A stretch of 64,000 nucleotides of DNA from an uncultured Bacteroidota bacterium (GTDB lineage Bacteria > Bacteroidota > Bacteroidia > Bacteroidales > P3): assembly GCA_902784865.1 (NCBI GenBank), contig CACZWL010000016.1:1-64000 (forward strand), in the 5' to 3' direction. Of this stretch, positions 1-64,000 are shown one piece after another. The notes beneath the pieces are model-generated. The model saw only the letters and a list, made by a program, of their open reading frames with translations. It made no database searches and had not been told where the DNA came from. A program made the translations under genes and the position numbers. Every line of letters starts with the position of its first letter. The stretch's first letter is position 1.

Positions 1-196
1 TAAAAGCATTTTTTTTGTTCATGACCTTTGACTTTGTCAAAGTAACGACAAAATCACGCTTTCACGTCGGTCCGACCATTAATTTTGTCCATTACGTCGC
101 GTTTTTCCGTTTTTTTCCGAAAAAACGACCAAGGCTATACTTGACTGTATATCAGCGTAGTAAGGGGAATTTCCTCCTTTTTGCGGCGGGGAACGT

Positions 197-1645
197 CTAG
201 TAGAGCGAGGCGATGCGGTAGAGCACCTTGTTCATCTTGTCGGCCACCACGCTCGACGAGCAGTCGTAGCCGTTGCAGATGATGGCGAAGGCCAGCCGGT
301 CGCCGTTGGCGGCATCGACATAGCCGGCATAGGCTTTGACGCCCTCCATGGTGCCGGTCTTGACGTGCACCTTGATGCCCGAGGGCAGGCCCGGCAGCAT
401 ATTCTTCGCCGTGCCGCTCTCGCCGGCCACCGCCAGCGAGCGGATGAAGTCGGGGGCGAAGGCCTCGTGGCTGACCACCGAGAGGTAGCGGCAGAGGAAG
501 TTGGTCGTCACGCGGTTGAGGCGCGACAGGCCGCTGCCGTCGACCACCTTGACGCCGCCGGTCTCGAGCCTCTTCTCGCGGAACCAGTCGGCCACGGCCT
601 TGGCGCCGTTGCTATAGCTGCCCTTGCCGTAGCGCATGTAGCCCAGGTACTTGAATATCGATTCGGCGTAGACGTTGTTGCTCGTCAGGTTGGTGTATTG
701 CGCAATGGTGTAGTAGTCGCTGCTGTGGTAGTCGAGCACGGCGCGCAGGCTGTCGGGCTGCGAGTAGACCTGGATAGCGCTCGAGGGCACGCTGACGCCC
801 TGTGTGCGCAGGTAGGAGGCGAACATGTCGGCGCAGCGCTGGGCCGGGTTGGGCATGGCGCCGCGCACGCGGAACTCGTTCTTGCCCAGGGGCACGGTGC
901 CGCGGTAGACGCGCTCGGTGCTGGTGGGGCTGCCGTAGATGACCACGTTGTCGCCCGACCCTTCGGGGCCGGTGGTCACCTCGCTCTTGCCGACGATGCC
1001 GATGTTTTTGGGTACTGTGCGCACGCTCGAGGCCGGGAAGCCCAGCTTAGACCCTGGGTGGAAGTAGACGAAATACATGTTCTCGTGGAAGTTCAGTCCG
1101 CTGACGCCGGCGCCGTAGTAGTTGCCCACGTCGCCCCACTGCCACGTGTCGTGCAGCGGCTGGTCGTCGAAGACGTTGGTAATGTAGCAGATACGCCCGT
1201 CGATACGCTTCACGCCCTTCTTCTTCAGTGCCTTGTACCAGCCGTCGAAGACCGAGTCGGGCGAGGTCTGGCGGTAGCGGTAGGAGCCCAGCAGGGGGTC
1301 GCCGCCGCCGATGATGTAGACGTTGCCGTGCAGCACCCCCTCGCGGTCCACCTCGCCGCGCATGCAGAGGCGGGTGGTGAACCTGAAGTCGCTGCCCATG
1401 CGGGCAAAGCCCACGCCCGTGGTGAACAGCTTGTTCACCGAGCCGGGGGTCAACGAGACGTGCGAATTATAGTTGTATATCTCTCTGCCTTTCGTGACAT
1501 TGTACACGCATACCGAGAGCACGCCGTGCTGCATGCCGCTCTCTTTCTGCGTCGCCGACACCACCTTCTCCAGGTCTGCCATGTGCTGTGCTCCGGCGGT
1601 GAGGAACGCCAGCAGCATCCCTACGATAGCGATTGTCCTTTTCAT
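197..1645 (-). CDS. dacB: D-alanyl-D-alanine carboxypeptidase/endopeptidase (PBP4, peptidase S13)
   Basis: Periplasmic class C low-molecular-weight penicillin-binding protein of 482 residues that trims or cleaves peptidoglycan peptide cross-links. A signal peptide covers about residues 1-19 (MKRTIAIVG... ending AGAQ). The three S13 active-site motifs are present in order: SVNK at 69-72 (nucleophile Ser69, general base Lys72), SNN at 322-324 and KTG at 429-431. Length fits the family. The reading frame is open far upstream, but the ATG at 1645 gives the signal peptide and overlaps the stop of engB by ATGA, so that start was chosen. Last gene of the leftward operon glsA-glsB-engB-dacB. Confidence 0.93.
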   Translation of the reverse strand: MKRTIAIVGMLLAFLTAGAQHMADLEKVVSATQKESGMQHGVLSVCVYNVTKGREIYNYNSHVSLTPGSVNKLFTTGVGFARMGSDFRFTTRLCMRGEVDREGVLHGNVYIIGGGDPLLGSYRYRQTSPDSVFDGWYKALKKKGVKRIDGRICYITNVFDDQPLHDTWQWGDVGNYYGAGVSGLNFHENMYFVYFHPGSKLGFPASSVRTVPKNIGIVGKSEVTTGPEGSGDNVVIYGSPTSTERVYRGTVPLGKNEFRVRGAMPNPAQRCADMFASYLRTQGVSVPSSAIQVYSQPDSLRAVLDYHSSDYYTIAQYTNLTSNNVYAESIFKYLGYMRYGKGSYSNGAKAVADWFREKRLETGGVKVVDGSGLSRLNRVTTNFLCRYLSVVSHEAFAPDFIRSLAVAGESGTAKNMLPGLPSGIKVHVKTGTMEGVKAYAGYVDAANGDRLAFAIICNGYDCSSSVVADKMNKVLYRIASLY

Positions 1646-2247
1646 TGCTCTTTGATCATTTGGTTTATAGCTTCGATATTGTCTAGTATTGCGTCGCGTC
1701 CGTAGCCCGTCAGCGACGAGCTCATGAACATCGGCGGCAGCTCCTCCCACTGCGCCTTGAGGGCCTGCTTCATGGCCTTCACGTTGGCCATCACCTCGCG
1801 CTGCTTCTCCTTGTCGGTCTTGGTGAAGACGATGGCCAGCGGCACCCCGTTTGAGCCCAGGAACTCCAGGAACTCCAGGTCGATGCGCTGCGGCGGTATA
1901 CGGCTGTCTATCAGCACATACACGTTGGCAAGCTCCTCGCGGTGCAGGAAGTACTCGCGCATCATGGTGCTCCACTTCTCGCGCGAGGTGCGCGACGTGC
2001 GGGCGTAGCCGTAGCCCGGCAGGTCTACCAGGTACCATTCGTTGTTGATAAGGAAGTGGTTGATCAGCTGTGTCTTGCCCGGACGCCCCGAGGTCTTGGC
2101 CAGACCCTTGACGCCGGTGAGCATGTTGATGAGCGACGACTTGCCCACGTTGCTGCGCCCTATGAACGCGTATTCCGCCCGTCCGTCGGTCGGGCACTTC
2201 TTGTAGCTGGGGCTGCTGATGCAGAAAGTGGCGCTGCTTATCTTCAT
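1642..2247 (-). CDS. engB: Ribosome biogenesis GTP-binding protein YsxC/EngB
   Basis: TRAFAC-class GTPase of 201 residues that acts in assembly of the large ribosomal subunit. Visible G motifs: G1 GRSNVGKS at 30-37, G3 DLPGYG near residue 75, and G4 TKTD near residue 145. Length is typical for EngB. It sits 8 bp downstream of glsB and overlaps dacB by four bases (ATGA), so it is almost certainly co-transcribed with both. Pairing of an assembly GTPase with a cell-wall peptidase is probably operon economy rather than shared function. Confidence 0.95.
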   Translation of the reverse strand: MKISSATFCISSPSYKKCPTDGRAEYAFIGRSNVGKSSLINMLTGVKGLAKTSGRPGKTQLINHFLINNEWYLVDLPGYGYARTSRTSREKWSTMMREYFLHREELANVYVLIDSRIPPQRIDLEFLEFLGSNGVPLAIVFTKTDKEKQREVMANVKAMKQALKAQWEELPPMFMSSSLTGYGRDAILDNIEAINQMIKEQ

Positions 2248-2255
2248 GCGGTAGT

Positions 2256-3368
2256 CTATTTCCGTTTGGAACGTTTTATCTTGCGCAGCTCCTGGCGGAG
2301 CTCCTTCTGTTTGTTTTTCAGGTTTTTGAGTTCCTTCATGGCCTTACGCTCCTCGTCGCTCACCTGCTTCCACCAGGGCAGCAGCTTCATGTTGATGCCG
2401 AAGAGGCGCCGGTCGAGCTTGGGGTTCTTGCTGATGTAGGTCTCCAGGTAGCGCTGGCGCTTGTCGGGGAATATGTCGCTCAGGGTGATGAGGATGCCCG
2501 TGTCGGTGGTGCCGGCCAGGTGGTGGTTGGGGCAGGTGCCGAACGAGCGCATGGTGCTGCTGAGGTTCATGTAGGCGTTGATGAGCGGCGGCACCGTGCA
2601 TCCGCGATCGCGTACAGACCGCAGCAGTATCTGATAGTCTTCCTTGTAGTTACGGCCGTTGAAGAGGCGCACCAGCTTGTTGTAGTCGCTCTCGATCGAC
2701 AGCTGCTCGTAGGGCCACACCAGCCCGTCGCGGTCGGGGAAGTGCTTCTGGTAGAAGAATAGTATCATGTCGCGCGCCAGCGGGTCGAGGTCGGCATACA
2801 TGGTGATTTTGCCGAAGAAGTAGCGAGTCTCGGGTATCTCGAGCACGAGGCACCCCAGGCCATCCCACAGATTGTCAAGGCTGTAGAGCCCCTTGCGGAG
2901 GTTGTTGCCCGGCTGGTAGGCCGGCTGGACGAAGGCGCGCCCCAGCTCGACGGTGTAGGGCAGGTAGTCGCGGATGAACTCCTCGCTGAATTGGAACTGG
3001 TCGGCCGTGGGCGTCACTATCGAGCCGTCCTCGCGGCGCATCATGTTGCTGCCGTGGATGAAACGGTAGGCTCCCACAATCTCCTCATCCTCAGGGCTCC
3101 ACACAAACAGCTGCTTGCAGCAGTAGGGGTCGTCCATCGTGTCGTACTCGTCGATGTCGACCTCCTTGCCGCTGCCGCCGCCCTCGGTGGCGAAGCTCAG
3201 CTCGCGCAGACGCCCTATCTCGCGCATGATGTTGGGCGAGAGCTTGGCGGTGGTGACGTAAATCTCCTTGTTGCCATAGTTGCTCTGGCGCAGGAAGTGC
3301 CTCTGCTTGAGCTCTTTCTTGATAAGCTCGCGGTCGACAGGGGGGGCTATGTAGGAAAGGTCGGTCAT
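2256..3368 (-). CDS. glsB: GNAT-family N-acyltransferase, glycine-lipid synthesis (GlsB-like, hemolysin/OlsB-like)
   Basis: 370-residue protein resembling the OlsB/putative-hemolysin branch of GNAT acyltransferases. In Bacteroides thetaiotaomicron the paralog GlsB N-acylates glycine to make monoacyl glycine, the precursor of glycine lipids. The conserved core ELSFATEGGGSGKEVDIDEYD and GAYRFIHG, then VELGRAFVQPAYQ, are visible between about residues 60 and 165; the last 40 residues are very basic (Lys/Arg-rich), which could favour contact with the membrane surface. It overlaps the following acyltransferase gene by ATGA, the order expected for the glsB/glsA pair. Function is inferred from family and pairing. 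Confidence 0.85.
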   Translation of the reverse strand: MTDLSYIAPPVDRELIKKELKQRHFLRQSNYGNKEIYVTTAKLSPNIMREIGRLRELSFATEGGGSGKEVDIDEYDTMDDPYCCKQLFVWSPEDEEIVGAYRFIHGSNMMRREDGSIVTPTADQFQFSEEFIRDYLPYTVELGRAFVQPAYQPGNNLRKGLYSLDNLWDGLGCLVLEIPETRYFFGKITMYADLDPLARDMILFFYQKHFPDRDGLVWPYEQLSIESDYNKLVRLFNGRNYKEDYQILLRSVRDRGCTVPPLINAYMNLSSTMRSFGTCPNHHLAGTTDTGILITLSDIFPDKRQRYLETYISKNPKLDRRLFGINMKLLPWWKQVSDEERKAMKELKNLKNKQKELRQELRKIKRSKRK

Positions 3369-4216
3369 GGAGTGAATACTGCTTGGGGATTGTCTTTCAG
3401 TTTGTAGACGTGCTCACGGAGCAACGCCGCCCACTCGGCGGCGCTGTGGCGCTTGTCGAAAGTGGTGTGCGGTATCGGCTTGCCGAAGGTGATGCCCAGC
3501 GTCTTGCCGCGCTGCGCGAACATCTCGGCCGGAAGCATCGCCATCTCGTAGCTGAACTTGATACCCAGCCGCTTGCGGAGGTTGGCCACGGTGTAGAAGA
3601 TGTTGCGGTTGCGCGCGTCGGTATAGACCGGCACTATGTCGCGCCCGTACTTGACGGCTTTCTTCACGAAGGTGGGCTTCCACTCCAGGTCCTTGATGAC
3701 GCCCTTCTGACGGCGCGACGCGGCGCCCGAAGGATAGTACATCAGCGTGTTGGGTCCGGCAAACGCCGCCTCGAGGGCCTCGAGCGAGCGGTTCTTGTTC
3801 ACCTTGTCGATGGGAACGAAAAGCTCCTTCAAACCAGGCAGATAGAGCAGAAAATCATTCACCGGGAACTGCAGATCCTGCCTCACGCGCCCCACGGCGC
3901 CCATCAGCGCCAGCCCGTCGGGGCCTCCCAGCGGGTGGTTGCCCACAATCATGGGGCTACCCTCGGCAGGCACATTCTCCAGCCCCTGCACACGGATGGT
4001 CATGCCCAGGTTCCACGGCTCCCTGCCCTCGGTGAAAGCATACACAAAATCGAGCCCGAACAGGTGTCTGTCCTTGTAAATCGTCTCGTTTATCTCGTCC
4101 ACATGCAACAGGCGCTCCACCCACCGCAGCACATAGCCCGGCAGGCGTACCCCCTTGTCGCCCAATATCTTGGCAACATCGACATGGCGTTCTGTTATCA
4201 CTTCGCGGTCCATCAT
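3365..4216 (-). CDS. glsA: PlsC-like O-acyltransferase, glycine-lipid synthesis (GlsA-like)
   Basis: 283-residue lysophospholipid-acyltransferase-fold protein. The acyltransferase block I appears as NHPLGGPD at 93-100, followed by a FVPIDKVNKNRS segment and a YPSGAASR block (about 160-167) equivalent to the P-loop-like glycerolipid-binding motif. GlsA of Bacteroides adds the second fatty acid to the hydroxyl of N-acyl glycine. First gene of the leftward operon; it starts at ATG 4216 (a second ATG lies immediately after). Two promoter-like motifs precede it. Confidence 0.83.
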   Translation of the reverse strand: MMDREVITERHVDVAKILGDKGVRLPGYVLRWVERLLHVDEINETIYKDRHLFGLDFVYAFTEGREPWNLGMTIRVQGLENVPAEGSPMIVGNHPLGGPDGLALMGAVGRVRQDLQFPVNDFLLYLPGLKELFVPIDKVNKNRSLEALEAAFAGPNTLMYYPSGAASRRQKGVIKDLEWKPTFVKKAVKYGRDIVPVYTDARNRNIFYTVANLRKRLGIKFSYEMAMLPAEMFAQRGKTLGITFGKPIPHTTFDKRHSAAEWAALLREHVYKLKDNPQAVFTP

Positions 4217-4235
4217 TGCGACTTCTGTTCAAACT

Positions 4236-4285
4236 GCAAAGATACGACTTTTTTCAGAAACGGCACTAAAAAAAATGCAAAGATA
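4236..4285 (-). promoter_or_regulatory. Two tandem Bacteroidetes-type -7 elements upstream of glsA
   Basis: On the minus strand TATCTTTGC occurs at 4244-4236 and again at 4285-4277, both matching the Bacteroidetes -7 box TAnnTTTGC. Neither has a clean TTTG about 20 bp upstream. The nearer one leaves a leader of only about 15 nt before the glsA ATG. Confidence 0.55.
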
Positions 4286-4377
4286 CGCAAAAAATCCGGA
4301 CCGCGCAAGCATTTTTTTCACTTTTTTCGCCTCCCGACCAGGCTGCCGTGCCCGCGGAGCGTAAAAATAAAATTTAA

Positions 4378-4410
4378 TTGCTCACATATCAAAAATCTTC
4401 GTACATTTGC
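4378..4410 (+). promoter_or_regulatory. Promoter of cstA
   Basis: TTG at 4378-4380 and TACATTTGC at 4402-4410 are 21 bp apart, the spacing expected for the Bacteroidetes sigma-ABfr promoter. The start codon of cstA follows 26 bp later. Confidence 0.65.
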
Positions 4411-4435
4411 ATCGTCAATAAGACCGACATATATT

Positions 4436-5923
4436 ATGTACACATTCGTCCTATCTGTTGTATTACTGATACTTGGCTACTGGCTCTACTCCAAGCTGAT
4501 AGCCCGCATAATCGGAGTGAACCCGCGCCGCACCACCCCCGCCGTGGCCCACCCCGACGGGGTCGACTACGTGCCGATGAAGCCGTGGCGCATCTTCCTC
4601 ATCCAGTTCCTCAACATCGCCGGCGTGGGCCCCATCTGCGGCGCCATCATGGGCGCGCAGTTCGGCACCGCCTCGTTCCTGTGGATCGTCTTCGGCAGCA
4701 TCTTCGCCGGCGCCGTGCACGATTTCGTGGCGGGCTTCATCTCGCTGCGCAACGACGGCGCCTCGCTGCCCGAAATCCACGGCAAGTACCTGGGCAAGAA
4801 CGTCAAGAACTTCATGGCCTGGTTCACCATCATCCTCATGGTGCTGGTGGGTGCCGTCTTCGTGAAGACGCCTGCGCAGCTGCTGGTGGACAACTTCACC
4901 CCCGGCTGGCCGCTGTGGATTTGGCCCGTGCTCATCTTCGCCTACTACCTGGTGGCCACCCTGCTGCCCATCGATAAGGTCATCGGCCGCATCTACCCCA
5001 TATTCGGTTTCCTGCTGCTGGCTATGGCGGTGATGCTGGTCGTGGCCTTTTTTATCCGGCCCGAGGTGCAGCTGATTGAGATATGGGACGGCCTGGAGAA
5101 CCGCCACCCCCAGCGCGCCACCAACCCGATATTCCCCATGATGTTCGTCAGCATCGCCTGCGGCGCCATCAGCGGCTTCCACGCCACGCAGAGCCCCTTG
5201 ATGGCACGCTGCATGATTAATGAGAAACAAGCGCGCCCCATCTTCTACGGCGCCATGATCACCGAGGGCGTCGTGGCCCTCATCTGGGCTGCCGCCGCCG
5301 CCTACTTCTTCCACGACAAGCCCGAGCTCTGCGCCGGCAAGAGCGGCGACGCCATGGTGGGCGTCATCTGCAACGAGTGGTTCCCCAAGGTGCTGGCCGT
5401 GGTCTCCATCCTGGGCGTCATCTGCGCCGCCATCACCAGCGGCGACACCGCCATGCGCTCGGCACGCCTCATCGTGGCCGACCAGTTCCACATCGACCAG
5501 CGCCCCATGGCCAAGCGCATCGCCGTCGCCCTGCCGCTGTTCGTCCTCTCCGGCGGACTGCTCATCTACGCCTTCAGCAATGCCGACGGCTTCCAGACCA
5601 TCTGGCGCTACTTCGCCTGGTGCAACCAGATCCTGGCCGTCTTCACCCTCTGGGCCATCACCGCCTTCCTGTTCAAGAAAGGCAAAGGCTACGCCGCCCT
5701 GCTCACCCTCCTTCCGGCCAACTTCATGACCTACGTCTGCGCCAGCTTCATCCTGGTGGCCCACAAGGAAGGTCTCGGCAGCGTCATCCCCAACCCCTGG
5801 GGCTACATCATCGCCGGCGCCATCACGCTGGTCGGCGTCTCGCTGGCACCCTTCTGGATGGTCAAAATGCGCGGCGTCCAGCGCGCAAAACGCCTCCGCG
5901 GCAAGCGGAAAAATGCACGATAA
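4436..5923 (+). CDS. cstA: Carbon starvation protein CstA family transporter
   Basis: 495-residue polytopic membrane protein of the CstA family, which takes up peptides and/or pyruvate. The family hallmarks are visible: PMKPWRIFLIQFLNIAGVGPICGAIMG near residues 42-70, HDFVAGFISLRNDGASLPEI near 95-115, HATQSPLMARCM near 245-256 and the SGDTAMRSARL stretch near 330-340. The frame is open upstream, but ATG 4436 gives the membrane-insertion N-terminus and follows the promoter directly. This is the short Bacteroidetes form (E. coli CstA is about 700 residues). Monocistronic and divergent from glsA. Confidence 0.93.
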   Translation: MYTFVLSVVLLILGYWLYSKLIARIIGVNPRRTTPAVAHPDGVDYVPMKPWRIFLIQFLNIAGVGPICGAIMGAQFGTASFLWIVFGSIFAGAVHDFVAGFISLRNDGASLPEIHGKYLGKNVKNFMAWFTIILMVLVGAVFVKTPAQLLVDNFTPGWPLWIWPVLIFAYYLVATLLPIDKVIGRIYPIFGFLLLAMAVMLVVAFFIRPEVQLIEIWDGLENRHPQRATNPIFPMMFVSIACGAISGFHATQSPLMARCMINEKQARPIFYGAMITEGVVALIWAAAAAYFFHDKPELCAGKSGDAMVGVICNEWFPKVLAVVSILGVICAAITSGDTAMRSARLIVADQFHIDQRPMAKRIAVALPLFVLSGGLLIYAFSNADGFQTIWRYFAWCNQILAVFTLWAITAFLFKKGKGYAALLTLLPANFMTYVCASFILVAHKEGLGSVIPNPWGYIIAGAITLVGVSLAPFWMVKMRGVQRAKRLRGKRKNAR

Positions 5924-5943
5924 AACACCCTCGGCAACCTTCG

Positions 5944-5968
5944 ATTTTCAATTTTCAACCTTCAATTC
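5944..5968 (+). repeat. ATTTTCAA octamer array, short copy
   Basis: Three degenerate units of the 8-bp ATTTTCAA family lie between cstA and the next gene, the same family that appears inside signal-peptide coding sequence at 23214 and 50594. Confidence 0.6.
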
Positions 5969-5980
5969 AAAAAAAAGTTG

Positions 5981-5989
5981 TATCTTTGC
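5981..5989 (+). promoter_or_regulatory. -7 element TATCTTTGC before the YD-repeat-like gene
   Basis: A perfect TATCTTTGC lies 12 bp before ATG 6002 and 21 bp before ATG 6011. The short distance makes the second ATG (6011) a plausible start. No clear TTTG is seen at the -33 position. Confidence 0.5.
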
Positions 5990-6001
5990 ATTTTGAAAAC
6001 A

Positions 6002-6841
6002 ATGATAAAAATGAAGAAAAATATCGCACTCATGATGGCCCTTCTCGTTGCAGGAACGGCCTTCGCAGCAGGCCCCAAGCCCCGCAAGAACTCGCGTACC
6101 GAGATGGGAATCCACGGCAACGCCATCTACGTGATTGAGTACACCTACAACCTCCGCGGCGGCGCCGACGGCGGCCGTCAGCTCGTCTGCATCGACAGCA
6201 TCACCTTCGACAAACGCGGCAACTTCGCCGACAAATTCCGCACCAAGGCCAACGACTACACCTGGTACTCCTACTTCTTCGACGTCAACGGCTACTCCCT
6301 CGGCTGGAACGAATACAACCGCGAGAAAATGCTCACCGGCCGCACCGCCTACCTCAACGACAAGGACGGCAACCGCATCGAACGCACCGTCTTCCTCGGC
6401 AACCAGATGACCAAAAAGGAAAGCTCCAAATTCGTCGGCGGTCAGAAAGTCGAAGAACAAAGCTTCGACAGCGACGGCCAGATGACCGAGAAACGCACCT
6501 ACAAATACGACCAGAAAGGCAACTGCACCGAGATGGAATTCTACAACCGCGACGGCGAACTGATGCAGCACTACCTCTACAAATACGACTCGCGCGGCAA
6601 CCGCATCGAGTGGCGCTTCTACGACGCCGACGAGTTCCTCTCCGCACTCACCACCTACTACTACGACGACCACGACAACCTCATCGAAGTCTCCTCCTTC
6701 AACTACGACGAGCACCTCAACTGGAAACACTCGTACGTCTACGAATACGACGAAGACGACAACTGGGTCCGCCAGACCATCTACCGCAACAACGTCCCCT
6801 ACCAGGTCATCGAGCGCGAGATCGCCTTCCCGGTGAACTGA
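6002..6841 (+). CDS. Secreted YD/RHS-like repeat protein
   Basis: 279 residues (276 from the in-frame ATG at 6011) with a signal peptide MKKNIALMM...GTAFA. The mature part is a chain of degenerate 18-22 residue repeats of the type Y-x-Y-D-x-x-G-N-x-x-E, for example YKYDQKGNCTEMEFYNRDGE, YKYDSRGNRIEWRFYDADE and YEYDEDDNWVRQ, the pattern of beta-hairpin YD/RHS-type repeats. No catalytic domain or C-terminal sorting signal is seen. Such stand-alone proteins are frequent in Bacteroidales, with unknown function; carbohydrate or envelope binding is only a guess. It has its own promoter. Confidence 0.8.
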   Translation: MIKMKKNIALMMALLVAGTAFAAGPKPRKNSRTEMGIHGNAIYVIEYTYNLRGGADGGRQLVCIDSITFDKRGNFADKFRTKANDYTWYSYFFDVNGYSLGWNEYNREKMLTGRTAYLNDKDGNRIERTVFLGNQMTKKESSKFVGGQKVEEQSFDSDGQMTEKRTYKYDQKGNCTEMEFYNRDGELMQHYLYKYDSRGNRIEWRFYDADEFLSALTTYYYDDHDNLIEVSSFNYDEHLNWKHSYVYEYDEDDNWVRQTIYRNNVPYQVIEREIAFPVN

Positions 6842-6847
6842 AAAACC

Positions 6848-7075
6848 ATGGACTCTGTACAAATAACACTCAACGCCGAGAACAAAGGCATCGTCGACAT
6901 GCTTCGCAGCCTGCTGATGCAGATGCGGGGCGTGAGCAATGTGTCGGTCAGCACGACCGGCGACTTCGACATCACAGCAACGCCGGCATATCAAGAGTCA
7001 ATGGACGATATTGCCAATGGTCGCGTCCACCACGCCGCCAATGCCAAAGATATGTTCGCCCAGATACTTGGCTGA
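6848..7075 (+). CDS. Antitoxin of a YafQ-like module (partner toxin broken)
   Basis: 75-residue small protein whose C-terminal half (ESMDDIANGRVHHAANAKDMFAQIL) matches the pattern of the intact antitoxin at 39370 (EQALEDVAAGRVTEWKSADEMFKTLM): a short acidic helix, an AxGRV turn, then an A(K/D)xMF helix that would wrap the toxin. The N-terminal part has a beta strand as in ribbon-helix-helix or Phd-like antitoxins. The stop overlaps the toxin start (TGATG), the usual translational coupling. The retained antitoxin with a broken toxin suggests a decaying module, or an antitoxin kept for cross-protection. Confidence 0.75.
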   Translation: MDSVQITLNAENKGIVDMLRSLLMQMRGVSNVSVSTTGDFDITATPAYQESMDDIANGRVHHAANAKDMFAQILG

Positions 7076-7194
7076 TGTACGAAGTCATCTATACCAATCG
7101 TTTTGCCAAGGATGTGAAACTCTGTATCAAGCGGGGACTTGACATCTCCCTTCTTGAGGAAGCTATTGACATAGCACAAATATGCACATCATAG
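7075..7194 (+). pseudogene. Truncated YafQ/RelE-family toxin
   Basis: Only 39 codons remain (MYEVIYTNRFAKDVKLCIKR, then GLDISLLEEAIDIA). They align with the first 35 residues of the intact 91-residue toxin at 39579 (MYSVRTTKNYERAFKKCVRR), after which homology is lost. The catalytic C-terminal strand containing the histidine and aromatic residues (W-x-C-H-I-x-P-D-W in the intact copy) is missing, so no RNase activity is expected. The break is followed within 30 bp by a long hairpin (7222-7347) that may be the insertion that destroyed the gene. Confidence 0.75.
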
Positions 7195-7221
7195 AATAGG
7201 AAATAGCGAAGTAGCTTATCT

Positions 7222-7347
7222 GGTATTCTGAAACTTCGACAACTTCAAGAATACTTATCCAGATGACAGCGACCGAGCCGCGCGTCCAGCGTGGAATTGC
7301 TCGTAGTAATTGGATAAGTATAGGTAGTCGAAGACCTCAGAATACCA
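7222..7347. repeat. Long imperfect inverted repeat
   Basis: Arms 7222-7260 and 7312-7347: GGTATTCTGA (7222-7231) pairs with TCAGAATACC (7338-7347), CTTCGAC with GTCGAAG in the middle, and TACTTATCC (7252-7260) with GGATAAGTA (7312-7320). The 51-nt loop is GC-rich. It carries no integron attC core sites. It could be a small nonautonomous element or a structured RNA. Confidence 0.7.
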
Positions 7348-7487
7348 ATGAAAGCGAAAAGTACCACGCTCTTTTTATGTGCATATCCCATCGGTACACC
7401 AAACAATATTATCCCGATGGTATATAACCGGCAGATACTACATGAAAATTGCTCACCTTCGGCGGCTTTGGCATCTCACCCAAAGCT

Positions 7488-7517
7488 CTGCGCCTCCGCA
7501 CAGAGCTTTTTTATTTT
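7488..7517 (+). terminator. Rho-independent terminator without an obvious gene
   Basis: AAAGCTCTG pairs with CAGAGCTTT across a 10-nt GC-rich loop and is followed by TTTTA. It points right, downstream of the decayed toxin and the 7222 hairpin. Confidence 0.75.
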
Positions 7518-7559
7518 TCCGCAGCAGCAAAAAAAGCGCAACAACTACCCTACCCCTGC

Positions 7560-7790
7560 CCTACCATTCGCCTACAATCCCCCTACCATTTATATAGATG
7601 GTATATAGTTGGTATAGGGATGATATAGAATCATGTACCATAAACCTATGTAAATCAGCACATTATATAACTTCAACACGCCAACGGTGTTTATACAGGG
7701 GCTTTACCACACTGGTGCACAACACCTTACAGAGGTATTAATGTCGGAATTGGACACTGCAAAGGTACGAAGAAAAACCGAAACGTGCAA
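7560..7790 (-). ncRNA. Promoter-bearing repeat element, copy 1 (candidate noncoding RNA)
   Basis: On the minus strand TTG (7790-7788) and TACCTTTGC (7767-7759) form a promoter with 20-bp spacing. Downstream the transcript would contain TAAAGCCCCTGTATAAAC and then ATACCA/ATACCATCTATATA/ATGGTAGGGG words. The same order of elements, with near-identical promoter sequence, occurs on the plus strand at 42535-42760. No open frame is shared, which favours an RNA or a small mobile element over a peptide. Confidence 0.5.
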
Positions 7791-7848
7791 GCTTTTTTTC
7801 ACCACGAATTGAAAAAAATCACCCTTGTAACCTCCCCGAGGGTGCCCC

Positions 7849-8541
7849 TCAACCGAAGAGCGACGTCTGGCGGACGCCCTGGGCGCAGTAGTGCTGGTAG
7901 GGGCAGGCGTAGGGGGTGAGGCAGTGCTGCCCCGTGGGGGTGGCGGGCTCGCCGTGGGCGAGGATATCCTTCATGGCGGCGAGGTTGCGGGCTATGGTGC
8001 CGGCCTCGGCGGCGAGGGCCTCGGTGAGGTCGATAATCATAAAACGCCCATCCTGCCCATTAGCCCCATTAACCCCATCCAACCCATTATAAACAATAGA
8101 GAAGCTGTTCACCCTGCGGCAATGCGCGATGATGTAGTGCTGCAGGGCGGCGTCTCTTTTATATGTCTCGCTGAGGGTGGTGCCGGACTTCACCTCGTAG
8201 ATGTCGAGGCTGCCGTCCTCGCGCTGGCGGACGACGTCGGCCAGCACCAGCACGTCGTCGTACTGGAAGCCGGCCTCGAAGAGGGCCAATCCGTCGCCCT
8301 TGTCCAGCAGTTCGGCCGTGCGGGCGGGATAGGCGTCGACGTTGCGTTTCAGCTCGGCGCTGATATCGATGCCGTCGGGGAAGGTGGACTTGAAGGCGTA
8401 CTCAAAGTCGCGACCATGGCCGAAGCGGCGCATCTGCTCGGCGCTGTAGCGCGCCAGGCGCGGGTTGAAGACGTCGAGCCACAGCGCGCGGTCGCACTGT
8501 AGCCCCCGGATGTATTTGCTCTTGCTCAGCAGGTGTCCCAT
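7849..8541 (-). CDS. Cas4-like PD-(D/E)XK nuclease with putative Fe-S cluster
   Basis: 230 residues. Cys16 (QCDRALW) plus C-terminal Cys207, Cys213 and Cys219 (C-x5-C-x5-C) reproduce the 4Fe-4S arrangement of Cas4 and AddB-type nucleases. The PD-(D/E)XK core is Asp102 (LADVV) with EVK at 116-118 and a later Gln/Tyr helix. No CRISPR array or cas genes are in the window, so a role in DNA end processing or as an accessory nuclease is more likely; the substrate is unknown. Residues 152-166 (NGLDGVNGANGQDGR) are encoded by an in-frame 9-bp microrepeat. It follows aspartokinase by 30 bp. Confidence 0.8.
   Translation of the reverse strand: MGHLLSKSKYIRGLQCDRALWLDVFNPRLARYSAEQMRRFGHGRDFEYAFKSTFPDGIDISAELKRNVDAYPARTAELLDKGDGLALFEAGFQYDDVLVLADVVRQREDGSLDIYEVKSGTTLSETYKRDAALQHYIIAHCRRVNSFSIVYNGLDGVNGANGQDGRFMIIDLTEALAAEAGTIARNLAAMKDILAHGEPATPTGQHCLTPYACPYQHYCAQGVRQTSLFG
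8044..8088. repeat. Nonamer microrepeat inside the Cas4-like gene
   Basis: Five 9-bp units (on the minus strand RATGGGNNN) lie in frame and encode the tripeptide series NGL-DGV-NGA-NGQ-DGR, a likely surface loop after the nuclease core. Confidence 0.8.
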
Positions 8542-8571
8542 AGTTCCGTTGTTTATTTGACAGCCACTCCC

Positions 8572-9852
8572 CTACCGCAGCGGCACCACTACCTGCTCCG
8601 TCAGGCGGCTTCGCTGCTCCAGCAGCACGGGGCGGCCTGCCACGATGCGGTCTATCACCTCCTGCGTGTAGTAGCGGATGGTGACAAGCTGCAGATTCTC
8701 GTTGTAGCGCACGCGGAACATCGACTTCAGGCGTTCCACCAGCAGTTCCACCAGCTGCGGCCTGTTGTCGACGCATATAGAGAAGCTCAGCGCCGAGTTC
8801 TGCATCAGGTTCACCCTGATGCCCAACTCGTTGAGCATACCGAAGATGACCTGCAGGTTGTCTTCGGCGATGAAAGAATAGTCGCGTGGATAGATGGACA
8901 GCAGTATCTGGTCGTTGCGGAAAATAAACAGGGGTGTTTCGGGGCTGATGGTGCGGTAGTTGCCAATCACGGACCCCTTGCTGGCCGGGTCGATGAAGGA
9001 GCGGATATAGAGCGGGATGCCCATGTTTTGCAGCGGCTTGACGGTCTTGGGGTGGATGACCGAGGCGCCGTAATAGGCCAGCTCGATAGCCTCGTCGTAA
9101 GGTATCTCGTTGATCTTTACCGTGTCGGGGAAGAACTTCGGGTCAGCATTGAGGAAGCCGGGCACATCCTTCCAGATGGTGACGCTCTCGGCGCCGAGGC
9201 AGTAGGCCAGGATGGCGGCCGAGTAGTCCGAGCCCTCGCGGCCCAGTGTTGTAGACTTCTTGTCGGCCGTTGCCGCGATAAATCCCTGCGTCAATGCCAC
9301 TTGGCAACCCTTGGCCTGGTCGGCAAGGCGACCGCACGCGGTGCGGGTGGCCTCCCAGTCCACCCGGCCTTCGCGGTGGTGGGCGTCGGTGACTATCACC
9401 TGCCGCGCGTCGACCCACCGGGTGCTGACCCCTTGTCGGTTGAGGTAATGGGCTATGATGGTCGTCGACAGCAGTTCGCCGAACGAGACCACCTGATCAT
9501 AGTTGTAGTTGTAGCGCTCTGCCGTGGGCTGCAGGGAGGCTATCGTGGCATCCAGCTGCTGCAGCAGGCTTCCGACCAGGCGCACCACCTCGTCGTCGCC
9601 GGGCATCAGGCCCCGGACAATCTCCATGTGGTAATCCTCCAGCTGATGCCGAAGGTCGCCGTGCTCCTTGCTACACTCTGCGCCCACCGCTTCCCACGGC
9701 ACCAGCTTCTCCAGCAGGTTCGTCGTCTTGCCCATGGCCGAGACCACCACTACCAGCGGCTCCGGACCAAGGTGCGACTCCACTATATGCGCCATATTGC
9801 GCACCGCATCGGCACTGTTCACCGATGCGCCTCCAAACTTGAATACCTTCAT
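8572..9852 (-). CDS. lysC: Aspartokinase, monofunctional
   Basis: 426-residue aspartate kinase that makes aspartyl phosphate for the lysine, threonine, methionine and diaminopimelate pathways. KFGGASV at 5-11 is the nucleotide-binding signature; a GREGSDYSA segment, VTIWKDVPG and the aspartate-binding PYDEAIELAYYGASVIHPKT are visible. The C-terminal third carries two ACT domains (SIYPRDYSFIAEDNLQ and SICVDNRPQL regions), so feedback control by lysine or threonine is likely. There is no homoserine dehydrogenase fusion, unlike ThrA. A GTG 12 bp upstream is in frame, but ATG 9852 is at the family start. Confidence 0.93.
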   Translation of the reverse strand: MKVFKFGGASVNSADAVRNMAHIVESHLGPEPLVVVVSAMGKTTNLLEKLVPWEAVGAECSKEHGDLRHQLEDYHMEIVRGLMPGDDEVVRLVGSLLQQLDATIASLQPTAERYNYNYDQVVSFGELLSTTIIAHYLNRQGVSTRWVDARQVIVTDAHHREGRVDWEATRTACGRLADQAKGCQVALTQGFIAATADKKSTTLGREGSDYSAAILAYCLGAESVTIWKDVPGFLNADPKFFPDTVKINEIPYDEAIELAYYGASVIHPKTVKPLQNMGIPLYIRSFIDPASKGSVIGNYRTISPETPLFIFRNDQILLSIYPRDYSFIAEDNLQVIFGMLNELGIRVNLMQNSALSFSICVDNRPQLVELLVERLKSMFRVRYNENLQLVTIRYYTQEVIDRIVAGRPVLLEQRSRLTEQVVVPLR

Positions 9853-9872
9853 AACACTAGACACATAAACAC

Positions 9873-10325
9873 TTATCTGAGTTCTCTTTCCATCTCGCGC
9901 CGCGAGTCCTTGGCCTTGATAGTCTCGCGCTTGTCGTAGTGGTGCTTGCCCTTGGCCAACGCAATCTGCAATTTGGCATACCCTTGGGGGTTGACAAACA
10001 ACAGCACCGGCACGATGGTATAGCCACGTTCCTTGATTTTGTTTTGCAGTTTCCTCAACTCGCGGCGGTTGAGCAGCAGCTTGCGGTCGCGCTTGGCCTG
10101 GTGGCCCCAGTAGCTGCCGAACTTATACTCCGAGATGTGCATATCCCTGACGAACAGCTCGCTGCCGATGAACGTACACCACGCGTCGCCCAGGTTGGCC
10201 TTGCCCTCGCGGATGCTCTTTATCTCGCTGCCCATCAGCGCGATGCCCGCCGTATACTCGTCCATCAGGAAGTACTCGTACGAGGCGCGCTTGTTCTTTA
10301 TCTCTATGATGTTTTTCGCTTCCAT
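9873..10325 (-). CDS. smpB: SsrA-binding protein SmpB
   Basis: 150-residue partner of tmRNA in trans-translation, which rescues stalled ribosomes. The N-terminal [15 protein letters not shown], the central [17 protein letters not shown] and the basic C-terminal tail [19 protein letters not shown] are diagnostic, and length is typical. It lies 20 bp upstream of aspartokinase. No ssrA gene was recognised in the window. Confidence 0.96.
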
Positions 10326-10375
10326 ATCATATTCGTAACGCCGAGTGGTGCAAAATATTGTGCGCCCTCAGACAT

Positions 10376-11560
10376 TCATCCGCCGAAGGTGATGCTGTCG
10401 TCGCCGAACTTGCGGTTGATGCTGTCGGCCAGTTTCATGAGGCGCTGTCGCCGCTCGTCTTCCTGCACGGTGAAGAGGTCGAGCTGGTGTCCCTCGTCGG
10501 GCACGATGGCCGAGAGGACGACGCCTGCCTGCTTGTAGAGGTAGCCCTTCCTGAAGAGTCGGCCCAGGATTGTAGCGGCGGCCTTGAGGATGGTGGGTGT
10601 ATCGGCCGTGGGTTTCTCCAGGCGCAGGGATGCGCTGTTGCGATACTGCGAGAGGTCGTCGCGGTAGCGGTTGGTGGCGATGAATACGGAGACGACGGAG
10701 CAGAGGCTCTGCTGCGTGCGCAGCGTGGCGGCGCAGCGGCTGGCGAAGGCTGCCACCTCGGAGGCCAGCGCCTCGCGGTCTTTTATCATGACGGCGAAGG
10801 TGCGGCTCTGCATGATAGACTTCTGGCGGTCGTGGTTGGCCAGGGTCACTGCCGGCTGCCCGTTCAGCTCCTGCCATGTGCGCACCCCTGCGGTGTTGAG
10901 CAGCGAGTATACCAGCTGCTCGGGGGCGTGGGCGAAGTCGAGGGCCGTGGCGATACCTTTGGCCTCCAGGTGCTTGCGGTTCTGGCGCCCCACGCCCCAC
11001 ACGTCGCCGACGGCGAGGAGCGAGAGAGCCCGTTCGCGCTTGGCGTCGGTGAGGACGCAGATGCCGCGGTAGCCGGCATAGCGCTTGGCGAAGTGGGTGG
11101 CCGTCTTGGCCAGGGTATAGGTCGAGGAGAGCCCGCACCCTACGGGAATATGGTGGCGTTCCCATATCATGTCCTTGACCTTGCGGGTATAGTGGCGGGC
11201 CTCGTCGGGGTCGTCGAGCGGCAGGGTGCCGAAGAACTCGTCGACGGAATACTGCACGAAGTCGAGCACAATGCCCTGCTCCACCACGTCGGCCATGATG
11301 GCGCGCGAGATGCGGCGATACTTCTTGTGGTCGGCCGGGCAGATGATGACCTCGTGCTGCTGCAACAGCTGCCGCACTTTGAAGAGGGGGATGCCGCGCT
11401 TGAGGCCTACGGCCTTGGCCTCGGCCGTGAGGGCCAGGATGACGCCGCCGCCGTGCTCGTTGTCGTTGGCCACGACGAGGGGTTTGCCCTCGGTGCCTGG
11501 GCGCGTGGCCACCTCGCACGAGGCGAAGTAGGCGTTGCAGTCTATGTGCAGGTAGAACAT
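10376..11560 (-). CDS. umuC: Y-family translesion DNA polymerase (UmuC-like)
   Basis: 394-residue error-prone polymerase. Catalytic carboxylates appear in FYLHIDCNAYFASCE (Asp7) and in YSVDEFFG (near residue 108). The C-terminal end INRKFGDDSITFGG is the short tail seen in UmuC rather than DinB. No umuD neighbour is present here. The frame is open upstream into the MATE gene; ATG 11560 was chosen because it gives the canonical MFYLHIDCN start and lies 10 bp after the MATE stop. No LexA box was recognised. Confidence 0.88.
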   Translation of the reverse strand: MFYLHIDCNAYFASCEVATRPGTEGKPLVVANDNEHGGGVILALTAEAKAVGLKRGIPLFKVRQLLQQHEVIICPADHKKYRRISRAIMADVVEQGIVLDFVQYSVDEFFGTLPLDDPDEARHYTRKVKDMIWERHHIPVGCGLSSTYTLAKTATHFAKRYAGYRGICVLTDAKRERALSLLAVGDVWGVGRQNRKHLEAKGIATALDFAHAPEQLVYSLLNTAGVRTWQELNGQPAVTLANHDRQKSIMQSRTFAVMIKDREALASEVAAFASRCAATLRTQQSLCSVVSVFIATNRYRDDLSQYRNSASLRLEKPTADTPTILKAAATILGRLFRKGYLYKQAGVVLSAIVPDEGHQLDLFTVQEDERRQRLMKLADSINRKFGDDSITFGG

Positions 11561-11570
11561 GTCGGCGCTA

Positions 11571-12983
11571 TCAATCCTCGCCTGGCTTGGGGCCTGCCTC
11601 TTTGCGCGGGCGGCGCTCGGGGGCCACATATCCCGGCTGGAAGACCTTGCGCTGCGACCAGAGCAGCGCCGCCGCCAGCACGGCACCCAGCACGTCGCAC
11701 ACCGTGCAGGTGACCCACACGCCCGTCAGCCCGTCGCCACCCGACCGCACCGCCAGCGCGGGGATGACGAACATCAGCGGGATGAGGAACAGCACCTGGC
11801 GCGAGAGGCTGGTGGTGATGGATATCCACGGCTTGTCGATGCTCTGGAAGAACTGCGAGTTGGTGATGGTGAAGGCTATGACGGGCATCATCACGTTGAG
11901 GTACCGCATGGCCGGTATGCCGATGCCTATCAGCGTGTCGCTGTCGGTGAACGCCCGCAGGATGAGGCCCGGCACCACCATGGCCAGCAGCGCCCCGAGG
12001 GTGCCGACAATGAGCGACACCTTCATCGTCAGCGCGAAGACCTGCCGCAGGCGGTGGTTGTGCCCGGCGCCGTAGTTGTAGCCCGCAATGGGCTGCATGC
12101 CCTGGCAGAGGCCCAGGATGAACATCACCAGGAAGGCGCCGTAGGTGTTGACGATGCCGTAGGCCCCCACCGCCAGATCGCCGCCATAGCGGATAAGCTG
12201 GCGGTTGAGCAGCGCCACGACGAACGAGGCGGCGAAGTTCATCAGGAACGGACTCAGGCCGATGAGCAGTATGTTGCGGAAAATGTAGAGCTTAGGCTTC
12301 CAGGCATGGCGGTGGAAGCGGATGAACGACTTGGAATCGACGAAGTGCAGCACCGCCACCACGGCCGTGCTCGCCATCGACAGCGTAGTGGCCCACGCCG
12401 CACCGGCGATACCCCAGCCGAAGACACTGATAAACAGCGCGTCGAGGAAGATATTAAGAATCGCGCCGCCGGCCATGATCCACATGCTCTTGGTGGGGTA
12501 GCCGCTGGCGCGGATAAGGCCCGTGAGGTTGAACGTCACCGTGGTCAGGAACATGCCGGGCAGCACAATCTGCATATACTCGCGGGCATAGCCAATCGTA
12601 TCGCCCGAGGCGCCGAACATCTCCAGTATGTCGTCCATGAACAGATAGCCCCCCGTGACGAAGACGAAGCCGAAGAAGAACGTCAGCAACATACTGTTGC
12701 CCAATATCTTCTCCGCCCAGCGGATATCCTTGCGGCCGAGGACGATGCTCATGCGGCTCGAAGCGCCGACGCCCACGAGCGACCCCAGGGCATGGATGAT
12801 GTTCATGACAGGCATGGTGATGGCCAGGCCCGCAATGGCCAGAGCCCCGACATACTGCCCGAGGAAGACGCGGTCCACAATATTATATATCGACGCCACC
12901 ACCTGGGTGATGACGGCGGGAAGGGCATACTGCCAAAGCAGATGGCCTATCGGCCTGGTTTCCAGTTCCTGAATCTTGTCCAT
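11571..12983 (-). CDS. MATE family multidrug/cation exporter
   Basis: 470-residue inner-membrane exporter with about twelve predicted membrane segments in two pseudo-symmetric halves. MATE hallmarks include an N-terminal helix with P-A-V-I-T-Q, a GASSRMSIVLGRKD loop, GLIRASGYPTKSM and GMQPIAGYNYGAG. ATG 12983 (MDKIQELETRPIGHLL) is chosen over longer in-frame starts because upstream sequence is repeat-rich and non-conserved. Substrate not predictable; the NorM/DinF type usually uses Na+ or H+ antiport. Head of the leftward group MATE-umuC-smpB-lysC-Cas4-like. Confidence 0.9.
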   Translation of the reverse strand: MDKIQELETRPIGHLLWQYALPAVITQVVASIYNIVDRVFLGQYVGALAIAGLAITMPVMNIIHALGSLVGVGASSRMSIVLGRKDIRWAEKILGNSMLLTFFFGFVFVTGGYLFMDDILEMFGASGDTIGYAREYMQIVLPGMFLTTVTFNLTGLIRASGYPTKSMWIMAGGAILNIFLDALFISVFGWGIAGAAWATTLSMASTAVVAVLHFVDSKSFIRFHRHAWKPKLYIFRNILLIGLSPFLMNFAASFVVALLNRQLIRYGGDLAVGAYGIVNTYGAFLVMFILGLCQGMQPIAGYNYGAGHNHRLRQVFALTMKVSLIVGTLGALLAMVVPGLILRAFTDSDTLIGIGIPAMRYLNVMMPVIAFTITNSQFFQSIDKPWISITTSLSRQVLFLIPLMFVIPALAVRSGGDGLTGVWVTCTVCDVLGAVLAAALLWSQRKVFQPGYVAPERRPRKEAGPKPGED

Positions 12984-13087
12984 ACAGAAATCTACTTTTC
13001 GCGTTGAATAATATATAACGCCCAAACCGCCCGCATATTGTGTCCGCCCATGCATTTTTTCCGCGATGAGGCGGCGGGGGGATGCGA

Positions 13088-13138
13088 CAGGTATCTGGTA
13101 GGTGTCTGGTAGGTATCTGGTAGGTGAATACTTCGACT
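13088..13138 (+). repeat. 11-bp microrepeat array (TAGGTRTCTGG)
   Basis: Units at 13088-13098, 13099-13109, 13110-13120 and a degenerate one at 13121-13131, followed by TTCGACTCT. The array at 17095-17138 has the same unit and the same TTCGACTCT end. Confidence 0.8.
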
Positions 13139-13149
13139 CTTTCCCATCA

Positions 13150-13167
13150 TTTCCCATCGATGGGAAA
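13150..13167. repeat. Perfect 18-bp palindrome
   Basis: TTTCCCATCGATGGGAAA is a perfect dyad directly after the 11-bp array, upstream of the MATE gene. It could be an operator; no regulator gene is adjacent. Confidence 0.6.
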
Positions 13168-13267
13168 ATGAGGGAACACAACCCGGCGCGACTTGAACAG
13201 ACCACACTGCAACCGACAGAAAATCAGCAACCTGCAAAAGGCAAGTTTTTTCGCCGAAAAATAAATT

Positions 13268-13456
13268 TTGCCATTCGGCCGGAAGATAGTGGCCCTGCGG
13301 CAACGCATAGCCAAAGAGAGCAAAGAGCTGGAACAGCTGGAGAAGCGCATGCGCCGCGAGCAGCAGGTAGACCTGCAGATGCAGCTGCACACGCAGGCGC
13401 GCAGCAAACGCCAGGATATAGAAACCCTAAAACTAAAACTTGAGGAACTGGGTGTA
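13268..13456 (+). pseudogene. C-terminal coiled-coil remnant, possibly DUF4391 protein of a type III restriction locus
   Basis: An open frame encodes a highly charged coiled coil (KESKELEQLEKRMRREQQ, then LQMQLHTQARSKRQDIETLK, ending LEELGV) with no proper start and no natural stop; after residue 63 it runs into antisense of the next gene. Proteins of the DUF4391 family, which commonly sit just upstream of type III methyltransferase genes in Bacteroidales, end in such a coil. The assignment rests on this resemblance and on the adjacent mod remnant. Confidence 0.45.
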
Positions 13457-13488
13457 TGCCAAATCGTCTTCGGCCTTTGGCAAGAACT

Positions 13489-13728
13489 TTATTTCCATAT
13501 ATCCTCCAACGCGATAACACGGCCACGTCCCATTTTGATGTCCTCCTGGCCTTGCCGCAGAATATCGGCCATGGCCGGCGACGACATCAGGTATTCCGTC
13601 TCGTCAACAGCCTTCTTGGAGGCAGTCAGCTTCTTGAGGTACTTCAAAGTCTTGGACATCAAGTTCTCGTCCTCGACAATGATGCTCAATTCGCGAAGTA
13701 TTTCGGCATTTAATTGTACTGCAGTCAT
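13489..13728 (-). CDS. Small orphan antitoxin-like protein
   Basis: 79 residues: MTAVQLNAEILRELSIIVED, a basic helix TLKYLKKLTASKK, then an acidic C-terminal segment with LRQGQEDIKMGRGR. The MTxxQLNAEI...L.KxxKYLKKL start is common to small Bacteroidales proteins that precede RelE-type toxins. No toxin gene follows; it is inserted between the two restriction-system remnants and reads against them. Function not established. Confidence 0.55.
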   Translation of the reverse strand: MTAVQLNAEILRELSIIVEDENLMSKTLKYLKKLTASKKAVDETEYLMSSPAMADILRQGQEDIKMGRGRVIALEDIWK

Positions 13729-13743
13729 AATAATCAGTTTTTT

Positions 13744-15261
13744 GTGACGGCGGACGGCACGCAGCTGAACCTCGATGCGCTCTATCAGATATGCCCCTCG
13801 TGCTTCACGGAAACAAAGGGCGAGGACGGGCAGCTGAAGCACGTGGTCAACTTTGAGAAGTTGCGTGCGCTGTTGGGTGACCATGCTGTGGAGGATGCCC
13901 CGGAGGTGTATGACTTTACGTGGGTGGGCAAACGGGCAGCACAGCGTGAGGCGATGGTGCCTTGCCGCAAGACCCTGCGCCCTTGTCCTGAAGAGAGCGT
14001 CAACTGGGACACCACGCAGAACCTCTATATCGAGGGCGACAACCTCGAAGTGCTCAAACTGCTCCAGAACTCCTATATGGGTAAGGTGAAGATGATATAC
14101 ATCGACCCGCCTTATAATACAGGTAATGACTTCGTGTATCGTGATGACTTCCTTCGCACCCAGCGCGAAGAAGATGAGGCTGCTGGTGTCATCAATGAAG
14201 AGGGTGAGCGTATGGTGAAGAATACTGAGAGCAATGGTAAATTCCATTCCGATTGGTGCTCGATGATTTATGCAAGGTTGATGGTGGCAAGGAGTTTGCT
14301 GACTGATGATGGTGTGATTTTTATCTCGATTGATGATAATGAAGTGGATAATCTTAAAAAAGTCTGCAATGAAGTGTTTGGTGAAGTTAAATTTGGTACA
14401 AATCAAAGAGCAAGCTTAGAAGTAGAGAAACTATTCAATAGAAGATATTTCGATTTCCCTAAACCAGTCAGTTTGCTCTCATTCATTACTATACTTGGAG
14501 CAAGTAACGATTCTCTCATCCTTGACTTCTTCTCTGGCTCAGCAACAACAGCCCATGCGACTATACAACTCAACGCTGAAGATGGAGGCAATAGAAAGTT
14601 CATTATGGTGCAATGGCCAGAGGAAACAGATGAGAAGAGTGAAGCCTACAAGGCTGGCTACAAGAACATCTGCGAAATCGGTAAGGAGCGTATTCGTCGT
14701 GCTGGTAAGAAAATCAAGGAAGAGCATCCTGAGGCGAAAGACTTGGATATTGGTTTCCGTGTATTCAAGTGCGACGAGAGCAACTACAAGGAGGTCTCCC
14801 TCGCGCCCAAGGATTACGAGCAAGGGCGGCTGGAATTGCTGCTAGACAACATCAAGGAGGACCGCACAGGCCTCGACCTGCTGTTCGACTGTATGCTGCG
14901 CTGGGGCGTAACCCTCGACCTGCCTATGACCAAAACGAATGTGGATGGCAGCACCATCCACAATGTGAACGAGGGTGGCCTCGTGGCTTGCTTCGATGGC
15001 AAGGTGACGGAACGGGTGATAGATGCCATCGCCGAGATGTATCCTGCCAAAGTTGTCTTCCGCGAAGGAGGCGACGTGAAGCACATCTATTTCGTGGCCG
15101 AGACCAAAGGCTACAGTAGCGACGAAGTGAACGACTACCGCAAGACCGAGGAGGTGAAGATAGAATGTGCCCGCAGGCATTTTGCCGCCATCAGCGGCAG
15201 CACGGTAACCTACGACGTGGTGAAGAACTACGACGAGCTACGCAACCTGCTGGTGAGGTGA
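13744..15261 (+). pseudogene. mod: Type III restriction-modification methyltransferase (Mod), eroded
   Basis: Beta-class N6-adenine methyltransferase. The catalytic DPPY (in YIDPPYNTGNDF) precedes the SAM-binding FFSGSATTAHA, the order of type III Mod proteins. The N-terminal start is lost: homology begins at a GTG (13744) just after the oppositely oriented small gene, with no ATG. Between VCNEVFGEVKFGT and EVEKLFNRRYFDFPK about 100-150 residues of the usual target-recognition region are missing although the frame stays open. No res endonuclase gene follows. Probably non-functional; residual SAM binding cannot be excluded. Confidence 0.8.
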
Positions 15262-15396
15262 AAGAGCCTGGATAGGTCCTGGATAGGTCTTGGGGGAAGA
15301 TTGGAGTGGATGGGGGTGGGTGGATGTGCGTGGGGAAACTTATTTTCGGAGGTGGGTAAAATTTTTTGGGTGGGGGTGCGTTATAAGGGGGTGATT

Positions 15397-17094
15397 ATGA
15401 ATGATACAATACTCGAGGTCAGGGACCTCACGGTGGCTTTCGACGAGCGTACGGTGGTCGAAGGCGTGAATTACAGTCTGCGGCGCGGCGAGACGCTGGG
15501 CATCGTGGGCGAGAGCGGCTCGGGCAAGAGCGTGAGCTCGCTGGCGCTGATGGGTTTGCTACCCCGCCATGCGTCGGTGAAGGGAGAGGCTTTGTTGAGA
15601 ACGGAAAGTGGAGAGCGGAGAGTGGAGAGCGGGGGGATGGACTTGCTGAAGCTTGACGAGGAGGGGTTCCGCGAGGTGCGCGGACAGCGCATCGCCATGA
15701 TTTTCCAAGAGCCGATGACGAGCCTGAACCCGGTGCAGAAGTGCGGGGAGCAGGTGATGGAGATGATGAGGACGGAGAACGGACGGGAGCGGGTGATTGA
15801 GTTGTTCCGCGAGGTGCTGATGCCGCGGCCGGAGAAGATTTTCGACAGCTATCCGCACGAGATCAGCGGCGGACAGAAGCAGCGCGTGATGATTGCCATG
15901 GCGCTGGCCAACAACCCCGATATCATCATTGCCGACGAGCCGACGACGGCGCTGGACGTGACGGTGCAGAAGACGATACTGGAGCTGCTGCGCTCGCTGC
16001 AGGAGAAGTACGGCACAAGCATCATCTTCATCAGCCACGACCTGGGCGTGATAGGCCAGGTGGCGGACCGTGTGATGGTGATGTACCGCGGCAAGGTGGT
16101 GGAGCAGGGGTCGGCGTCTGAAATACTGCACCATCCGCAGGAGCCCTACACGCAGGGGCTGCTGGCCTGCCGTCCGCCGCTGGACAGGCGTCCGCGGAGG
16201 CTGCCAACGGTGGAGGAGTTTTTGGGGAATACTGGGGATATAGAAAAACTAGAAAGTCTAGAAAATCTAGAGAGTCTAGAAGATATAGAGAGTAAGGCGC
16301 TCCCGCTCATCTCGGTGCAGGACTTGACGGTGACGTATACGCTGAAGAAGAGCCTCTTGGGGAAGCCGCTGCAGACACTGAAGGGGGTGGACGGGGTGAG
16401 CTTCGACATCATGGAGGGCGAGACACTGGGTCTGGTGGGCGAGAGCGGATGCGGCAAGAGCACGCTGGGGCGCGCGCTGCTGCGGCTGATAGACCACTCG
16501 AGCGGCAGCATCAGCTACCGCGGGCAGTCGCTCGACACGCTCGGCGCCAAGGAGGTGCGTGCGCTGCGGCCCAAGCTTCAGATTATCTTCCAGGACCCCT
16601 ACAGCTCGCTGAATCCGAGGCTGACCATCGGCGACGCCATCGGCGAGCCGTTGCGGGTGCACAGAGGCGAAAGGTTGAAGGCGAAAGGCGGAACCGAAGA
16701 TGCCGTCGTGGAGCTGATGGAGCAGGTGGGGCTGCGGGCCGACTGGTACAACCGCTACCCCCACGAGCTGAGCGGCGGTCAGCGGCAACGCGTATGTATA
16801 GCGCGTGCGTTGGCGTTACAGCCGGAGCTGGTGGTGTGCGACGAGAGCGTGTCGGCGCTCGACGTCAGCGTGCAGGCACAGGTGCTCAACCTGCTGAACG
16901 ACCTCAAGGAGCGCTACCACTACACGTACCTCTTCATCACGCACGACCTCAGCGTGGTGAAATTCCTGTCGGATCGCATCATGGTGATGCGCCAGGGGCG
17001 CATCGTGGAGCAAGGCACTCCGGACGAGCTGTTTGCCCACCCTCAAACCGAATACACGCGGACGCTGATCAACGCCATACCGCGCATCGGGTGA
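15397..17094 (+). CDS. Fused di/oligopeptide ABC transporter ATPase (DppD-DppF type)
   Basis: 565-residue cytoplasmic protein with two complete nucleotide-binding domains. NBD1: Walker A GESGSGKS, signature ISGGQKQR, Walker [13 protein letters not shown]2: [28 protein letters not shown]. Each NBD is followed by the oligopeptide-transporter C-terminal extension ([15 protein letters not shown] and [13 protein letters not shown]). No permease or binding-protein gene is adjacent. Two microrepeats are inserted in frame: a heptamer array at 15597-15631 within the loop between Walker A and Q-loop, and a nonamer array at 16238-16291 in the linker. ATG 15397 chosen; upstream in-frame sequence is G-rich and non-conserved. 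Confidence 0.9.
15597..15631 (+). repeat. Heptamer microrepeat GAGARYG inside the ABC ATPase gene
   Basis: Five 7-bp units: GAGAACG, GAAAGTG, GAGAGCG, GAGAGTG, GAGAGCG. Three units (21 bp) equal seven codons, so the peptide reads [12 protein letters not shown] without breaking frame. Confidence 0.85.
16238..16291 (+). repeat. Nonamer CTAG microrepeat in the ABC linker
   Basis: Six 9-bp units of the form NNCTAGARA/ATATAGARA encode the acidic linker [19 protein letters not shown] between the two ATPase domains. Confidence 0.85.
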
Positions 17095-17138
17095 CAGGTG
17101 TCTGGTAGGTATCTGGTTCGTATATCGTTCGACTCTGG
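17095..17138 (+). repeat. 11-bp microrepeat array, second copy
   Basis: Units CAGGTGTCTGG, TAGGTATCTGG, TTCGTATATCG, TTCGACTCTGG, starting within the stop codon region of the ABC gene. Same unit and end as the array at 13088. Confidence 0.75.
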
Positions 17139-17248
17139 AGCGATCTGGCGCGATTTGGTGCATTTGGCCCCAAAACGGTGCCGCGGGAGCATATTTTTTT
17201 TACGCTTTCCATACTATAAACCAGAGTTGTGCGTTAAGAAGAACAATT

Positions 17249-19375
17249 ATGGAAACCAGCGACAACATCTTGCTAAAGGAGTGGGAACTTCCCCCCCTCG
17301 ACCGAATCTGCACCGACGACTACGAGCCTGCCGTGCGCGCCACGCTGGCCGAGGCCGAACGCAACATAGAGGCCATCGCCACCAACCCTGAGGCGCCGAC
17401 GTTCGCGAACACCGTGGAGGCGCTGGAGCGGGCCTCGGCGCGGCTGGACCGCGTGAGCGCCATCATGCTGAACCTCAACGAGTGCCACACCAGCGAGGCA
17501 CTGCAGGACATCGTCATGCGGCTGGAGCCGGAGCTGACGCGCTTCAACATGAAGGTGATGACCGACAGGCGGCTGTACGAGAGGGTGGTGGAAGTGGAGA
17601 ACGGAGTACGGAGAGCGGAGAGTGCTACCCACTACCCACTCTCCACCGAGCAGCGGACGTTGCTGGAGGAGACGCTGAAGGGGTTCCGCCGTCACGGCGT
17701 GGCCCTGGAGGGCGAAGCCTCGGAGCGCTACAAGAAGAACGAAGAGGAGCTGTCGGCGCTGAAGCTGCGCTTCGGGCAGAACGCGCTGGCCGACCTCAAC
17801 GACTGGACGCTGCACCTGACCGACGCAGCCGACCTCGAGGGGCTGCCCGAGAGCGTACGCACCGCAGCACACGAGGAGGCCGAGAGCCGCGGCATGGAGG
17901 GTTGGGTGTTCACCCTCGCCCACCCCAGCTACGGCCCCTTCATGACCTACAGCGCACGGCGCGACCTGCGCCAGCGGATGTACCGCGCCTACGGCTCCAT
18001 AGGCAACCGCGGCAACGAACGCGACAACAACGCCACCATACGCCGCATCGTCGAGCTGCGCGCCGAGCAGGCCCGCATGCTCGGCTACGACACCTACTGC
18101 GACTACGTGCTGGAGGACCGCATGGTGCGCTCGCTCAGCAACCTGCGCCACTTCATGCAGGACTTGAAGGCGGCGGTGCTGCCGGCGGCCAAGGAGGACC
18201 TGCTGGCAGTGGAGAACGGAGAGCGGAGAACGGAGAGCGAAGAGATTGAGATTCAAGATTCTGAAATCAGAAATCAGCATTCTTCCCTCATGCCGTGGGA
18301 CTTCGCCTACTATGCCGAGCGGCTGAAGCGCGAGCGCTACGACCTTGACGAAGAGGCGCTGCGCCCCTACTTCCCTCTGGAGGCGGTGAGGGCGGGCATC
18401 TTCGGCCTCTACAACCGCCTCTATGGCCTGTGCTTCGAGGAAGCCCCCGAGGTCCCCGTATACCACCCCGACGTACGCGTATACCGCGTCAGCCAAGGTG
18501 AACGGAGAACGGGAAACGGAGAGCGGAGAATGGAGATGGGCCTGTTGTACCTCGACATGCACCCGCGGGCGTCGAAACGGAGCGGTGCCTGGATGACCGA
18601 GTTCCGCGGGCAGCACGGCCCGGTAAGGCCGCAGATTCAGGTGGTGTGCAACTTCAGCAAGCCCACGGCCGACACCCCCGCCCTGCTGCGCTTCAGCGAG
18701 GTGGAGACCTTCATGCACGAGATGGGACACGCCATGCACGGCATGCTCAGCGAGGTGCAGTACGAAAGCCTTGGCGGCACGAACGTGAAGCGCGACTTTG
18801 TGGAGATGCCCTCGCAGGTGATGGAGAACTGGTGCTACGAGCCTGAGTTCCTCGCCACCTTCGCACGCCACTGGAAGACCGGCGAGCCCCTGCCTACAGA
18901 ATATATAGAAAAGATACGCGCGGCGCAGAACCACCTGGCCGGCTGGTACTGCCTGCGGCAGCTCAACCTGGGACTGACCGACCTGGCCTTCCACACCGTG
19001 CCCGACGGCACCGCCGTCGGGAAAGCCGAGGAGGTGGAGGCCGCAGCCATGGAGAACCTGCTGCCGCGGGTGGAGGGCTGCTGCACCGCCACCAACTTCA
19101 GCCACATCTTCGGCGGCGGCTACGCCAGCGGCTACTACGGCTACAAGTGGGCCGAGGTGCTCGACGCCGACATCTTCAGCCGCTTCAAGCACGACGGCAT
19201 CTTCAACACAGAGACCGCCGCCAGCTTCCGCCGCGAGATACTGAGCCGCGGCGGCACCGAGCACCCCGCCGTCCTCTTCCGCAACTTCATGGGCCGCGAC
19301 CCCGACCAGCAGGCCCTGCTCAAAAGAATGAACCTGATATACCAGGAAGCCCTAGGAAGCCCTAGGAAGTCCTAA
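17249..19375 (+). CDS. M3 family oligopeptidase (Dcp/OpdA-like zinc metallopeptidase)
   Basis: 708-residue cytoplasmic peptidase that degrades oligopeptides. The zinc motif HEMGH lies at 490-494 (TFMHEMGHAMHGML), with the downstream glutamate in a EMPSQVMENW helix and the substrate-binding HIFGGGYASGYYGYKWAEV region near 630. Three segments absent from homologues are encoded by heptamer microrepeats: near residues 116-132, 322-344 and 415-430. The last codons and the stop are inside a 10-bp CTAGGAAGYC repeat, so the C-terminus EALGSPRKS is repeat-derived. Located 5' of rnr. It may process peptides taken up by the neighbouring ABC ATPase's system, but this is inference. Confidence 0.92.
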   Translation: METSDNILLKEWELPPLDRICTDDYEPAVRATLAEAERNIEAIATNPEAPTFANTVEALERASARLDRVSAIMLNLNECHTSEALQDIVMRLEPELTRFNMKVMTDRRLYERVVEVENGVRRAESATHYPLSTEQRTLLEETLKGFRRHGVALEGEASERYKKNEEELSALKLRFGQNALADLNDWTLHLTDAADLEGLPESVRTAAHEEAESRGMEGWVFTLAHPSYGPFMTYSARRDLRQRMYRAYGSIGNRGNERDNNATIRRIVELRAEQARMLGYDTYCDYVLEDRMVRSLSNLRHFMQDLKAAVLPAAKEDLLAVENGERRTESEEIEIQDSEIRNQHSSLMPWDFAYYAERLKRERYDLDEEALRPYFPLEAVRAGIFGLYNRLYGLCFEEAPEVPVYHPDVRVYRVSQGERRTGNGERRMEMGLLYLDMHPRASKRSGAWMTEFRGQHGPVRPQIQVVCNFSKPTADTPALLRFSEVETFMHEMGHAMHGMLSEVQYESLGGTNVKRDFVEMPSQVMENWCYEPEFLATFARHWKTGEPLPTEYIEKIRAAQNHLAGWYCLRQLNLGLTDLAFHTVPDGTAVGKAEEVEAAAMENLLPRVEGCCTATNFSHIFGGGYASGYYGYKWAEVLDADIFSRFKHDGIFNTETAASFRREILSRGGTEHPAVLFRNFMGRDPDQQALLKRMNLIYQEALGSPRKS
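17597..17645 (+). repeat. Heptamer array with inverted second half in the M3 gene
   Basis: GAGAACG, GAGTACG, GAGAGCG, GAGAGTG are followed by CTACCCA, CTACCCA, CTCTCCA. GGAGAGTG and CACTCTCC can form a hairpin, all within the coding frame. Confidence 0.75.
18212..18280 (+). repeat. Heptamer arrays of two families in the M3 gene
   Basis: GAGAACG, GAGAGCG, GAGAACG, GAGAGCG (18212-18239) pass directly into ATTCAAG, ATTCTGA, AATCAGA, AATCAGC, ATTCTTC. The combined insert encodes about 25 extra residues (ENGERRTESEE, then IEIQDSEIRNQ). Confidence 0.75.
18498..18539 (+). repeat. Heptamer microrepeat in the M3 gene, third array
   Basis: Six 7-bp units (GTGAACG, GAGAACG, GGAAACG, GAGAGCG, GAGAATG, GAGATGG) encode GERRTGNGERRMEM. 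Confidence 0.8.
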
Positions 19376-19391
19376 GAAATCCTAGAACCCC
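19342..19391 (+). repeat. 10-bp CTAG microrepeat supplying a stop codon
   Basis: CTAGGAAGCC, CTAGGAAGTC, CTAAGAAATC, CTAGAACCCC. The TAA that ends the M3 peptidase is part of the third unit. Confidence 0.75.
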
Positions 19392-19410
19392 TAAAAAAAC
19401 AAAAAAAACA

Positions 19411-21717
19411 ATGAACGAACAACTAGCCAAACAGATACTCAAGATCTTTGCCAACAACCCCTTCGACGCCTTCAACCACAAGCAGATATCCTCGCGCATA
19501 GGCGCCGGCAGCAAGGCCGATCGACAGGAGGTGATACGCACCATGCAGCAACTGGCCGAGGAGAAGCACCTCGTCGAGGACGACCACAAGGGGAAATACA
19601 AAATCAACCCCAAGAGCATCGACGACGACCTGGCGCCGAAGAACTACGTGCTCGGCACCATCGACATGAAGCAGGGCGGCAAGGCCTACGTCATCCCTCA
19701 GGAAGAAGGGCGCGAGGACATACAGATCAGCCCCGCCAACACCAACCACGCCCTGCACGGCGACACGGTCCGCGTGCTGATGTTCCCCCAGCGCAAGATG
19801 CACAAGCCTGAAGGGCAGGTGGTGGAAATCGTCAAGCGCGCCAAGACGCGCTTCGTCGGCGTGCTGCAGAAGCAGGAGCGCTTCGCCTTCATGGTGAGCG
19901 ACTCGCGCACGATGAACGTCGACATATTCATCCACGTGGACGACCTCGGCGGCGCCGAAGACGGCGAGAAAGTGCTCGTCGAGATGACCGACTGGCCCGA
20001 GCGCATGAACAACCCCGTGGGCAAGGTCATCAAACGCCTGGGCCGCCCCGGCGACAACAACGTGGAGATGCAGTCTATCCTGGCCGAATACGACTTCCCC
20101 CTGGAGTTCCCCGCCGAGGTGGAGGCCGAAGCCAAGAAGATCAAGAAACCCACCAAAAAGGAGATGGCCGGGCGCAAGGACTTCCGCGACGTGCTCACCT
20201 TCACCATCGACCCCGCCGACGCCAAGGACTTCGACGACGCCCTCTCCTACCGCGAGCTGGAGAACGGCCACGTGGAGGTGGGCGTCCACATTGCCGACGT
20301 GAGCCACTACGTCAAACCCGGCACCGCCCTCGACCGCGAGGCCTACGAGCGCGGAACCTCCATCTACCTGGTCGACCGCACCATCCCCATGCTACCCGAG
20401 AAGCTCTGCAACGACCTCTGCTCGCTCCGCCAGGACGAGGAGAAGCTCACCTTCAGCGTCGTCATGGAGATGGACGCCAAGGCCAAGGTGCTCAAAAGCT
20501 GGATGGGCAAGACGGTGATCCGCAGCGACCGCCGCATGGCCTACGAGGAGGCCCAGGAGATAATTGAAAATGGAAATAATTCCAACGATGCTATCGCCAC
20601 CGCAGTGCTGCAACTCCACGGGCTGGCCACCAAGCTCCGCAACGCACGCTTCAAGACCGGCGCCATCAACTTCGAAAGCCAGGAGGTGAAGTTCCAGCTC
20701 GACGAGAACGCCAAACCCATCGGCGTATACATCAAGGAGAGCAAGGAAGCCAACTGGCTCATCGAAGAGTTCATGCTGCTGGCCAACAAGACGGTGGCGG
20801 AACACGTCGGCAAACCCACTAGTAAGACTAGTAAGACTAGTACAACTAGCAACGCCCGCACTTTCGTCTACCGCGTGCACGACGAGCCAAATCCCGAGAA
20901 GCTCAACACCTTCGTCGAGTTCGTCGCCAAGCTGGGCTACAGCATGAAGGTCGGCAGCCGCAAAGCGCTGGCCGACAGCTACAACCGTCTGTTCGAGAAC
21001 ATCGCCGGGCGCGGCGAGGAGAACATGATCGACACCATCGCCATCCGCACCATGAGCAAGGCCTACTACAGCACCGAGAACATAGGCCACTACGGCCTGG
21101 CCTTCCCCTACTACACCCACTTCACCTCGCCCATCCGCCGCTACCCCGACCTGATGGTGCACCGCCTGCTGGAGCGCTACCTAGAGGGCGGCAACAGCGT
21201 CAACCGCAGCGAGTACGAGGACTACTGCAAGCACTGCTCTCTCATGGAGAAGAAAGCCGCCGACGCCGAACGCACCAGCATCAAATACAAGCAGGCCGAG
21301 TTCCTCTCCGACAAGCTGGGGCAGGTCTTCCCCGCCCTCATCAGCGGTGTCAGCAAATGGGGCATATACGCCGAAATCGAGGGCAACAAGTGCGAAGGCA
21401 TGATACCCATCGGCAGCCTCAAGGACGACTACTACATGCTCGACGAGGACAACTACCAGGTCATCGGCCGCCGCCACGGCAAGTGCTACAAGCTGGGCTA
21501 CCCCGTAAACATCCGCGTCAAGCGCGTCGACATGCTCAAGAAGCAGATCGACTTCGAGCTGGCCGAGGAGGAGGAGCGGAGAACGGAGAGAGGAGAACGG
21601 AGGGCTGAGAGAGGAAAACGGAAAGCGGAAAGTGGCAAACGGAAAACGGGAAAGGGGGATAAAAAAGAGCCCTCCGGCGGCGGTAAACAGCGCAGCCGGA
21701 AGGGGCGGAAAAGATAG
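19411..21717 (+). CDS. rnr: Ribonuclease R
   Basis: 768-residue processive 3'-5' exoribonuclease. Order: N-terminal helix-turn-helix (about 5-75), cold-shock domains (about 75-240), the RNB catalytic domain beginning FTIDPADAKDFDDALSY (near 268) with the four catalytic aspartates, a THFTSPIRRYPDLMVHRLL helix, an S1 domain (FPALISGVSKWGIYAEI, near 640) and a very basic tail. A CTAG nonamer array inserts TSKTSKTSTTSN near residue 470-482, and twelve heptamer units make the tail ERRTERGERRAERGKRKAES. The tail charge suits RNA or ribosome contact. Confidence 0.95.
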   Translation: MNEQLAKQILKIFANNPFDAFNHKQISSRIGAGSKADRQEVIRTMQQLAEEKHLVEDDHKGKYKINPKSIDDDLAPKNYVLGTIDMKQGGKAYVIPQEEGREDIQISPANTNHALHGDTVRVLMFPQRKMHKPEGQVVEIVKRAKTRFVGVLQKQERFAFMVSDSRTMNVDIFIHVDDLGGAEDGEKVLVEMTDWPERMNNPVGKVIKRLGRPGDNNVEMQSILAEYDFPLEFPAEVEAEAKKIKKPTKKEMAGRKDFRDVLTFTIDPADAKDFDDALSYRELENGHVEVGVHIADVSHYVKPGTALDREAYERGTSIYLVDRTIPMLPEKLCNDLCSLRQDEEKLTFSVVMEMDAKAKVLKSWMGKTVIRSDRRMAYEEAQEIIENGNNSNDAIATAVLQLHGLATKLRNARFKTGAINFESQEVKFQLDENAKPIGVYIKESKEANWLIEEFMLLANKTVAEHVGKPTSKTSKTSTTSNARTFVYRVHDEPNPEKLNTFVEFVAKLGYSMKVGSRKALADSYNRLFENIAGRGEENMIDTIAIRTMSKAYYSTENIGHYGLAFPYYTHFTSPIRRYPDLMVHRLLERYLEGGNSVNRSEYEDYCKHCSLMEKKAADAERTSIKYKQAEFLSDKLGQVFPALISGVSKWGIYAEIEGNKCEGMIPIGSLKDDYYMLDEDNYQVIGRRHGKCYKLGYPVNIRVKRVDMLKKQIDFELAEEEERRTERGERRAERGKRKAESGKRKTGKGDKKEPSGGGKQRSRKGRKR
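20818..20853 (+). repeat. ACTAGTAAG nonamer array inside rnr
   Basis: Four 9-bp units (ACTAGTAAG twice, ACTAGTACA, ACTAGCAAC) keep the frame and add the Thr/Ser/Lys-rich insert TSKTSKTSTTSN into the catalytic domain region, presumably on a surface loop. Confidence 0.85.
21572..21655 (+). repeat. Twelve-unit heptamer array encoding the RNase R tail
   Basis: About twelve units of the GAGAACG/GAAAGCG family, the longest array in the window. Units drift from GAGARCG to GAAARCG along the array. Confidence 0.85.
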
Positions 21718-21805
21718 CCCGACACCCCTCGCAAGCCCAAAACCCCAAAACCTGGCAAAAACCGCCACAAAACACTCACACACAGCGTATTAAACCGCAC
21801 GACAA

Positions 21806-21851
21806 AAACTCGCCCGTTTTTTGGAAAAAAAACGAAAAACGGGCGATTTTT
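21806..21851 (+). terminator. Terminator of rnr
   Basis: CTCGCCCGTTTTT and AAAAACGGGCGA form a long hairpin followed by TTTTTG. The 21718-22105 gap otherwise holds this terminator, two promoter-like motifs and a C/T-rich repeat; no gene is seen. Confidence 0.75.
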
Positions 21852-21852
21852 G

Positions 21853-21861
21853 TATATTTGC
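21853..21861 (+). promoter_or_regulatory. -7 like element TATATTTGC after rnr
   Basis: Matches TAnnTTTGC just after the terminator. It may be a distal promoter of holA or drive a short transcript through the C/T-rich repeat. Confidence 0.35.
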
Positions 21862-21886
21862 AACATGGTGATTTTTAGCACATTAG

Positions 21887-21960
21887 AGACACCCTCTTCT
21901 TCCCCTCTTCTTCCCCTCTTCTTCCCTGGTCAGGGGGTGGCAGGCGGGGGGCTGGGGAGA
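21887..21960. repeat. CCTCTTCTTCCC tandem repeat with G-rich complement
   Basis: Three 13-bp CTTCTTCCCCTCT-type units followed by a GGGGGTGGCAGGCGGGGGG half. Related intergenic sequences occur at 30964, 47382 and 58699, usually with a polypyrimidine half facing a G-rich half. Confidence 0.6.
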
Positions 21961-22047
21961 GGGGGGGGAAGGAGGCGAAAAAGAGGGTTCGAGAGATGGG
22001 GGCGGAGGGGAGAGAAAAGGGAGCTTGGGGTGGAGAAGTGCAATTTT

Positions 22048-22079
22048 TTTGTGCGTTTTAACAAAAAAGTGTATTTTTG
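22048..22079 (+). promoter_or_regulatory. Promoter of holA
   Basis: TTTG at 22048-22051 and TATTTTTG at 22072-22079, 20 bp apart, 27 bp before the holA ATG. Confidence 0.65.
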
Positions 22080-22105
22080 TACTTTAATATAAAATAGGGC
22101 CAAGC

Positions 22106-23113
22106 ATGGCAATGACTGATAAACAACTGATTGCGGACCTCAAGGCTGGGAATTTCAAGCCTGTGTACCTGCTGACGGGCGAGGAAAACCACTATATTGA
22201 CGTTGTGTCGGACTACTTCGAGAACGAGGTTGTCGACGCGTCGATGAAGGACTTCGACCTGACCGTCATGTACGGGCGCGACGTGGACATGGCGACGGTG
22301 GTCAGCGACGCCAAGCGCTACCCGATGATGTCGCCCATCCACCTGGTGCTGGTCAAAGAGGCGCAGGACATAGACACGCGCCAGTGGGAGACGCTGGCCG
22401 AATACCTGAAGCACCCGTCGGAGAAAGGGGTCATCGTGTTCTGCTACCGCCACAAGAAGCTCGACAAGCGCACGGCAGCCTACAAGGCGATAGCCTCGGC
22501 GGGCGTGGTCTACGAGTCGGCCAAGGTGTGGGACAATCAGGTGCCGGGGTGGATCAAGAGCGAGGTGGCGTCGAACGGCTTCACCATCGGCGACACCGCG
22601 GCCGTGCTCATCGCCGAATCGCTGGGCGCCGACCTCGGCAAGATAGTCAACGAGCTGAAGAAACTCTACCCCCTGCTGCCCGCCGGCGGCGCCATCACCG
22701 AGGACCTCGTCGAGCAGCAGATAGGCATCAGCAAGGAATACAACATCTTCGAACTGCAGAAAGCCATCGGGCGGCGCGACCCCGTGATGTGCAACCGCAT
22801 AATCAACTACTTCGCCGCCAACCCGAAGAAGAACCCCATCCAGATGATGCTCCCCGTGCTCTACGGCTACTTCCTGAAAATCATGTTCTACCACCAGCTG
22901 GAGAACAAGAGCGACGCCGCCAAGGTGCTCGGCGTGGCGCCGAGTTTCGTCAAGGACTACGCGCAGGCGGCGGCCAACTACTCGCTCGGCAAGCTGGCCT
23001 CGTGCATAGGCTACCTCTACGAGACCGACCTCCGCAGCAAAGGCGTCCGCAACAGCGGCAACGTCACCGACGGCGAGCTGATGAAAGAACTAATATTCAA
23101 AGTGATACATTAA
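22106..23113 (+). CDS. holA: DNA polymerase III subunit delta
   Basis: 335-residue clamp-loader subunit that opens the beta sliding clamp. The N-terminal FKPVYLLTGEENHYIDVVSDYF region is typical of HolA, followed by a degenerate AAA+ fold without Walker A (as expected for delta), and a C-terminal helical collar domain (FELQKAIGRRDPVMCNRIINYF; LYETDLRSKG.R). Length matches the family. Monocistronic, with a good promoter. A short inverted repeat (23121-23165) follows. Confidence 0.93.
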   Translation: MAMTDKQLIADLKAGNFKPVYLLTGEENHYIDVVSDYFENEVVDASMKDFDLTVMYGRDVDMATVVSDAKRYPMMSPIHLVLVKEAQDIDTRQWETLAEYLKHPSEKGVIVFCYRHKKLDKRTAAYKAIASAGVVYESAKVWDNQVPGWIKSEVASNGFTIGDTAAVLIAESLGADLGKIVNELKKLYPLLPAGGAITEDLVEQQIGISKEYNIFELQKAIGRRDPVMCNRIINYFAANPKKNPIQMMLPVLYGYFLKIMFYHQLENKSDAAKVLGVAPSFVKDYAQAAANYSLGKLASCIGYLYETDLRSKGVRNSGNVTDGELMKELIFKVIH

Positions 23114-23120
23114 TAACAAG

Positions 23121-23165
23121 CCTCACCCCCCGGACCCCTCTCCTTTCAAGAGAGGGGGCGGGAAA
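23121..23165. repeat. CCCCTCTCC hairpin after holA
   Basis: CCCCTCTCCTTTC and AGAGAGGGGG form a hairpin of the kind widespread between Bacteroidetes genes. It has no T-run, so termination is possible but not certain. Confidence 0.5.
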
Positions 23166-23188
23166 GAAACCCAAAGTAGAAAAACAAC

Positions 23189-25549
23189 ATGAGACGGTTC
23201 ATATACATACTGCTGGCATTTCAATTTTCAATTTTCAATTTTCAATTTGCTCAGGCCCAGTGCACGGTGAAGGGTGTGCTGTTTGACGAGAGCAACGGCG
23301 AGTCGATACCCTTCGCCAACGTGGTCCTCGACGGCACCACCCACGGATGCGCCACCGACATCAACGGCTTCTTCCTCATCAACAAGGTGCAACCCGGCAC
23401 CTACACGCTGAAAGTCAAATACGTAGGCTACGAAGAGTACGCCGAGAGCATCACCCTGGCCAAGGGCAAGACCCTCACCAAAACCATCCACCTGAAGCCT
23501 GCGGCGCAGATGCTCAAGGCGGTGGAAATCACCGACAACAAGAAAGAGGAGCGCCAGATGCAGACGCAGGTCAGCGTTGAGAAGCTGACGTCGAGCCAGA
23601 TACAGCAGATGCCCTCCATCGGCGGCCAGGCCGACATAGCGCAGTACATGCAGGTGCTGCCGGGCGTGAGCTCCACCGGCGACCAGGGCGGACAGCTCTA
23701 CATCCGCGGCGGCTCGATGATACAGAACCTCTGCCTGCTCGACGGCATGATTGTCTACAACCCCTTCCACTCCATCGGCCTCTACTCCATCTTCGAGACC
23801 GACGTCATCCTCAACGCCGACATCTATACCGGCGGCTTCGGTGCGGAATACGGCGGCCGCATGTCGTCGGTGATGGATATCACGACGCGCGACGGCAACA
23901 AGCGTCGCCACAGCGGCAAGCTGAGCATCAACACCTTCGGCGCCAGCGCCATACTGGAAGGCCCGCTGAAGAAAGAAAGCGCCACCTCGAAGTCGACCAT
24001 CTCCTACCTGCTGACGGCCAAGAACTCCTACCTCTCCAAGACCTCCGAGAAAATCTACTCCTACATCGACGGCGGCCTGCCGTTCGACTTCCTGGACCTC
24101 TACGGCAAGCTCTCGTTCAACTCCGGCACGGGCAGCAAGCTGAACCTCTTCGGCTTCCGCTTCGACGACCAGGTGCTTGGCTACCAGGCCATTGCCGACT
24201 ACCACTGGCGCAACTACGGCGCGGGCACCAACTTCATGCTGGTCACCGGCTCGTCGGCCATCCTCGACGGCAGCATAGCCTACAGCAACTACAACATCAC
24301 GCTCGACGACGGCTCGGCCGACTCGAAGTCGAGCGACATCGGCGGATTCAACATGAGTCTGCAAATCACCAACTTCCACGGCAACAACAAGCTGAAATAC
24401 GGCATCAGCATCGAAGGCTACACCACCGACTACAAGTTCGTCAACCAGTACGGCAAACACATCTCGCAGCACCAGCCGAGCACCACCCTGTCGGTATTCG
24501 GCACCTACAAGGTAAACACCGGCCGCTGGCTGCTCGACCCCGGCATCCGCATAGCCTACTACGCCACGCTGAACACGCTGACCCCCGAGCCACGCATCGC
24601 CGCCAAGTACAACGCCACCAACGACTTGCGCCTGAAGCTGGCCGCCGGCCTGTACAGCCAGGTATTCCTCGACGCCCGCTCTGACAACGACATCGTCAAC
24701 CTCTTCTCCGGCTTCCTGACCGGCTCGGCCGACCTCAACGTGCCGAATACCTTCCTCGGCGAGGACGTCACCTCGTGCGTGCAACGCGCCAAGCACCTGG
24801 TGCTGGGTGTGGAATACGACCTGACGGAGCACATCACCCTCAACGCCGAGGTGTACTACAAACACTTCGACCAGCTGCTCAACGCCAACCGCAACAAGAT
24901 GTACGACGACACCGACCCCGTCTACTCGCAGAGCGGAAGCCCGATGCTGAAGTCGGAATACCTGCGCAAGGACTACATCATCGAGTCCGGCATGGCCACG
25001 GGTCTGGATATCAGTGCCACGCTCGACCTGGAGCGGCTCTACCTGTGGGCCACCTACTCGCTGGGCTACGTGGAGCGCACGGGCCAGATGACCGACGAGG
25101 CGATGACCGACGAGGCATACACCTACAACCCGCACTACGACCGCCGCCACACGGTGAACCTGCTGGCCACCTACACCCTCGGCGAGGAGCGCCAATGGGA
25201 GCTGAGCGCCCGCTGGACCTTCGGCAGCGGATTCCCCTTCACGCAGACGCAAGGCGTCTTCCAGAGTCTGCTCTTCGGCGACGGCATAGTCAACGACTAC
25301 ACCCGCGAGAACGGCGAGTACAGCATCCACTACGCCGACATCTACAAAGGGCGCCTGCCGTCGTACCACAGGCTTGACGTGGGCGTCAAGCGCAGATTCT
25401 CGCTGGGCGCACGCTCGATACTGGAGCTCAACCTCAGCGCCACGAACCTCTACAGCCGCGAGAACATATTCTACTTCAACCGCGTAACCTTTGAACGAGT
25501 CAACCAACTCCCCATATTGGTATGCTTTGGTGCAACACTGACATTCTGA
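23189..25549 (+). CDS. TonB-dependent outer-membrane receptor
   Basis: 786 residues. Signal peptide MRRFIYILLAFQFSIFNFQF ending AQAQ, then an N-terminal carboxypeptidase-regulatory-like beta-sandwich (VKGVLFDESNGESIPFANVV ... YTLKVKYVGYEEY, about 25-110), a plug domain (IRGGSMIQNLCLLDGMIVYNP, about 165-190) and a beta-barrel ending in an aromatic residue (LTF). No SusD homologue follows, so it is more like a siderophore/vitamin receptor than a Sus system, though ligand is unknown. The signal-peptide core is encoded by an octamer microrepeat. The gene overlaps the next by 28 bp. Confidence 0.9.
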   Translation: MRRFIYILLAFQFSIFNFQFAQAQCTVKGVLFDESNGESIPFANVVLDGTTHGCATDINGFFLINKVQPGTYTLKVKYVGYEEYAESITLAKGKTLTKTIHLKPAAQMLKAVEITDNKKEERQMQTQVSVEKLTSSQIQQMPSIGGQADIAQYMQVLPGVSSTGDQGGQLYIRGGSMIQNLCLLDGMIVYNPFHSIGLYSIFETDVILNADIYTGGFGAEYGGRMSSVMDITTRDGNKRRHSGKLSINTFGASAILEGPLKKESATSKSTISYLLTAKNSYLSKTSEKIYSYIDGGLPFDFLDLYGKLSFNSGTGSKLNLFGFRFDDQVLGYQAIADYHWRNYGAGTNFMLVTGSSAILDGSIAYSNYNITLDDGSADSKSSDIGGFNMSLQITNFHGNNKLKYGISIEGYTTDYKFVNQYGKHISQHQPSTTLSVFGTYKVNTGRWLLDPGIRIAYYATLNTLTPEPRIAAKYNATNDLRLKLAAGLYSQVFLDARSDNDIVNLFSGFLTGSADLNVPNTFLGEDVTSCVQRAKHLVLGVEYDLTEHITLNAEVYYKHFDQLLNANRNKMYDDTDPVYSQSGSPMLKSEYLRKDYIIESGMATGLDISATLDLERLYLWATYSLGYVERTGQMTDEAMTDEAYTYNPHYDRRHTVNLLATYTLGEERQWELSARWTFGSGFPFTQTQGVFQSLLFGDGIVNDYTRENGEYSIHYADIYKGRLPSYHRLDVGVKRRFSLGARSILELNLSATNLYSRENIFYFNRVTFERVNQLPILVCFGATLTF
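23214..23249 (+). repeat. ATTTTCAA octamer array forming a signal-peptide core
   Basis: Four 8-bp TTTCAATT units in frame encode FQFSIFNFQF, the hydrophobic stretch of the TonB receptor signal peptide. Three octamers are 24 bp, or eight codons, so the frame is preserved. Confidence 0.85.
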
Positions 25550-26217
25550 CCATCACGGCAAGCATCACCGGGGCGCTGAAAGACACCCTGATTGTCGACG
25601 ACCACTGGAAGATGATACTCCAGGGGTTGTGGGCCACGATTGTCATCTCGGTGCTGTCGATCATCTGCGGCACCCTGCTGGGCTACGGCATCTATTCCCT
25701 GACGAAAAGCCGCCGCGACTGGGTGCGCAAGTTTGCCCAATGGTACCGCGTCATCGTGCGCGGCACCCCCATGATGGTACTGCTGTTCCTGATATTCTAC
25801 ACCATACTGCGAGGCCACTACGGGATACTGGCAGCCGTGATAGCCTTCTCCATCAACTTCTCGAACTTCGCCTGCTCGGTCATACAGTCGTCGAACGACT
25901 CGGTAGGTGCCGGTCTGATCGACGCCGGCCGCGCCTTGGGGATGACCAACATGCAGGTGTTTCGCTACGTGGTGGCGCCGCAGGCGCTGCACAACGCCAT
26001 GCCGGCATACAAGTTCCAGGTGGTCAGCCTCATCAAGAGCACCTCGGTGGTGGGCTACGTGGCCATCCAGGACCTCACTCGCACCATCGACACGATACGC
26101 CTCTCGACAGGCGAGACGCTGCTGCCGCTGCTGATAGCCACCTCCATCTACTTCCTGCTGGCCTGGCTGATTGTCAAACTCTTGGACTCTATAGTCAAAA
26201 AAGTAAACCGCACATGA
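25522..26217 (+). CDS. Polar amino-acid ABC transporter permease (HisM/GlnP family)
   Basis: 231 residues with about five membrane segments. The family loop GAGLIDAGRALGMTNMQVFRYVVAPQALHNAMPAY (EAA motif) near residues 130-165 couples to the ATPase. The start overlaps the TonB receptor by 28 bp; an internal ATG (MILQGLWATIV, near residue 31) is a shorter alternative. Many Bacteroides homologues are fused to a periplasmic binding domain; here no binding protein is present in the window. The stop overlaps the ATPase start (ATGA). Confidence 0.88.
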   Translation: MLWCNTDILTITASITGALKDTLIVDDHWKMILQGLWATIVISVLSIICGTLLGYGIYSLTKSRRDWVRKFAQWYRVIVRGTPMMVLLFLIFYTILRGHYGILAAVIAFSINFSNFACSVIQSSNDSVGAGLIDAGRALGMTNMQVFRYVVAPQALHNAMPAYKFQVVSLIKSTSVVGYVAIQDLTRTIDTIRLSTGETLLPLLIATSIYFLLAWLIVKLLDSIVKKVNRT

Positions 26218-27299
26218 TTACCGCCAGCCACCTGACCAAGATATACACCCAACCCGACGGGAAACAGTTTGCCGCCCTCAACGACGTCAGCTTCCACATC
26301 GGGCGCAGCGAGGTGGTGAGCATCATAGGCCCCTCGGGGGCTGGCAAGAGCACCTTGCTGCGCACGCTGAACCTGCTGGATCCGCCAACCTCGGGCCAGA
26401 TACTGGTGGATGGGCAGGACACGCAGGCTCCGGACTATCCCCTCCACCTGCTGCGCAAGCGCATGGGCATGGTGTTTTCCCAGTTCAACCTGTTTCCGCG
26501 CCTGTCGGTGCTGGAGAACGTCGCCCTGGCCCCCTGCAAGGTGCTGGGCATGCCCAAGCAGCAAGCCGAGGAGCTGGCGATGGAGATGCTTGACAAGGTG
26601 AGCCTGGGCGAGAAAGCCCAAGCCATGCCCTCGACCCTCTCGAGCGGACAGCAGCAGCGCACGGCCATAGCCCGCTGCCTGGCCATGCGGCCGGAAATCA
26701 TACTCTTCGACGAGCCGCTGTCGGCACTGGACCCCACGATGGTGGGCGAGGTGCAGAGCGTCATCCGCAACCTGGCCAGGGAGGGGATGACGATGCTCAT
26801 AGTGACACACAACATGAAGTTCGCCCACGACATAGCCACCCGCACCTTCTTCCTGCGGGGCGGCGAGCTGGTCGAGGACAACACGCCCGTCATACTCTTC
26901 AACACACCGCAGCACCCCGAGACCCTGGCCTTCGTGCAGCAGATACGCCAACTGGCGTTCGACATAGAGAGCCGCCATTTCGACTTCTACGACATGATGT
27001 CGCAGATACGCAAGTTCTGCATCCGCTACGACATCACGGAGAAAATGAACAACATACTCCACATCGCGGAAGAGATGCTGCTGCTCATGTCTGACAGCAG
27101 GACACCGATACACATAGCCATCAACCACAGCGAACTCTCGACAGACACGACCGTGGACATCCTGCACAAGGGGGTGACGGTCTCGCCGCTGGAGCGCCCC
27201 GGCGTGGACGAGCTGGCCGTCATGATTATCCGCGGCATGAGCCACGGCATACAGACTGAGACGACTGACGAGGGCATAAGACTGACATTCGCCATATAA
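26214..27299 (+). CDS. Amino-acid ABC transporter ATPase (GlnQ-like) with C-terminal regulatory extension
   Basis: 361 residues. The first 240 are a standard ATPase: Walker A GPSGAGKS, Q-loop FSQFNLFP, signature LSSGQQQR, Walker B IILFDEPLSALD. The last ~110 residues (from about 250) are absent from GlnQ proteins: a helix FDFYDMMSQIRKFCIRYDI, then TPIHIAINHSELST and VDELAVMIIRGMSHGIQTET...RLTF, which resembles the final strands of a GHKL/RsbW-like ATPase without the nucleotide-binding Asn and glycine boxes. The next genes encode a SpoIIE/HATPase protein and a STAS protein, so this extension may be a signalling input. That role is inference. Confidence 0.85.
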   Translation: MITASHLTKIYTQPDGKQFAALNDVSFHIGRSEVVSIIGPSGAGKSTLLRTLNLLDPPTSGQILVDGQDTQAPDYPLHLLRKRMGMVFSQFNLFPRLSVLENVALAPCKVLGMPKQQAEELAMEMLDKVSLGEKAQAMPSTLSSGQQQRTAIARCLAMRPEIILFDEPLSALDPTMVGEVQSVIRNLAREGMTMLIVTHNMKFAHDIATRTFFLRGGELVEDNTPVILFNTPQHPETLAFVQQIRQLAFDIESRHFDFYDMMSQIRKFCIRYDITEKMNNILHIAEEMLLLMSDSRTPIHIAINHSELSTDTTVDILHKGVTVSPLERPGVDELAVMIIRGMSHGIQTETTDEGIRLTFAI

Positions 27300-27315
27300 C
27301 AAAAAAACAAACCTT

Positions 27316-29544
27316 ATGAGCAACAAGACATCCTCCTGGCTCAAATCGCTACAGACCCGCAGCTCGCTGGCCATCCTCATCACCGCCGCAGTGCTGCTGG
27401 AGGGGACTGCCGCCATCCAGTACATATTTGCGCGCAACGGCATACGCAACGAGGTGCGGCAACGCGCACGCACCGAGCTGCAGGTGCGCAACCTGGAGAT
27501 ACAGAATGTGGTGTCGGACGTGGAGACGGCGGTCAACAACCTGCAATGGCTCCTCGACTGGGCCGTCAGCCACCCGGACTCCATCTACAGCACCCTGCAA
27601 CTGATCATCCACAACAACCCCATCATCACGGGCTGCGCCATAGCCTTCGAGCCGGGCTACTTCCCCGACAAGGGGCGGTGGTACGAACCCTTTGTCGGCC
27701 GCGAGAACGGCACCAGCGGCAAGATTGTGCGCCGACAGATCGGCACGGCCGAGCACGACTACCACACCATGACGTGGTACACCGACGGGCTGACCTCGAA
27801 GGGCGGACACTGGACGGAGCCTTACGTCGACGACGCGGGGTCGAAGATGATGGTGTGCTCCTACACGCTGCCTGTCCACGACGCCACAGGACGCGTGGTG
27901 GGCGTGTTCTGCAGCGACGTGTCGCTCGAGTGGCTTGCCGACCTCTTCGGCCACCACGGCAACGCCTTCACACTCTTGGCCTCGCGCTCGGGACGCCTGC
28001 TGGCATGCCCCGACAAGACGCAGGTGATGACCACCACCATTCAGGAAATGGCCGCCAAACACAGCGACTCGATGATAGGCGTGGTCAACGCCAACATGCT
28101 GGCCGGCGACAGCGGCGACGCCGAAATCAAGACCGACGACGGCGAGAAGAGCTACATATACTATTCGCCCGTCGAGGGCGGCACCGGCTGGACGATGGCC
28201 GTCGTGTTCTCCGACCGCGAAATCTACCGCGGCCTGCGGCAGGTGGGCTTCAACCTTACCCTGCTGATACTCCTGGGGCTGGGGCTGCTCGTGTTCATCA
28301 TCTTCCGCACCATCCGCAGTATCAAGAAGTTGCAGGACGCCAACGCCGAGAAGGAGCGCATGGGCAGCGAGCTGCGCATCGCCAGCGGCATACAGATGGG
28401 CATGCTGCCCAAGACCTTCCCCCCCTACCCCGACCGCGACGAGGTGACGATGTACGGCACCCTGGTACCCGCCAAGGAGGTGGGCGGCGACCTGTATGAC
28501 TTCTACATCCGCGACGAGAAGCTCTTCTTCTGCATCGGCGACGTGAGCGGCAAAGGCGTGCCGGCATCGCTCGTCATGGCCGTCACCCGCAGCCTCTTCC
28601 GCACCGTGTCGACCCACGAGGGCAGCCCCGAGCGCATCATGAAGCAGATGAACAACGCCATGTCGGAGATGAACGAGAGCTCGATGTTTGTCACCCTCTT
28701 CGTCGGTGTGCTCGACCTGCGCAACGGTCAGGCGCTCTACTGCAACGCGGGCCACAATCCGCCCGTGCTGGCCGGCGCCGAGACGCGCTTCATCCAACAG
28801 GACGCCAACATACCCGTCGGCCTGATGCCCGACTGGGACTACACCCTGCAGGAAGGCCGCATGGAGGCCGGCGACATACTGTTCCTCTACACCGACGGCC
28901 TGACCGAGGCCGAGAACGCCGAGCACGGCCAGTTCGGCGAGGAGCGCATGATGGAGCGCCTGCGGACGCTGGAACGCAAACCCCGCGCCATCATCGAAGG
29001 CACGACGGAGGCCGTACACGCCTTCGTCGGCGGCGCCGAGCAGAGCGACGACCTGACCATGGTGGCCATCCAGTTCGTTCACCCCATCGTCAACACGGCT
29101 CCCGACGCCAACAAAACGGCTCCCGGCACCAAACACCTGACACTAGGCAACGACGTGCAGCAGGTGCCGCAGCTGGCGGCCTTCGTCGAAGAGGTGGCCG
29201 AGGGCATCGGCGCCGACGCCTCGACGACGATGAACCTCAACCTGGCCATGGAGGAGGCCGTGGTGAACATAATGAACTACGCCTACCCCGAAGGGACCAC
29301 GGGCGACATCGACATCGACGCCGACTACCGGGACGACACGCTGACCTTCGTCATCTGCGACAGCGGCACCCCCTTCGACCCCACCGGCAACGACGAGCCC
29401 GACACCACCCTCTCGGCCGAAGAACGCCCCATCGGCGGCCTGGGCATCTTCCTCGTCCAGCAGCTGATGGACAGCGTGGCCTACAAACGCAAGGACAACA
29501 AGAACATACTCACCCTCAAGAAAAAAATAACCCAAACGAAATGA
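27316..29544 (+). CDS. Membrane sensor SpoIIE/RsbU-type phosphatase with C-terminal anti-sigma-factor-like kinase domain
   Basis: 742 residues: membrane helix (about 15-35), extracytoplasmic dCache-like sensor (40-300, with WYTDG and VGVFCSDVSLEWL), second membrane helix (about 312-335), a PP2C SpoIIE phosphatase (DLYDFYIRDEKLFFCIGDVSGKGVPASL ... DILFLYTDGLTEAEN), and a C-terminal HATPase (NLAMEEAVVNIMNYAYPEG, ICDSGTPFDP, GGLGIFLVQQLMDSVAY). Having both phosphatase and kinase halves of a partner switch in one chain means it could set the phosphorylation state of the STAS protein encoded next (ATGA overlap). Confidence 0.9.
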   Translation: MSNKTSSWLKSLQTRSSLAILITAAVLLEGTAAIQYIFARNGIRNEVRQRARTELQVRNLEIQNVVSDVETAVNNLQWLLDWAVSHPDSIYSTLQLIIHNNPIITGCAIAFEPGYFPDKGRWYEPFVGRENGTSGKIVRRQIGTAEHDYHTMTWYTDGLTSKGGHWTEPYVDDAGSKMMVCSYTLPVHDATGRVVGVFCSDVSLEWLADLFGHHGNAFTLLASRSGRLLACPDKTQVMTTTIQEMAAKHSDSMIGVVNANMLAGDSGDAEIKTDDGEKSYIYYSPVEGGTGWTMAVVFSDREIYRGLRQVGFNLTLLILLGLGLLVFIIFRTIRSIKKLQDANAEKERMGSELRIASGIQMGMLPKTFPPYPDRDEVTMYGTLVPAKEVGGDLYDFYIRDEKLFFCIGDVSGKGVPASLVMAVTRSLFRTVSTHEGSPERIMKQMNNAMSEMNESSMFVTLFVGVLDLRNGQALYCNAGHNPPVLAGAETRFIQQDANIPVGLMPDWDYTLQEGRMEAGDILFLYTDGLTEAENAEHGQFGEERMMERLRTLERKPRAIIEGTTEAVHAFVGGAEQSDDLTMVAIQFVHPIVNTAPDANKTAPGTKHLTLGNDVQQVPQLAAFVEEVAEGIGADASTTMNLNLAMEEAVVNIMNYAYPEGTTGDIDIDADYRDDTLTFVICDSGTPFDPTGNDEPDTTLSAEERPIGGLGIFLVQQLMDSVAYKRKDNKNILTLKKKITQTK

Positions 29545-29843
29545 ATACCACTATCAAAGAAATGAACGGCGAGCTGGTGGCCCACATGGAGGGACGCCTC
29601 GACACGGCCGCCGCCGCACAGACCGAAAAAGACCTGCAGCCGCTGAACGACTGCGAGGGGAAAAACATCGTGCTCGACTGCAACGCGCTGGAATACATCT
29701 CCAGCAGCGGCCTGCGCCTCTTCCTGGGCGTGCTCAAAGCCGCCAAGGCCAAAGGCAGCCGCGTCTTCATCACCGGCATGAACAACGACATACGCAACGT
29801 CTTTGCGATGACCGGCTTCACCAACCTCTTCGAGTTCCGCTAG
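29541..29843 (+). CDS. STAS-domain anti-anti-sigma factor homologue (SpoIIAA/RsbV-like)
   Basis: 100 residues. The conserved LEYISSSGLRLFLGVLKAAKAKG contains the serine (Ser55 by alignment with SpoIIAA) that RsbW-type kinases phosphorylate. It overlaps the SpoIIE/HATPase gene by four bases and precedes the RelA/SpoT-like gene by one base. Likely the switch protein of this module; its downstream target is not encoded here as a recognisable sigma factor. Confidence 0.88.
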   Translation: MNTTIKEMNGELVAHMEGRLDTAAAAQTEKDLQPLNDCEGKNIVLDCNALEYISSSGLRLFLGVLKAAKAKGSRVFITGMNNDIRNVFAMTGFTNLFEFR

Positions 29844-29844
29844 G

Positions 29845-30909
29845 ATGGACGCCCACAGAGAAAGCCTGCTGGCTGAGTTCCGGCAGCGCCAGCCACACCT
29901 CGTGCAGCTGGCCGACGAGGCACGCGCGCGCCTCGACGACGCCCTGAAGCAGCAAGGCCTGCAGGTGGCGGCACTCGAACACCGCGTGAAAAAAGAAGAC
30001 TCACTGGCCGGAAAACTGGAACGCAAAGGGTCGAAATACCACACCCTCGACGACATCACCGACCTCCTCGGCATGCGCATCATCACCACCTACACCGACG
30101 ACGTCGACAAGGTGGCAGCCATCGTGGCCCAGGTCTTCGAGGTGGACTGGAAAGAGTCCGTCGACAAACGCAAGCTCCACGAGCTTGACAGCTTCGGCTA
30201 CAACTCGCTGCACTACATCTGCCGCCTGCCCCAAGGGTCGGCCGCACCGGAGCTCTGCTCCCTGCGCTTCGAGATACAGATGCGGACACTGCTCCAGCAC
30301 GTATGGTCCGTCATCAACCACGACACAGGCTACAAAAGCGACGTCCAGATACCGCGCGAATACCTGCGGCAGTTCAACCGCATAGCAGGCATGCTCGAAC
30401 TCATCGACGACGAGTTCAGCCGCCTGCGCACCTCGCTCTCCGACTACCGCCGCCGCATGCTGTCGCTCGTGGCCTCCGGACGCCTCGACGAGGTGGAACT
30501 GAGCGTCGACACATGGCACAGCTACCTGGAAACCAAGCCCTTCGAACGCCTCAACCGACGCATCGCCGCCGTCAACCAGGCCGAAATCATACCCGCCTCC
30601 ATGGAACCCTACATGCCCGTGCTGCGGCACTTGGGCTTGCTCACCCTCGGCGACGTGCAACGATTCATCGAAGCCGACGCCGACGACGCCTACCTCATGG
30701 CCGTCAGCGAACTGGCCGTCACCGACCTCGACATCCTCGCCGAAAGCGTAGGCCTGCAGAACCTCTGCTTCGTCCACGCACTGAAAAACGGCGGCGGACG
30801 CGCCTCCGTGACGCGCATCCTCGACCTCCTCAACCCCAACACCGACAACACCCCCCTGGCCGAAGCCATCGTGCGCCGCGCCGCCGCCCTGCCATTCATG
30901 CAGCTCTGA
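29845..30909 (+). CDS. RelA/SpoT-domain nucleotidyltransferase (putative small alarmone synthetase)
   Basis: 354 residues. The synthetase core is visible: KKEDSLAGKLERKG (near 50), LLGMRIITTYTDDVDKV (about 73-90), FGYNSLHYICRLP (about 115-127) and FEIQMRTLLQHVWSVINHDTGYK (about 140-163), matching the G-loop and ExQxRT motifs. No HD hydrolase, TGS or ACT domain is present; a C-terminal helical region of about 150 residues is unassigned. It would make (p)ppGpp or a related nucleotide. Translational coupling to a STAS switch gene and an ABC transporter suggests nutrient sensing, by context only. Confidence 0.85.
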   Translation: MDAHRESLLAEFRQRQPHLVQLADEARARLDDALKQQGLQVAALEHRVKKEDSLAGKLERKGSKYHTLDDITDLLGMRIITTYTDDVDKVAAIVAQVFEVDWKESVDKRKLHELDSFGYNSLHYICRLPQGSAAPELCSLRFEIQMRTLLQHVWSVINHDTGYKSDVQIPREYLRQFNRIAGMLELIDDEFSRLRTSLSDYRRRMLSLVASGRLDEVELSVDTWHSYLETKPFERLNRRIAAVNQAEIIPASMEPYMPVLRHLGLLTLGDVQRFIEADADDAYLMAVSELAVTDLDILAESVGLQNLCFVHALKNGGGRASVTRILDLLNPNTDNTPLAEAIVRRAAALPFMQL

Positions 30910-30963
30910 CCGCCGGAAAGGCCATTTTCGCCCGAACACAACAGTCTGTCCGTCAGCGCATTG

Positions 30964-31018
30964 ACAGCACCCTCTTCTTCCCCTCTCCTACCCCTCCAAG
31001 AGGACGGTCGGCGAGGGG
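30964..31018. repeat. CCTCTTCTTCCCC/G-rich intergenic repeat
   Basis: A polypyrimidine half (CCTCTTCTTCCCCTCTCC) faces AGAGGACGGTCGGCGAGGGG. Same family as 21887, 47382 and 58699. Confidence 0.5.
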
Positions 31019-31091
31019 AAGGGCTGTTAAATTTTAGTTAAAAATTTGCGTTTCGCAATTTTGGCCTTATTTTATATATATAAGGCAACGG

Positions 31092-31148
31092 CCCCGCAGC
31101 AGGAAGCCCCCTTCGCAGCAAGGAGCCCCCTTCGCAGTAAGGAGCCAC
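31092..31148. repeat. Three 19-bp tandem repeats before the DUF6266 gene
   Basis: CCCCGCAGCAGGAAGCCCC followed by CTTCGCAGCAAGGAGCCCC and CTTCGCAGTAAGGAGCCAC; the third is followed by a complementary GGCTCC. Lies in the leader of the next gene. Confidence 0.75.
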
Positions 31149-31188
31149 TCCATGGCTCCCCCCAATAATAATTAAAAACCAAACAGTT

Positions 31189-31968
31189 ATGGCAAAACTA
31201 GACATGGGCATCCTCGGCCCTTTCCGGGGAAAAGTAGGCACTGTGGTAGGCTATGTGTGGCGCGGACGCGCCGTGATGCGCGGCTACCGCCGACACATCA
31301 ACTACCCCGACACCGCCATACAGCAGGCTGAGCGCCAGTGGTTTGTCGGCATGGTGCGCTTCGCCGCCGCTGCGCGGCAGGCGCTGCTGCTGGGCCTCGG
31401 CGAACGCGCCGCCGAGTGGCAGATGACCGAAGGCAACGCCTTCGTCAAGATGAACAAGACCGCCTTCCACCGCCCACCCTACGGGTGCGAGGGCGCGACC
31501 GAGACCGTTGACTACGGGCACCTTGTGCTGTCGTGCGGCGCGGCGGCACCCGTGCGCGTCACCGCGGCGCAGGTCGATGCCGACGGCGTGTTGTGCGTTG
31601 ACTACGAGAAACATGGCAGCCAAGCCCGCGGCTCCGACAGCGTGCACCTGTACCTCTACAACACCGACACGCGCGAGGGCCTCCTCGCCCAGCCTGCCGA
31701 GCGCCGCGCAGGCCGCATAGCCCTGCGTCTGCCCGACGGCTGGGACGCTGCGAACGTGCAGGCATGGGCCTTCGCCGTAGACCGCAGCGGCCGCGCCTCC
31801 GCCACTTCCTACGCGCCCTTCGGCGCCAATGAACCGTCTGACCTCCAGCTGCCTGAGACACAGACTCATCCCCCAACCCCTTCGCCCCTGGCAAACGATG
31901 CCGGCGCCCTGTCCCCGAGCGCCCCTCCGTCAAAAGAGCCTTCCCTCCCTCCACCCATACCGAAATAA
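31189..31968 (+). CDS. DUF6266 family protein with proline-rich tail
   Basis: 259 residues. The N-terminal MAKLDMGILGPFRGKVGTVV, RGYRR and a basic/aromatic stretch up to RQWFVGMVRF match the Bacteroidetes DUF6266 family, whose function is unknown. The middle holds beta-rich sequence (VRVTAAQVDADGVLCVDYEK). The last ~40 residues (HPPTPSPLANDAG, PSAPPSKEPSLPPPIPK) are low complexity and coincide with C-rich repeat DNA. No signal peptide. Members often occur near envelope genes. Confidence 0.8.
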   Translation: MAKLDMGILGPFRGKVGTVVGYVWRGRAVMRGYRRHINYPDTAIQQAERQWFVGMVRFAAAARQALLLGLGERAAEWQMTEGNAFVKMNKTAFHRPPYGCEGATETVDYGHLVLSCGAAAPVRVTAAQVDADGVLCVDYEKHGSQARGSDSVHLYLYNTDTREGLLAQPAERRAGRIALRLPDGWDAANVQAWAFAVDRSGRASATSYAPFGANEPSDLQLPETQTHPPTPSPLANDAGALSPSAPPSKEPSLPPPIPK

Positions 31969-31969
31969 A

Positions 31970-32002
31970 TTGGGCCGTATCGGAAATTTGTCGTATCTTT
32001 GC
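31970..32002 (+). promoter_or_regulatory. Promoter of the truncated YhcG gene
   Basis: TTG at 31970-31972 and TATCTTTGC at 31994-32002 with 21-bp spacing. Confidence 0.6.
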
Positions 32003-32078
32003 AATATGAAAAATTGTAAAATACATCAAATCCATTCAGCCAATACTGCTGGATTCTGAATCATCATCAATTTGGCGG

Positions 32079-32630
32079 ATGCCAACCGCCAAATTACAAA
32101 CCAATAGTAATCAAGAAGATGCAAAATTCCTCGGGTTGCCCTCGCAGGATGTTGTTACCGAGACCAAGCTTGAAAACACCATCCTCAACCGCCTCCAGGC
32201 GGTGCTGATGGAAATGGGTCGCGGATTCTGCTTCGAAGCGCGGCAGAAGCGTATTCTTATCGACCAGGACTACTTCAAGGCCGACCTTATCTTCTACCAC
32301 CGCATCCTTAAGTGTCACGTCATCATCGACCTCAAGATTGACCGCTTCCGTCACGAATACGCCTCGCAGCTCAACCTCTATATGAATTACTACAAGCATG
32401 AGGTGATGCAAGCCGACGACAACCCTCCCATCGGTCTGTTGCTATGCACCGACTACGGCGAGACCACTGTGCAGTATGCGACAGAAGGCCTCTCGCAAAA
32501 CCTCTTCGTCAGCAAATACCGTCTCCAACTCCCCTCCGAGGAGGAAATGCGGCAATACCTCCTAGAGAGCGCCACCGAAGCCGACTGGGAAGAATACCGA
32601 AAAGAGCAAGAGAAGGAAAAAGAAAAGTAG
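32079..32630 (+). CDS. YhcG/DUF1016-type PDDEXK nuclease domain, N-terminally truncated
   Basis: 183 residues corresponding only to the C-terminal nuclease domain of YhcG: TETKLENTILNRLQAVLMEMGRGFCFEARQKR, FKADLIFYHR and CHVIIDLKIDRFRHEYASQLNLYMNYY, with catalytic D (AD-L-IFY) and D-x-K (DLK). The N-terminal DUF1016 domain is missing. The sequence is clearly diverged from the intact neighbour (32820), so it is not a simple recent copy. A GAA/AAG-rich C-terminus (KEQEKEKEK) ends the protein. Plausibly a separate small nuclease or a relic. Confidence 0.75.
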   Translation: MPTAKLQTNSNQEDAKFLGLPSQDVVTETKLENTILNRLQAVLMEMGRGFCFEARQKRILIDQDYFKADLIFYHRILKCHVIIDLKIDRFRHEYASQLNLYMNYYKHEVMQADDNPPIGLLLCTDYGETTVQYATEGLSQNLFVSKYRLQLPSEEEMRQYLLESATEADWEEYRKEQEKEKEK

Positions 32631-32639
32631 GAAACAGGA

Positions 32640-32746
32640 CGGCACAATATATGACCGAACTCCCCTCCAAAGAACTGCTGCAACGCCAACTGCATAAAGG
32701 CCTTGAAGCCGCCCGCCAGCGCTGGGAGAATTGCCAAGAAGACTAA
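32640..32746 (+). pseudogene. Detached YhcG C-terminal tail
   Basis: Encodes YMTELPSKELLQRQLHKG followed by LEAARQRWENCQED and a stop, almost identical to the last 33 residues of the intact YhcG at 33776-33878, but with no body. It is the 3' end of a former second YhcG gene. Confidence 0.8.
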
Positions 32747-32760
32747 CAACAAAAGATTAT

Positions 32761-32792
32761 TTTGCCAAATGAGAAAAGATTTGTATCTTTGC
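32761..32792 (+). promoter_or_regulatory. Promoter of the intact YhcG gene
   Basis: TTTG at 32761-32764 and TATCTTTGC at 32784-32792, 19 bp apart. Confidence 0.7.
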
Positions 32793-32819
32793 AAATAAAA
32801 ATCAGCTAACAATTACCTG

Positions 32820-33878
32820 ATGGCAGACAGCATAACTATACAAAAGAACAGCAATCTTATGCCGTTGGTTGACGACTTGCGGCAGATAATCAATCAGACA
32901 CGCAACCGCGTGGCCGTCAACGTCAATGCCGAATTGACGCTGATGTATTGGCATATTGGCGAACGCATCAACCGTGAAGTGCTTGGCAACGAGCGTGCCA
33001 CCTACGGAAAGCAAATTGTCGCGACGGTGTCGCGACAATTGCAGGAAGAGTTTGGAACAAAGGGGCTCGATGCGAAAAGTATTCGTCGTATGATGCAATT
33101 TGCATCCTTGTTTCCTGAATTCCAAATTGTCGCGACACTGTCGCGACAATTACAATGGTCTCATTTTGTAGAGGTTATTCCATTAAAAGACGACCTTCAA
33201 CGGGAATTCTACCTGACGTTGGCAGCCTCTGAAAGATGGTCAATTCGCCAATTGCGCAAGGAGATTGATGGTATGCTCTATGAGCGTACTGCCATTGCCA
33301 CAAAACCAGACGAACTGATTAAACAGGAGCTGTCGGAACTGCGGGAAAACAACGTTCTCACCCCAGACTTGGTTTTCAAGAGTCCTTATTTCTTGGAGTT
33401 TACAGGACTGAAGGGAATGTATAGCGAAAAGAGCCTCGAGGACAGTCTTGTGGCACATCTGGAGCAGTTTATACTGGAGTTGGGTAATGGCTTCACCTTC
33501 GTCGAGCGGCAGAAGCGGATGATTATCGACGGCGAGGACTTCTATCTCGACTTGCTTTTCTACCATCGCAGGCTGCACCGCCTGATTGCCATCGATTTGA
33601 AGCTTGGCAAATTCAAGGCGCAGTACAAAGGACAAATGGAGTTATACCTGCGCTGGCTCGAAGCCAACGAAATGGAACCCGGCGAGGAGCAGCCCCTCGG
33701 CCTGTTGCTCTGCACCGAAGGTGGCGACGAGCAGATAGAACTGCTGCAACTCGACAAATCCGGCATCAAAGTGGCGCAATATATGACCGAACTCCCCTCC
33801 AAAGAACTCCTGCAACGCCAGTTGCACAAAGGCTTAGAGGCTGCCCGCCAGCGCTGGGAGAATTGCCAGAAGGACTAA
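32820..33878 (+). CDS. YhcG family (DUF1016) PDDEXK nuclease, intact
   Basis: 352 residues. N-terminal DUF1016 winged-helix-like domain (NQTRNRVAVNVNAELTLMYWHIGERIN, about 27-53, and SRQLQWSHFVEVIPLKD, about 110-126) and the C-terminal nuclease domain (DSLVAHLEQFILELGNGFTFVERQKR; FYLDLLFYHRRLHRLIAIDLKLGKF). Catalytic Asp and D-x-K are present. YhcG proteins are frequent passengers of type I restriction loci and defence islands; precise substrate unsettled. Two perfect 12-bp inverted repeats lie within the coding sequence at 33014 and 33125. Confidence 0.88.
   Translation: MADSITIQKNSNLMPLVDDLRQIINQTRNRVAVNVNAELTLMYWHIGERINREVLGNERATYGKQIVATVSRQLQEEFGTKGLDAKSIRRMMQFASLFPEFQIVATLSRQLQWSHFVEVIPLKDDLQREFYLTLAASERWSIRQLRKEIDGMLYERTAIATKPDELIKQELSELRENNVLTPDLVFKSPYFLEFTGLKGMYSEKSLEDSLVAHLEQFILELGNGFTFVERQKRMIIDGEDFYLDLLFYHRRLHRLIAIDLKLGKFKAQYKGQMELYLRWLEANEMEPGEEQPLGLLLCTEGGDEQIELLQLDKSGIKVAQYMTELPSKELLQRQLHKGLEAARQRWENCQKD
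33014..33040. repeat. Perfect 12-bp inverted repeat within YhcG, first
   Basis: AATTGTCGCGAC, loop ggt, GTCGCGACAATT. Encodes the peptide QIVATVSRQLQ. Confidence 0.9.
33125..33151. repeat. Perfect 12-bp inverted repeat within YhcG, second
   Basis: AATTGTCGCGAC, loop act, GTCGCGACAATT, 111 bp after the first. Encodes QIVATLSRQLQ. Confidence 0.9.
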
Positions 33879-33929
33879 CTGCTAAAAATCATTTTGCCAA
33901 ATAAGAAAAGATTCGTATCTTTGCAGCGT
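33775..33929 (+). repeat. Direct repeat A, copy 2
   Basis: 3' end of YhcG plus promoter (TTTG 33893-33896, TATCTTTGC 33916-33924). Nearly the same as copy 1, including the spacing of promoter boxes. The promoter would serve the AAA+ module at 34072. Confidence 0.75.
33893..33924 (+). promoter_or_regulatory. Promoter upstream of the two-gene AAA+ module
   Basis: TTTG at 33893-33896 and TATCTTTGC at 33916-33924 with 19-bp spacing; about 147 bp AT-rich leader before ATG 34072. Confidence 0.65.
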
Positions 33930-34071
33930 GAAATTAAGATGGTATTAGTGTAAATAAGAAGGCCCCCTATGAGATTCTTACAAAAAAATAGAATACTCTA
34001 TAAATTAAATAAAACAAATAGTGAATTGTTAAACATAACGTAATATGAGACGTAAAAAATAACTTGTCTGC

Positions 34072-34821
34072 ATGAACATCACTGAATATTTTCAAGATTA
34101 TAAAAACCAAATAAACTCAATTCTTGATTCGTCATTAGAAGAAAAAGGACTGGCAAATAATGTGTCGCTATGTTTTAATCTAGTTGCAGATTACGAAACT
34201 TGGTTGAAAAGCATTGGGGATAGACTTGAATCATTAATATACAAAAATGCCATTAAGGTTTATCAAGATGCTTTGGGATGCATGTTGGAAGGGCATTACC
34301 AAAGTGCTTTTATGGGTCTACGATACTGCTTTGAACGGACTCTCTGCGGAGTCTACCTATCAGCCAATGAATTAGAATTACGAACTTGGCTTGATGGGAG
34401 ACGAGATACTTATTGGACTGAGATTGTGGGTAAAGAAGGAAAACAAACTGAAGATGACGAAAAAGGGGATGATACTAATGTTGACAAAGGTCTTTTCTCA
34501 AAAAAATTTGTCAAAGCATTTTTTCCAGAATTACAAGACGAAAGATTACATTTCAGACGTATGGCCATTTCTGTTTATCGAGAGTGTTCGGAATTTGTAC
34601 ATGGAAATCCCTTGGCACTAAATAGAATCCCCGAACACCTAGAATTTAATAACGAACTGATGTCTTTATGGTGCGATAAAGCTTTAGTCATGAAACGCGT
34701 GATGTTTTTTTCTTTTGTCTTACGGTACCTAGTTGATATGAATGAGGATAAAAAAAGCATGGTGTCAGATATTATCAATGATGAATTTGCGACAGTAAAA
34801 CCAATAATTATCTTATTTTGA
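34072..34821 (+). CDS. Unknown helical protein partnered with an AAA+ ATPase
   Basis: 249 residues, mostly alpha-helical, no signal peptide or membrane segment. Notable stretches are GHYQSAFMGLRYCFERTLCGVYLSANE (about 75-105), an acidic low-complexity stretch with DDEKGDDTNVDKG near 135, and AISVYRECSEFVHGNPLA (about 165-183), where E-x-x-x-FVHG resembles the conserved histidine region of HEPN-like or DUF5677-like helical proteins. I do not recognise the family. It is AT-rich unlike its flanks and lies four bases upstream of the ATPase gene, so the two are probably made together. Confidence 0.7.
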   Translation: MNITEYFQDYKNQINSILDSSLEEKGLANNVSLCFNLVADYETWLKSIGDRLESLIYKNAIKVYQDALGCMLEGHYQSAFMGLRYCFERTLCGVYLSANELELRTWLDGRRDTYWTEIVGKEGKQTEDDEKGDDTNVDKGLFSKKFVKAFFPELQDERLHFRRMAISVYRECSEFVHGNPLALNRIPEHLEFNNELMSLWCDKALVMKRVMFFSFVLRYLVDMNEDKKSMVSDIINDEFATVKPIIILF

Positions 34822-34825
34822 AATT

Positions 34826-36430
34826 ATGGACAATGAACTATTGATACGCACAGAAGATATCTCTGATGACAGGATATTGGATTTATATGTTGAAACAACG
34901 CAAGACAGAGACTATGTAAATGAATTGAAGAAAACAACCCCTGTTATTCTAGTTGGTAGTCGTGGCGTTGGGAAATCTTTCCTGATGAAAGTAGCATACA
35001 AAGAGTTATTTGATGCTTTTCCACGAGACAGGATTATGCCCGTTTATATTACTTTTACAAAAAGTTCTTTGGTTTCCGTAGGAGGAAATAACGAGTTCCA
35101 CGGATGGATGATGTCGCGTATCTGCGTTGGTATAATCCGTCAGATGCGAAAGCTTGGTTTGTCGGTACCATCGCGTTCGTTGGATGTGTTGTCTGGCGGA
35201 CAGTATCAAGAACAAAAGAAATTGGCCATTGAAGAAATCAAAGATGCATATGAGGAATCCTGGCGAAAAAAAACGGACATTGATAGAAACACTATACCGA
35301 CCGTGGATGAATTGAAGGAGGCAATAGAAGACTTTTGTTTGGAAAACAATGTATGCAGAATTGTACTATTCATAGATGAAGCAGCGCATGTTTTTATTCG
35401 AGCACAGCAAGTGCAATTTTTTACAATTTTTCGTGATTTGCGTTGCCCATATATAAGCTGTAACGCTGCAGTATATCCAGGTGTTACAGCATTTGGAAAC
35501 GTTTTTCAAACAGCCCAAGACGCATCATTTCTAAATATGAACCGTGATGTTTCTTCGCCTGATTATGTCGATAAAATGCGTGAAATTGTGGAGAAACAAC
35601 AGCCAGGTAGCAAATTGTTAAATGAAATATCTCGACAAGGGGAGTACTTCTCGGATTTAGCATATGCTGCTTCGGGAAATCCTCGGTTGCTGCTGAAAAC
35701 CCTATCTAAACTTTCAGGGTTTAAAGCCTCTGAAATAAATTCTATTATTAAAGAGTTTTATAAAGCAGATATCCTTGGTGATCACTCCTTGATGGAAGAA
35801 AAATATCCTTCATTACGTGATCTTGTAAAGTGGGGACGAGACTTTCTCGATAACACATTACTACCGGAATTACAAAAAAGGAACATCGCAAATATAACTT
35901 CTGGGCAGACTACATGCAGCTTTTGGGTTAGTAATCGCTGTCCGAAATCAGTTGAGCGAGCTCTTGACTTATTGGAATATACAGGATTGATAATTAAAGA
36001 TAAAAGTGCTATTAAATCTTCAAAAAGTGAGGTTGGAACACGCTACATGGTCAATATTGGGTGTCTGTTATCTTTGGAGGCTAATCCATTAACCACAGCC
36101 CATAATATTATTACCAATTTTAAGGTCAACAAGTTTATCGAATATGGTGCAAACAGTCCTGCATTTGACGAAATAAAAGATTCACTGAGCGTAATTAGTG
36201 AGAATGAGGTATCCGATTCATTGCAAAATCAACTAAACAAAGATATTACTGTTCTGGATATTTCCACAAAGATGAAGAAAAAGCTAAGAGAGATTGGCAT
36301 TAATACGGTAAGGGAACTTATGGAGGCTTCAGAAAGGAAGATCATGGAGGCTAATTATGTAGGGAAAGTAAGATCTAGAAATATGAAAAATGCCGCCATG
36401 AACTCTGTATATGAATATTTGATAAGTTAA
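34826..36430 (+). CDS. ORC/Cdc6-like AAA+ ATPase with C-terminal helix-hairpin-helix
   Basis: 534 residues. Walker A GSRGVGKS at 44-51 and Walker B VLFIDEAAH (Asp184-Glu185), sensor region AASGNPRLLLKTLSKL near 290-305 (the GNPR motif of STAND/ORC-type ATPases), winged-helix-like segments, then a C-terminal domain DISTKMKKKLREIGINTVRELMEAS like the RNA-polymerase alpha C-terminal or helix-hairpin-helix DNA-binding fold. Translated 4 bp after the unknown helical protein. GC content well below flanks, suggesting transfer. Likely defence or DNA-management function; not established. Confidence 0.75.
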   Translation: MDNELLIRTEDISDDRILDLYVETTQDRDYVNELKKTTPVILVGSRGVGKSFLMKVAYKELFDAFPRDRIMPVYITFTKSSLVSVGGNNEFHGWMMSRICVGIIRQMRKLGLSVPSRSLDVLSGGQYQEQKKLAIEEIKDAYEESWRKKTDIDRNTIPTVDELKEAIEDFCLENNVCRIVLFIDEAAHVFIRAQQVQFFTIFRDLRCPYISCNAAVYPGVTAFGNVFQTAQDASFLNMNRDVSSPDYVDKMREIVEKQQPGSKLLNEISRQGEYFSDLAYAASGNPRLLLKTLSKLSGFKASEINSIIKEFYKADILGDHSLMEEKYPSLRDLVKWGRDFLDNTLLPELQKRNIANITSGQTTCSFWVSNRCPKSVERALDLLEYTGLIIKDKSAIKSSKSEVGTRYMVNIGCLLSLEANPLTTAHNIITNFKVNKFIEYGANSPAFDEIKDSLSVISENEVSDSLQNQLNKDITVLDISTKMKKKLREIGINTVRELMEASERKIMEANYVGKVRSRNMKNAAMNSVYEYLIS

Positions 36431-36511
36431 TTTTTTATCTCGAATAAAACTGACAACAGTCATCTATCAACTACTTGTTGAAAAAAAACTATGTTGAACA
36501 AGAAAAAAACG

Positions 36512-36520
36512 TATCTTTGC
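36512..36520 (+). promoter_or_regulatory. -7 element TATCTTTGC upstream of the restriction-modification leader
   Basis: Perfect TATCTTTGC; a TTG at 36494 is closer than usual. Transcription from here gives a leader of about 210 nt. Confidence 0.55.
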
Positions 36521-36526
36521 AGTCGA

Positions 36527-36745
36527 AATAATAACAAAAATAACATATAGAAACAAAAAATAGAAGCTAAATAACATATTTTAAAGCGTTTTCGCTCCAT
36601 CTAGCCATCTTGAAGTTCCACAAATCAAGCCAAGTTAGTAAAGCGGTAAACGCTCACGAGGAATCGTGGGCTTTACTTATACTTGGCAGGTCGTGGAACA
36701 CCTAAGATGGCATAAGAAAAGTTCCACGATTTTTTTATGCCAAGT
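36527..36745 (+). promoter_or_regulatory. Structured leader with two mutually exclusive hairpins covering the start codon
   Basis: Upstream fold: GCCATCTT (36604-36611) with AAGATGGC (36704-36711), GTTCCAC (36615-36621) with GTGGAAC (36693-36699), GCCAAGT (36629-36635) with ACTTGGC (36681-36687), AGTAAAGC (36637-36644) with GCTTTACT (36670-36677), CACGA with TCGTG at the tip. Alternative fold: the same 36681-36699 strand (ACTTGGCA, TCGTGGAAC) pairs downstream with GTTCCACGA (36721-36729) and TGCCAAGT (36738-36745), enclosing ATG 36737 and a T7 run. The first fold frees the start codon; the second hides it and looks like a terminator. No other gene is in the 36431-36736 gap. Confidence 0.6.
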
Positions 36746-37384
36746 AACGAAAACACAAAATCACAGATTAAGAGCCGCCAGCGGGTGGCTCAACACGGGG
36801 AGGTGTTCACTAATCCGCGCGAGGTGAACGCTATGCTCGACTTGGTACGCGATGAGTCGTTTCGGCTCGACAGCCGCTTCCTCGAGCCCGCCTGTGGCGA
36901 CGGGAATTTCCTTATCGAAGTTCTGCGTCGCAAGCTTTCACTACTTTCTTCTGTAAAGTCTTCTACGGAATGGGAGTTCAAAAGTCTTATCGCCGTTGGG
37001 GCGTGCTATGGGATTGAACTGTTGGAGGATAATGTGGAGGCTTGTCGGGAGAGGTTGTATCGCGAGGTTGTGGGTCAGATGGGTCGAATAGGTGATTTGG
37101 GCGACTATGGGAAGAGCTTGCGGTATATGCTGCGGAAAAACATCGTCTGTGGCGATGCCCTCACCTACCGCACTGCGGATAACAGGCCTATCACCTTCTG
37201 CGAGTGGACACCCATTGCGGGCAGCATGCAGTTCTCGCGGCGCGACTTCCAATTTGATTTCCTTGTCAACCAGACACATCAGTATTCTCTCTTCGACGAG
37301 CAGGGCGAGGCGCAGAGCTTCGACGAACCAGTGCGGTCGTATCCTCCGCTGCATTACACTCAACTATATAAATATGGCGATTAG
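36737..37384 (+). CDS. Restriction-modification methyltransferase component, SAM-binding half
   Basis: 215 residues. The SAM-binding motif I is LEPACGDGNFLIEVL (near 49-63), preceded by HGEVFTNPREVNAMLDLV, typical of gamma-class N6-adenine methyltransferases, but no NPPY catalytic motif follows. Small proteins of this form, ending (Y/H)PPxHYxxLxxY, recur directly upstream of Eco57I-like genes in Bacteroidetes, so it is probably complete for its subfamily rather than broken. Role (subunit or regulator of the methylase) is unproven. Its start codon lies within a switch-like leader and its stop begins direct repeat B. Confidence 0.78.
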   Translation: MPSNENTKSQIKSRQRVAQHGEVFTNPREVNAMLDLVRDESFRLDSRFLEPACGDGNFLIEVLRRKLSLLSSVKSSTEWEFKSLIAVGACYGIELLEDNVEACRERLYREVVGQMGRIGDLGDYGKSLRYMLRKNIVCGDALTYRTADNRPITFCEWTPIAGSMQFSRRDFQFDFLVNQTHQYSLFDEQGEAQSFDEPVRSYPPLHYTQLYKYGD

Positions 37385-37494
37385 GTCGCTACGCTCAAAA
37401 TTATTCAAAAATCTAATTCAAAATTATCATAAAAATTTTTATCCAATTTTTTAGAGATTTTGAGGCCGCAGAACGACCACAATGCAACACTCCA
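37378..37494 (+). repeat. Direct repeat B, copy 1
   Basis: About 115 bp starting GATTAGGTCGCTACGCTCAA and ending GACCACAATGCAACACTCC. Ends are mutually complementary (GGTCG...CGACC and CTCAAAAT...ATTTTGAG), with an A/T-rich middle, so each copy is also an imperfect inverted repeat. Confidence 0.85.
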
Positions 37495-37571
37495 ATGATA
37501 TGAAACCTCGCAAGTCTATAAATATGATGATTAGGTCGCTGCGCTCAAAATTATTAAAAAATCAGATTTAA
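37482..37571 (+). pseudogene. Methyltransferase cassette remnant between repeats
   Basis: Begins MQHSNDMK like the downstream gene (MQHPDKMK), but after about ten codons joins, in another frame, the end of an upstream-type gene (VYKYDD and stop, compare LYKYGD and stop at 37384). The body of one methyltransferase gene has been deleted. Confidence 0.7.
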
Positions 37572-37643
37572 AATTCTTCAATTTTTTTATTCAATTTTCT
37601 TGAAATTTTGAGGCCGCAGGCCGACCACAATGCAACACCCCGA
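37527..37643 (+). repeat. Direct repeat B, copy 2
   Basis: Matches copy 1 along its length with scattered changes; its right end includes the start codon and first codons of the Eco57I-like gene. Confidence 0.85.
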
Positions 37644-39192
37644 TAAAATGAAACAAGACTATTCACCGGACATACTGAACTGCCTGGCCAACTTGAGCAG
37701 CGACGAGGTCTTCACCTCGCCGGAGTTGGCTAATAGGATGCTTGACCTATTGCCGCAGGAGTTGTTCCGCAGTCCGAAGACTCGCTTTCTCGATCCCTGT
37801 GCGAAGAGTGGCGTCTTCCTGCGCGAGATTGCCAAGCGGCTGCTGGCTGGGCTGGAAGCGGAGATTCCCGACTTGCAACAGCGTATCGACCACATTATGA
37901 CCCGACAGGTCTTCGGCATCGCCTGTACCGACCTCACCGCCGAGATGAGCCGCAGAACACTCTACTGCTCCAAGCTTGCCAACGGCGAGTATAGCGTCAG
38001 CACCGCCTTCCACGACGGGCATGGCAACCTGCTATACGAGCGGTGCCACCACACCTGGAACGCGCAAGGCCGCTGCAAGTACTGCGGCGCCAGCAAAGGC
38101 GAGTACCTCCGCAGCGACAGCCGCGAGACCTACGCCTATCCCTTTATCCATAAATCAATCAAAGAAATATTCCATAAAGATATGCAATTCGATGTAATCA
38201 TAGGAAATCCGCCGTATCAAATGAGTGACGGAGGTGGTACTGGTGATAGTGCTAAACCTATATATAATCAATTTATTGAACAGGCGAAGAAGATTACTCC
38301 AAGATACCTTATAATGATAACACCATCCCGATGGATGAAAGGTGGTAAAGGCCTGGATGATTTCAGAGAAACTATGCGAAATGATACGCATATTAGGTAT
38401 ATATATGACTATGAGGATGCTTCACACTGTTTTCCTGGACTTCATATTGATGGAGGAGTGAGTTATTTCCTTTGGGATGCTAACTACAAAGGAGAAGTGG
38501 ACTACACCTATAGATCTTTAGATGGAGGAGAATATCGGTCAAAAAGGTATCTCAAGGTTGATTATTCAGACACGATTATACGCGATCCGCGTCAAATTTC
38601 TATCATAAAAAGGGTAAAACAAAAGAGTAATGCGGATTTTTCAAAGATTGTTTCACCAAGGAATCCCTTCGGCTTTTTTGCAGACCTTTTTAATGACCCA
38701 GACAAGTATTCAGAAATAGAACTTTTTGATCATAACATACAAAACGGATGTAAGGTTTACGGTGTTAAAGGCAAGAAGGGGGGGGCGAAACGTGTATGTG
38801 GATACGTGAAGAGGAATAGCATATCCAAAAACCCGGGTTGGGTTGACTCATACAAGCTATTCTTCTCAAAAGCATACATGACAACATCGACAGTTCCTCC
38901 GGAAATAATTAAGGGAGAGCCTGGCGATGTATGCACCGAGACTTTCCTGAATATTGGCCCATTTAAAGAACAAAAAGAACGAGACAATTGCTTGTGTTAT
39001 ATAAAAACAAAATTCTTTAGGGCTTTACTATTCTTCAATAGACATTCTCTAAACATATCTCAGGATTCATTTTCTTCCATCCCCCTCCAAGACTTCTCCC
39101 ATCCGTGGACGGACGAGATGCTGTATAAGAAATACGGCCTGACGGAAGATGAGATTGCCTTTATCGAAAGTATGATACGCCCGATGGAATAG
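37630..39192 (+). CDS. Eco57I-like N6-adenine DNA methyltransferase with target-recognition domain
   Basis: 520 residues. SAM-binding motif I is FLDPCAKSGVFLREIAKRLL (about 51-70) and the catalytic motif IV is VIIGNPPYQMSDGG (near 192-205); a zinc-binding-like CHHTW...CKYCGASKGEYL insert precedes it. The C-terminal part (about 280-500) is the target-recognition domain. GC content drops sharply from codon ~176 (near 38155) and recovers near 39075, indicating exchange of the recognition region. It starts in direct repeat B. With the upstream SAM-binding protein and the downstream helicase it forms a restriction system. Confidence 0.88.
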   Translation: MQHPDKMKQDYSPDILNCLANLSSDEVFTSPELANRMLDLLPQELFRSPKTRFLDPCAKSGVFLREIAKRLLAGLEAEIPDLQQRIDHIMTRQVFGIACTDLTAEMSRRTLYCSKLANGEYSVSTAFHDGHGNLLYERCHHTWNAQGRCKYCGASKGEYLRSDSRETYAYPFIHKSIKEIFHKDMQFDVIIGNPPYQMSDGGGTGDSAKPIYNQFIEQAKKITPRYLIMITPSRWMKGGKGLDDFRETMRNDTHIRYIYDYEDASHCFPGLHIDGGVSYFLWDANYKGEVDYTYRSLDGGEYRSKRYLKVDYSDTIIRDPRQISIIKRVKQKSNADFSKIVSPRNPFGFFADLFNDPDKYSEIELFDHNIQNGCKVYGVKGKKGGAKRVCGYVKRNSISKNPGWVDSYKLFFSKAYMTTSTVPPEIIKGEPGDVCTETFLNIGPFKEQKERDNCLCYIKTKFFRALLFFNRHSLNISQDSFSSIPLQDFSHPWTDEMLYKKYGLTEDEIAFIESMIRPME

Positions 39193-39194
39193 GC

Positions 39195-39262
39195 CGACAC
39201 CACCGAGAGATCACCGAAGGATCACCGAAGGATCGAAGAACCCACAAAGAACCCACGCCGAG
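39195..39262. repeat. 11-bp microrepeat array after the methyltransferase gene
   Basis: Two perfect GATCACCGAAG units with degenerate flanking units, then two ACCCACAAAGA-type units. Confidence 0.7.
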
Positions 39263-39369
39263 GGGAAAGGCTCGGCAAAAACATAAACAGAGCGCTCTTT
39301 GAAATAAAAATGTGATAGCAAAGCAATAAAAACGACAACCTTGCGTTACAGATACAAAAGGAGATTGAT

Positions 39370-39579
39370 ATGACCGAAATAACATTAAGAGTCACTAACG
39401 AAAGCCTTCTGCCCAGTTTTCGCAAATTGATCCGGAGTATTGATGGCATTGATATTGTGCCTGCCAAACGTAAGCGTAAGAGTGGAATTGAGCAGGCACT
39501 TGAAGACGTGGCCGCCGGACGGGTGACCGAGTGGAAAAGTGCAGATGAAATGTTCAAAACATTGATGGCGGAGGCATAA
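39370..39579 (+). CDS. Antitoxin of an intact YafQ-like module
   Basis: 69 residues, MTEITLRVTNESLLPSFRKL at the N-terminus and EQALEDVAAGRVTEWKSADE at the C-terminus. Shares the AAGRV and ADEMF pattern with the antitoxin at 6848. The stop overlaps the toxin start by one base (TAATG). Lies between the modification and helicase genes, where it may penalise loss of the locus. Confidence 0.82.
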   Translation: MTEITLRVTNESLLPSFRKLIRSIDGIDIVPAKRKRKSGIEQALEDVAAGRVTEWKSADEMFKTLMAEA

Positions 39580-39854
39580 TGTATAGTGTACGAACCACAA
39601 AGAATTACGAGCGTGCTTTCAAAAAGTGTGTTCGTCGTGGACTGCCAATGGACAAGTTGGACAAGGTTGTGAAAACGCTTGAAGCCACAGGTACACTTCC
39701 TCAAAAGTATCGTCCCCACAAGTTGTCTGGTTTTTCTGGCAACAATGTCTGGGAATGCCATATACAGCCCGACTGGCTTTTGGTATGGCAACAATTCGAC
39801 GAAGAACTGGTGCTGCTGATGCTCGACACGGGTACACACTCTGACATCTTCTAA
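39579..39854 (+). CDS. YafQ/RelE-family mRNA interferase toxin
   Basis: 91 residues. MYSVRTTKNYERAFKKCVRR, KYRPHKLSG and NVWECHIQPDWLLVWQ show the YafQ pattern, with the catalytic His of ECHIQPDW and a final H/F (HSDIF). Predicted to cleave mRNA on the ribosome. The intact length, compared with the broken copy at 7075, shows what was lost there. Confidence 0.87.
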   Translation: MYSVRTTKNYERAFKKCVRRGLPMDKLDKVVKTLEATGTLPQKYRPHKLSGFSGNNVWECHIQPDWLLVWQQFDEELVLLMLDTGTHSDIF

Positions 39855-39920
39855 ACTATCACATCTTTATTTCTGCATAAGGGCGTCTGTTTGGAATGAT
39901 AACGGACAAAATGACATATT

Positions 39921-42497
39921 ATGCAGACCAACGAACAGATACTACCCATTATGCGACGTGCGGTGCCGCAGATTTATATGTATGACGACACGTCGTTTCC
40001 CGGCTGGATCAAGATCGGGCAGACGACGCGCGCCGACGTGCGGCAGCGCATCGACGAGCAGCACCCCATCACGGAGCCTCACAAGACCTACCATCTGCTG
40101 TGGCACGACAACGCCTTCTATGCCGACGGCAGCGGCGAGAGTTTTTCAGACCACGACCTGCACGAGGTGCTGCGCCGTATGGGCAAGGAGCTGATTGGCG
40201 AGTGGTGCCGCTGCTCGCTGCGCGAGGCCAAGGCTGCCTACGTGGCGGTGCGCCATCGCGACACCAATATCGAGACTGTGCGCGACCTCGACCACAAAAT
40301 GCGTCCCGAGCAGGAGAAGGCGGTGAACGACACAGCGGACTACTTCGCACAGATGGACAAGGAAGAGCCCGTCCGCCCGAGCCACTACCTATGGAACGCC
40401 AAGATGCGCTTCGGCAAGACCTTTGCCACCTATCAGCTGGCAAAGAGGATGAATGCAAAGCGGGTGCTGGTGCTCACCTTCAAACCCGCCGTGGAAGACT
40501 CGTGGCGCGACGACCTGCTGCGCCACCGCGACTTCGAAGGCTGGCGCTATTATAGCAGCCGTGAGGCGGATGCCACTAACGCAATAACGCATTCCCACAA
40601 TAACACATTCCCTCTGGTGGTCTTCGGCTCCTTCCAGGACTACCTCGGCCGCGACAAGTACGGCAACATCAAGCCCAAGAACGAGTGGGTACACACCATC
40701 AACTGGGACCTTATTGTGCTTGACGAATATCACTTCGGCGCCTGGAACGACCACGCCAAGAGTCTGCTCGACCTCGGCGACAGCGAGGCTAAGAACCGCC
40801 AGACGGAAGAGGACGAGGTAATGCGCGAGAGTGGCATCGACGTGGAGAGCGGCCGCGCGTGGGACGACGAGGACATACCCATCACCGGCCGTCACTTCCT
40901 CTACCTCAGCGGCACACCCTTCCGCGCCCTCGCCACGGGCGAGTTTATGGAGAACCAGATATTCAACTGGACCTATCAGGACGAGCAGAAGCGCAAAGAG
41001 GCCGTCGGAGGCCCATACCTGGAAATGCCGACAATGGTGATGATGACCTACCAGATGCCGCAGGACCTCGGCGCGATGATAGAGCAGTGGGATATGGACG
41101 GCTTCGACCTGAACGAATTTTTCCGGGCGGAGCGCACCCCCTCCCCACTTCGTGGGACTCCCCCTCGGGGAGGGGGAGAGCCGTCGGCGCACTTCGTTCA
41201 CGAGAAGGCGGTGCAGAAGTGGCTCGACATCATCCGCGGCAAGACACCCATCTATGGCGACAGCAGCTCGCCCCTGAACGAACATCCTCCGCTGCCCTTC
41301 GAGGACACGCGCCTGCTCGACCTCTGCGCCCACACGATGTGGTTCCTGCCCAACGTGGCCTCGTGCGACGCAATGGAGGCACTGCTGCGCCGTCCGGCCA
41401 ACGGATTCTACCAAACCTACCAGATCATCAACTGCAGCGGCACGAAAGCTGGCATCGGCATTGACCCCCTCGGGCCTGTGCGCGAAGCCATGGGCGACAA
41501 CCCGCTGACGACGCGCACCATCACACTCACCTGCGGCAAGCTGACCACCGGCGTCACCCTGCGGCCACTGGGCGGACTGCTGATGCTGCGCAACTGCAAG
41601 AGCCCGGAGACCTACTTCCAGACGGCTTTCCGCGTGCAGAGCCCGTGGACGGCGACCGACAAGGACGACCCGACGAAGAAGACCATCTTGAAACCCACCT
41701 GCTATGTCTTCGACTTCGCTCCCAACCGTGCCCTGCGCGAGGTGGTGACCTACGCCAACCAGCTAGACGTCGACAGCAACCGCCGCATCACCGACAAGGT
41801 GAACGACTTCATCAACTTCCTGCCCATCCTCCAGTTCGACGGCTGCTCGATGAAACGGGTGAACGCCACCGAGATACTTGACTTCGTGGATAACGGCACC
41901 AGCGGTACGCTGCTGGCCCGCCGATGGAACAGCGCCCAGCTGGTCAATGTGGACAACGCCACCCTGCAGCGCGTGCTCGACAGCCCCGAAGCGATGGCCA
42001 CCATTATGAAAATCGAAGGTTTTCGCGCACTGGGCAGCGACATCATCGAGAACATCGTCAACCGTGCGGAGCGGATCAAGAAACTGAAACGTAAGGCTGG
42101 CGAAGACCCCAAGAAGAAAAAGGAGCTGACCGCCGAGGAAAAGGAGTACCGCAGCAAGCGGCGCGAAGTACAGGAGAAGCTGATGAAGTTCGCCACGCGC
42201 ATCCCCATCTTCATGTATCTCACCGACTACCGCGAAGAGAGCCTCGAGGATGTCATCCGTAAACTAGAGCCTTCGCTCTTTGAAAGAGTCACAGGCCTCA
42301 CCATCGACGACTTCGACCTGCTGCTGCGCATCGGAGTCTTCAACCGCGCCCAGATGAACGATGCCATACTGAAATTCCGCCGCTACGAGGATGCCTCGCT
42401 GGCATATACGGGCGTCAACCGTCACGCTACAGACACAAAGATAGGCTTGATGGACAGCAGTGTGCCGATAGAGGCGTTACGACAAGTGGGGCGGTGA
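39921..42497 (+). CDS. GIY-YIG-like nuclease fused to superfamily 2 helicase (restriction effector)
   Basis: 858 residues. The N-terminus (IYMYDDTSFPGWIKIGQTTR, then DVRQRIDEQ) matches the T5orf172 branch of GIY-YIG nucleases. A helicase core follows: MRFGKTFATYQLAKRM in place of Walker A, VLVLTFKPAVEDSWRDDL, motif II VLDEYHFG, FLYLSGTPF and a C-terminal helicase half with FQTAFRVQSPW. A basic KKLKRKAGEDPKKKKEL stretch lies near 720. Probably the ATP-dependent cleavage subunit of the restriction system. Residues about 404-425 (RTPSPLRGTPPRGGGEPSA) come from an inserted hairpin repeat. Confidence 0.82.
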   Translation: MQTNEQILPIMRRAVPQIYMYDDTSFPGWIKIGQTTRADVRQRIDEQHPITEPHKTYHLLWHDNAFYADGSGESFSDHDLHEVLRRMGKELIGEWCRCSLREAKAAYVAVRHRDTNIETVRDLDHKMRPEQEKAVNDTADYFAQMDKEEPVRPSHYLWNAKMRFGKTFATYQLAKRMNAKRVLVLTFKPAVEDSWRDDLLRHRDFEGWRYYSSREADATNAITHSHNNTFPLVVFGSFQDYLGRDKYGNIKPKNEWVHTINWDLIVLDEYHFGAWNDHAKSLLDLGDSEAKNRQTEEDEVMRESGIDVESGRAWDDEDIPITGRHFLYLSGTPFRALATGEFMENQIFNWTYQDEQKRKEAVGGPYLEMPTMVMMTYQMPQDLGAMIEQWDMDGFDLNEFFRAERTPSPLRGTPPRGGGEPSAHFVHEKAVQKWLDIIRGKTPIYGDSSSPLNEHPPLPFEDTRLLDLCAHTMWFLPNVASCDAMEALLRRPANGFYQTYQIINCSGTKAGIGIDPLGPVREAMGDNPLTTRTITLTCGKLTTGVTLRPLGGLLMLRNCKSPETYFQTAFRVQSPWTATDKDDPTKKTILKPTCYVFDFAPNRALREVVTYANQLDVDSNRRITDKVNDFINFLPILQFDGCSMKRVNATEILDFVDNGTSGTLLARRWNSAQLVNVDNATLQRVLDSPEAMATIMKIEGFRALGSDIIENIVNRAERIKKLKRKAGEDPKKKKELTAEEKEYRSKRREVQEKLMKFATRIPIFMYLTDYREESLEDVIRKLEPSLFERVTGLTIDDFDLLLRIGVFNRAQMNDAILKFRRYEDASLAYTGVNRHATDTKIGLMDSSVPIEALRQVGR
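41131..41185. repeat. Hairpin repeat inserted in frame in the helicase gene
   Basis: CCCCCTCCCC (41137-41146) pairs with GGGGAGGGGG (41167-41176), with an inner CCCAC/GTGGG hairpin. Resembles intergenic hairpin repeats elsewhere in the window. Confidence 0.75.
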
Positions 42498-42534
42498 ACT
42501 GGAAATGCGTTGTGCATTTTTAAGAAAAAAACAG

Positions 42535-42760
42535 TTGCACGGTTCGGATTTTCTGCGTATCTTTGCAGGAACAGATTTCCCATCCGATACGCTCACAAAC
42601 TGCTGTGCTTCAGCGCCGTAAACCCCCTGTATAAACCTCCATACGGGCTGATATATGCATAACTATCGGATTCCCAGATAATTGATACGAAAAACCATAT
42701 ACCAAGTCTATACCATCTATATACCAAGTTTATGGATGGTAGGGGAATCATAGGGTAACC
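42535..42760 (+). ncRNA. Promoter-bearing repeat element, copy 2 (candidate noncoding RNA)
   Basis: TTG (42535-42537) and TATCTTTGC (42558-42566), 20 bp apart, give a promoter that faces only gene-free sequence and the convergent end of ung. Downstream are TAAACCCCCTGTATAAAC and 11-bp ATACCAAGTCT-type words ending ATGGTAGGGG. The minus-strand element at 7790-7560 has the same promoter and word order. No other gene lies in the 42498-42809 gap. Confidence 0.5.
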
Positions 42761-42809
42761 GGAGGGGAGAGGAAGGGGGATTTGCTGTTAAAAAAGGCGG
42801 GTGGAGAAA

Positions 42810-43487
42810 TCACCCGATGCGGGTCCAGTCGATGGGGGGTAGGCCTTGCTGGGCGAGGAGGGCGTTGCACTGTGAGAAGTGGCGGCAGCCGAAGAAGCCG
42901 CGGTAGGCGGAGAGGGGCGAGGGGTGGGGGGCGGTGAGGACGTGGTGCCGCGAGCTGTCGATGAGGCTTTTCTTGGCGATGGCGTAGCTGCCCCAGAGGA
43001 GGAAGACGATGCCTGTGCGCTGTGCGGAGAGTGCGGCGATGGCTGCGTCGGTGAATTGCTCCCACCCGCGGCGCTGGTGGCTGCCGGCCTGGTGGGCGCG
43101 GACGGTGAGGGTGGCGTTGAGGAGCAGCACGCCCTGGTCGGCCCACGGAGTGAGGTCGCCGCTGGTGGTGGGCACGGCGGCGGCGAGGTCGGCGTTGATT
43201 TCGGTGATGATGTTGACCAGCGAGGGCGGCACCTTGACGCCCTGCGGCACGGAGAAGCAGAGGCCCATGGCCTGGCCGGGCTCGTGGTAGGGGTCCTGGC
43301 CGAGGATGACGACGCGGACGCGGTCGAAGGGCGTGTGGTCGAAGGCGGCGAATATCTTGCTGCCAGGGGGGTAGCAGGTGTGCTGGGTGCGCTCCTCGAC
43401 AAGGAACTGCTTCAGCTGGGCGAAGTAGGGCGCCTCGAACTGCGGGCGGAGGACTTCGTGCCAGGAGGGGTCGATTTTTATGGCCAT
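42810..43487 (-). CDS. ung: Uracil-DNA glycosylase
   Basis: 225-residue base-excision repair enzyme. The catalytic water-activating motif GQDPYH is present at about 63-68, with the DNA-intercalation/catalytic His loop HPSPLSAYRGFFG near 188. Length and motifs are typical of family 1 Ung. Leftward, after MBL hydrolase. Confidence 0.96.
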   Translation of the reverse strand: MAIKIDPSWHEVLRPQFEAPYFAQLKQFLVEERTQHTCYPPGSKIFAAFDHTPFDRVRVVILGQDPYHEPGQAMGLCFSVPQGVKVPPSLVNIITEINADLAAAVPTTSGDLTPWADQGVLLLNATLTVRAHQAGSHQRRGWEQFTDAAIAALSAQRTGIVFLLWGSYAIAKKSLIDSSRHHVLTAPHPSPLSAYRGFFGCRHFSQCNALLAQQGLPPIDWTRIG

Positions 43488-43500
43488 GGGCGAGCGGCTT

Positions 43501-43545
43501 TTCTAGATTCTCTAGAATTTCTAGAATAACTAGAATTTCTAGTTA
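43501..43545. repeat. Nonamer CTAG microrepeat between MBL hydrolase and ung
   Basis: Five 9-bp units TTCTAGATT, CTCTAGAAT, TTCTAGAAT, AACTAGAAT, TTCTAGTTA. Same family as the arrays inside the ABC ATPase and rnr genes. Confidence 0.85.
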
Positions 43546-43549
43546 TTCT

Positions 43550-44188
43550 CTATTGCAGGAACGAGTTGTATTTCTTCTCCTTGCCGATTTGGCTGGCGAT
43601 GCCGTGGCCGGGGAGGACGGCGTAGTCGTCGGGGAGGGTGAGGATGCGGGTTTTGAGCTTGTCGATGAGCAGGTTGTAGTCGCCGCCGGGGAGGTCGGTG
43701 CGGCCGATGCTGAAGTGGAAGAGGGCGTCGCCGGTGATGACCGAGCGGCACTCTGGCAGCACGAAGCAGAGCGAGCCGGGGCAGTGGCCTGGGACGTAGC
43801 GGCACTCGATCTGCGTCTCGCCGAGCTGCAGCACCTGTCCGTCCTCGAGGGGGTTGACCTCGAGGTCGTCCATATTGTCGACCGCGAAGCCCATGATGGA
43901 GCCGTAGGCCTCGGCCTGACGCAGCAGCTTGCTCCCTTCGGGGTGCATGGAGACGGGCAGGCCGTAGAACTCGCAGGCCTGGCGCAGGCCCGCGATGTGG
44001 TCGACATGGGCGTGGGTGAGGAGCACGAAGGCGGGCTTGAGGCCCATGTCGGCGATATACTTGCGCAACTGCTCGTCCTCGTAGGAGGCCTGGCAGGCGG
44101 GGTCGACGATGGCGCACTGGTGGGTGGCGGGGTCGACGACGAGGTAGGTATTGACCTCGTAGTGGTTGAATGTGAACTGCTTAACCAT
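43550..44188 (-). CDS. Metallo-beta-lactamase fold hydrolase (glyoxalase II-like)
   Basis: 212 residues. Metal ligands THAHVDH near 58-64, GHCPGS near 134-139, GDALF near 153-157 and a final GHG (PGHGIAS near 195-201). Resembles YcbL/glyoxalase II hydrolases, cytoplasmic, acting on thioesters; exact substrate unknown. Its 5' end overlaps the last codons of lysS by 8 bp. Confidence 0.88.
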
Positions 44189-45899
44189 TGATCCAGGCTT
44201 CTACTTGCTCTTTCTGTACGGCTGGTACGTCGAGCTTGAGTTTTTTGCGGAGGCCGCCGAGGTCGTTGAAGAGCTTGTTGGGGTTGGCACCCTTGAGCTG
44301 CTCGAGGGTGTTGATGCCGGCCTTGCGGAGTGCGGGGACCCACTCGGCGGGGACGCCATGGGCCACGAAGTCGGCGTCGGTGGTGACGGGGGCCTTCTTC
44401 TCGGGCTTCATCTGCGGGAAGAGGAGGACGTCCTGTATGCTCTGCGCGCCGGTCATCATCATGACGAGGCGGTCGATGCCGATGCCCATGCCGGAGGTCG
44501 GCGGCATGCCGTACTCCAGCGCGCGCACGAAGTCCATGTCGATGAACATGGCCTCGTCGTCGCCCTTCTCGCTCAGGCGCAGCTGCTCCTGGAAGCGGCC
44601 GAGCTGGTCGATGGGGTCGTTGAGCTCGGAGTAGGCGTTGGCCAGCTCCTTGCCGCAGACGAAGAGCTCGAAGCGCTCGGTGAGCTCGGGGTTGTCGCGG
44701 TGGCGCTTGCAGAGGGGCGACATCTCGATGGGGTAGTCGGTGACGAAGGTGGGCTGGATGAGCTTGTGCTCGCACTTCTCGCCGAAGATGGCGTCGATGA
44801 GCTTGCCCTTGCCCATGGTGGGGTTGGTCTCGACGCCGAGCTTGGCGCAGGCCTCGCGGAGCTGTGCCTCGTCCATGCCGCTGACGTCGACGCCGGTCTC
44901 CTCCTTGATGAGTTGCACCATGGGGGCGCGGCGGAAGGGGGCGCGGAAGTCAATCTCGTTGCCCCAGACGTTGACCTTGGTGGTGCCGTGGAGGGCGCGG
45001 GCGATGCGCTCGAGCATGGTCTCGACGAACTGCATCATCCAGTTGTAGTCCTTGTAGGCCACATATATCTCCATGCAGGTGAACTCGGGGTTGTGGGTGC
45101 GGTCCATGCCCTCGTTGCGGAAGTTGCGGCTGAACTCGTAGACGCCTTTGAAGCCGCCGACAATCAAGCGCTTGAGGTACAGCTCGTTGGCGATGCGGAG
45201 GTAGAGGTCGATGTCGAGCGCGTTGTGGTGGGTGATGAAGGGGCGTGCGGCGGCACCGCCGGGGATGCTCTGCAGCACGGGGGTATCCACCTCGAGGTAG
45301 CCCTGCTCGTTGAAGTAGGCACGCATCTCGTTGACAATCATGGCGCGCTGGACGAAGGTGTCGCGCACCTGGGGGTTGACGATGAGGTCGACGTAGCGCT
45401 GGCGGTAGCGCTGCTCGGGGTCGCTGAAGGCGTCGTAGACCACGCCGTCCTTCTCCTTGACGATGGGCAGGGGGCGGAGGCTCTTGCTGAGGACGGTGAG
45501 GGACTTGGCGTGGATGGAGATCTCGCCCATCTGGGTGACAAAGACATAGCCGGTGACGCCGATGATGTCGCCAATGTCGAGCAGGCGCTTGAAGACGGTG
45601 TTGTAGAGCGTCTTGTCGTCGCCGGGGCATATCTCGTCGCGCTTGATGTAGAGCTGAATGCGGCCGGTGTGGTCCTGGAGCTCGACGAAGCTGGCGGCGC
45701 CCATGATGCGGCGGCTCATGATGCGGCCGGCGAAGCTGACACTCTGGAAGAGCGTGTTGTCCTGCGGGAAGCGCTCCAGGATGTCGGCAGCTTCGACGTT
45801 GACCTCGTAGAGGTTGGCGGGATAGGGGTTGATGCCGAGTGCCTTGAGTTCGGCGAGGGAATTGCGGCGGATTTGTTCCTGTTCGGTGAGTTCTGCCAT
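44181..45899 (-). CDS. lysS: Lysyl-tRNA synthetase, class II
   Basis: 572 residues. N-terminal OB-fold anticodon-binding domain (about 55-170), then class II motifs 1 ([19 protein letters not shown]-like [18 protein letters not shown]), 2 ([24 protein letters not shown]) and 3 ([21 protein letters not shown]). It is about 70 residues longer than E. coli LysS: after the catalytic domain there is a C-terminal extension ([35 protein letters not shown]) resembling a helix-hairpin-helix, common in Bacteroidetes LysS. Confidence 0.96.
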
Positions 45900-45926
45900 A
45901 TTGTTGTCTGTTTTTGATTGCTGATT

Positions 45927-46496
45927 CTATGATTCTTGTATGATGCGGCGTATGGAGTGGAGACGGTGCGAGTAGCCGTCGCCGACCTGTATGCCGTGCT
46001 GGTCGAGGATGTCGATGCGAACAAAGCCCGAGGCGTGGACAATGCGGCCGTCGCCGAGGCAGATGCCGACGTGCACGATGCGCCCCTCGGGGTTCTGGAA
46101 GAAGGCCAGGTCGTCGCGCTGCGGGTCGCAGGCGCAGACCTCGACGCCGCAGGTGGCCTGCTGCGACGCGTCGCGGGGGAGCCAAACGTCCATGGCCTTG
46201 AAGCACACCTGGGTGAGGCCCGAGCAGTCGATGCCCGCGCTGGAGCGGCCGCCCCAGAGGTAGGGGGTGCCGAGGAAGAGGCCCTCGGCAAGGTCGGCAG
46301 CCGTGGCGAAGGGGGTGTACTGCTTGTTGTCGACCCACCCCTCGTAGCCGTCGTAGTCGAGGCGGACGTGCGACCATTTCTCGTCGCGGCGGAGCACCTC
46401 GAAGGTGTCGGCGGCAAGGAGTTGGTTGACCATCTCGGCGCGGTCCGAGGGTTCGGCGCGCAGGGGAACGGCGGGGAGGAAGCAGTAGCCTTTCAT
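45927..46496 (-). CDS. NlpC/P60 peptidase with SH3-like domain (C40)
   Basis: 189 residues. N-terminal SH3-like segment (PLRAEPSDRAEMVNQLLAAD to GWVDNKQY, about 10-60) and an NlpC/P60 cysteine peptidase domain with Cys in GIDCSGLTQ (near 90), His in IVHVGICLGDG (near 142) and a following His in IVHASGF. Such enzymes cut gamma-D-Glu-diamino acid bonds in peptidoglycan peptides. There is no signal peptide, so it may act on turnover peptides in the cytoplasm, unless translation starts elsewhere. Confidence 0.88.
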   Translation of the reverse strand: MKGYCFLPAVPLRAEPSDRAEMVNQLLAADTFEVLRRDEKWSHVRLDYDGYEGWVDNKQYTPFATAADLAEGLFLGTPYLWGGRSSAGIDCSGLTQVCFKAMDVWLPRDASQQATCGVEVCACDPQRDDLAFFQNPEGRIVHVGICLGDGRIVHASGFVRIDILDQHGIQVGDGYSHRLHSIRRIIQES

Positions 46497-46538
46497 GATC
46501 GGTGTGTCGTTGGCGGTTGGATGTTGGCGGTTATTGGG

Positions 46539-47171
46539 CTATAACTGACCGCGTTCGATGGAGCGGACGATGCGGTCGATGAGGTCGTCCTTCTTGTCGT
46601 GCTGCGGGTCGAACTTGGTTTTGAGGTTGAAGCCGAAGATGCGGGCGAAGGTCTGGTAGAGGCCCGCGCGGAAGGAGCCGCGGAGCTCGCCGACGATGCT
46701 GTAGGCCGTGCGGCTGGTTTCGCGGTCGATGAGCTTGATGAGCACCAGACCCTGCGAGAAGGTGTATTTGGACAGCTCGCCCTTGTAGTCGTCCATCAGC
46801 TGTTTCTCGGCGGCTTTGACGGCGGCCTTGCGCTGTTTCTTAGGTAGTTGCGCTATCTCCACCTCGAGGGCGTCGAGGCGCCGCTTGCCCTCGCGGGCGT
46901 AGGGGAGCATGAGGCGGACGTTGCGGATGAGCTTGCTGTTCTGACGTATCTCCTTGGGGGTGAGCAGCATGCCCGAGGCATAGACGGTGACCTCGCGGAG
47001 CTGGTAGAGGGGCACGGTGTCGCCGTCGAGGATGGTGCCGAAGGTCATGTGCTCGTTGGCCTGCAGGCGCGAGCGCACCTGCTCGTAGGTCGAGGTGCCG
47101 CCCTGCGGGTCGTCTTGGGCCCAGGCGGCGGCGCCGACAAGGAGCAAGGCCAAGGCCACAAGGGGGCGCAT
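46539..47171 (-). CDS. DUF4294 family exported protein
   Basis: 210 residues with a signal peptide MRPLVALALLLVGAAAWA, then the DUF4294 pattern (DGDTVPLYQLREVTVYASG, about 50-70) and a long helical region. Function unknown; conserved across Bacteroidetes. ATG 47171 is preferred over an upstream in-frame start that would spoil the signal peptide. Confidence 0.85.
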   Translation of the reverse strand: MRPLVALALLLVGAAAWAQDDPQGGTSTYEQVRSRLQANEHMTFGTILDGDTVPLYQLREVTVYASGMLLTPKEIRQNSKLIRNVRLMLPYAREGKRRLDALEVEIAQLPKKQRKAAVKAAEKQLMDDYKGELSKYTFSQGLVLIKLIDRETSRTAYSIVGELRGSFRAGLYQTFARIFGFNLKTKFDPQHDKKDDLIDRIVRSIERGQL

Positions 47172-47381
47172 GGCGCGGAGGATCGTCGGGGTCTGTCGGG
47201 GTTGTTTCACGCTTTTTATAACTAGGAACAAGATATTTTATTGCACTAGGGGCGAAAATTAACTCAACTCGCTATGCACCAGCACATTACAAAGGTTGCA
47301 AAAAAGTGGGCAAAAATCCGGCTTCAGGCCAAAAAACGCACTCGCACAAGAAGTTGACAAACAATACATTAGAGGCACTTG

Positions 47382-47430
47382 GTTCTGCCCTTCTTCTGCC
47401 CTTGTAGGGGGCTGGCAGGCGAAGGGGCGG
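47382..47430. repeat. CTTCTGCCC intergenic repeat
   Basis: CACTTGGTTCTGCCCTTCTT then CTGCCCTTGTAGGGGGCTGG. Highly similar to 58699-58752, and related to 21887 and 30964. Confidence 0.7.
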
Positions 47431-47451
47431 CGAAGGGGCCGGAAGGGGGGC

Positions 47452-48321
47452 CTATTCGACGGCACGGACGACGCGGAAGCCGAGGTAGGAATAACGGAAG
47501 GTGGGGTTGACGTGGATGCGGAAGGTGGGGCGCATGTGGCGGTCATAGTCGTACCAGCCGCCGCCACGGCGGACGCGGTAGGTGCCGACGGCGGGGCCCG
47601 TGGGGTCGAACTGCGTGACGTCGGGATAGGGACCGTACCAGTCGCTGCACCACTCCCAGACGTTGCCGCTCATGTCGTAGAGTCCCAGCACGTTAGGCTT
47701 CTTCTGGGCCACGGGGTGGCTGCAACTGTCGGCGTTGTCGCGATACCAGGCCACAGAGTCGACATCATAGCTGCCGGCATAGAGCAGGTAGGTCGGAAGC
47801 ACCTCAGGCGCAGGCTGTTGCGGAGCCAGGTGGCCACCGCGGGCGGCATACTCCCACTGTGCCTCGGTGGGCAGAGAGTACTGAATGCCAGTATTCTGCG
47901 TCAGGCTGTCGCAGAAAGCGACGGCTTCCTCGTAGGTGACGTTCTCGACAGGGTTGTCGGGGTTGACGAAGAGGCTGGGATTGTAGCCCATAACCGACTG
48001 GAAGACAGCCTGCGTGACCTCGGTCTGGCTGATGAGGAAGTCTTTCGTGATGTTGACGATATGGTACGGTTTCTCCTGATTTTCAGTGAATCCCGTGGAG
48101 TCGAAACTGCCCATGATGAAGGTGCCGGCCTTGACGTGGACGAGGGTCATGGTATGGATCGAGTCGGGGGGGACAATCTCGGTGAAGACGTCGACGCCGC
48201 GCATGCGGACAAGCCCACCTTCGGCGGTGTAGGTAGAGGTCTCTTCCTCCTTGTTGCAGCCGACCACCACGGCGGAGGCGGCGAGGGCCACGAGGGCCAA
48301 CAGGAACATGCTTCTTCTCAT
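47452..48321 (-). CDS. SUMF1/formylglycine-generating-enzyme-like lipoprotein
   Basis: 289 residues. Lipoprotein signal MRRSMFLLALVALAASAVVVGC, then a C-type lectin-like SUMF1 domain: VKAGTFIMGS, QTEVTQAVFQSVMGYNPS, PTEAQWEYAARGG, GLYDMSGNVWEWCSDWYGPY and YRVRRGGGWYDYDRHMRPTFR. Related to GldJ/GldK-type and other outer-membrane lipoproteins; the catalytic cysteines of true formylglycine enzymes are not obvious, so a structural or binding role is likely. Confidence 0.88.
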   Translation of the reverse strand: MRRSMFLLALVALAASAVVVGCNKEEETSTYTAEGGLVRMRGVDVFTEIVPPDSIHTMTLVHVKAGTFIMGSFDSTGFTENQEKPYHIVNITKDFLISQTEVTQAVFQSVMGYNPSLFVNPDNPVENVTYEEAVAFCDSLTQNTGIQYSLPTEAQWEYAARGGHLAPQQPAPEVLPTYLLYAGSYDVDSVAWYRDNADSCSHPVAQKKPNVLGLYDMSGNVWEWCSDWYGPYPDVTQFDPTGPAVGTYRVRRGGGWYDYDRHMRPTFRIHVNPTFRYSYLGFRVVRAVE

Positions 48322-48381
48322 CTTTTTCGCAACTTACTGGTTTACAATCGCAATGCGCCCAAAAGGCACACTTTTGACGCT

Positions 48382-48390
48382 GCAAAGATA
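48382..48390 (-). promoter_or_regulatory. -7 element TATCTTTGC for the SUMF1-like gene
   Basis: Minus-strand TATCTTTGC, 61 bp before the start codon; the -33 box is unclear. Confidence 0.5.
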
Positions 48391-48466
48391 CGAAGAAAAA
48401 TCCAACCTGCGGCATAAAAAAATGCATTCCAGCGAAAAAATGGCAGAGAGAAACGAAAAAATAGTG

Positions 48467-48475
48467 TATCTTTGC
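48467..48475 (+). promoter_or_regulatory. -7 element TATCTTTGC for the NatA-like operon
   Basis: Plus-strand TATCTTTGC, 57 bp before ATG 48532, divergent from the previous promoter. Confidence 0.55.
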
Positions 48476-48531
48476 AGAACGGAACGCACGGCAGACCGAT
48501 GCGTTAAAACCCTAGAAACAAGATTCATAAG

Positions 48532-49314
48532 ATGGAACGAGAAGTGATTTTGAGAACGGAAGGGCTGAGCAAGACCTTCACCCTCTCGCGAAAGCAACAA
48601 AAAATAGAGCGGAGCCAGGAGAAGCGCAAGACGGCAGTGGACACATTGAGCTTCGAGGCCTACCGCGGCGAGATATTCGGCCTGCTGGGCCCCAACGGCG
48701 CCGGCAAGACGACGACCCTGCGCATGCTCTCCACCCTGATACGCCCCGACAGCGGCGACGCCGTGCTCGACGGCTACAGCGTTGTAAACCAGCCAGAAGC
48801 GGTGCGCGGAAAGATAGGCTTCCTCACCTCGGAGCTGAAGCTCGAGGACTTCTTCACGCCGAACTACCTCTTCGACTTCTTCAGCCGCCTGCACCACGTG
48901 GACGAGAGCACCGCAGCCGCACGCAAAGAGCAGATGTTCAGCCGCTTCGGCATCGACAAGTTTGCCGAGGTCAAGGTGGCCAATCTCTCGACCGGCATGA
49001 AGCAGAAGCTGAGCCTGGTCATCTCGCTGGTTCACAACCCCGACATCGTCATCTTCGACGAGCCGACCAACGGACTCGACGTGCTGACGGCACGCACGGT
49101 GACCGACTACCTGCAGGAGCTGCGCTCCGAGGGCAAGACCATCATACTCAGCACCCACATTTTCAGCCTCGTAGAGCGCCTCTGCGACCGCGTGGGCATC
49201 ATCATCGACGGCCGCATGGTGGCCTGCGGCACCCTCGACGAGGTGTGCAACGGAATGAATATCGAGGACCGATTCTTCGAACTGTACAAAGAAGTGAAAG
49301 GAGGTGAAGAATGA
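48532..49314 (+). CDS. natA: ABC transporter ATPase (NatA-like)
   Basis: 260-residue ATPase: Walker A GPNGAGKT (about 50-57), Q-loop FLTSELKLED, signature LSTGMKQK, Walker B IVIFDEPTNGLD, H-loop STHIFS. This form with an in-chain NatB-type permease neighbour is typical of the NatAB Na+ exporter family. The permease gene overlaps by ATGA. Confidence 0.85.
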   Translation: MEREVILRTEGLSKTFTLSRKQQKIERSQEKRKTAVDTLSFEAYRGEIFGLLGPNGAGKTTTLRMLSTLIRPDSGDAVLDGYSVVNQPEAVRGKIGFLTSELKLEDFFTPNYLFDFFSRLHHVDESTAAARKEQMFSRFGIDKFAEVKVANLSTGMKQKLSLVISLVHNPDIVIFDEPTNGLDVLTARTVTDYLQELRSEGKTIILSTHIFSLVERLCDRVGIIIDGRMVACGTLDEVCNGMNIEDRFFELYKEVKGGEE

Positions 49315-50519
49315 AAAGCAACACCCTGACTATCATCAAGAAAGAATTCGCCCGCTTCTTCGGCGACCGCCAACTGCTGTTCACCTCGGTGATCATGCCG
49401 GGCCTGCTTATATACATTATATATAGCCTCATGGGCAGCGGCATGGAGAAGATGATGACCGAGGGGCAGGACGAGATGGTGACGCTGCGGGTGGCGAACC
49501 TGCCACCGACCCTGGAGCCTATGGTGACCGGACTGCCCTCGACAATAATACTTCAACAACCTGTCTCCCAAGAGGATATCGACAACCTAAAAGACAAAGA
49601 CCTCAACGAGGTGCTGGTGCGCTTCCCCGAGGACTTCGGCGAGATGGTCGAGACCTACAGCCCGCAGAGCGGCGTCGCCGCGCCCAACGTGGAGATCTAC
49701 TACAACTCGGCCAACAACGCCTCGAGCCGCGTCTACAACATGCTCGACGCCAGCCTCACCGCCTACGAGGACCAGATGGCCAACCGCTTCGACATCAACC
49801 GCGCCACCCCCGACGAGGAGACCGGCGAGGTACCTAGCTTCGACATGGCCAGCCAGGACGACGTGCTGGGCAGCATCCTCTCCAAGCTCATCCCCATGCT
49901 GATACTGATGATGCTCTTCAGCGGCGTGATGGCCATCGCCCCCAGCTCCATCGCCGGCGAGAAAGAGCGCGGCACCATAGCCACCCTGCTCGTCACCCCC
50001 ATGCGGCGCAACGAGCTGGCGCTGGGCAAGGTAGTGTCGCTCAGCGGCATAGCCCTGCTGAGCGGCCTGTCGAGCTTCATCGGCATCGTGCTGTCGCTGC
50101 CCAGGATGATCCCGGCCGATGCCGCCGGCGTCGAGCTGGGACTCAACTACACGGGCGCCGACTATACGGTGCTGCTGCTCATCATCCTGGCCACGGTGCT
50201 CATCATGGCCTCCGCCGTCAGCCTCCTCTCGGCACTGGCCAAGGACGTCAAAAACGCCGGCACCATGATCACACCCCTCATGCTGGTCGTCATGTTCTGC
50301 GGCCTCGTACCGATGTTCCAAAGCCATGTGCCCGAAGGACTTGCGGCCTACCTCATACCCTTCTACAACTCCATCCAGGTGATGACCGCCACTTTCGCCC
50401 ACGAGATGACGTGGATGCCCGTCGTGGTGACCCTCGGCGCCAACGTGGTCTATACCGGCGTGGCCGTCTGGGGCCTCACCAAGATGTTCAACAGCGAAAA
50501 GGTGATGTTCAGCAAGTAG
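49311..50519 (+). CDS. natB: ABC-2 type permease (NatB-like)
   Basis: 402 residues with an N-terminal membrane helix (TSVIMPGLLIYIIYSLMG), a large extracytoplasmic region (about 60-190) and a C-terminal block of six membrane segments with GEKERGTIATLLVTPMRRNELALGK, the ABC-2 family motif. Exports Na+ or drugs with natA in known cases; substrate here unproven. Confidence 0.85.
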   Translation: MKSNTLTIIKKEFARFFGDRQLLFTSVIMPGLLIYIIYSLMGSGMEKMMTEGQDEMVTLRVANLPPTLEPMVTGLPSTIILQQPVSQEDIDNLKDKDLNEVLVRFPEDFGEMVETYSPQSGVAAPNVEIYYNSANNASSRVYNMLDASLTAYEDQMANRFDINRATPDEETGEVPSFDMASQDDVLGSILSKLIPMLILMMLFSGVMAIAPSSIAGEKERGTIATLLVTPMRRNELALGKVVSLSGIALLSGLSSFIGIVLSLPRMIPADAAGVELGLNYTGADYTVLLLIILATVLIMASAVSLLSALAKDVKNAGTMITPLMLVVMFCGLVPMFQSHVPEGLAAYLIPFYNSIQVMTATFAHEMTWMPVVVTLGANVVYTGVAVWGLTKMFNSEKVMFSK

Positions 50520-50525
50520 GAGGGG

Positions 50526-50549
50526 AATTGAAAATTGAAAATTGAAAAT
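50526..50549. repeat. Octamer array, minus orientation
   Basis: Three GAAAATTG units, inverse of the octamer array in the following signal peptide (50594-50626), so the two could pair. Confidence 0.75.
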
Positions 50550-50567
50550 AAGAAGCTTGGAAATAGG

Positions 50568-51929
50568 ATGAAACGACTGATCATACTGCTGCTTTTTCAA
50601 CTGTCAATTTTCAATTTTCAATTGATAAAGGCCCAGTGGTGGACAGGCTGGAGCCGGCAGACGTCGCTGGCGCTGTGCCTGCACCTCGACGGCGACAGCC
50701 TGCAGCTCTACAGCCCCCTTCAACACCCCGACCCCATCGCCATCAGCCAGTGGAGCCTGCGCAGCGACACCCTACGCATCGAGTGCCGCAGCATCGGCTT
50801 CAAAGCCACCCTGGCACGCCGTGGCGACCTCTGGCAGGGCAACTGGCGCCAAGGCCTGCTGCGCGAACAGATCACCTTCCACCCCGCCGACACCCTCTAC
50901 CAACTGCGCCGCCCGCAGACCCCACAACCGCCCTACCGCTTTGAAGAAGAGACCATTGCGGCAGACTATGTGGACAGCCGAGGCGACAGCATACACCTCG
51001 AAGGCACCCTCAGCTACCCCAAGGACGGGCGCGGTCCCTACCCCACCCTGCTCCTGGTCAGCGGCAGCGGACAGCAGAACCGCGACGAGGAGCTCCTCTT
51101 CCACAAGCCCTTCCTCGTGCTGGCCGACTACCTAGCCTCCCGAGGCATAGCCACCCTGCGCTACGACGACCGCGGCGTGGGCGCCAGCACCGGCCCCCTC
51201 GACAGCGCCGACACCCACATCCTGGCCGAGGATGCCGAAGCCATGCTCAACGCGCTGAAAACCAATCCGCACGTCGACCGCCGCCGCCTCGGCATCGGTG
51301 GCCACAGCGAGGGCGGCGCCATAGCCCCCATGGTGGCAGCGCGCAACAAGGACGCGAGGTTCGTCGTCATGCTGGCCGCACCCGGCACCACAGGCCGCCA
51401 GGTGCTGGTGCAGCAGAACGAGGACCTGCTCCGCGCACAAGGCGTGCCGCAGCACCTCAGCAGCCTCCGCGCACGCTGCATCGACGCTCTCATAGCACTG
51501 CCGCAGGGCAGCACCGTGAAGGACTATCAGGCTGTCATACTGCAACATACCGACGGCCTGTCGCCCGAACAGATCGACAGCATTGGCCTCAAAAAGGGCA
51601 TGGCCTACACCCTGAAGCAACAGCTGGAGACACCCTGGATGCAGGGCTTCCTCCGCCTCGACCCGGCCGAGTACCTGCCACGTGTGCGGGTGCCCATGCT
51701 GGCACTGCAGGGACTGAAAGACAGGCAGATAGCGGCAAAAGAGAACCTGGCAGGCATACGCCGCCTGGCAGGCAACAGGGTGCAGTGCGAGGCGCTGGCC
51801 GACCTCAACCACCTCTTCCAGCATTGCCTGACGGGGGCGGCCGACGAATACGTACAAATCGAAGAGACCTTCGCTACCGAAGCGATGGAGCTGATTTCCA
51901 AATTCATAAACAACCTGACGGAACAATGA
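50568..51929 (+). CDS. Exported alpha/beta hydrolase (serine esterase family)
   Basis: 453 residues. Signal peptide MKRLIILLLFQLSIFNFQLI ending KAQ, an N-terminal beta domain (about 25-130), and an alpha/beta-hydrolase domain with LLLVSGSGQQNRDEEL (oxyanion strand), RYDDRGVGAST, nucleophile in GIGGHSEGGAIAP (G-H-S-E-G), and catalytic His in LADLNHLFQHC. Similar to DUF1100/S9-like esterases. The longer TTG start at 50535 is disfavoured. Overlaps the next gene (ATGA). Confidence 0.87.
   Translation: MKRLIILLLFQLSIFNFQLIKAQWWTGWSRQTSLALCLHLDGDSLQLYSPLQHPDPIAISQWSLRSDTLRIECRSIGFKATLARRGDLWQGNWRQGLLREQITFHPADTLYQLRRPQTPQPPYRFEEETIAADYVDSRGDSIHLEGTLSYPKDGRGPYPTLLLVSGSGQQNRDEELLFHKPFLVLADYLASRGIATLRYDDRGVGASTGPLDSADTHILAEDAEAMLNALKTNPHVDRRRLGIGGHSEGGAIAPMVAARNKDARFVVMLAAPGTTGRQVLVQQNEDLLRAQGVPQHLSSLRARCIDALIALPQGSTVKDYQAVILQHTDGLSPEQIDSIGLKKGMAYTLKQQLETPWMQGFLRLDPAEYLPRVRVPMLALQGLKDRQIAAKENLAGIRRLAGNRVQCEALADLNHLFQHCLTGAADEYVQIEETFATEAMELISKFINNLTEQ
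50594..50626 (+). repeat. Octamer array forming the hydrolase signal-peptide core
   Basis: TTTTCAAC, TGTCAATT, TTCAATTT, TCAATTGA units encode FQLSIFNFQL, near-identical to FQFSIFNFQF in the unrelated TonB receptor. Confidence 0.85.
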
Positions 51930-52429
51930 TCGAGAGCAACAAACGAATCTACTACATCCTGATGGCCTTCGCGGCGCTGGCACTGGTGCTGACGGTGATG
52001 GCTTGCATCGTGGCCGCCGACTGGCAGCTGTTCTACAGCATGGCGCTGGCGGTGCCCGTGGCCCTGGTCAGCGGGGTGGTGTGCATGGCTATGTACCTGT
52101 ATCCCACGACAATACCCGAAGAGGGGCAGGGCAAACGCAAGCGCCGCTCGGTGCATGTGCCCGACACGATGGGATTCCGCTGGGTGACGGCCGGCGCGGT
52201 GTCGCTGGGCGCCTGCCTGCTGCTGATGATGATAGCCCTGCTGGTCATCAACCTGCTGAGGCCGTGGCAGTTTGTGGTGCTGACGCTATTGGTCTTGGCG
52301 GCCATGCTGACCACGGCGCTCCTCGTCAACAAGCGCATCTGCTCGATTGCCGGCGTGCCACTACCGCGGAGGCCGATCCGCAACACGCTGCTCGAGGCCT
52401 GGGACACCTTGGTGAGCTTCTTCGTATAG
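51926..52429 (+). CDS. Four-helix inner-membrane protein of unknown function
   Basis: 167 residues with four membrane segments (about 8-28, 35-57, 85-108, 112-135), a basic loop KRKRRSVHVP between the second and third, and a cytoplasmic-looking C-terminus. Start ATG overlaps the hydrolase stop (ATGA). No family recognised. Confidence 0.75.
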   Translation: MIESNKRIYYILMAFAALALVLTVMACIVAADWQLFYSMALAVPVALVSGVVCMAMYLYPTTIPEEGQGKRKRRSVHVPDTMGFRWVTAGAVSLGACLLLMMIALLVINLLRPWQFVVLTLLVLAAMLTTALLVNKRICSIAGVPLPRRPIRNTLLEAWDTLVSFFV

Positions 52430-52464
52430 CATCGGGGCTAAAACACCCGAAAATCGACATAAAA

Positions 52465-52508
52465 CGCTCGCGTACAACACATTGTACGCGAGCGTATTTT
52501 TTTGCAAA
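52465..52508 (+). terminator. Strong rho-independent terminator
   Basis: ACGCTCGCGTACAA (52465-52478), CACA loop, TTGTACGCGAGCGT (52483-52496), then eight T. A 14-bp perfect stem ends the natA-natB-hydrolase-membrane-protein unit. Confidence 0.92.
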
Positions 52509-52611
52509 AAAGTGCCCGAAAGCCCCCAAATTGCCCCAACACAAACAACTGACTACCACACATCTAAGGGTATCCTCTTCTTCCTTGGTAGGTATATGGT
52601 AGGGGGATCAC

Positions 52612-52780
52612 TTTAATTAGCCGTGGGCGTGAGCCCACGGGGCGCATCGGGCGGGCGCACAACGGAGCCCCGTCAGGGGCGGCACAATCTGCGTTAGTGT
52701 GTCGCCTCTGGCGGGGCTCCGGATTCTCGCTTGGGGGTCAGTCCGTGGGCTTGCGCCCACGGCTATTCATGGTGTCGCCC
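52612..52780. repeat. Large palindromic repeat element
   Basis: Nested inverted repeats: GCCGTGGGCGTGAGCCCACGG, then a GGAGCCCCGTCAGGGGCGGC region, matched on the far side by TGTCGCCTCTGGCGGGGCTC and GTCCGTGGGCTTGCGCCCAC. This is the layout of REP/BIME-like elements. It fills the 52430-52805 gap with the terminator; no gene. Confidence 0.8.
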
Positions 52781-52805
52781 TGCGCGGGCTCCTGTGGGAA
52801 CAAGG

Positions 52806-53507
52806 TCAGTGGACGGATCGACCGCCGTAGCGGCTGCCGCTGTCCACGCCCTGGCCGCCCGAACCGAAGTAGAAGTACCACGCGCCGCGCGGGCTGCCCG
52901 CGTAGAGCGACGAGGACCAGTAGAAGCCGCCCTCGCCCGCGTCGTAGAGCTCACCGTCCCAGCGGGAGCCGGCGGCGGGCAGGAAGAGGCTGTTGCCGTT
53001 GGCGGCGGTGAACTTGCGGCCTGCGACGCCGTTCACTTGCGTCCACTCGGCGGTGGTGTTGGCGATGAGTTCTTCCCACTCCTCTTTCGTGGGCATGCGG
53101 GCGCCGTCGCCCAGCTTCTGCGCGGCCACGTCGTCAATCGCCTGCAGGGTGGTCAGGTTGTCGGGTGTACCGTAGGTGGTGCTGGTGTTGTACTTGGTGA
53201 GCGTCTGCAGGCTGCCCTCGGCATCAACGGTGCAGTACTTGTACGTGCTCCAGTTGTAGACCTCCTTCGTGGCGGTCTCGCCCCAGGCGTAGTAGTCGCC
53301 ACGGCCCTCGGGCGTGGTGGCGCCGAGGTTGCACTTGGCCCACAGCAGGCCAGAGGGCAGGCCGAGGTCCACCCACTCGGCGGTCTCCGTGCCGGTGTTG
53401 CCGCCGCCGTTGCCGTTGTTGTCATTGTCGTCGTCCTTGCCGCAGGCGGTGAAGGCCAGCGCGGCTCCCATGGCCATGAAGGTCAGCAGCCTGATGGTCT
53501 TTTTCAT
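52806..53507 (-). CDS. FISUMP-type lipoprotein
   Basis: 233 residues. Lipoprotein signal MKKTIRLLTFMAMGAALAFT with AC cleavage site, an Asp/Asn/Gly-rich spacer, then the repeating Bacteroidales pattern EWVDLGLPSGLLWAKCNLGA, DYYAWGE, RMPTKEEWEEL and FYWSSSLYAG...AWYFYF of the Fibrobacter succinogenes major paralogous domain. Typical family ends RPV or similar; here it stops after GGRSVH, a few residues early. Envelope surface role suspected; function unknown. Confidence 0.85.
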   Translation of the reverse strand: MKKTIRLLTFMAMGAALAFTACGKDDDNDNNGNGGGNTGTETAEWVDLGLPSGLLWAKCNLGATTPEGRGDYYAWGETATKEVYNWSTYKYCTVDAEGSLQTLTKYNTSTTYGTPDNLTTLQAIDDVAAQKLGDGARMPTKEEWEELIANTTAEWTQVNGVAGRKFTAANGNSLFLPAAGSRWDGELYDAGEGGFYWSSSLYAGSPRGAWYFYFGSGGQGVDSGSRYGGRSVH

Positions 53508-53564
53508 TTTGTCTGTTTTTGGGTTGATATCGGATTTGTTTAATACAAGAAAGTGTCCGCTGCA

Positions 53565-54338
53565 TCAGCAGTCTTCGACGGCGCCTTTGATTTGCACCTT
53601 GGTGAGGCCCTCGTCGATGATGGGTTGGACTAACGTCTTCATTTCCTGCGGGGTGAACTTCTGCAGGCCCTGCATGGGTGTGGGGCGGTCGATGGTGTAG
53701 ACCATCCACTCGCGTGGGCGGAGGAGGCGCACGATGTCGAGGAGGCCTGCGACGACTTCGGGGCTCGACGAGTCGAAGTCGGGGCTGCGGAGCATGCAGG
53801 TCTGGAGGACGAAGTCGCCGCCAAAGCCACGGAGCGCCTCGACGACACGGGAGAGGTCGTAGCCCGGGGCAGGGATGTTTATCTTGGCTATCAGCTCGTT
53901 GGAGGGTGCGTCGATTTTCATGATGGGGTTGTCGACGCGACGCAGGGCGGCGAAGACTTCGGGGAGGTGGACGCGTGTGGCGTTGCTGAGGACGCTGACT
54001 TTGGCCTGCGGGTAGTGAAGGTCGCGCAGGCGGAGGGTGTCGTCGATGATCTGCGGGAACTCGGGGTTGAGGGTGGGTTCGCCGTCGCCGCTGAAGGTGA
54101 TGCTGTCGACGGGGGTGCCTTGCTGCTTGAGTTTGAGGAGCATGCGCTCGAGGTCGCCGCGCACCTTGGCGGCCGAGGGGAGGACGGTGTCGTCGCGCCC
54201 GTCGCGGTTCCAGCCGCACTCGCAGTAGATGCAGTCGAAGTTGCATATTTTGCCCCGCTCGGGCAAGAGATTGATTCCCAGCGAGCTGCCAAGGCGGCGG
54301 CTGAAGATGGGTCCGAACACAGTTTCTTCGCGTATCAT
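53565..54338 (-). CDS. Radical SAM protein (YfkB/MoaA-like)
   Basis: 257 residues. The [4Fe-4S] motif CNFDCIYC (C-x3-C-x2-C) is near 31-38, followed by SITFSGDGEPTLNP, the SAM-binding GE motif, and a short C-terminal part. ATG 54338 (MIREETVFGPIFSRRLG) matches the family start; the frame is open further upstream through AT-rich DNA. Substrate unknown. Confidence 0.88.
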   Translation of the reverse strand: MIREETVFGPIFSRRLGSSLGINLLPERGKICNFDCIYCECGWNRDGRDDTVLPSAAKVRGDLERMLLKLKQQGTPVDSITFSGDGEPTLNPEFPQIIDDTLRLRDLHYPQAKVSVLSNATRVHLPEVFAALRRVDNPIMKIDAPSNELIAKINIPAPGYDLSRVVEALRGFGGDFVLQTCMLRSPDFDSSSPEVVAGLLDIVRLLRPREWMVYTIDRPTPMQGLQKFTPQEMKTLVQPIIDEGLTKVQIKGAVEDC

Positions 54339-54412
54339 AATGTTATGCAATATTTTTGCCACAGTGGCGTTACAATGTTCTAAAAAGGTATCCGTTATGA
54401 ATAGAATCCATA

Positions 54413-54438
54413 TAAAAAAAAGCATCGCTTGGGATGCT
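54413..54438 (-). terminator. Terminator of tRNA-Val(CAC)
   Basis: Minus strand AGCATCC...GATGCT stem followed by a T7 run, immediately after the tRNA 3' end. Confidence 0.75.
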
Positions 54439-54444
54439 CTTCGG

Positions 54445-54519
54445 TGGTCTGTGGGAGATTCGAACTCTCGACCTCTTCCGTGTGAAGGAAGCGCTCTAAA
54501 CCAACTGAGCTAACAGACC
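54445..54519 (-). tRNA. tRNA-Val, anticodon CAC
   Basis: 75 nt. Acceptor GGTCTGT/ACAGACC, D-stem GCTC/GAGC, anticodon stem CTTCC/GGAAG around loop TTCACAC, T-arm GAGAG/CTCCC with one A-C mismatch around TTCGAAT. Anticodon CAC reads GUG. CCA is not encoded. Confidence 0.9.
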
Positions 54520-54557
54520 ATAGGTTGTTGGTGTCTTTTTTTCTCTCGAAAACGGGT

Positions 54558-54566
54558 GCAAAAGTA
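54558..54566 (-). promoter_or_regulatory. -7 element TACTTTTGC for tRNA-Val(CAC)
   Basis: Minus-strand TACTTTTGC 39 bp upstream of the tRNA. Confidence 0.5.
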
Positions 54567-54602
54567 CGAACATTTTTTGACACGACAAAATTTTTCTTCA
54601 AA

Positions 54603-55331
54603 ATGGGCCAGAAAAAGCAATCGCCAACGAAGTCGCAGGTGGTCGGAATAGCCTGGATTACAGCGCTATTCATACTCCTTGCCGGGTTTCTCTTTTTTTC
54701 GCGGCGAGGGGGTGGCGAGGGGGTGCCAAACGACAGCATAAAGGTGTCGGACATCGCGAAATTGGCACGGAAGGAGGACTCGGTCTACCGCTCGCGCCGC
54801 GCGCATGCCGAGCCGCGACGGCGGCCGCAGGAGCCTGCGCGCGCCGAGGAGCCCCTCTACAGCACCGAGGCCGCCCCGGCAAGGAAGCAGCCACTGAGGG
54901 TGGAGCTGAACGCGGCAGACACGACGGCCCTGATGCTGTTGCACGGCATCGGGCCGGCCTACGCGCAGCGCATCGTGCGCTACCGCGAACGGCTGGGCGG
55001 CTTCGTCGACATGAGCCAGCTGCTCGAGGTCTACGGCTTCACGCCCGCACTGCTGGAGCACATAGCCCCCTACCTGCTGCTGGACACGCTGGGCATCAGG
55101 AAGATAAGCATCAACAACATCGGACTGAAGGCGCTGGCGCGGCACCCGTATGTGGAGTACTACCAGGCACGCGACATCGTGAACCTGCGGGCGCACGGCG
55201 TGGTGTTCGAGACGGAGGAGGACCTGCGGGCGGTGCCCTCGATGGCCGACAGCACCCTGCAAAGGCTGCGCCCCTACCTGGACTACGCGCCCGCCGCCGT
55301 CGGAACAAAAAACACGTCCGACACACAATAA
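54603..55331 (+). CDS. Membrane-anchored helix-hairpin-helix protein (ComEA-like)
   Basis: 242 residues. One N-terminal membrane segment (VVGIAWITALFILLAGFLFF, about 13-33), an Arg/Glu-rich linker, then tandem helix-hairpin-helix domains: LRVELNAADTTALMLLHGIGPAYAQRIVRYRERLGGF (about 97-135) and ISINNIGLKALARHPYVEYYQARDI (about 172-196). This layout fits ComEA, which binds DNA at the cell surface during uptake. ComEC lies 2 kb downstream. Confidence 0.82.
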   Translation: MGQKKQSPTKSQVVGIAWITALFILLAGFLFFSRRGGGEGVPNDSIKVSDIAKLARKEDSVYRSRRAHAEPRRRPQEPARAEEPLYSTEAAPARKQPLRVELNAADTTALMLLHGIGPAYAQRIVRYRERLGGFVDMSQLLEVYGFTPALLEHIAPYLLLDTLGIRKISINNIGLKALARHPYVEYYQARDIVNLRAHGVVFETEEDLRAVPSMADSTLQRLRPYLDYAPAAVGTKNTSDTQ

Positions 55332-55373
55332 TAGGCACGATTGCGCGTTAGGCTACAAAAAAAGGACACTAAC

Positions 55374-55892
55374 ATGCTAGACTCCAACCCTTCGTGGGTC
55401 GCCGTAATGACCTATCCCGGCGCCGAGCCCCTGGTGGCAGAGCGTTTCCGCGACGCGACGCCGCCGATAGAACACTACCTGCCGATGCTCTGCGGCAAAG
55501 ACAAGCGCTTCAAAAAGAACCCGATACAGGAGAAGCCCATGTTCCCATGCTACGTGTTTGCGCGCATCAACAACAAGCAGGTCTACCAGACGCGGACGAC
55601 GAAGGGGGTGCTGTTTATCGTGTCGAGCCAGCACAGCATCATCCAGGTGCCGGAGAAGGACATCGAGGCGGTGAGGGCCTTCGAGGCGTCGCAGCGCAAA
55701 TTCTACATCCACGAGACCACGAAGCTGGTGAAGGGCGCCGAGGCCATCATCACCGACGGCGAGTTCGCCGGCATGCGCGGACGCCTGGTGAAAGGCTGCA
55801 AAGACGGCAACTTCTGCGTGAGCATCAGCGTGATGAACCTCTCGTTCGTGGTGCGCTTGCGCCGCTACGAACTGCGGCCGGCAGAGCAATGA
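55374..55892 (+). CDS. UpxY-family transcription antiterminator (NusG paralog)
   Basis: 172 residues. NusG N-terminal domain (SWVAVMTYPGAEPLVAERFR, about 6-26; YLPMLCGKDKRFKKNPIQEKPMFPCYVFARI, about 36-67) and a KOW domain (GAEAIITDGEFAGMRGRLVKG, about 122-142). UpxY proteins act on single capsule operons, but no polysaccharide operon follows; a bidirectional terminator lies right after the gene. Confidence 0.88.
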   Translation: MLDSNPSWVAVMTYPGAEPLVAERFRDATPPIEHYLPMLCGKDKRFKKNPIQEKPMFPCYVFARINNKQVYQTRTTKGVLFIVSSQHSIIQVPEKDIEAVRAFEASQRKFYIHETTKLVKGAEAIITDGEFAGMRGRLVKGCKDGNFCVSISVMNLSFVVRLRRYELRPAEQ

Positions 55893-55893
55893 A

Positions 55894-55928
55894 AGAAAGG
55901 CACGGAACATTCCGCGCCTTTTCTTTTT
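55894..55928. terminator. Bidirectional terminator
   Basis: GAAAGGC and GCCTTTTC arms with GGAA/TTCC inner pairing, T-run on the plus strand and A-run start on the other side. Serves upxY (+) and the tRNA-Val(GAC) (-). Confidence 0.75.
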
Positions 55929-55929
55929 G

Positions 55930-56004
55930 TGATCTGCACAAGATTTGAACTTGTGACCTCTTGCCTGTCAAGCAAGCGCTCTAAACCAACTGAGCTAGCA
56001 GATC
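55930..56004 (-). tRNA. tRNA-Val, anticodon GAC
   Basis: 75 nt. Acceptor GATCTGC/GCAGATC, D-stem GCTC/GAGC, anticodon stem CTTGC/GCAAG around TTGACAG, T-arm ACAAG/CTTGT around TTCAAAT. Anticodon GAC reads GUC/GUU. Second valine tRNA within 1.6 kb. CCA not encoded. Confidence 0.92.
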
Positions 56005-56031
56005 GGTGCGATTCCGCTCTCGAAATCGGGT

Positions 56032-56040
56032 GCAAAAATA
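56032..56040 (-). promoter_or_regulatory. -7 element TATTTTTGC for tRNA-Val(GAC)
   Basis: Minus-strand TATTTTTGC 28 bp upstream of the tRNA. Confidence 0.5.
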
Positions 56041-56083
56041 CACACTTTTTCCGACATGGCAAAATAATTTTGAAAAAAATTTG

Positions 56084-56092
56084 TAATTTTGC
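56084..56092 (+). promoter_or_regulatory. -7 element TAATTTTGC for the DUF2147 operon
   Basis: Lies 25 bp before ATG 56117; an upstream TTTG at about 56060 is plausible. Confidence 0.55.
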
Positions 56093-56116
56093 ATTCCACA
56101 AACAAAAAAACTCAAG

Positions 56117-56578
56117 ATGAAAAAGACACTAATAACACTGATTATCACCCTGTTGTCACTCACAACGGCGGTGTCGCAAAATCCACTCAACAATGCCGCC
56201 GACAACATCGTCGGCACCTATTCCGGCGAGCTGAACGGGGATAAATTCAAGGCAAAAATCACAAAATTGACCGACGGAAGCTACCGCGGACAGATCATCT
56301 GGGTGGAAAACGACCGTGACGCGCAGGGACACAAGCTGTTAGACACAAAAAATCCCGAAAAGAAGCTGCGCAACACGCCCTGCGACCGCATCGTGCTGTT
56401 CAGCGGCCTGCGCTACGACGCCAAGGAACGCGAGTGGAGCGGGACAAAAATCTACGACCCCACACGCGGCATGCGGGCCAAACTGGTGGCCTCGTGGACC
56501 AAAGACGGGCAGCTGCGGCTGAAGTGCAGCGTGATGGGCATCAGCAAGAACCTCTACTGGCAACGTATTGATAAATAG
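56117..56578 (+). CDS. DUF2147 family exported protein
   Basis: 153 residues with signal peptide MKKTLITLIITLLSLTTAVS. Beta-rich DUF2147 fold with NIVGTYSGELNGDKFKAKITKL, YRGQIIWVENDRDA and GLRYDAKEREWSGTKIYDPTRG. Family function unknown; members bind small molecules or help in lipid/envelope work by structural analogy. First gene of an operon with a nitroreductase and ComEC. Confidence 0.87.
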   Translation: MKKTLITLIITLLSLTTAVSQNPLNNAADNIVGTYSGELNGDKFKAKITKLTDGSYRGQIIWVENDRDAQGHKLLDTKNPEKKLRNTPCDRIVLFSGLRYDAKEREWSGTKIYDPTRGMRAKLVASWTKDGQLRLKCSVMGISKNLYWQRIDK

Positions 56579-56587
56579 AACCATAGC

Positions 56588-57235
56588 ATGGCAGACAACT
56601 ACCTCGAGAAACGCTACGAAGAGACCCTCGGCCAGCAGCGCCCGAAGGTGAAGCGCGTGGGCAACACAGTCGACACCCTGCTGCGGAAGAACCGCAGCAC
56701 GCGCGGGTACAATATAAAATATATAGTGAGCGAACAGGAGCTGCGCCGCATCATAGAGGTGTGCAGCAAGGTGCCGTCGGCCTGCAACCAGCAGGTGCTG
56801 AGGTTCTTGCCCGTCACCAAGGAGAGCGGTGCCGACCGCGTGCTGCCCCTCGTCAAGATGGGGGCGGCGCTGCCCGAGCTGCACCTGCCCTTCGAGGGCA
56901 CCGAGCCGCAGGCCTTCATCATCTGCTGCTCGACGGCCAAGGAGTCGCCGCTGGTAGACGTAGACCTCGGTATTGCCCTGCAGAGCATGCTGCTGAAGGC
57001 CGTGGAGATGGGCCTTAACGGACTGATAATCGGCGCCTTCAACCGCGAGAAGCTGCGCGAGGCGTTCAACCTCCCCTACCCTCCGCTCATGGTGCTGGCC
57101 ATCGGCAAAGGCGCCGAGCGCATCGAGCTGACGCCCATCGGAGCCGACGAGAGCCACGCCTACTACCGCCGCGACGGCATACACTACGTGCCGAAGGTGC
57201 GACCCGACGAGCTGATTATCAGCACCCATGCGTAG
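56588..57235 (+). CDS. Nitroreductase family NAD(P)H-dependent flavoprotein
   Basis: 215 residues. FMN-binding nitroreductase fold: RKNRSTRGYNIKYIV (R-S-x-R flavin phosphate site, about 34-48), PSACNQQVLRFLPV (about 63-76) and the GLNGLIIGAFNREKLREAFNLP region (about 141-163). Substrate unknown. Its stop overlaps the ComEC start by 8 bp. Confidence 0.88.
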   Translation: MADNYLEKRYEETLGQQRPKVKRVGNTVDTLLRKNRSTRGYNIKYIVSEQELRRIIEVCSKVPSACNQQVLRFLPVTKESGADRVLPLVKMGAALPELHLPFEGTEPQAFIICCSTAKESPLVDVDLGIALQSMLLKAVEMGLNGLIIGAFNREKLREAFNLPYPPLMVLAIGKGAERIELTPIGADESHAYYRRDGIHYVPKVRPDELIISTHA

Positions 57236-58658
57236 AGCGCCGCTCGTGCCGACAGCCCTGGCCCTCATGGCCGGCATCGCCGTGGCACGGCTGGCACCGG
57301 GCCTGCCCATCGGCGTGTGGGTGGGCGGCATGGCGGCAGCAACCCTGGCCGGCGGACTGATGCTGATAGCCGGCACCAAGCGCTACGAGCGCATACTGGG
57401 CGCACTGTTCCTGGCGGTGGTATTCGTCGCCGGAGGGCTGCGGAGCATCGTCGCCGACCCGACACGCGACGAACTGGACTGGAGCCACCACTGTACACCT
57501 CCGAACTATCTGGAAATCAAACTTAAGGAAACTCCCGTACCGAGGGAGAAGAGCTACCGCGCGCGGGCGGAAGTGGTCAGCGTCGACAACATCGGCGTGC
57601 GCGGACGCATGACCCTCTACCTGCGGAAGGACGCGCAGGCGGCGGCGCTGCGCTACGGCGACCGCCTGCTGGCACACGGGTATGCCGACACCATCCGCCG
57701 AACCCTCTACGTGACGGGCGACCACTACCTGGTCACCGCAAGCGACAGCACCTCGCGCCGCGCACGCATTGAGCAGCTGAGAATGAGACTGTTGCGACGC
57801 ATGCAAGAGGGACCGCTTCCACGACGCGAGGCCGGAGTGGCCGAGGCGCTGACGGTGGGCTGGCGCGGCGACCTGGATGCCTCGACGCAAGCCGCCTACC
57901 GCGACGCAGGCATCGCTCACCTGCTGGCAGTCAGCGGATTGCACGTCGGCCTGCTGGCAGCCATGGTCGGAGGCCTGATGTTCTGGACCGGCCGCGAGCG
58001 ACGCGGGCGCACCGCGAGGGGGACCATGCAGCTGGCAGCCGTCTGGACCTTCGCGCTGCTGACGGGTCTGGCGCCCTCGACGATACGTGCCGCGCTGATG
58101 TTCAGCCTATTCATTATCAGCAACATACTAGGAAGGCGAACCGACCGCATGAACCTGCTGGCGGCCTGCGCGATGATCACACTGTCGGCCGACCCCGACC
58201 TGCTGGCAGACACGGGGTGGCAGCTCTCCTACAGCGCCGTGGCCGGCATACTGATGGCGCTGCCCGTCATACACCGATACCGCAACCGCCTGTGGCAGAG
58301 CGCCATGGTGAGCTTGGCAGCGACGCTGGCCACCCTGCCGACAGTGGTGGCCACATTCCACCGACTGCCCGCCTACTCGCTGATAACCAACCTGATAGTA
58401 GTACCCTTTGCGGGGGTGCTGCTGGTGCTGTCGCTGGCCTACATGGCGGTGCCGTGCCCCGCGACGGCCGCGCCGCTGGGGTGGGCCCTGCGGGCGACGG
58501 AGTGGCTCACGGGGCAGGTGGCAGGGCTGCCCGGGGCAGTGGTCGAAGGCCTCCACCCCGACGGATGGGCCACCGCAGGCATCGCCATCACTACCGCCCT
58601 GATATTCATCACGTTACAAATCCTCGAATTTTTGAAGAAAAAACAGAAAAAATCCTGA
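57228..58658 (+). CDS. comEC: ComEC/Rec2-family DNA-uptake channel
   Basis: 476 residues. N-terminal OB-like domain (KSYRARAEVVSVDNIGVRGRMTL, about 105-130), competence domain with AYRDAGIAHLLAVSGLHVGLLAAMVGGL (about 222-250) and APSTIRAALMFSLFIISNILGRRTDRMN, about eight membrane segments. It lacks the C-terminal metallo-beta-lactamase domain of long ComEC; Bacteroidetes commonly have the short form. Suggests competence together with the ComEA-like protein at 54603, but other uptake genes are not in view. Confidence 0.87.
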   Translation: MRRAPLVPTALALMAGIAVARLAPGLPIGVWVGGMAAATLAGGLMLIAGTKRYERILGALFLAVVFVAGGLRSIVADPTRDELDWSHHCTPPNYLEIKLKETPVPREKSYRARAEVVSVDNIGVRGRMTLYLRKDAQAAALRYGDRLLAHGYADTIRRTLYVTGDHYLVTASDSTSRRARIEQLRMRLLRRMQEGPLPRREAGVAEALTVGWRGDLDASTQAAYRDAGIAHLLAVSGLHVGLLAAMVGGLMFWTGRERRGRTARGTMQLAAVWTFALLTGLAPSTIRAALMFSLFIISNILGRRTDRMNLLAACAMITLSADPDLLADTGWQLSYSAVAGILMALPVIHRYRNRLWQSAMVSLAATLATLPTVVATFHRLPAYSLITNLIVVPFAGVLLVLSLAYMAVPCPATAAPLGWALRATEWLTGQVAGLPGAVVEGLHPDGWATAGIAITTALIFITLQILEFLKKKQKKS

Positions 58659-58698
58659 AAATCGCGCTCGCGCAACAAGGTGATTTTCAGCGCTGTAG

Positions 58699-58752
58699 AA
58701 GCACCTGCTTCTGCCCTTCTTCTGCCTTGGTAGAGGGGTGGTTGGAGGCTCC
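58699..58752. repeat. CTTCTGCCC intergenic repeat after comEC
   Basis: GCACCTGCTTCTGCCCTTCT then TCTGCCTTGGTAGAGGGGTG. Closest relative is at 47382. Confidence 0.7.
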
Positions 58753-58777
58753 GCCAGGAACCCGCACAGAAAAAAAA

Positions 58778-58810
58778 TTTTGCCACAATAGAAAAAGTTC
58801 GTACTTTTGC
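58778..58810 (+). promoter_or_regulatory. Promoter of the caspase operon
   Basis: TTTTG at 58778-58782 and TACTTTTGC at 58802-58810, 19-bp spacing. A ~340-nt leader follows, with a hairpin CTCGCAAACC/GGTTTGCCGAG (58812-58842); no gene fits in the leader. Confidence 0.65.
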
Positions 58811-59147
58811 ACTCGCAAACCGCCAGAAGATGGTTTGCCGAGAAAGAAGCATTTTTGCTCCTTATTCCTTGGATGTAAAACTGGACACTTTACAGATGAA
58901 ATAAAGGAATAGAGGATAGGAATGCTCCCGTTGGTGTGTATACATGTCCCAGATATGATACCTCCTTGTGGAGCTACTCATAACGCCTTTATTTTTATTT
59001 CAGGGAGTCCAGACCCTACATCCAAAATACGGGACACAAATGGATGGCTCCACTTTCTCCGTTGTACTTTTTTCCTTTTCCCGGGCCGGAAGACAAACCT
59101 GAACCGACGGGCACGATGGTATATAACTGTGCATGAAAGGTAACACA

Positions 59148-59747
59148 ATGAGAACAGCATCAAAAACGATGTATCTTGCAATCTGCGGATGCCTAATCGC
59201 GGTAGTGCTCACGTCAGCAACCTGCAAAAGTTTCGACCCCGGAGCAAGAAAAGAGAAGCAAAAGCCCGTCAAGGTGACAAGGAGTGCCATCCAACCTGAT
59301 AGTGCCGTGGTGGAGAGACTGGGCGACACTGTGTGCAGCCTAATGTTCAACCCCCGGGCGGCGAACCTCTATTTGGTCAACCCGCTCGAGCGTCCTGCCG
59401 ACCACAACTTCACCATCGGAGGATACAAGGTAGAACAACATGTTGCGACCTTGCAGCCCGACTACCTCAGCACCCTTCTATTCCTGATGGCCGACAGTGC
59501 AAGCTACAACGACAGCCCAATGATCCCCGCCGTGGCATTTATGCCTGAAGTCGCACTGGAAATACCTGGAAAGGACGAGACTCTTTCTGTCATATTTTCC
59601 TTTATCAGCCAGCAAATGGCTATCGTAAGAAACGGCGCTGTCCAAAAAACGATCCGATATAACAACACTCGCCTATTCTTATTATTCTTCAACAACATCC
59701 TACACAACGATTTATATAACAAGCAATTAAACACCCCCGGAAAATGA
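59148..59747 (+). CDS. Exported protein of unknown function, first gene of the caspase operon
   Basis: 199 residues. Signal sequence MRTASKTMYLAICGCLIAVV followed by LTSATC; a cysteine at the right place could make it a lipoprotein, though threonine before Cys is unusual. Mature part begins with a basic stretch, then KQKPVKVTRSAIQ and a beta/alpha domain. ATG 59148 chosen over one 15 bp upstream because it starts the signal sequence. Overlaps the caspase gene (ATGA). Confidence 0.7.
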   Translation: MRTASKTMYLAICGCLIAVVLTSATCKSFDPGARKEKQKPVKVTRSAIQPDSAVVERLGDTVCSLMFNPRAANLYLVNPLERPADHNFTIGGYKVEQHVATLQPDYLSTLLFLMADSASYNDSPMIPAVAFMPEVALEIPGKDETLSVIFSFISQQMAIVRNGAVQKTIRYNNTRLFLLFFNNILHNDLYNKQLNTPGK

Positions 59748-61033
59748 AAAAGATTACGACATTATTGGCGGCCTTGCTGATTTGCAACGGCTTGATGGCT
59801 GGCAAAGTAAAGACCATAATCGTTGCAGATACCCGCAGCAACTTGCGCTGCGGCATCCAGACCAATGTGGCCTTCACATACACGGTATTGGAGGTGGTCG
59901 CCGCCCAACTGGAAATGGTCGAGAACTTCGAACCTCCCATCCTGCTCGACGAATTCCGCTGCAACAAAGACGAACTGCAGCGTCAACTTTCCGGTTTCTC
60001 CTGCACGCCGGAAGATGTGGTTCTATTCTTTTATTTCGGCCACGGGGCACGGAGTACGGACGACAAGTCGCTCTTCCCACAGATGCAACTGAAAGACGAG
60101 GCCGGAAACTTCACCAGCGACACCCACGTCCCACTGGAGGATGTCAAAGACATACTGGTCAAGAAAGGTGCAAAATTTGTTTTCGTGTTTGGCGATTGCT
60201 GCAACAGCGAAGCCTCTTGGCTCCGTCCCAAGACCAGCAGTCTAGTGGCCGCCTCAGACGGCAACAGCGAATTCACACCCGACCCCAGACTGCAAAGAAT
60301 GCTGCGCCAACTGTTTATAGACAACCAAGGTTCTATTATGACAACCGGCAGCCAGGTCGGAACCCCAAGCTACTATATCGGCCCTGAATCCGAGGGTGGC
60401 AACTGCACCAGCAACCATTTTGGAATGTACACCAACGCATTCTGGAGCACACTGCTAATCAATGAAGATGCCAACCTGACATGGGAAAAATGGCTCAGCA
60501 CCGCCAGCCAACTCACCCAAAAACTAGCACAGGAAAGGTCGAAAAACACCCTCAAGCAGAAACCCATCTACCAGATAGACACAAAACCAGCCGCACCTGC
60601 ACCCACACCGACACCAAAGCCCACAACTCCTCCCGTAACCCCAAAACAAGAGCCTGTGCCACCTAAACAGGAAGAACGAGTGAAGACCAAGCAAGAGGAG
60701 ACCGCACCCACGCCTCAAGAAAAACAAGAGCACAAAATCGACCATTCGCTCCAGAAACTTCTGGTAGCCATTGCATCGGACCGAAATAGCTATGAGTACA
60801 GGGAGCGCACAGCAAAGTCTGTGCTGAAAGAAGTCTTTGCGCCCAAAGCGCGTGTGGAAGTAATTGCTCAAAACGGCCGCACCATTGTAGAAAGCGAAAC
60901 CGCAGCCGACTTCCTCGAGCGTATCAGCCTTGCCGAGCGACTGCGCAACATCTCCATACGACAGCAAGAGGTAGACTCCAACGGAAGAACCACCTACCTC
61001 CTTGTGCACGAAGTATATGAAAAGAAACAATAA
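59744..61033 (+). CDS. Exported caspase-like cysteine protease (peptidase C14) with C-terminal domain
   Basis: 429 residues. Signal peptide MKKITTLLAALLICNGLMAG; caspase fold with catalytic His100 in FFYFGHGAR and Cys153 in FVFGDCCNSE. A Pro/Lys-rich linker (about 270-330, PAAPAPTPTPKPTTPPVTPK) joins a C-terminal domain of about 95 residues (LLVAIASDRNSYEYRERTAK...LVHEVYEK) that resembles the mature part of the next protein. Exported or periplasmic caspases of this kind are not assigned to a pathway; the His-Cys dyad suggests activity after Arg/Lys or Asp. Confidence 0.85.
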   Translation: MKKITTLLAALLICNGLMAGKVKTIIVADTRSNLRCGIQTNVAFTYTVLEVVAAQLEMVENFEPPILLDEFRCNKDELQRQLSGFSCTPEDVVLFFYFGHGARSTDDKSLFPQMQLKDEAGNFTSDTHVPLEDVKDILVKKGAKFVFVFGDCCNSEASWLRPKTSSLVAASDGNSEFTPDPRLQRMLRQLFIDNQGSIMTTGSQVGTPSYYIGPESEGGNCTSNHFGMYTNAFWSTLLINEDANLTWEKWLSTASQLTQKLAQERSKNTLKQKPIYQIDTKPAAPAPTPTPKPTTPPVTPKQEPVPPKQEERVKTKQEETAPTPQEKQEHKIDHSLQKLLVAIASDRNSYEYRERTAKSVLKEVFAPKARVEVIAQNGRTIVESETAADFLERISLAERLRNISIRQQEVDSNGRTTYLLVHEVYEKKQ

Positions 61034-61055
61034 CCACAAAAGTAGACTGCACATT

Positions 61056-61718
61056 ATGAAAATAAGAAACATTTTCCTGTTGCTTGCCATTTCGTCGTGT
61101 TTCATACCCGCCGTAGCACAACGCCCCGACCAGACGCACAACCTGAACGAAGAAGACCTGACCGAACTGACCAAGCGCGCCACCGAGAAGGTGAACGAGT
61201 TCAACCGCCACCTGTCGTACATCGCCACCCCTATCAAGGTCAACTCGCTCGAAGAGCAGAAAAACGTCGAAGCCACCAAGAGCCGCAAGGTAAAACAGTG
61301 CCTGAACCTTTTCATTGGAAAAGGGTATGAATACGAGGACATGTATGGCAACACGCAAGCCCCTGTGGTCATGGAGGTCAGTTCCGTAAACCGCAAGACA
61401 AAGGCTGTCTCCATAAGCCGTCCGCAAGTCAGGCAATACCTAGATAGGATGCGCCGCAACTATCATCGATATGACCGCATAGAGATTACCTCCAGTGATT
61501 GCTACATCGCAGACAATTCGCTCAAAGAGGTAGACGACGGCCTGTACATGTGCGTGCTTTCCTATACGCAATTCTATCGTGGCGAGCGAGGAGACCGCAT
61601 CGCATATCAAGACCGGACCGACAAGAACGTCGTTGTCTACTTCGAGCGCACAGAGATTGACGGAAAAGTCCGCTGGCTTATATGGCTGGGCAACATCTCT
61701 GTCAAGCAAACTGAATAG
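61056..61718 (+). CDS. Exported protein of unknown function with fold like the caspase C-terminal domain
   Basis: 220 residues. Signal peptide MKIRNIFLLLAISSCFIPAV-A. The region KRATEKVNEFNRHLSYIATP...VEVSSVNRKTKAVSISRPQVRQYLDRMRRNY has a predicted helix-strand pattern like the caspase C-terminal domain, perhaps NTF2-like. Follows the caspase gene by 22 bp. The ATG at 61056 follows an upstream in-frame ATG that lacks a signal peptide. Confidence 0.7.
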   Translation: MKIRNIFLLLAISSCFIPAVAQRPDQTHNLNEEDLTELTKRATEKVNEFNRHLSYIATPIKVNSLEEQKNVEATKSRKVKQCLNLFIGKGYEYEDMYGNTQAPVVMEVSSVNRKTKAVSISRPQVRQYLDRMRRNYHRYDRIEITSSDCYIADNSLKEVDDGLYMCVLSYTQFYRGERGDRIAYQDRTDKNVVVYFERTEIDGKVRWLIWLGNISVKQTE

Positions 61719-61721
61719 CCC

Positions 61722-62477
61722 ATGAGACGACTGTTGCTGACACTTGTGTCGGTGCTAGCATTGTCAGCACCGACACATGGCCAGTCGCTTGACGACTACA
61801 ACATGCTGCAATACAAGATGGAGGTTAAGCAGATTGCAGAGTTCATGGAGAGGTTCAACCTGAGTGAGCTTCCGCCCAACCTTCATCCCGACGATACCTT
61901 GCTGCGCGAGAAGGCGTACCTCATGCTTTTCGACCGGGAACTGATTGACCGGCGCCAAGAGGAGGTGCGGTTCCTGGTGCAAAGGTTGGCGGCCGAGAAG
62001 CCTCGTCTGTCGTTTACCGACACTGCATGGTGCGCCGAGGCCGTTTGTCGCGCAGTGCTGGACGGGAAACCGACACGATTGACACTTGTCCTGCGTACCG
62101 AGCACGTCGCGGGTCACCGATTTAAATGGGTGATAAGCGATGCACGAGGGGAGTGCCTGGCTCTTACTCCTAAGAAAAGCAACCCCGGCCTCCGCATCAA
62201 CCCCACAGACAACGAGGTAAACTTCCTGTCACTTCACGACGTCACAAAGAACGAATGGCAAAATATCCTCAACTACAAAGCTTCCGGCACACCGCTGGAC
62301 GGACTCTCCGTGTTTTTCGCCTTGGTGCAAAGCGGGAGACTGAAAATAGAATATGTCGAGGAACTTGCCTACCACTTTTGGAAACCCAGCTACCAATTCA
62401 CCGTGCGCGACTTCCGCCGCGACGACTTCAACGCGGGCTGGCTCATTTCGGATTTTACAATTAAAAAAGATACATAA
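61722..62477 (+). CDS. Exported protein of unknown function
   Basis: 251 residues with signal peptide MRRLLLTLVSVLALSAPTHG. Helical beginning (DDYNMLQYKMEVKQIAEFMERFNL) and a beta-rich second half (RLTLVLRTEHVAGHRFKWVISDARGE). Only three bases after the previous gene; part of the same operon. No family recognised. Confidence 0.75.
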   Translation: MRRLLLTLVSVLALSAPTHGQSLDDYNMLQYKMEVKQIAEFMERFNLSELPPNLHPDDTLLREKAYLMLFDRELIDRRQEEVRFLVQRLAAEKPRLSFTDTAWCAEAVCRAVLDGKPTRLTLVLRTEHVAGHRFKWVISDARGECLALTPKKSNPGLRINPTDNEVNFLSLHDVTKNEWQNILNYKASGTPLDGLSVFFALVQSGRLKIEYVEELAYHFWKPSYQFTVRDFRRDDFNAGWLISDFTIKKDT

Positions 62478-62489
62478 TCGTTTCGCCAC

Positions 62490-64000
62490 ATGAAAACACT
62501 CATATCCAGACTGCTGACCATTGCAGCATGTAGCCTCATTGTTGCTGCATGCGCGGAAGAATATACCACACGAACCCTCACAGGCCAAGTACACCGCGAC
62601 GGCGAGGTGACAATTGCGGTGGACTATGACATCACTCAATATCTGGTAGACGGGAAAACAACAAGCAGCGACCTCGCGGCCTCGGTCAGCATCACATCGG
62701 ACAACGAGGTGAGCGACTTGCGTCTCTATTTGGACGACAGCCTGATGGCCACCGCATCAAGCTTGCCTATGAAAAAGGAACTCTATTGGCAAGGCATGCG
62801 CATTGGCGAGGGTATAGTCCACACCTTCAAGATGATATATCTTATTGATGGCGAGGAACGAACAGACTCGCTGCGTACCGCCTTTGTGTCCGAGTTGCCT
62901 GAGAACAACAACCCAAGTTTCAGCGGCAGGTCAGACTCTGTTTCACACACCATGAAGGACATCAATGGAGACTCCCTTGCTTTTACACTTTGGTTTGAAT
63001 ACAGCGGATCCCGCCAGGATGGATTCACTGGACATCCTGTCATCCGCATTGTGGGAACCAGCACCCATTATAGAATAACGGCTGTCTACCCTAGCATTGA
63101 CAACTCATCCATGCCTAGTCTGACTGATGCCACATGGGGGCTATCACAAGGTGTGCATGTGATGGAAGATACCACGCTCCAAGAAGGCACCCATCTATTC
63201 GGAGCATCCGTCAGATACAAAGACGACAATGGGATTCCCCGATTTTATTATGCAAACATTGCTTTCAAAATTGGAGAGCTTGAGCCAGATGTTTTGAACG
63301 GAGAAATCACCGTATCTCGCAATGCCTGGTATGAAACTTCTGACGAGAGCACCTACATTAAGATAGACACCTACTGTCAATACACTGGGAACCTGGCCGA
63401 TGGCTTTCAACTCACACCTATCATGCATGTCTATGGAAGAGGGTACGCCCATCCCGACACAGTACCGGTTATGCTTGTTGTGGACGGGAAAATCCATTCA
63501 GAAACAATCATCAAAACAGACACATTCGACTACCACTTCCAGTACCCCTATCATGCTGAACCTGGCGTACATTATATGCTGGTCTGGCCAGGCAATGAAA
63601 CCGTAGCTTTTACCGGACGTAATTATTTCTATATCGGAACCATACGTGAAGCCTGCTGGCATGTGGACACTACGATTAGCCATATTTGGAAGAAAGTGGA
63701 AGAAACACAGACGGGCGAAACGACTACAACCGATTCATTGTACATGGAGGCCTATATTACGGGCAACATCTGCTCCGGCATGCAATTGAGGCTACGCTAT
63801 GACTATCGGAAGTTTGGCAACTGGGGAGATAATCCGGGTCAACTCTTTGTAAAGATTGATCAAGACACCGTGTATTCCGTCAACACATTCTCCTCCCAAC
63901 CCACCACGATACCAATAGACATTTCTCACTATAAATTTGGGCCTCATTATTTAACCATGGGTTTTCAAAGGAGAAAAATAGACTACACAACCGGCGACAC
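62490..64000 (+). CDS. Lipoprotein with beta-sandwich repeats, partial (continues past the window)
   Basis: At least 503 residues, open to the end of the window. Lipoprotein signal MKTLISRLLTIAACSLIVAA-C. The mature chain has recurring beta-rich units of about 125-150 residues, e.g. EVSDLRLYLDDSLMATASS, DGFTGHPVIRIVGTSTHY, ADGFQLTPIMHVYGRGYAHP and SGMQLRLRYDYRKFGNWGDN, each with an aromatic motif and D-x-D/G turn, like surface-exposed beta-sandwich domains. Fifth gene of the caspase operon. Possible substrate, adhesin or partner of the protease. Confidence 0.75.
   Translation, partial: MKTLISRLLTIAACSLIVAACAEEYTTRTLTGQVHRDGEVTIAVDYDITQYLVDGKTTSSDLAASVSITSDNEVSDLRLYLDDSLMATASSLPMKKELYWQGMRIGEGIVHTFKMIYLIDGEERTDSLRTAFVSELPENNNPSFSGRSDSVSHTMKDINGDSLAFTLWFEYSGSRQDGFTGHPVIRIVGTSTHYRITAVYPSIDNSSMPSLTDATWGLSQGVHVMEDTTLQEGTHLFGASVRYKDDNGIPRFYYANIAFKIGELEPDVLNGEITVSRNAWYETSDESTYIKIDTYCQYTGNLADGFQLTPIMHVYGRGYAHPDTVPVMLVVDGKIHSETIIKTDTFDYHFQYPYHAEPGVHYMLVWPGNETVAFTGRNYFYIGTIREACWHVDTTISHIWKKVEETQTGETTTTDSLYMEAYITGNICSGMQLRLRYDYRKFGNWGDNPGQLFVKIDQDTVYSVNTFSSQPTTIPIDISHYKFGPHYLTMGFQRRKIDYTTGD

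Follow-up and report, generated by a model that had tools for sequence, protein, structure and literature searches.

Tandem-heptamer arrays in conserved genes of a gut Bacteroidales bacterium as possible arms of genus-wide hairpin-forming repeat elements

Tandem arrays of 7-bp units were found inside three conserved genes of the window, the whole 64,000-nt stretch of contig CACZWL010000016.1 (assembly GCA_902784865.1, an uncultured gut Bacteroidales bacterium) that we analysed. The unexpected result is that such arrays have an architecture in common while the repeated word changes, the 7-base step and the layout being kept. We observed the arrays themselves, an insertion pattern in relatives, the order and complementarity of purine-rich and pyrimidine-rich arms, and a short core with a one-sided position. 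In our view there is an even chance that the arrays are whole or half arms of genus-wide hairpin-forming repeat elements with tandem-heptamer stems; by analogy, these elements are probably selfish and would work like Rickettsia palindromic elements (RPEs).

Heptamer arrays in the window and the source genome

The first-pass annotation of this DNA had reported arrays of 5 to 12 units, encoding repeated peptides, in an ABC ATPase, an M3 peptidase and RNase R. The peptides are as described in all three genes, and the arrays in fact range from 4 to 12 units, M3 sites 1 and 2 having four (Table 1). The pyrimidine arm of M3 site 1 is absent from that annotation. Among the gene arrays of the window, only M3 site 1 combines a purine with a pyrimidine arm, and only there was an RPE-like stem-loop seen, a weak hairpin formed by both arms together (z -1.96); folding predicted no hairpin at M3 site 2 (z 0.97). 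The core described below, GGCTG(A/C)CGC, was found in none of the window's arrays, and these core-less arrays may be copies from the same family, decayed or reduced to one half.

Table 1. Short-period repeat arrays in the window
Feature	Position	Strand	Units and remarks
ABC ATPase insert	15597..15631	+	5 purine-rich heptamers, GAGAACG GAAAGTG GAGAGCG GAGAGTG GAGAGCG
ABC ATPase linker, 9-bp array	16241..16293	+	(CTAGAAANT)n, in frame; a separate class of short-period repeat
M3 peptidase site 1, purine arm	17597..17624	+	4 heptamers
M3 site 1, pyrimidine arm	17625..17645	+	3 units, CTACCCA CTACCCA CTCTCCA; abuts the purine arm
M3 site 2	18212..18239	+	4 heptamers; unrelated AT-rich stretch behind, to ~18290
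M3 site 3	18498..18539	+	5 heptamers and a degenerate sixth
RNase R, 9-bp array	20818..20842	+	(ACTAGTAAG)n; peptide SKTSKTSTTS
RNase R C-terminal tail	21572..21655	+	12 seven-base steps, several degenerate
Single AT-word array	23217..23251	+	(TTTCAAT)n; at gene start or just ahead (open reading frame from 23189, rough gene call from 23267)
AT-word hairpin	50518..50630	+	GAATTGAAAATTGAAAATTGAA ... TTTTCAATTTTCAATT; heptamer stem ~20 bp, z -4.34

Period-7 arrays numbered 45 in 464 kb of the 2.40-Mb source genome (the window plus twenty 20-kb stretches), compared to 4 in an order-3 Markov null. Period 6 also gave 45 arrays, periods 9 and 11 gave 22 and 21 (2 and 0 in the null), and periods 5, 8, 10, 12 and 13 gave 1, 4, 3, 1 and 0. 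Arrays of periods 7, 9 and 11 are beyond expectation, as are the units of 5-11 in long simple sequence repeats (LSSRs), and the heptamer arrays are real and beyond chance. The main rival explanation, which we regard as possible though doubtful, is that they are ordinary heptanucleotide microsatellites: replication slippage would expand short GA- or AT-rich seeds in place, genes would keep in-frame arrays where the protein tolerates them, and hairpins would arise through template switching inside an array, with no dispersed element and no function. Many unrelated words sharing one period fit this explanation, as does the high genic tandem-repeat density for which Bacteroidota are named in the available text of PMC12699852; however, slippage alone gives no preference for 7 over 5, 8 or 10.

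The strict pattern GGAGARYGGAGARYGGAGA matched 6 places in the whole source genome (control, 0), four of them inside the window. A loose pattern (GGARARY, one mismatch) matched 30 places compared to 18 in the reversed control, and since 15 of these 30 fall in the 6-kb stretch carrying the three genes, the GAGARCG-type word is locally clustered in the source genome and not clearly abundant genome-wide. An uptake-sequence (DUS-like) role for 11-bp words was also considered and set aside, many of the over-represented 11-mers being the tandem arrays themselves.

Array sites in homologous proteins

The inserts at the three M3 sites are missing from most relatives, and their flanks are conserved (80 homologues aligned, 39 of them listed). 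The same segments in unrelated genera, which the annotation had named as evidence against its own view, occur in none of the 39 listed homologues. In the predicted M3 structure the inserts coincide with the ends of helices, with connections and with a turn: site 1 (residues 117-125) runs from the end of helix 107-124 into the connection that leads to helix 133-148; site 2 lies at the end of helix 296-332 (pLDDT 77), followed by a connection with pLDDT 53; and site 3 is in the turn between strands 410-417 and 427-436, with pLDDT below 50 at 420-423. At the ABC ATPase site, none of 14 aligned homologues has a heptamer insert and 3 have a 9-bp SDK-type array at that position. Judged by their coordinates, core-bearing GGAGARY arrays of G006 and G036 fall within the ABC linker. 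At the position of the RNase R heptamer array, 31 aligned relatives have K/R-rich tails of other sequence; as read from the sequences, this array is part of a variable basic tail, not a clean insertion. At the 9-bp array of RNase R, several relatives have other short repeats. In-frame insertion between intact flanks, first proposed for all three genes, describes the ABC ATPase and the three M3 sites and fails for RNase R.

Arrays found at these sites in relatives consist of other words or of 9-bp units. Site 2 of M3 is occupied by pyrimidine-type heptamers in L088 and by a 9-bp array in L009. Compared with the plain turn, site 3 is 21 nt longer in L011, L088 and L101 through heptamer arrays of the opposite (pyrimidine) type, and L010 has an equally long, though less regular, insert. 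In the M3 tree of 35 rows, site 3 inserts occur on 5 tips apart from one another, with 5 changes; this is a quick tree with open forks, from which eight rows duplicating named loci had been dropped beforehand. In addition, M3 of L009 and L108 contains a whole arm-core-arm element in frame, which adds 63 nt to the commonest 16-residue length, as measured with a motif that matched 23 of 27 sequences and missed 4. At a fourth M3 site, GGAGARY arrays occur in L007, L012, L044 and L090 at unchanged length, for which in-place slippage or conversion fits better than insertion. Microsatellites are favoured by such changes of word at equal length (M3 sites 1 and 4) and by the 9-bp arrays that other species have at the same places.

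Selection for flexible charged peptide linkers, with the DNA repeat as a by-product, would agree with the translation of all purine-type arrays of the ABC ATPase, M3 and RNase R into charged GERR-type peptides, and with the fall in confidence of the predicted M3 structure at the insert sites. However, one M3 site encodes a GERR peptide in one species and a QLPT-type peptide, from the opposite-strand word, in others, and arrays occur outside genes too. By counts that are rough because the gene caller trims some starts (e.g., that of the ABC ATPase), and with G021 left out of the totals, 75 of 188 arrays lie inside called genes (one counted twice, L155 being L089), and pyrimidine-type arrays are common among them (41 of 75, compared to 25 of the purine type). 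Linker selection is accordingly very improbable to us.

Arm order, core and folding across the genus

The GAGARCG-type word is present in 41 of 98 same-genus genomes, at no more than 160 places per genome, a count that, like those for the core below, takes overlapping starts and tandem copies separately, so that independent elements are fewer than places. Outside the genus it was found in 6 of 295 genomes sampled across the phylum (including only 2 of the same order), which is not above the reversed control (8 of 295). GAGARCG is one word within a family of many words sharing period 7; the Bacteroidales heptamer family proposed by the first-pass annotation stands mainly for one genus, and as many words, not one. 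Heptamer words are weakly genome-specific (distance 2.63 within compared to 2.84 between genomes, reached in 0 of 500 permutations), and because this specificity is weak, purely local word sharing was rejected. The words are very different from one species or site to another, an observation that we counted against the hairpin-element explanation.

Adjacent arrays were in purine-then-pyrimidine order in 26 pairs and in the opposite order in 2, in a sample (the window and stretches of seven genomes) not selected for order. The paired arms are complementary, with a distance of 1.19 compared to 2.65 for random same-genome arms, and none of 1000 draws reached 1.19. The core lies 3' of AATTGAA-type arrays at 68 places in 25 of the 98 genomes (none in the reversed control and none in the opposite order) and 3' of GGAGARY arrays at 65 places in 21 genomes (control 2, opposite order 5). 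Of the 168 oriented arrays in the arm-order sample, 15 are accompanied on the 3' side by the core with at most one mismatch, and 1 on the 5' side; core-bearing arrays are a minority, ~9% of those sampled. The absence of the core from most arrays speaks for microsatellites, but slippage predicts neither a one-sided fixed core common to AT- and GC-type words nor the 26:2 order.

A pyrimidine array starts within ~50 nt of 43 of 73 core-bearing arrays, compared to 42 of 3000 random positions. These two-arm elements had a median folding z of -3.9, with 31 of 43 below -2; the other 12 are at or above -2 (e.g., L254, z 0.7), no better than shuffles. Order controls of the 73-array set are biased because many loci were fetched by the core pattern, so the arm order rests on the core-placement counts and the 26:2 sample instead. 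By eye, the core alone is common to the printed elements, and the arms vary. In L197 an inverted repeat seemed by eye to surround the purine arm, but none was evident in the other copies.

If the arrays are arms of copy-spread hairpin elements, a full element would consist of purine-rich heptamers, 0-5 bases, GGCTG(A/C)CGC, a short spacer and complementary pyrimidine-rich heptamers. The spacer between core and pyrimidine arm would usually be <20 bases. Of 29 listed spacers between paired arms, 26 were used, some of them orthologous (L009, L108), with two opposite-order pairs and one like-type pair left out. The elements would spread by copying as RPEs do, selfish or neutral, and word and length would change by slippage or by arm-to-arm copying in the hairpin. 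Intergenic copies would lie in same-direction and convergent gaps, near 3' ends; in genes, only stop-free words would be possible, and the survivors would be frame-keeping insertions (three heptamers are 21 nt) at loops, helix ends and tails. No transposase was linked to the arrays, which weighs against this explanation. RAYT-driven spread gained no support, since the presence of PF01797 (Y1 transposases) showed no association with array richness: it is found in 11 of 15 array-rich genomes and in 62 of all 98, and genomes among the richest (G066, G070) are without it.

Seventy-six of 91 spacer arrays in six genomes lie in same-direction gaps, 15 in convergent gaps and none in divergent gaps (98 of 675 gaps), at a median of 45 nt from a gene 3' end as placed by the rough gene caller. 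This distribution would suit transcribed hairpins that act between genes as terminators or mRNA 3'-end stabilisers, with genic copies as tolerated spill-over, and so would the stable predicted folds and the arm complementarity maintained across word changes. We nevertheless think such an RNA role unlikely, given the share of arrays inside called genes (75 of 188), the orientation of the core-bearing arm in open frames of at least 250 aa (sense 11, antisense 8, unclear 41) and the absence of Rfam matches in 15 element loci. Identity with a known RNA family was rejected for want of Rfam matches in these loci; Rfam families in the window are 2 tRNAs only.

Known repeats and meaning of the arrays

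RPEs have a family consensus. In the available text of PMC2229807, RPEs (105-146 bp) and the Wolbachia WPEs are short repeats that form hairpins and lie both in intergenic DNA and, in frame, in conserved genes; such repeats were reportedly described by Ogata in 2000. The elements here resemble them in the long stem-loop from inverted repeats of the core-bearing two-arm elements and in in-frame insertion in conserved genes at places empty in homologues (the M3 sites and the ABC ATPase). In contrast to RPEs, the stems are tandem heptamers whose word varies from copy to copy, with only the 9-nt core in common. Since by eye no homologous consensus extends over ~100-150 bp, the elements would work like RPEs but are not filed as such.

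Like the present elements, CGTC and GTAG REPs are, according to the available text of PMC3733652, palindromic and placed downstream of coding regions, where the neighbouring genes point the same way or converge, with some copies inside genes; the CGTC type, reported in Bacteroidetes, has a stem of 8-9 bp with a 4-5 nt loop, together with a tag and a short tail. By eye, the present elements have neither this stem and loop nor a tetranucleotide tag or CCA-like tail; instead, heptamer arms surround a longer spacer, and the available text does not mention tandem units for REPs (PMC3733652). The reverse complement of the core contains CGTC, which may be chance.

Direct repeats of the heptamer TAACTGA are reported in Beggiatoaceae, cyanobacteria and five Bacteroidetes in the available text of PMC4679880, with one fixed word, mostly just upstream of start codons in the main genome, an admixture of other heptamers in certain genomes, reverse-oriented sets that in part lie inside ORFs, and 7-nt indels between close strains; one inverted pair is given there, and arm order and core are not described. 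Tandem 7-bp units occur in both, but the words here are others and the spacer arrays lie at a median of 45 nt from a gene 3' end, with 0 of 91 in divergent gaps. The annotation's remark that no family of this kind was known in Bacteroidales has to be qualified by these few Bacteroidetes, whose printed repeats have another word and are mostly between genes (PMC4679880, available text). A literature search, with subscription papers largely outside its scope, found no Bacteroidales heptamer-hairpin family.

Cyanobacterial STRR sequences, at first taken as the closest analogue, are degenerate short-period arrays, and we know of no purine-pyrimidine arm order or core in STRRs or LSSRs. Because the arrays are often hairpin arms, a minority with a conserved core, the STRR analogy covers the repeat unit only. 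LSSRs, with units of 5-11, are likewise described as degenerate short-period arrays in the available text of PMC4679880.

More tentatively, and in our judgement rather improbably, the elements may be hairpins of a new class, mobile or spread by copying, with a conserved 9-nt core, heptamer arms of exchangeable word and repeated entry at the same protein sites in different species. With an exchangeable arm word, period, arm order and self-complementarity would be kept while almost every base changes; if true, this would call for an enzyme or a mode of replication able to measure seven bases.

Repeats seldom enter proteins as protein-coding palindromes. In this one genus, the same sites can be compared among many species, filled in some and empty in others and with different words, so that whether the arrays were inserted or grew by slippage is directly testable. 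Odd segments of the GERR, QLPT, SKTS or KLKIEN kind in proteins of such Bacteroidales are therefore more likely to be inserted repeats than domains.

Heptamer arrays in three consecutive genes

The genome that holds the window comprises 2.40 Mb in 43 contigs. A dual ABC ATPase, an M3 peptidase and RNase R, named after the first-pass annotation, are encoded consecutively there, and the translated proteins match homologues. Each array in these genes contains 4 to 12 units.

Repeat features in the window
Feature	Position	Description
Heptamer array, ABC ATPase	15597-15631	units read from sequence
Heptamer arrays, M3 site 1	17597-17645	purine-rich units, then three pyrimidine-rich units
Heptamer array, M3 site 2	18212-18239	units read from sequence
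Heptamer array, M3 site 3	18498-18539	units read from sequence
Heptamer array, RNase R	21572-21655	units read from sequence
M3 loop	19001-19021	perfect GC hairpin CCCGACGGCACCGCCGTCGGG; folding z -3.07 for 19001-19040
10-bp array	19339-19393	CCTAGGAAG type; spans M3 gene end and stop codon
9-bp arrays	16241-16293, 43497-43542	TTCTAGAAA family
11-bp arrays	13088-13127, 21889-21930, 39199-39235	
148-bp unit	37367-37654	1.9 copies, AT-rich consensus
AT-word hairpin	50518-50630	clear; folding z -4.34

Using the M3 protein, we fetched 80 named Bacteroidales loci and searched 99 same-genus genomes, of which 98, own included, gave a match (L numbers denote fetched loci, G numbers genomes). The nearest named records were rumen and gut Bacteroidales metagenome assemblies, with best-segment identity up to 76%. 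The three M3 inserts were absent from most of 42 aligned homologues, some of which duplicate each other, and several held other repeats at the same sites. Site 1 carried GAGTTAA words in L011, L012, L044 and L099, AATTGAA in L108 and, in the closest relative (L089, 81%), GGAAAGC words over a 20-residue length equal to the window's. Site 2 held a pyrimidine-type heptamer array in L088 and a 9-bp array in L009. At site 3, pyrimidine-type heptamer arrays (L011, L088, L101) and a less regular insert (L010) all added 21 nt to the plain turn, and L008 had a longer turn of unrelated sequence. On a quick tree of 35 rows with the site columns removed, sites 1 and 3 (the latter filled in the window, L010, L011, L088 and L101) each took five changes, any of which may be a gain, a loss or an allele exchange. 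In an AlphaFold2 model from 26 sequences (mean pLDDT 85.5), sites 1 and 2 each fall where a helix ends and its connection follows, and site 3 occupies a turn joining two strands, with confidence dropping at all three (block means 68 at site 1, 77 then 53 at site 2, 66 at site 3).

The heptamer insert of the ABC ATPase was found in none of 14 aligned homologues (13 of 40 relatives plus L015, apparently the same genome as one of the 13), three of which hold a 9-bp SDK-type array at that place. The proposal that the arrays were inserted in frame in three genes is supported for the ABC ATPase and M3 peptidase, whose inserts are missing from all or most aligned relatives, but not for RNase R, whose K/R-rich tail is variable across 31 aligned relatives. 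At the M3 loop where the window has the GC hairpin, L009 and L108 have a heptamer element, L007, L012, L044 and L090 have GGAGARY words, and L101 and L105 have 9-bp repeats.

Frequency and placement of short-period arrays

Arrays were counted from about three copies upward, at 83% identity, in 464 kb of the window's own genome (the window together with twenty stretches of 20 kb). Period 7 gave 45 arrays versus 4 in the null, period 9 gave 22 versus 2 and period 11 gave 21 versus 0; periods 5, 8, 10, 12 and 13 gave 1, 4, 3, 1 and 0. Period 6 also gave 45 arrays, 44 of them within called genes, the pattern expected of codon repeats. The strength of periods 7 and 11 differed among six sampled relatives (G002, G065, G021, G011, G048 and G028: 81, 13, 8, 39, 8 and 2 arrays of period 7; 12, 10, 6, 20, 16 and 29 of period 11). 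The window's own GAGARCG-type word was only modestly represented in this genome: a strict pattern matched at 6 places versus 0 in the control (whole genome), but a loose one at 30 versus 18, half of the 30 lying in the 6-kb stretch with the three genes.

Many other words share period 7. Of 98 same-genus genomes, counting the window's own, 41 carried tandem GGAGARY, at up to 160 places per genome (866 versus 28 for the reversed control; table sum, overlapping starts counted). Outside the genus this word was not above background (6 of 295 phylum genomes versus 8 for the reversed control, in a sample with only 2 genomes from the same order). In six genomes with usable, if rough, gene calls, 75 period-7 arrays lay inside genes (41 pyrimidine, 25 purine, 9 mixed; one array counted twice) and 113 outside, with none of 91 intergenic arrays in divergent gaps.

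The 11-bp arrays (also in L117-L196) were exclusively intergenic (0 of 108 within called genes, six genomes) and, unlike the 7-mer arrays, also occupied divergent gaps (35 of 96, rough gene calls). Their main word is genome-specific (ACCTACCAGAY in the window's genome, TCGAAGAACAA in G028, CACCGTACATG in G048; 2.79 mismatches within versus 5.08 between genomes, reached by 0 of 500 permutations), and they are parts of dispersed elements, which in G028 are hairpins of roughly 100 bp. In the window's genome the 9-bp family (also L127 199-261 and others) is found both within genes and between them; other genomes have different 9-mers. The top over-represented 11-mer in the window plus L117-L136, GTATCTTTGCA (41 versus 0.3 expected), resembles the Bacteroidales -7 promoter box.

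Arm order, complementarity and a one-sided core

Among adjacent arrays at most 120 nt apart, a purine arm preceded a pyrimidine arm 26 times and followed it twice; 20 pairs were of like type. Compared as reverse complements, paired arms showed 1.19 mismatches versus 2.65 for random same-genome arms (reached in 0 of 1000 draws). Seven of 26 inter-arm spacers were within one mismatch of GCTGACGC, a motif picked post hoc after the spacers were seen; none of 2000 shuffles and none of 500 genomic draws reached this number. This motif, the core GGCTG(A/C)CGC, was then tested by two genus-wide pattern searches. TTGARAATT followed by GCTGACGC was present at 68 places, distributed over 25 of the 98 genomes, with no match for either the reversed control or the opposite order. 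GGAGARYGGAGA followed by CTGVCGC was present at 65 places, distributed over 21 genomes, versus 2 places for the control and 5, from 3 genomes, for the opposite order. In 168 arrays sampled without selection for it, the core (one mismatch) stood 3' of 15 and 5' of one, and its reverse complement 3' of five and 5' of one. Of 73 cores, 43 had a pyrimidine array starting no more than about 50 nt away, versus 42 of 3000 random positions; 38 of the 43 started within 20 nt, and 31 of the 43 elements had folding z < -2.

Full elements lie in frame in the M3 genes of L009 and L108, adding 63 nt to the commonest length (16 residues). Arm, core and opposite arm recur in GGAGARY copies (L255, L256, L259, L260, L262, L266), those of L255 and L256 being covered by an open frame. 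Judged by coordinates, core-bearing GGAGARY arrays also fall within the ABC linker in G006 and G036. Some arm-plus-core units are also tandemly repeated (58 bp four times in L227, 68 bp three times in L228). In L228, L229 and L221 (G036), the core is followed by several copies of another repeat, with a unit of roughly 8 bp (AACAATCAAGCAATCA). In the window, the core is absent from the arrays. The purine-rich units of M3 site 1 adjoin CTACCCA CTACCCA CTCTCCA without a gap, in a weak hairpin (z -1.96), and no hairpin was predicted at site 2 (z 0.97).

Because arm order is fixed, arms match and a one-sided core is common to different words, the arrays may well constitute a hairpin repeat element rather than loose microsatellites, a reading to which we give about even credence. 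Variable words, same-length changes and the many arrays without a core point either to such an element being altered by slippage or conversion or to slippage alone, an origin that we consider less likely. Judged by eye, the heptamer elements share no consensus along their whole length and are therefore not classed as Rickettsia palindromic elements, although they would work like them. They may have spread by copying.
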